Source: Phycisphaerae bacterium (GTDB taxonomy: Bacteria > Planctomycetota > Phycisphaerae > UBA1845 > UTPLA1). From it: DNA of 12,332 nt. The position numbers were made by a program, and so were the translations under genes. Location: NCBI GenBank assembly GCA_016935885.1, contig JAFGQA010000260.1, forward strand, positions 1 to 12,332. Direction: 5' to 3'. Positions 1-12,332 of this stretch are shown piece by piece; position 1 is the stretch's first letter; each line of letters opens with the position of its first letter. The notes beneath the pieces were generated by a model. The model saw only the letters and a list, made by a program, of their open reading frames with translations, had not been told where the DNA came from and searched no databases.

Positions 1-24
1 GCGTCCATTCGAGCCTGTTTTCAC

Positions 25-79
25 GGGTAATGAACGACCCGCCCCCGTGGGGCGTGTCGTTCGTTACCCATGCCACCCC
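25..79. repeat. Near-perfect hairpin ending in ATGCCACC (dispersed repeat copy 1)
   Basis: Bases 25-38 (GGGTAATGAACGAC) pair with 56-69 (GTCGTTCGTTACCC) with a single G/T-type mismatch. Inside, CGCCCC at 40-45 pairs with GGGGCG at 49-54 around a CGT loop. The result is a hairpin of about 45 nt followed by ATGCCACCCC. There is no T-run, so it is not a typical intrinsic terminator, although it could slow polymerase or protect the 3' end of the infC message. The same layout (GGGTA ... TACCC then ATGCCACCC) recurs at 7224-7269, which argues for a dispersed palindromic repeat. Confidence 0.75.
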
Positions 80-108
80 GTTTGTCGGCGCCCCTGCCAC
101 CCCGTTTG
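71..108. repeat. 14-bp direct repeat TGCCACCCCGTTTG x2
   Basis: TGCCACCCCGTTTG occurs at 71-84 and again, identical, at 95-108, one start every 24 bases. The first copy overlaps the tail of the hairpin at 25-69, so the duplication seems to belong to the same repeat block. Confidence 0.8.
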
Positions 109-332
109 AACGCTAAACACGCACGAGTTGCCCGTGGCACCGAGGATCGGATGCTGCCGGAAGTGTCACGGGGCCCGCTCCCACCGGGTAAGCCGCGGGC
201 AGACGAATGCGGTCGATTCACGCACCCGGGGCGCGAGGATTAGCGACGTCGTCCGCGATCAACGAGCGCAACCTCGACCTGCTCCCGTGGGGCACGTGAG
301 CACATGACCGAAGGCGTCCGCGGATTGGCCGG

Positions 333-1025
333 TTAGGGGGCCGGTCCCTCGCTCGAGGCGTGTGATTCAGGAGGTGGCGCCTGGGCCATGGGCTGTGCAC
401 GGGGCGGCGTCACCATCGCCATCGCTGCCCTATCCAGGATTCCGGAACCGGGCGATTCCGCAGACGTCCCGTCTGCGTCCTTTGGCTCGACCGTAGCCTT
501 TGGAGGCTTGGCCTTCTTTGTCGCTCCGGCCTTCAGCGGCACCAGGACCATCGTCATCCGGCGTCCCAACATCCGCGCGTGCCGCTCGATCTTGGACACG
601 TCCTGCAGCAGCGAGACGATCTCGTCGAAGATCCGGAGCCCGACTTCCCTGTGGAGTCGCTCGCGCCCGCGGAACATCATGGTGAACTGCACGCGATCGC
701 CGCTCTCCAGGAATCTCCGCGCCCGACTGATCTTGATTTCCTTGTCATGGGGATCCGTCTTCGGCCGGATGCGGAGCTCCTTGAGCCTTTGCTCGTGGTG
801 CTTCTGCTTCTGCTTCTTGGACTGAAGGTACTTCTGCTTCCCGTAGTCCATAATCTTGCAGACCGGAGGCCGCTCGTTTGGCGACACTTCCACAAGGTCC
901 AGCCCGGCCTCCCGGGCCATCGCGAGCGCATCCGAGGTCGGCATGATATCCCGCTGCACGCCGTCGGCATCGATCAAACGAACCGGCGACAACCGAATCT
1001 GCTCATTCATTCTTGGGTTGGAAAT
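333..1025 (-). CDS. infC: Translation initiation factor IF-3, probably from an AUU start
   Basis: IF-3 binds the 30S subunit, blocks premature 50S joining and checks start codon and initiator tRNA. Counting from the ATG at 1010 there are 225 residues. The N-domain (1-75) has the signature MNEQIR...VRLID and DLVEVSPN..PPVCKIMDYGK. A basic linker holds KKQKQKHHEQR. The C-domain (80-160) has IRPKTDPHD, a RGRE segment (114-117) and a closing TMVLVPLK. Residues 161-225 form an Ala/Pro-rich tail not found in the usual IF-3 of about 180 residues. I place the start five codons upstream, at ATT 1023-1025, because it has a Shine-Dalgarno AAGGTG seven bases away, while the ATG has none. This adds SNPR before MNEQIR, matching the PRINEQIR-type start common in the family. 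The gene lies 31 nt after the thrS stop and is probably co-transcribed with it. Confidence 0.96.
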   Translation of the reverse strand: MSNPRMNEQIRLSPVRLIDADGVQRDIMPTSDALAMAREAGLDLVEVSPNERPPVCKIMDYGKQKYLQSKKQKQKHHEQRLKELRIRPKTDPHDKEIKISRARRFLESGDRVQFTMMFRGRERLHREVGLRIFDEIVSLLQDVSKIERHARMLGRRMTMVLVPLKAGATKKAKPPKATVEPKDADGTSAESPGSGILDRAAMAMVTPPRAQPMAQAPPPESHASSEGPAP

Positions 1026-1038
1026 AGGCGATCACCTT
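1023..1038 (-). promoter_or_regulatory. Shine-Dalgarno plus AUU start codon of infC
   Basis: On the minus strand AAGGTG (1038-1033) is followed by seven bases and then ATT (1025-1023), in frame with IF-3. An in-frame TGA (1034-1032) lies just upstream, so the frame cannot start further out. The downstream ATG at 1010-1008 is preceded by CCAACCCAAGA, which has no useful Shine-Dalgarno sequence. AUU initiation is the known basis of infC self-control in E. coli, where IF-3 disfavours its own non-canonical start. The same control is inferred here. Confidence 0.6.
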
Positions 1039-1056
1039 CCTCTCTAGTAATGGGTC

Positions 1057-3270
1057 CTAATGATCCTCAGCGCTCCTCCTCCCGCCAGGCTGATTCTCCT
1101 GGAGCAGGAATTCGACGAACAAAGGCAGCGCCATGTTATCAACCTGTCGGCCTTCGCGATCATTCACGTTTACCGTTCGGGCCTGGGCCTCTTGCCCACC
1201 CACGACGGCGATGTACGGAATCTTCGTCTTTCGCGCGCGGTGCTTCTTCGGCCCGATCTTCTCCGGCGAATCGTCCAATTCGACACGCAGCCCCGCTGCG
1301 CGGAGCCCGCCCACAACCTCACGGGCATAGGACTCGCTCTTCTCGCTGATCGTTGCGACGACCACCTGTGTCGGCGCAAGCCACATCGGGAACGCCCCCT
1401 CAAAGTGCTCGATGAGGATCCCCATGAAACGCTCCATGCTGCCGAACAAGGTGCGGTGAACCATGACCGGCTGATGCGGCTGGTTGTTCTGTCCGACGTA
1501 CGTCAGGCCAAACCGCTCCGGCAGGTTGTAATCCACCTGGACCGTGCCCAACTGCCACTCCCGGCCGATACAGTCCTTCACCAGGTAGTCGATCTTCGGC
1601 CCGTAGAAGGCCGCCTCGCCGACTTCCTCCGTCGACTTCAACCCGCTGGCCGCCACCGCCTGGCGAATCGCCGATTCCGACAACTCCCATGCCTCCGGCC
1701 GAGCGATGAACTTCTTGTGATCCGGATCGTGCAGCCCGATGCGGACTCGGTATTCGTTCAGATCGAGGATCTGCAGGACGTACCGCGTCAGTTCCATGCA
1801 GGCGGTGACCTCACGCTGCAACTGCTCCGGTGTGCAGAAGACATGCGCGTCATCCTGCGTGAACCCGCGGACCCGTGTCAAGCCGGCCAACTCGCCGGAT
1901 TTCTCGTAGCGGTAGACCGCTCCGAACTCCGCGTATCGGATCGGCAGATCGCGATAACTCCGCGGCTCACTCCTATAGATGCCGATGTGACCCGGGCAAT
2001 TCATCGGCTTGAGCAGGAAGCCGTCCGACTCCTGCAGTTGCCCTCGGATCACATCGAGGTTGTGCTCAATCTTTCCCGGCGCCGCCTGAAACCGCCTCGA
2101 CGAGGCGCGGCCGTCTCGGTCCTGGTCCGAGGAATCGCCGACCAGCCGTTCGTAGACGGCCCTGTCCACGCGTTTCAGTTCATCCAGTAGCGCATCCGCC
2201 TGGGGTGGCGGCGGCTGGTCGGGATCGCTCTCAGCCACAGCTATCCACAGGTCGTTCAGGATCATCGCGGCCTGGGAGTCATACAGCGGCGGAAACTGTG
2301 ATTCGCGGTAGTACGGGAAATGCCCGCTCGTGCGAAACAGGTCCAGCCGCCCGATGTGCGGCGTATAGACCATCTCGTAACCGTACTCGAGCAGCTTCGT
2401 CCGCATGTGCTCTTCCAACAAATGTCGGATGATGCCCCCCTTCGGCTTCCACAAGACCAGCCCGCTGCCGACCAGCGGATCGATCGTGAACAGGCCGAGC
2501 TCCTGCCCGATCCGTCGGTGGTCGCGTTTCCTGGCCTCCTCAAGCTGCGTCAGGTACGCCTTCAAATCCTTCTTGTTGTGAAAGGCGGTCCCGTTGACTC
2601 GCTGCAATTGCTGCTTGGTCGCGTCACCGTGCAGAAACACGCCGGAAACGCTCAGCACCTTGAACGCGCCGATCTTCCCCGTGGTGGGCAGGTGCGTGCC
2701 CATACACAGGTCCTCCCAGCCGTTGTCGGACGCCGACCCGGTCACATAGAAACTCAGCCGATCGCCCTTTGCCCGCTCGGCGTTCTCGACCTTATACGGG
2801 TTGTCCTCCGACCGGACCTTGGCCAGCCCTTCCTCGCGGCTCATTTCGTAGCGCGCAAACGGGCGATCCTCCTTGATGATCGCGGCCATCTCGGCCTCGA
2901 TCTTCGGGAAGTCATCTGGCGTCAGCCGATACGGCAGGTCGATGTCGTAGTAGAACCCGTTCTCCACCGGCGGCCCATAGACCAGTCTTGTCTCCGGCCA
3001 CAGCCGGCAGATCGCCTCGGCCATCACGTGGGCCGCACTGTGACGCAAGATCTCCAGCGAGTCTTCGTCGCGGGCTGTCAGGAGCCGCAGCCTGCAATCC
3101 CCGGCCAATGGCGCCGCCAGGTCGAGCGTGACTTCGCCGTTGCCGAAGTTGGCTCTTGCCCCCAGCGCGGCCTTGGCCAATCCGGCACCGAGTCCGGCCG
3201 CGACGTCCGCCGAGGAGCAGCCATTCGGCATCTCCAGTTCCGATCCGTCTGGGAGCGTTACGTGTATCAT
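1057..3270 (-). CDS. thrS: Threonyl-tRNA synthetase
   Basis: This enzyme charges tRNA-Thr with threonine and edits mischarged serine; it is a cytoplasmic class II synthetase. It has 737 residues from ATG 3270, where the family signature MIHVTLPDGS begins. The frame is open further upstream, but that extension is Cys/Arg-rich and not TGS-like. Domains: TGS 1-63; editing domain about 65-230 with H77/H81 (HSAAH) and C189/H193 (CMGTH); catalytic core about 260-625 with motif 2 around RYEKSGELAG (454-463) and zinc ligands C425 (MNCPGH), H476 (DDAH) and H605 (VHRT); anticodon domain about 632-722. The C425-H476 spacing equals that of the E. coli ligands. About 83 extra residues (331-413), polar with a PPPP stretch, sit between motif 1 and the MNCPGH zinc site. 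This explains the length compared with about 640 in E. coli. Transcription probably starts from the promoter at 3474-3501 and continues into infC. Confidence 0.98.
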   Translation of the reverse strand: MIHVTLPDGSELEMPNGCSSADVAAGLGAGLAKAALGARANFGNGEVTLDLAAPLAGDCRLRLLTARDEDSLEILRHSAAHVMAEAICRLWPETRLVYGPPVENGFYYDIDLPYRLTPDDFPKIEAEMAAIIKEDRPFARYEMSREEGLAKVRSEDNPYKVENAERAKGDRLSFYVTGSASDNGWEDLCMGTHLPTTGKIGAFKVLSVSGVFLHGDATKQQLQRVNGTAFHNKKDLKAYLTQLEEARKRDHRRIGQELGLFTIDPLVGSGLVLWKPKGGIIRHLLEEHMRTKLLEYGYEMVYTPHIGRLDLFRTSGHFPYYRESQFPPLYDSQAAMILNDLWIAVAESDPDQPPPPQADALLDELKRVDRAVYERLVGDSSDQDRDGRASSRRFQAAPGKIEHNLDVIRGQLQESDGFLLKPMNCPGHIGIYRSEPRSYRDLPIRYAEFGAVYRYEKSGELAGLTRVRGFTQDDAHVFCTPEQLQREVTACMELTRYVLQILDLNEYRVRIGLHDPDHKKFIARPEAWELSESAIRQAVAASGLKSTEEVGEAAFYGPKIDYLVKDCIGREWQLGTVQVDYNLPERFGLTYVGQNNQPHQPVMVHRTLFGSMERFMGILIEHFEGAFPMWLAPTQVVVATISEKSESYAREVVGGLRAAGLRVELDDSPEKIGPKKHRARKTKIPYIAVVGGQEAQARTVNVNDREGRQVDNMALPLFVEFLLQENQPGGRRSAEDH

Positions 3271-3685
3271 GGGGTTTCTGGCACCTGTAAAATCGGAGCA
3301 ACAACACCACCGCAATGCGAATCGGCCGCGAACCCAGGCGCAGCATCCCTGCTCTGCCGCAATACCTGGTTGCACAGCGTCGCGCTAATCACGTTGTCTG
3401 AGGTGTGTCGATCAAGGGCCGCCGTTCTCGACAGATGCGCATCAGCACCTATGCTCCCCCGAAAACCAGGAACAGTATACTACGTCCAACAGATCGGTCA
3501 AGTCACGTATCGATACGACTTTCGATTGCCGGGAACGCCGCTCTGGAAGCCGGAACCGCGTCTCCGACCACACATTGCAGGGATGTGCCGCGATTGCCAC
3601 GGCCAGTAGGGCCGCTGTCCACAGGTGGAGCCCCCCACAATCCTCAGCATAACTCCTTGTCTTACAATGGGTTGTTGATTCTCAT
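3271..3685. other. Intergenic region holding the thrS promoter and leader
   Basis: These 415 bases separate the rnfD-like stop from the thrS start. The promoter at 3474-3501 would give a minus-strand leader of about 197 nt. The leader can form a hairpin TGTCGA/TCGACA (3406-3411 with 3428-3433), and CCTGGTT at 3470-3464 is complementary to AACCAGG at 3371-3365. I see no T-box element. E. coli ThrRS represses its own mRNA through leader structures, but whether this leader does so cannot be judged by eye. The thrS ribosome site is weak: AGGTG lies 11 bases before the ATG. The part nearest rnfD contains a 50-codon frame (3498-3650) that I do not accept as a gene. Confidence 0.55.
3474..3501 (-). 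promoter_or_regulatory. Sigma70-type promoter for thrS-infC
   Basis: On the minus strand TTGACC (3501-3496) is separated by 16 bases from TATACT (3479-3474). Both boxes match five of six consensus positions (TTGACA, TATAAT). Transcription would start near 3467, about 197 nt before the thrS ATG, inside the only long gap upstream of thrS. The surrounding sequence is GC-rich, which makes a chance match less likely. No other candidate of this quality was found upstream of thrS. Confidence 0.6.
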
Positions 3686-4873
3686 CTACGCTGCCATGCC
3701 CAGGACCGGGCGCTTCATCCTGCGGTCGATGGTGGACACCAGCCAGTTCATGATCAGGATGGACCAGTAGCACTCGCCTTCCAGATGGCCATAGAGCCGC
3801 ATGAAGACGGTCAAGACGCCGATGCCCGCCGCGAAGACCAACTGCCCACGAGCCCGCATCGGTGTCGCAATCATGTCACCAGCGAGCAGAAACGCCCCGA
3901 GCATCAACTGTCCCGCGGTGAGGTGGTACATGACGTAGGCGACGCCCACGGCGTGGCCGTGCTCGACCGCCACGATGGGCAACCAGTGATACCCACCCCC
4001 ATCGCCGGCGGTTTCCACGGGCAAAACGCTGGCGGCCAATGCCGCCGAAGCCAACATCGCCACCGGTAGCTGCCACCGCAGATACCCGCGGTAGATCAGG
4101 TACAACCCCGCCACGATCAGGGCCAGGCAGCACGTCTCACCGATGCCGCCCGGCACGGTGCCGAAGACCGTGTCCTGCCAGGGCGGCAGCGCGTCCCGCA
4201 GAAGCGGCTCGTATGTGAGATCGCCGTCGGCCGGTATCTTCGCTTCCGCAAACTGGCGCAGGGCCTGAACCGGCCGCTTCATCCGCCAAGCGTCACCAGC
4301 CACCGGCTCGCCGGCCGCAGACCATCCGCGGTACGTGGCAATCGTGATGTCCTGAACCTGCGAGATATCGCCGACGAGCAGATGGCCCGGCGTCAAGATC
4401 GGGGACTGCACCAGGTCCGCCGTCGCGACCAAGGACAGTTGTCCACTGAATAGGAACTGCACTACGACGCGTCCCACCACGGCAGGCTGCCAGATGTAGT
4501 GCCCGATCCCGCCAAACAGGCCCTTGGCGAGCACGATGGCGATTAGCGAGCCAAACATGGGCACGTACCACCGTACAGTCGCCGGTAGCGTCAAGGCCAA
4601 CAGCAGGCCCGTCAGGCAGGCGTGGGACAGGCCGCCGATGACCGGCCGTCGTGTCGCGATGCCGACCGCCACGTCCGCCGCGACGGCCGACAGGATCGCC
4701 ACCGTCAACACCTTGATCGCCGCAGGGCCGAACAGGGCCACGCCGCAGGCGGCCACCATGGACGCCGCGAGCAGCCACGACCGCAGGATGTCCTGGTGCG
4801 TGTTGCCACCGCTACGGTGCGGCGCGGCACGGGCCGAGAAGTCTCCACCGACGATCCAGCAATCGTTCGTCAT
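3686..4873 (-). CDS. RnfD/NqrB-family membrane subunit, divergent
   Basis: This is an integral membrane protein of the RnfD/NqrB (NQR2_RnfD_RnfE) family, whose members pass electrons through flavin in ion-pumping redox complexes. It has 395 residues from ATG 4873; the frame continues upstream across rnfC but is not protein-like. Family landmarks in order: APHRSGGNTHQDIL (17-30), the usual RnfD opening; LALTLPATVRWYVPMFGS (92-109); KGLFGGIGHYIWQPAVVGR (117-135); GGIGETCCLALIVAGLYLIY (242-261); GDMIATPMRARGQ (332-344); and ILIMNWLVSTIDRRMKRP (372-389). About eight to nine hydrophobic segments are visible. The loop where RnfD/NqrB normally carries an S/T-G-A-T flavinylation motif reads EPVAGDAWRMKRP (189-201), with no matching threonine. 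The gene starts 37 nt after rnfC, and no rnfG, E, A or B follows. Family membership is clear; an ion-pumping role is doubtful. Confidence 0.88.
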   Translation of the reverse strand: MTNDCWIVGGDFSARAAPHRSGGNTHQDILRSWLLAASMVAACGVALFGPAAIKVLTVAILSAVAADVAVGIATRRPVIGGLSHACLTGLLLALTLPATVRWYVPMFGSLIAIVLAKGLFGGIGHYIWQPAVVGRVVVQFLFSGQLSLVATADLVQSPILTPGHLLVGDISQVQDITIATYRGWSAAGEPVAGDAWRMKRPVQALRQFAEAKIPADGDLTYEPLLRDALPPWQDTVFGTVPGGIGETCCLALIVAGLYLIYRGYLRWQLPVAMLASAALAASVLPVETAGDGGGYHWLPIVAVEHGHAVGVAYVMYHLTAGQLMLGAFLLAGDMIATPMRARGQLVFAAGIGVLTVFMRLYGHLEGECYWSILIMNWLVSTIDRRMKRPVLGMAA

Positions 4874-4910
4874 TCCGCCACCGCGGCACGGCGTCTCATG
4901 AGCTTCACCG

Positions 4911-6257
4911 CTATCTGGGTGCAACGGGTAGCTTGCCTGCCCGTGTCCACTGGGCGAATCGCAGCCGTGTCCGTTTGATCGTCGCCGCCAGGGGCAACTG
5001 CGCCGGGCAGACGTAACTGCACAACCCGCAATCCACGCAGGCGTACAGGTGCGCCAGGTCGACGGCATTGCACGAATCCTGGGCCTCCAGGTGAATCAAC
5101 TCCGATGGGTCCAACCCGACGGGACAGTCCTCCACGCACCAGCCGCAATGGACGCATGGCACAGGATTCAGGTGCTGGGTCGTCGAGAACAGCAGCAAGG
5201 CTGTCGTATCGACTGTCACCACGGCCTCATCGTTGCCGAGCGGAATGCCCGTCAAAGGGCCACCCGATATGGCCTGGCCGACACGCGCGATGATGCCCGC
5301 GCGCTGGGCGACGCGCCTCATGGGCGTCCCGACGGGAACGCGATAGGTGCCGGGGCGATCCACGGCGTCGCCGGCGATGGACATCACTGTCCGAGCCACT
5401 GGGCGGCCGTCCAACAGCGCCTGTGCGGCGGCGCGCACGGTGGCCAGCGGTAAGACAAGGGCGGCCACTTCCAGCGAGCTTTCGCCAGGAGGCACCTCGC
5501 GGTCCAGCAAAGTCTTGACAAGGACGATTGGATCGCACTGCGGGTACCGGTTGGCCAGCGGCGCAATCTCGACGTATCGCCCCTGTGCCTCGGCCTCCAT
5601 TCGCTTGACGACGCGGCGATGGCGAAACGGCAACGCAAACAAGGCGCGATGGGCTCCCAGGGCATCGGCGATCTCGCAGGTCGTGTCAATCATCCGGCCG
5701 GGCTCCTCAACCAGCGTCCGGAGATCCGCCGTGAGGTACGGCTCTGTTTCCATCGCGTTGATGATCAGATCTGTCACTCCGGCCTCAGCCGCCTGGGCCA
5801 TCACCGCGTGGGCCGGACCCCGCGGGGACGTGCAAACAACGCCGCAGTCGGCCAACTGCCTGATAAAGGATTCGCCGACCCATGTCCGCGGTGGCGGGTG
5901 CCACTCATCCTGGCCATCAGGTTCAAGGACCACACCCGGCAGGTAGCCGTCGGCCGCCGTCCACACGCGCTCCACTGCCGTGATCGTGCCCGATGTCGGC
6001 GCGTGAACGGACGCGGAGTCAGTACGAGTCGGCGCCGCCAGACGCTGCCCCCCAAGGACGCGATCGCCTACAACCACTTCGACGGCCGTTGGTAAACCGC
6101 GGCCGACCTGTAGCGGTACGTGCAGGGGCCCGTCGACCTCGATGTCCTCGATGGGACATCTCGCGGTCACGGCTTTGTGATCCGGCAGGAACAGCCCACC
6201 GTCGAAGTGCTGTCGGGGACCTCGCAGATTCGACCAGAATGACATCGCGAACAGCAT
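4911..6257 (-). CDS. RnfC-family Fe-S electron transfer subunit, divergent
   Basis: RnfC is the cytoplasmic electron-input subunit of Rnf complexes. This one has 448 residues from ATG 6257, whose A is the last base shared with the lpxA TGA; a second in-frame ATG at 6245 is also possible. The N-terminal domain has the family opening FDGGLFLPDHKAVT (18-31) and the APTSGTITAVE barrel (86-96). The middle has NAMETEPYLTAD (167-178), RYPQCDPIVLVKTLLDREVP (237-256), GDAVDRPGTYRVPVGTP (296-312) and ISGGPLTGIPL (330-340). The C-terminus has two 4Fe-4S sites, C368/C371/C374/C378 and C407/C410/C413/C417, each with a following CP. The glycine-rich FMN/NADH loop (usually GLGGAGFPT) is replaced by GVVCTSPRGPAH (139-150), so binding of NADH in the usual way is doubtful. 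It may take electrons from another donor, such as ferredoxin, or pair only with the RnfD-like protein. Confidence 0.9.
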   Translation of the reverse strand: MLFAMSFWSNLRGPRQHFDGGLFLPDHKAVTARCPIEDIEVDGPLHVPLQVGRGLPTAVEVVVGDRVLGGQRLAAPTRTDSASVHAPTSGTITAVERVWTAADGYLPGVVLEPDGQDEWHPPPRTWVGESFIRQLADCGVVCTSPRGPAHAVMAQAAEAGVTDLIINAMETEPYLTADLRTLVEEPGRMIDTTCEIADALGAHRALFALPFRHRRVVKRMEAEAQGRYVEIAPLANRYPQCDPIVLVKTLLDREVPPGESSLEVAALVLPLATVRAAAQALLDGRPVARTVMSIAGDAVDRPGTYRVPVGTPMRRVAQRAGIIARVGQAISGGPLTGIPLGNDEAVVTVDTTALLLFSTTQHLNPVPCVHCGWCVEDCPVGLDPSELIHLEAQDSCNAVDLAHLYACVDCGLCSYVCPAQLPLAATIKRTRLRFAQWTRAGKLPVAPR

Positions 6258-7093
6258 CAATCATCGGCAGCCGCGCAGTCGCCGCCGACAGCTGCGAATC
6301 GGTGGTTCGCCGCTGCCTTGCGGCCGCCGATGATGCCGAGCTTGGATTCCGAATTGATGAATTCTATGATTCTTCGACCGGCTCGCGTCCTGGCCTGGCT
6401 GGTAAACTGGACGACCGCCTTGCCGAGCGGCAGGCCTGATCGAAACAGGATACGATAGGCCTCCTTGACGTCCGCGATCTCGTCTTGCGTGAAGGCCTCG
6501 GAGCGACGCAGGCCCAGCGCATTGTAGCCGATGCAGGTCGATTCGTATAGCGCTTTCATATAAGGCGGCACGTCCTTGGTGACTCGGGACCCACCACCGA
6601 TCATGACGTATTCTCCGATCCGCGCGAATTGGTGAACCAACGTGTAACCGCTGACGATGGCGCTGTCACCCACAACCACGTGCCCGCTGAGCCCCGCGCA
6701 GTTGTACACCTTCACACCGTTTCCCAGCTTGCAGTCGTGGCCAATGTGCGCGTAGCCGAGGATGAAGCAGTTCTCACCGAGGATGGTCCACGATTCGGGC
6801 AGCGCGCCGCGGTGAACCGAGGCGAATTCACGAATGATGGTGCCAGCCCCGATTTTGCAGTAAGACCGATCGCCGTTAAAGTGAAAATCCTGCGGCAGGT
6901 GGCCCACGACCGCACCGGGATGAATCTGGCAGTGGTCACCAATCTCCGTCCAGCCGGAGATGTACGCGTTGGGATAAACCTTGACGCCCTCACCGATCTT
7001 GACCTGACCTTCTATAACGGCGAATGGGCCGATCTCCGCCGTGTCCGCGATTTCCGCCTGTGTGTCGACGATTGCCGTCGGATGGATTGCCAT
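6257..7093 (-). CDS. lpxA: Acyl-[ACP]--UDP-N-acetylglucosamine O-acyltransferase
   Basis: LpxA catalyses the first step of lipid A synthesis: it moves a 3-hydroxyacyl chain from ACP to the 3-OH of UDP-GlcNAc in the cytoplasm. It has 278 residues (the usual length is about 260) from ATG 7093, with AGGG eight bases upstream. The N-terminal two thirds is a left-handed beta helix of hexapeptide repeats (IHPTAIV, IGPFAVI, IGEGVKV, IGDHCQI and so on). The PQDFHFNGD loop (67-75), HRGAL (94-98), and H116/H119 in HIGHD match the E. coli H122 and catalytic H125 region. VTKDVPPYMK (171-180) and the IGYNALGLRR stretch (188-197) are LpxA hallmarks, and a helical tail follows. The last 25 or so residues are Ala-rich and not conserved. 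Its stop shares one base with the rnfC-like start, so the two are probably translationally coupled. lpxD, fabZ and lpxB are not neighbours here. Confidence 0.97.
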   Translation of the reverse strand: MAIHPTAIVDTQAEIADTAEIGPFAVIEGQVKIGEGVKVYPNAYISGWTEIGDHCQIHPGAVVGHLPQDFHFNGDRSYCKIGAGTIIREFASVHRGALPESWTILGENCFILGYAHIGHDCKLGNGVKVYNCAGLSGHVVVGDSAIVSGYTLVHQFARIGEYVMIGGGSRVTKDVPPYMKALYESTCIGYNALGLRRSEAFTQDEIADVKEAYRILFRSGLPLGKAVVQFTSQARTRAGRRIIEFINSESKLGIIGGRKAAANHRFAAVGGDCAAADD

Positions 7094-7101
7094 GTGATGC
7101 G

Positions 7102-7105
7102 CCCT
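7102..7105 (-). promoter_or_regulatory. Ribosome binding site of lpxA
   Basis: AGGG on the minus strand lies eight bases before the lpxA ATG at 7093 and supports that start, which also coincides with the family opening MAIHPTAIVD. Confidence 0.5.
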
Positions 7106-7151
7106 GAGTCCTCAGTAATCAGCCGTCAGTTCCTCGCTGTTTGAACGCAAC

Positions 7152-7179
7152 ATTCTACGCAAGAACGGGCTGGGAGCAA
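7152..7179 (-). promoter_or_regulatory. Possible promoter for lpxA-rnfC-rnfD
   Basis: On the minus strand TTGCTC (7179-7174) is followed after 16 bases by TAGAAT (7157-7152). The -10 matches five of six positions and the -35 only the TTG core. It lies about 60 bases before the lpxA ATG, in the only gap upstream of the lpxA-rnfC-rnfD run. The AGAACGGGCTGG repeat (7162-7173 and 7199-7210) flanks the -35 box and could mark an operator or simply belong to the repeat block. Confidence 0.35.
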
Positions 7180-7210
7180 TCGCGGACCGCTACCCGTCAG
7201 AACGGGCTGG
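7162..7210. repeat. 12-bp direct repeat AGAACGGGCTGG x2
   Basis: AGAACGGGCTGG occurs at 7162-7173 and 7199-7210, with starts 37 bases apart. The first copy lies within the spacer of the candidate lpxA promoter; the second adjoins the hairpin repeat at 7224. Function unknown. Confidence 0.7.
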
Positions 7211-7223
7211 AATGGACGCCCGC

Positions 7224-7269
7224 GGGTAGGCTCCGCCGTTGCTGGCGGCACCGCTTACCCATGCCACCC
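7224..7269. repeat. Hairpin repeat ending in ATGCCACCC (copy 2)
   Basis: GGGTA (7224-7228) pairs with TACCC (7256-7260), and the inner CCGCC (7233-7237) pairs with GGCGG (7244-7248). ATGCCACCC follows immediately, as in copy 1 at 25-79. The two copies share the closing arm and tail but not the inner stem, as expected of a drifting palindromic repeat. A further hairpin, CAGCC (7273-7277) with GGCTG (7286-7290), lies between this repeat and the sulfatase-like stop and might help end that transcript, although no T-run follows. Confidence 0.6.
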
Positions 7270-7337
7270 AAACAGCCCCGGGCCCGGCTGCCGAGGGCAC
7301 TATGGGACCTATCGGTCATCCGGATATCTGGCGTGTT

Positions 7338-9560
7338 TTACTTTATGTAGCCGAGACTTCGAAGCTTACGTTGCAGGTCGGCGTCCTCGTCGGAGACCTG
7401 CAGTTGCTTCACCAGTGCTGCGTTTCGCTCGGCGATGATGGCCTGGGCGCGGGCCTCGACGTCGGGTTGGGCCCCAACGATGTTCTCGGTCTCGCCGGGA
7501 TCGCGGGAGAGATCGTACAGCTCGGCTTGGCCGGTGGTGGATGAGATGTACTTGTACGGGCCAAGCACGACGGCACAGAGCTCGCGACGAAGCCATTGGA
7601 CGTCCGGTTCGTGGACGAACACCTCGGTTAGGGCATAGTCGCGCCCGGCTGCCCAGACCGAGCCGGCCAGGCCCGGCGGCGGCGGTTCGCCCAGCATGTC
7701 CATGACGCTGGGATACAGATCGACGAACTGAAACCACGCCGGCACCGATGGCGGATCGTTCCGCATGGACTCTGGAAACTTGATGTACAACGGGACCCGG
7801 ACCTGGGTGTCATACGTGGATGTAACGTGGCGAAGCAGGCCGTGTTCGAGGAAGCCCTCACCGTGGTCGCCGACGATCACGATCAGTGTATCGTCGAAAC
7901 AGCCGAGCCCTTGAATGCCGTCGAACAGCCGCTGCACCTGGCTGTCAAGGTAGAGCAACTCGGCGTCGTACTGCGAAACGAGGTACTCCCGCCACTGGTC
8001 AGGAATCGCGGCCACACGGCTCATCACCCGCAGGAAATCGTCATGGGGAATGAAGCCGGCCCAATCCACGCTCACATCCGCCGGCGCAAAGCGATCCTTG
8101 ACCTCGGCCACCGGCATGTACGGATCGTGGGCGTCGAGGTAGTTCAGAAACAGGAAGAACGGTCGGTCGCCGTGCTGCCTCAACCATGCCAGGCTGCGGT
8201 CCGTGATTTCTTCTGCCCTGCGGTACGGTGGTGACCATCGGTTGTACAGCAGCGTCGATCGGCCGACGCGCTCCGGCAACTGCGACCGCACCGTTTCGCC
8301 GAACGGGATTCCCGTGATCCGGCTGGCGTGCAGCCAACTGATCTGCTCGCCGCGGAAGGTGCCGCTTGGGGCCACGTCGTAGTAGTCGAAGCCGCGGCTC
8401 AACCCGTAGCTCCCCAACACGGCGTGGTTGGCCACGATGCCGGCGGTCTGGAAGCCGAGCCCGCTGAGCTGCTCCGCCAAGGTCGGCAGATCATCACGCA
8501 GTGGGTAGCCATACTCCGGCCGCGGGCCTTCGTGTACGAGAAACTGCCCGTGCGCCCCGTGCACGTGCGCATACAGGCCGGTAAACATCGATGCGTGCGA
8601 AGGCAGCGTGGATGGCGCGGTCGCGAGAATCGTCCGGGCCACGTCGCACTCCTGACGAGCGAACCGCGACAGGGCCGGCATCGTCTCGCGGGGATAACCG
8701 AAGTCGTTGAGGTGGTCCGCACGAACGGTGTCCAGCACGACCAGCAGGATGTTCGGTACGCCCTCGCGATCGGGCGGGTGCCCCAGCGGTGCCTGGCGGA
8801 CGTGCCATCCCAGGTCGAAGGGAAAGACGGCATGGCTGAGACCGACGGACAACGCAGCCAGCGCCGCCAAGCCGGCCAAGGCGGCCTGCGGCCTGCGCTC
8901 CCCGGTACCAATCGCGGCCGGCGTTGCCCGGCAGGCGATAACGACCATCAAGACGAGCGGAATACTGAGCATTCCCAACGCTGCGGCCGAGATGCGACCG
9001 AAGCCAGGCAGATCGGGCGCGACCTGAGGCAACGTGGTCGCACCGATATTCAAGAACCCCAGCGCCAATGAGGCGATGACCATGTTGCCGAACGAACCGG
9101 CCCGCCGATAGCCCAGGCCCAGCAGGATGCCCGCGATGGTCGCGTTGACCGCCAGGGTCGGCACCAACGTCGAGCCTTCTCCTCGCCCAAACAGGATCAG
9201 CCAACCGATGGCCGTGTGCCCCACTACGATCGCACACCAGAACAGCCGTCGTCGCCCGATGCCAGTCTCCCAGGCGTCGACACGCCCGGTTGCCCTCTTT
9301 ATGACCAGCCCGACGATCCAAACGCAGACGCCGGCCGCAACACCGATTAGCCCGTAGAGCGCCAAGCTGATGAGCCGGTCCAGTGGCCGCACTGGGACGT
9401 CCCATAGCGCGTGGACCACCGATTCGGCGACGGCGTGCGCGATGCCCACCACGCCGCCCAGCAAGGCGGCCTCCGGCGCGGCCCGCCGGTAGGAAAGATC
9501 ACGTGGCTGCGTGTCGCCCTGCATTGGGTGCTTATCGGCGCCATGCGGCGCGCCCTTCAT
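7338..9560 (-). CDS. Membrane-anchored sulfatase-fold hydrolase or transferase with Thr at the nucleophile site
   Basis: This protein of 740 residues starts at ATG 9560. Residues 30-250 are six to seven hydrophobic segments (for example 63-87, 106-125, 131-151, 190-209). Residues 267-680 are a sulfatase/alkaline-phosphatase-superfamily domain, probably facing the periplasm. Metal site parts: D277 in LDTVRADH, H478 in DAHDPY, and D565/H566 in VGDHGEGFLEHG. The active-site segment reads STLPSHASMFTG, with T318 where FGly sulfatases have Cys or Ser (CxPSR). Thr cannot be converted to formylglycine, so classical sulfate ester hydrolysis is unlikely. A Thr nucleophile is used by LtaS and EptA phosphotransferases, which also join membrane helices to this fold. 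The C-terminus LRSLGYIK is typical of sulfatase-like proteins in these bacteria. Being next to lpxA, it could modify lipid A or another envelope glycolipid, but this is only an inference from position. Confidence 0.88.
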   Translation of the reverse strand: MKGAPHGADKHPMQGDTQPRDLSYRRAAPEAALLGGVVGIAHAVAESVVHALWDVPVRPLDRLISLALYGLIGVAAGVCVWIVGLVIKRATGRVDAWETGIGRRRLFWCAIVVGHTAIGWLILFGRGEGSTLVPTLAVNATIAGILLGLGYRRAGSFGNMVIASLALGFLNIGATTLPQVAPDLPGFGRISAAALGMLSIPLVLMVVIACRATPAAIGTGERRPQAALAGLAALAALSVGLSHAVFPFDLGWHVRQAPLGHPPDREGVPNILLVVLDTVRADHLNDFGYPRETMPALSRFARQECDVARTILATAPSTLPSHASMFTGLYAHVHGAHGQFLVHEGPRPEYGYPLRDDLPTLAEQLSGLGFQTAGIVANHAVLGSYGLSRGFDYYDVAPSGTFRGEQISWLHASRITGIPFGETVRSQLPERVGRSTLLYNRWSPPYRRAEEITDRSLAWLRQHGDRPFFLFLNYLDAHDPYMPVAEVKDRFAPADVSVDWAGFIPHDDFLRVMSRVAAIPDQWREYLVSQYDAELLYLDSQVQRLFDGIQGLGCFDDTLIVIVGDHGEGFLEHGLLRHVTSTYDTQVRVPLYIKFPESMRNDPPSVPAWFQFVDLYPSVMDMLGEPPPPGLAGSVWAAGRDYALTEVFVHEPDVQWLRRELCAVVLGPYKYISSTTGQAELYDLSRDPGETENIVGAQPDVEARAQAIIAERNAALVKQLQVSDEDADLQRKLRSLGYIK

Positions 9561-9566
9561 AGTCAA

Positions 9567-9570
9567 CTCC
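9567..9570 (-). promoter_or_regulatory. Ribosome binding site that sets the sulfatase-like start
   Basis: GGAG on the minus strand (9570-9567) lies six bases before ATG 9560 and directly abuts the in-frame TTG at 9566. The spacing therefore favours ATG 9560 over the TTG two codons upstream. Confidence 0.6.
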
Positions 9571-9688
9571 GATCACCACGAGCCGATTTACAGTGGTGTG
9601 GGCGTTGCATCTGTAGTAGCGCCGGCGGGATGCTGGCGCTGAACGAATCCAGCAGCGGGACATCCGCGGCACGAGGATTCACTGGTGG

Positions 9689-9709
9689 GGCGCCGGCGCC
9701 ACAGGGGGC
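9689..9709 (+). promoter_or_regulatory. 12-bp palindrome and ribosome binding site before the GT2 gene
   Basis: GGCGCCGGCGCC (9689-9700) is a perfect palindrome. It is followed by AGGGGG at 9703-9708, eight bases before ATG 9717, which supports that start. The palindrome could sit in the mRNA as a short hairpin next to the ribosome site, or be an operator. A weaker inverted repeat, AGCGCC (9618-9623) with GGCGCT (9635-9640), lies further upstream. I found no convincing -10/-35 pair for either divergent gene in 9561-9716. Confidence 0.4.
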
Positions 9710-9716
9710 CCATGCC

Positions 9717-10991
9717 ATGGAACGCTGTGAGGCCACGTCCGAAGCCTGTCAAGCCGTATCGTCGCCGATCGTGACGCTGGAAACCCACGAGGGACCTTGC
9801 GCGGATGACGCGTTTGAGCTGACCGTTCTGATGCCTTGTCTCGACGAGGCGGAGACGCTTGAGCGGTGCATCCGCACGGCGCAGGGGTGTCTGAACCAGC
9901 ACGGCATCCGTGGTGAGGTGCTGGTAGCCGATAACGGCAGCACGGACGGCTCAGTGGAGATCGCCCGGCGTTGTGGGGCTCGCGTCGTCAACGTGCCGGC
10001 GAGGGGATACGGCAACGCCCTCCGCGCTGGCAGCGAGGCCGCCCGGGGCCAGTACATCATCATGGGCGACGCGGACTGCAGCTACGACTTCTCGGCCCTG
10101 ATGCCGTTCGTGGAGAAGCTCCGTGCCGGCAACGACCTGGTCATGGGCACTCGCCTGAGGGGCAGGATCATGCCCGGGGCCATGCCGTGGAAGCACCGCT
10201 GGATCGGCAACCCGGTCCTCACCGGGCTCGGCCGGCTGTTCTTCGGCATCTCGATGAGCGATTTCCACGCCGGCCTGCGTGGCTACACCAAGCGGGCCTT
10301 CAAGGAGATGGACCTTCAGACGACGGGCATGGAATTCGCAAGCGAGATGGTGATCAAGGCCCGCCTGAAGAACATGAAGATGGACGAGGTGCCGATCACG
10401 CTGTACCCGGACGGCCGCTCGCGACGGCCGCACCTGCGGAGCTGGCGCGACGGTTGGCGTCACCTGCGGTTCATGTTGTGCTATAGCCCGCGGTGGTTGT
10501 TCCTGTATCCGGGGACGGCCCTGTTCGCGGTGGGGGCGTTGATCCTTGCGGCGTTGGCAGCGGGTCCGAGGACCATCGGGGGCGTGACGCTTGACACCAA
10601 CACGCTGGCGGTCGGTGGGTTGATGAGCGTAGTGGGCTTCCAGGTGGTAGTCTTTGCATTGTTCTCGTCGGTGTACGCGGTTTCGCAGGGCTTGTTATCA
10701 CAGGATCAGAGCCCGCTGGCCGCGTTTCGGAAGCACGTCACGCTCGAAGCCGGCGTCTGCACCGGCCTGATGTTCGTGCTGGTCGGCGTCGGCTCGATAG
10801 CGCGCGTGTTCCACGAATGGTGGGCCGGCGCTTTCGGGCCGCTCGATCCCTCGGCAACGGTGCGATTCGTGGTCCTGGGAGTCGTGCTGGTCGCATTGGG
10901 CGTTCAGGCGGGCTTCTCGAGCTTTCTGCTGTCGATCCTTGGGATGACGCGAAGGCACGGAGATGAACGGCGGATAGCGGATAGCGGATAG
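9717..10991 (+). CDS. GT2 glycosyltransferase, DPM1-like, with C-terminal membrane helices
   Basis: This is probably a polyprenyl-phosphate glycosyltransferase that moves a sugar from a nucleotide donor to a lipid phosphate on the inner membrane. It has 424 residues from ATG 9717, chosen for AGGGGG eight bases upstream; the frame is open back past 9411 but overlaps the divergent gene and is not conserved-looking. The GT-A domain (34-255) has LTVLMPCLDEAETLE (35-49), VADNGSTDGS (70-79), the DxD metal site GDADCSYDF (117-125), MGTRLRG (143-149) and the acceptor-side motif SDFHAGLRGY (181-190), all characteristic of DPM/DPG synthase relatives. Hydrophobic segments at about 261-282, 297-325, 344-363 and 383-409 give it a membrane domain. 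It could charge the carrier lipid used by the GT39-like enzyme encoded convergently at 11059. The sugar cannot be told from sequence. The stop codon lies inside a triplicated 7-mer. Confidence 0.92.
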   Translation: MERCEATSEACQAVSSPIVTLETHEGPCADDAFELTVLMPCLDEAETLERCIRTAQGCLNQHGIRGEVLVADNGSTDGSVEIARRCGARVVNVPARGYGNALRAGSEAARGQYIIMGDADCSYDFSALMPFVEKLRAGNDLVMGTRLRGRIMPGAMPWKHRWIGNPVLTGLGRLFFGISMSDFHAGLRGYTKRAFKEMDLQTTGMEFASEMVIKARLKNMKMDEVPITLYPDGRSRRPHLRSWRDGWRHLRFMLCYSPRWLFLYPGTALFAVGALILAALAAGPRTIGGVTLDTNTLAVGGLMSVVGFQVVVFALFSSVYAVSQGLLSQDQSPLAAFRKHVTLEAGVCTGLMFVLVGVGSIARVFHEWWAGAFGPLDPSATVRFVVLGVVLVALGVQAGFSSFLLSILGMTRRHGDERRIADSG

Positions 10992-10992
10992 C
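10972..10992 (+). repeat. Three tandem copies of GGATAGC across a stop codon
   Basis: GGATAGC is present three times back to back (10972-10978, 10979-10985, 10986-10992). Because the unit is 7 bp, each copy is read in a different frame; the TAG of the last copy (10989-10991) ends the GT2 gene. Gain or loss of a copy would shift frame and move the stop. Confidence 0.9.
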
Positions 10993-11022
10993 GAATTGTG
11001 AACAAAGCGACGTGAGGGTTGG

Positions 11023-11054
11023 CCGGGACCCCGGATGGGTGCGCGCTCCGCGCG
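11023..11054. terminator. Two short GC hairpins between convergent genes
   Basis: CCGG (11023-11026) with CCGG (11031-11034), and GCGCG (11041-11045) with CGCGC (11049-11053), lie in the 67-bp gap between the convergent GT2 and GT39-like stops. Position suggests a shared two-way terminator, but the stems are short and there is no T-run in either direction. Confidence 0.25.
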
Positions 11055-11058
11055 ACGA

Positions 11059-12332
11059 TCAACTACAGGGCTTCATCTGGCGGGCCGCCTCGTCGTACAC
11101 ATACGCCCGTCGATCAGGATTGGCTTTCATCAATTCGACATTGCGCTCCCCGCCCAGATCGTGGGCGAAGATGCTTTCTGCCCGTTCCAGATCCGGCTCG
11201 TTGAAGACGTACTCGCGGTGGAAGGAATGATCCGGCGCGTAGCGGACGAAGATCAGCTTGGGGCCCGGCGGCAATGACGCCACGAGGTTGTGGAATCGGC
11301 GCGTCGGTGGGTCCAGGCCGAGGCTCGCCAGCCGGTGGGCCGCCCAGAATGAACCGATGACAATCAAGGCCACAAGCAGCAACTCCAGGACGTGATACGG
11401 CCCCTTCGCACCCTTTGAACCGTTTGCACGCCTTGGGCGCAGACCGGCTCTCTGCGCCACCGATTCCACGGCACAACGTGGCTCGTCATTGGGTCCAAGA
11501 GCCCCCGGCCCTGGCAGTGGGGTGGCTGTGTGGCCTGTCTGAGCGTGCCCCCCGACCAAGGTCGGGGGCTCTTGGGCCTGTGGCACCGGCGTCTCGCCGG
11601 TGGGGTCACGGGCGGGACGCCCGGGCCACACTTTGGTTGCGGCCGGAGGCCGCGCTGTGCCGCACTTTGGCCGCGGCGGAAGGCCGTGATTGGGATCGGG
11701 TGCGCATGAACCGCTCTCCTGGCGCACGCTCCGCAGCCCCGCCATCATCGACCAGACGAGCCCTGCCACGATCGGCGCCAAGTATCGAGGGTAGTCGAAT
11801 GCATAAAGCAGGTAAGCGGCGAAGAAGCCAATACAGACCCAGATGAGAGGCCTTGCGGCACGGCAGGACCATGCCGCGGGCGGCGCAACAAACGGCAGCA
11901 GCAACATGGCAAAGCCCAGGTCGCGCGACAGGGCCGCGAAGCGGACGGCGATGGTGAGCGGCAGGCGTGCGAACGTGTGCCGGCGGTGTGCGGGAGCCGT
12001 GAAATCCTCGGCAAGTCTCCTGACGTTGACCGGCATGGACTGAAGATTGGGCGGCGGCGCCGGCGACCCGTGGAGGAATTGGCCGCTGTAGCTTTGTTGC
12101 TGCTCATACAGCGTGTATGGGCCGTGCTTCCAGTCGCCGGTGGTTGCTTGGTGGTAGGCAAGCAGGCCCGCGACGCCCGGAAGCCCGCCCAGACACAGCG
12201 CCACCAGCCACCGCCCGTTCGCGCGGGAGCGAACGCCGCCGACAGCTAGCAGCCTGTGGCAAAACTGTGGCACCGGCGTCTCGCCGGTGGTTTTTACGGT
12301 CAGGAACGGCGTTTCCGATCCGCCGTTTTCCC
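11059..12332 (-). CDS. GT39/ArnT-like membrane glycosyltransferase, 3' part, with repeat-derived insert
   Basis: The frame is open to the window edge, so the gene starts outside; 423 codons are visible and GTG 12273 is only an internal codon. The visible part has hydrophobic segments RWLVALCLGGLPGVAGLLAY, GFAMLLLPFVAP, LIWVCIGFFAAYLLYAF and YLAPIVAGLVWSMMAG, and later VLELLLVALIVIGSFWAA. It closes with a soluble tail containing LIFVRYAPDHSFHREYVFNEPD. The ATTGDWKHGPYTLYEQQ loop and DYPRYLAPIVAG segment resemble the later half of GT39-type polyprenyl-sugar transferases; the catalytic N-terminal Asp/Glu loop would lie off the edge. Between two membrane segments, about 98 codons (11404-11697) are Pro/Gly/Arg-rich and made of palindromic repeats, without a stop. 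A second repeat copy in the same frame sits at 12265-12290. The protein may tolerate a long loop, or the gene may be decaying. Family call moderate. Confidence 0.7.
   Translation of the reverse strand, partial: ENGGSETPFLTVKTTGETPVPQFCHRLLAVGGVRSRANGRWLVALCLGGLPGVAGLLAYHQATTGDWKHGPYTLYEQQQSYSGQFLHGSPAPPPNLQSMPVNVRRLAEDFTAPAHRRHTFARLPLTIAVRFAALSRDLGFAMLLLPFVAPPAAWSCRAARPLIWVCIGFFAAYLLYAFDYPRYLAPIVAGLVWSMMAGLRSVRQESGSCAPDPNHGLPPRPKCGTARPPAATKVWPGRPARDPTGETPVPQAQEPPTLVGGHAQTGHTATPLPGPGALGPNDEPRCAVESVAQRAGLRPRRANGSKGAKGPYHVLELLLVALIVIGSFWAAHRLASLGLDPPTRRFHNLVASLPPGPKLIFVRYAPDHSFHREYVFNEPDLERAESIFAHDLGGERNVELMKANPDRRAYVYDEAARQMKPCS
11495..11575. repeat. Inverted repeat and palindrome inside the GT39-like gene
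   Basis: CCAAGAGCCCCCGGCC (11495-11510) is the reverse complement of 11560-11575 with one mismatch in 16. The right arm overlaps a second palindrome, CCCCCGACC (11549-11557) with GGTCGGGGG (11560-11568) around AA. On the coding strand the palindrome is read as QEPPTLVGGHAQ. The arms enclose 49 bases. I see no transposase and no target duplication. Confidence 0.75.
11578..11603. repeat. 26-bp dispersed palindromic element, copy B
   Basis: The core is CACCGGCG (11584-11591), TCT, CGCCGGTG (11595-11602), an 8-bp stem with a 3-base loop, preceded by CTGTGG. It is identical over 26 bases to copy A at 12265-12290. On the minus strand it is read as TGETPVPQ inside the GT39-like gene. A second small palindrome, CGGGCG-GGA-CGCCCG (11609-11623), follows at once. 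Confidence 0.85.
11629..11690. repeat. Two imperfect tandem units CACTTTGG-GCGGCC-hairpin
   Basis: CACTTTGG is found at 11629-11636 and 11663-11670, 34 bases apart, each followed by a GC-rich stretch able to fold; the first is a perfect GCGGCC-GGA-GGCCGC hairpin (11639-11653), the second is degraded. They form the right end of the repeat mosaic in the GT39-like gene and are read on the minus strand as a PPRPKCG/PPAATKVWPG type sequence. Confidence 0.7.
12265..12290. repeat. 26-bp dispersed palindromic element, copy A
   Basis: This copy is identical to copy B, with stem CACCGGCG (12271-12278) and CGCCGGTG (12282-12289). It lies exactly 687 bases (229 codons) from copy B, so it is in the same frame and again encodes TGETPVPQ. 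CTGTGGCA is also duplicated just beside it (12254-12261 and 12265-12272). On the plus strand the stem is followed by G and five T, which resembles an intrinsic terminator pointing right, opposite to the gene. Confidence 0.85.

Follow-up and report, generated by a model that had tools for sequence, protein, structure and literature searches.

The window, i.e. the whole stretch of 12,332 nt that was analysed, carries on one strand an RnfC-like gene followed by a gene for an RnfD-like membrane protein (Table 1). An intergenic gap of 37 nt lies between the end of the RnfC gene at 4911 and the RnfD ATG at 4873-4871. The preliminary description had reported an RnfC-like/RnfD-like pair at this distance, and both the coordinates and the family scans agree with it. 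Upstream, the lpxA stop codon (6259-6257) and an RnfC ATG (6257-6255) share the sequence TGATG; a second in-frame RnfC ATG at 6245 corresponds to the start position of P0121 and of many homologues. Downstream, a gap of 415 nt separates RnfD from thrS if the ThrS start is taken at ATG 3270, which was chosen within its ORF, and with this start the earlier placement of the pair between lpxA and a 415-nt gap agrees with the coordinates. A terminator scan of positions 3200-3760 returned none; two promoter-like matches lie within the same positions. No RNA family reached its gathering score in the window. The other window genes named by Pfam and NCBIfam are infC, thrS, a sulfatase-family protein and a GT2 glycosyltransferase. 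The preliminary description had noticed no rnfG, rnfE, rnfA or rnfB beside the pair, and indeed no rnfA, rnfB, rnfE or rnfG was named when the main ORFs of the window were scanned with Pfam and NCBIfam.

Table 1. Coordinates of the pair, its upstream gene and the sites discussed in the text
Feature	Coordinates	Strand	Remarks
RnfC-like subunit	4911..6257	-	Barrel-sandwich domain, NuoF-like domain, two 4Fe-4S motifs
RnfD-like integral membrane subunit	3686..4873	-	ORF, Pfam/NCBIfam
lpxA	6257..7093	-	Stop codon overlaps an RnfC ATG
First 4Fe-4S motif, CVHCGWCVEDC	5124..5156	-	RnfC
Second 4Fe-4S motif, CVDCGLCSYVC	5007..5039	-	RnfC
Position of the canonical GxGGAxFPTHVK loop, here CGVVCTSPRGPAH	5808..5846	-	RnfC; motif lost
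DAWRMKRP, at the canonical D-A-[IV]-[TS]-x-A-[TS]-P	4271..4294	-	RnfD; Arg in place of the flavinylated Thr/Ser
Asp333, aligned with the riboflavin-flanking Asp248 of C. tetanomorphum RnfD	3875..3877	-	RnfD; kept; role as given in an excerpt of PMC9588780

The RnfC protein contains the Pfam domains RnfC_N, Complex1_51K and 4Fe-4S dicluster, and scores 266.2 bits with the NCBIfam Rnf subfamily TIGR01945, above the cut-off of 245.95 bits. The RnfD protein scores 223 bits with PF03116 (cut-off 27.7 bits), which is its sole Pfam domain, and is not an RnfD-NqrF fusion (PF00175); with the Rnf subfamily TIGR01946 it stays below the cut-off (162.9 vs 207.05 bits). The AlphaFold models of RnfC and RnfD have pLDDT values of 95 and 90, and their best structural matches are a solved RnfC and a solved RnfD, respectively.

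Relatives of the pair are numerous. A protein-collection search (E <= 0.001) found 219 RnfD and 178 RnfC homologues, the best 120 of each being listed; full-length homologues reach 77% identity for RnfD and 75% for RnfC, far beyond chance. Scanning a single genome for each species gave 43 pattern-matching stretches and 18 confirmed loci, 17 of which come from Planctomycetota or its groups, the remaining one being labelled just 'bacterium'. Among 397 genomes from the class of G001, 60 score at least 268 bits with the RnfD profile A1, which rules out a feature of the window only. An artefact of a single assembly is also ruled out, since the pair occurs in many genomes including the chromosome records CP030884.1 (G009) and CP070691.1 (G015). 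Forty further loci were added to the first 18. The 50 loci examined include 46 of the 60 high-scoring genomes, the other four being the window, G008, G010 and G017. Subgroup I comprises 16 loci with an RnfD profile score of at least 450 bits (the window and 15 genomes), and subgroup II 34 loci scoring 255 to 450 bits. L133-L136, which carry canonical motifs, and L137-L141, which belong to a more divergent family, were excluded from the 50 loci and from the 50 RnfD rows. The 50 RnfC rows differ from the 50 loci in that L139 and L140 are included, whereas L017, which is short, and L113, where no RnfC was found, are excluded. Genome-wide partner counts refer to the relatives' genomes, most of which are metagenome assemblies, the window itself being covered over its own length. 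RnfC is adjacent or fused to RnfD in 49/50 loci of subgroups I and II, the miss being L113; at L011 one open frame (8465-11098) encodes both, as an RnfC portion and an RnfD portion.

In the RnfC tree, one branch with an SH-aLRT of 99 splits 49 CD-type rows from 27 other rows, i.e. 19 planctomycete canonical rows, the four split-locus rows L133-L136, and E. coli, A. vinelandii, C. tetanomorphum and A. woodii; 11 canonical rows (thinning) and the fragment L124 were excluded. In the RnfD tree, the CD-type rows and L137-L141 lie on one side (SH-aLRT 100), and those five fall among the CD-type rows. With 11 rows labelled NqrB in and L137-L141 out, the CD-type rows again make up one side (SH-aLRT 100). 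These are quick trees whose root was not inferred, and L011, L013 and L008 are long-branched in the RnfC tree. The preliminary description had raised two outcomes, a clade of their own or nesting inside canonical Rnf clades: the homologues form the former, outside canonical RnfC and RnfD, and do not nest. Because canonical RnfD is not one group once the NqrB rows are added, the pair may, judging from these trees, have its origin inside the Rnf family.

The RnfC rows have kept their Fe-S motifs. Two CxxCxxCxxxC motifs are found in 49/50 of them, the exception being the fragment L124, and in 45/50 rows vs 0/30 canonical ones the first motif reads CxxCGWC, a Trp separating its Gly from its third Cys. 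The G-x-GGA-x-FP loop, by analogy with complex I the presumed FMN/NADH-binding loop of RnfC, is present in 0/50 rows vs 30/30 canonical. Residue by residue, no row has all three Gly, the Gly-Gly pair or the Phe (0/50 each) and the Lys is found in 1/50, each of these being present in 30/30 canonical rows; single aligned Gly residues persist in 1, 4 and 4 of 50 at the three positions. These counts bear on the possibility that the pair is still NAD(H)-linked, its RnfC holding FMN and NAD(H) through other residues. Such a link would be in keeping with the TIGR01945 score, with a NuoF-like domain that is kept in its entirety and well modelled, with an ETEPYLTAD segment present in most subgroup I rows and with the loop Pro, retained in 31/50 rows. 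The disappearance of the Gly, Phe and Lys residues nevertheless makes it quite improbable. In an excerpt of PMC9588780, RnfC is described with its FMN flanked by the NuoF-like domains on one side and the Fe-S domain on the other.

The flavinylated position of RnfD has changed as well. It is occupied by Thr in 26 and Ser in 7 of 33 canonical rows, and in the 50 CD-type rows by Arg (28), Pro (9), His (5), Val, Ser and Thr (2 each), Tyr and Leu (1 each); in the four CD-type rows with Ser or Thr the surrounding canonical motif is missing. Since the RnfC loop motif has gone as well as the flavinylation motif of RnfD, two losses that the preliminary description had not anticipated, NAD(H) appears an unlikely partner of the pair. 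The non-covalent riboflavin site is partly retained. The equivalent of Asp248 is Asp in 16/16 subgroup I rows, window included, and Asp in 13 or Glu in 21 of the 34 subgroup II rows, and the Glu185 equivalent is kept in 47/50. Asn124, which adjoins riboflavin in C. tetanomorphum RnfD according to an excerpt of PMC9588780, has an Asn equivalent in 33/33 canonical but 1/50 CD-type rows, with Gln, His or Met in 16/16 subgroup I rows. Riboflavin binding by RnfD, as read from these residues, is not certain because of the Asn124 replacement in subgroup I and the Asp to Glu change in 21/34 of subgroup II.

The RnfD fold also matches ammonium/urea transporters. A function in transport deduced from this match was set aside, given that the parts of PMC9588780 cited here ascribe the same channel-like fold to canonical RnfD. 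For the same reason, and with two Fe-S motifs retained in nearly every RnfC row, it is very improbable that the pair is a redox-inactive or transport remnant in which a channel-like RnfD would transport or scaffold and RnfC would act as an NqrA-like support.

The remaining Rnf subunits were searched for genome-wide. RnfA/E (PF02508, which also covers NqrD/E), FMN_bind (RnfG/NqrC) and ApbE are each found in 0/15 subgroup I genomes, and rnfB (TIGR01944) exceeds its cut-off in 0/9 subgroup I genomes examined. TIGR01944 is over cut-off in 3/18 genomes overall; sub-cut-off matches occur in 18/18, many of them ferredoxin-like stretches. The same searches in 14 control genomes returned matches over cut-off for PF02508 in 4, FMN_bind in 4, ApbE in 7 and rnfB in 5. 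In metagenome assemblies a single absence is weak evidence, but a triple 0/15 is not. Moreover, G009 of subgroup I is one 5.48-Mb chromosome record, the main contigs of subgroup I genomes G439 and G411 are about genome-long, and PF02508 is absent from both chromosome records, CP030884.1 (G009) and CP070691.1 (G015). The loss of both flavin motifs fits with the absence of RnfG and ApbE.

These counts address a split Rnf complex, in which rnfCD and rnfABEG would occupy separate places of one genome yet work together. Real cases exist: at L133-L136, rnfCD stand alone locally with their canonical motifs intact and RnfA/E is encoded elsewhere in the genome, on a different contig. Local solitude is therefore no proof of independence, and the independence of the pair is argued from motif loss and genome-wide absence combined. 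In subgroup II, PF02508 is found away from the pair in 22/34 genomes, on different contigs in 20 of them and far off on the same chromosome in G008 and G014, and cross-talk is possible there. Three subgroup II genomes (G008, G014 and G018) encode RnfA/E, FMN_bind and rnfB together with a canonical RnfD elsewhere, so that the pair and a full complex coexist in one genome. Unlike the split loci, the pair has lost both flavin-site motifs, and its subgroup I genomes are devoid of RnfA/E, FMN_bind and ApbE. A split complex is accordingly the least probable reading of all, and for the subgroup I relatives it is refuted within the completeness of their assemblies. The complete rnf set lacking only C and D that the preliminary description had considered was likewise looked for in relatives, where RnfA/E is in none of the subgroup I genomes.

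Several neighbours of the pair are envelope-type genes. lpxA lies no more than three genes upstream in 11/16 subgroup I loci, even at L009, whose RnfC is only 52% identical to that of the window. The preliminary description had allowed for a chance operon with lpxA, which is unlikely because the coupling is kept in these 11/16 loci; it had also raised the prospect of a separate clade next to lpxA in related genomes, and within the CD-type clade lpxA is the upstream neighbour in these subgroup I loci, the neighbours being different in subgroup II. The close coupling to lpxA suggests that the pair may serve the envelope. In 6/16 subgroup I loci a membrane protein, here called X, is encoded one or two genes upstream. 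It is about 380 aa long, and an alignment of 32 members shows five His that never vary. It matches no Pfam family, and a search for solved relatives gave none beyond one chain at E 2. A search for X homologues found 69; the longest contig of 24 of them is, matched by eye, equal in length to that of an RnfC or RnfD homologue, which suggests a shared contig. A PpiC/SurA-like lipoprotein is encoded one or two genes upstream in 10/34 subgroup II loci, one of which was examined with Pfam. The remaining neighbours vary and include O-antigen ligase (L008), ScpB, QueE/QueD-like genes and NfnAB-like genes (L015). Taken as raw counts, the neighbours show an envelope slant.

This slant raises the possibility of an electron exporter, sending electrons outward via RnfD to a partner in the periplasm or outer membrane, such as X or another redox protein of the envelope, as proposed for two-subunit Nqr/Rnf-like systems. 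The recurrence nearby of lpxA and X in subgroup I and of the lipoprotein in subgroup II would suit an exporter, as would the distribution of X, present in 10/15 subgroup I genomes vs 0/34 other pair-bearing and 0/20 pair-less genomes. Its probability is nevertheless low: the covalent flavin motif on the periplasmic side is lost, FMN_bind is absent from the subgroup I genomes, and X is missing from 5/15 of them, including G001, the nearest relative of the window among the genomes examined. The absence of X from these five also rules it out as an obligatory partner.

Like the Rnf complex (RnfABCDGE), the pair has the RnfC and RnfD folds, the C-D gene order, the two RnfC 4Fe-4S motifs and, in subgroup I, the riboflavin Asp of RnfD. 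Unlike the pair, the Rnf complex has RnfA/E, FMN_bind, ApbE and rnfB, which were absent from subgroup I (15/15, and for rnfB over cut-off 9/9 examined), its RnfC FMN/NAD(H) loop and RnfD covalent-FMN motif are intact, and its proteins fall in a separate clade. The pair is therefore not classed as an Rnf complex, defining features of such a complex having been looked for and not found. That it is an old, self-contained membrane electron-transfer module, with the other Rnf genes that were searched for absent in the window's subgroup, is well supported. The two-subunit module with two 4Fe-4S clusters suggested earlier is supported by the pair being kept together, by both motifs being kept and by the rest of Rnf missing in subgroup I relatives.

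We favor, at a probability of about one half, the reading that the RnfC/RnfD half of Rnf gave rise to a membrane oxidoreductase of two subunits that stands alone and does not pump. In the Rnf complex, as traced in an excerpt of PMC9588780, the electron path leads from FMN_D via riboflavin and the [4Fe-4S] clusters RnfC-2 and then RnfC-1 to FMN_C and NAD+. The pair appears to retain the middle of this path and to have lost the signatures at both ends. The donor, the acceptor and the direction of flow, like the role in the envelope, are those that we infer for the pair. A soluble cytoplasmic one-electron carrier (ferredoxin-like) would dock on RnfC at, or close to, what was the FMN/NAD(H) cleft. 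Electrons would then cross the two [4Fe-4S] clusters of RnfC, reach riboflavin, a flavin held non-covalently within the cytoplasmic half of RnfD, and end on a membrane acceptor, most simply a quinone by analogy with NqrB. The reverse direction would also be possible. The pair is expected to pump no ions because it lacks RnfA/E, to which the recent A. woodii model gives the binding of Na+; in the cited part of PMC11889175, Na+ translocation in A. woodii is assigned to RnfA/E, not to RnfD. A more specific version, in which a quinone-linked Fe-S oxidoreductase from half of Rnf would feed envelope (lipid A related) chemistry in Planctomycetota with X as a partner in one lineage, is conceivable, if rather doubtful.

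The favored oxidoreductase resembles the NqrA-NqrB part of Na+-NQR, i.e. the same half of a related pump, in which the NqrA flavin site is lost too. NqrB passes electrons from riboflavin to quinone, a likeness that is proposed for the RnfD of the pair, and a quinone lies 11.6 A from riboflavin in NqrB according to an excerpt of PMC10643135. NqrA is without Fe-S clusters, whereas the RnfC of the pair keeps both motifs; Na+-NQR also has PF02508 (NqrD/E) and FMN_bind (NqrC), neither of which is found in the pair's subgroup I. Other two-subunit Nqr/Rnf-like systems, in the excerpts available of Meheust et al. 2021 (PMC8238504) and PMC10979944, contain an RnfD/NqrB-like protein with an apparently non-covalent flavin and, as in the pair, this RnfD/NqrB-like core does not conserve the flavinylation Thr. 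The same excerpts describe for them an RnfD-NqrF-type fusion, a flavinylated RnfG-like protein and ApbE. The pair differs from them in its partner, an RnfC with Fe-S motifs, and in missing FMN_bind and ApbE in subgroup I. In a search of open-licence literature covering titles and abstract openings, the pair in Planctomycetota was not found among the matches listed.

The pair suggests that Rnf is modular, and that its C-D half can stand without RnfA/E, the periplasmic flavoprotein or ApbE. As a naturally occurring case, it could help to tell which half of Rnf and Nqr pumps ions. Finally, an 'RnfC' or 'RnfD' annotation in Planctomycetota does not imply energy conservation by ferredoxin:NAD+ oxidoreduction.

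The membrane protein family X, whose genes lie one or two positions upstream of the RnfC-RnfD pair in some relatives, was found in 10 genomes when 69 were searched, and every one of these 10 belongs to the subgroup of the window. Five histidines are invariant across the 32 rows of its alignment. No Pfam family was matched by X and no solved relative of it was found.

Other genes accompany the pair in relatives. The first NfnA/NfnB-like gene of L015 matches Pfam DHODB_Fe-S_bind; the second was named by eye. QueE-like genes, also named by eye from the sequence, lie 3' of the pair in five subgroup II loci (L119, L123, L124, L129 and L132), and QueD-like genes were recognized in the same way in four of these five and in L109.

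Coordinates of features in the window and in related loci
Feature	Locus	Coordinates	Remark
X family members	L002	7438-8580	plus 69 homologues of the family
	L003	7453-8592	
	L012	6917-8011	
NfnA/NfnB-like genes	L015	11516-13858	~350 nt downstream of RnfD
Natural RnfC-RnfD fusion	L011	8465-11098	single open frame
Sulfatase-family protein, ~740 aa	window	7338-9566	same strand as lpxA, upstream of lpxA

A more divergent RnfD-like family is encoded at L137-L141, and the riboflavin aspartate is also lost in all five of its members. A short RnfC-like protein accompanies the RnfD-like protein in L139 and L140; RnfC was looked for and not found at L137, L138 and L141. The loci L133-L136 represent a split Rnf, in which rnfCD with canonical motifs (RnfC FMN/NAD(H) loop, RnfD flavinylation motif) occupy one locus and the RnfA/E pair is located on a different contig of the same genome.
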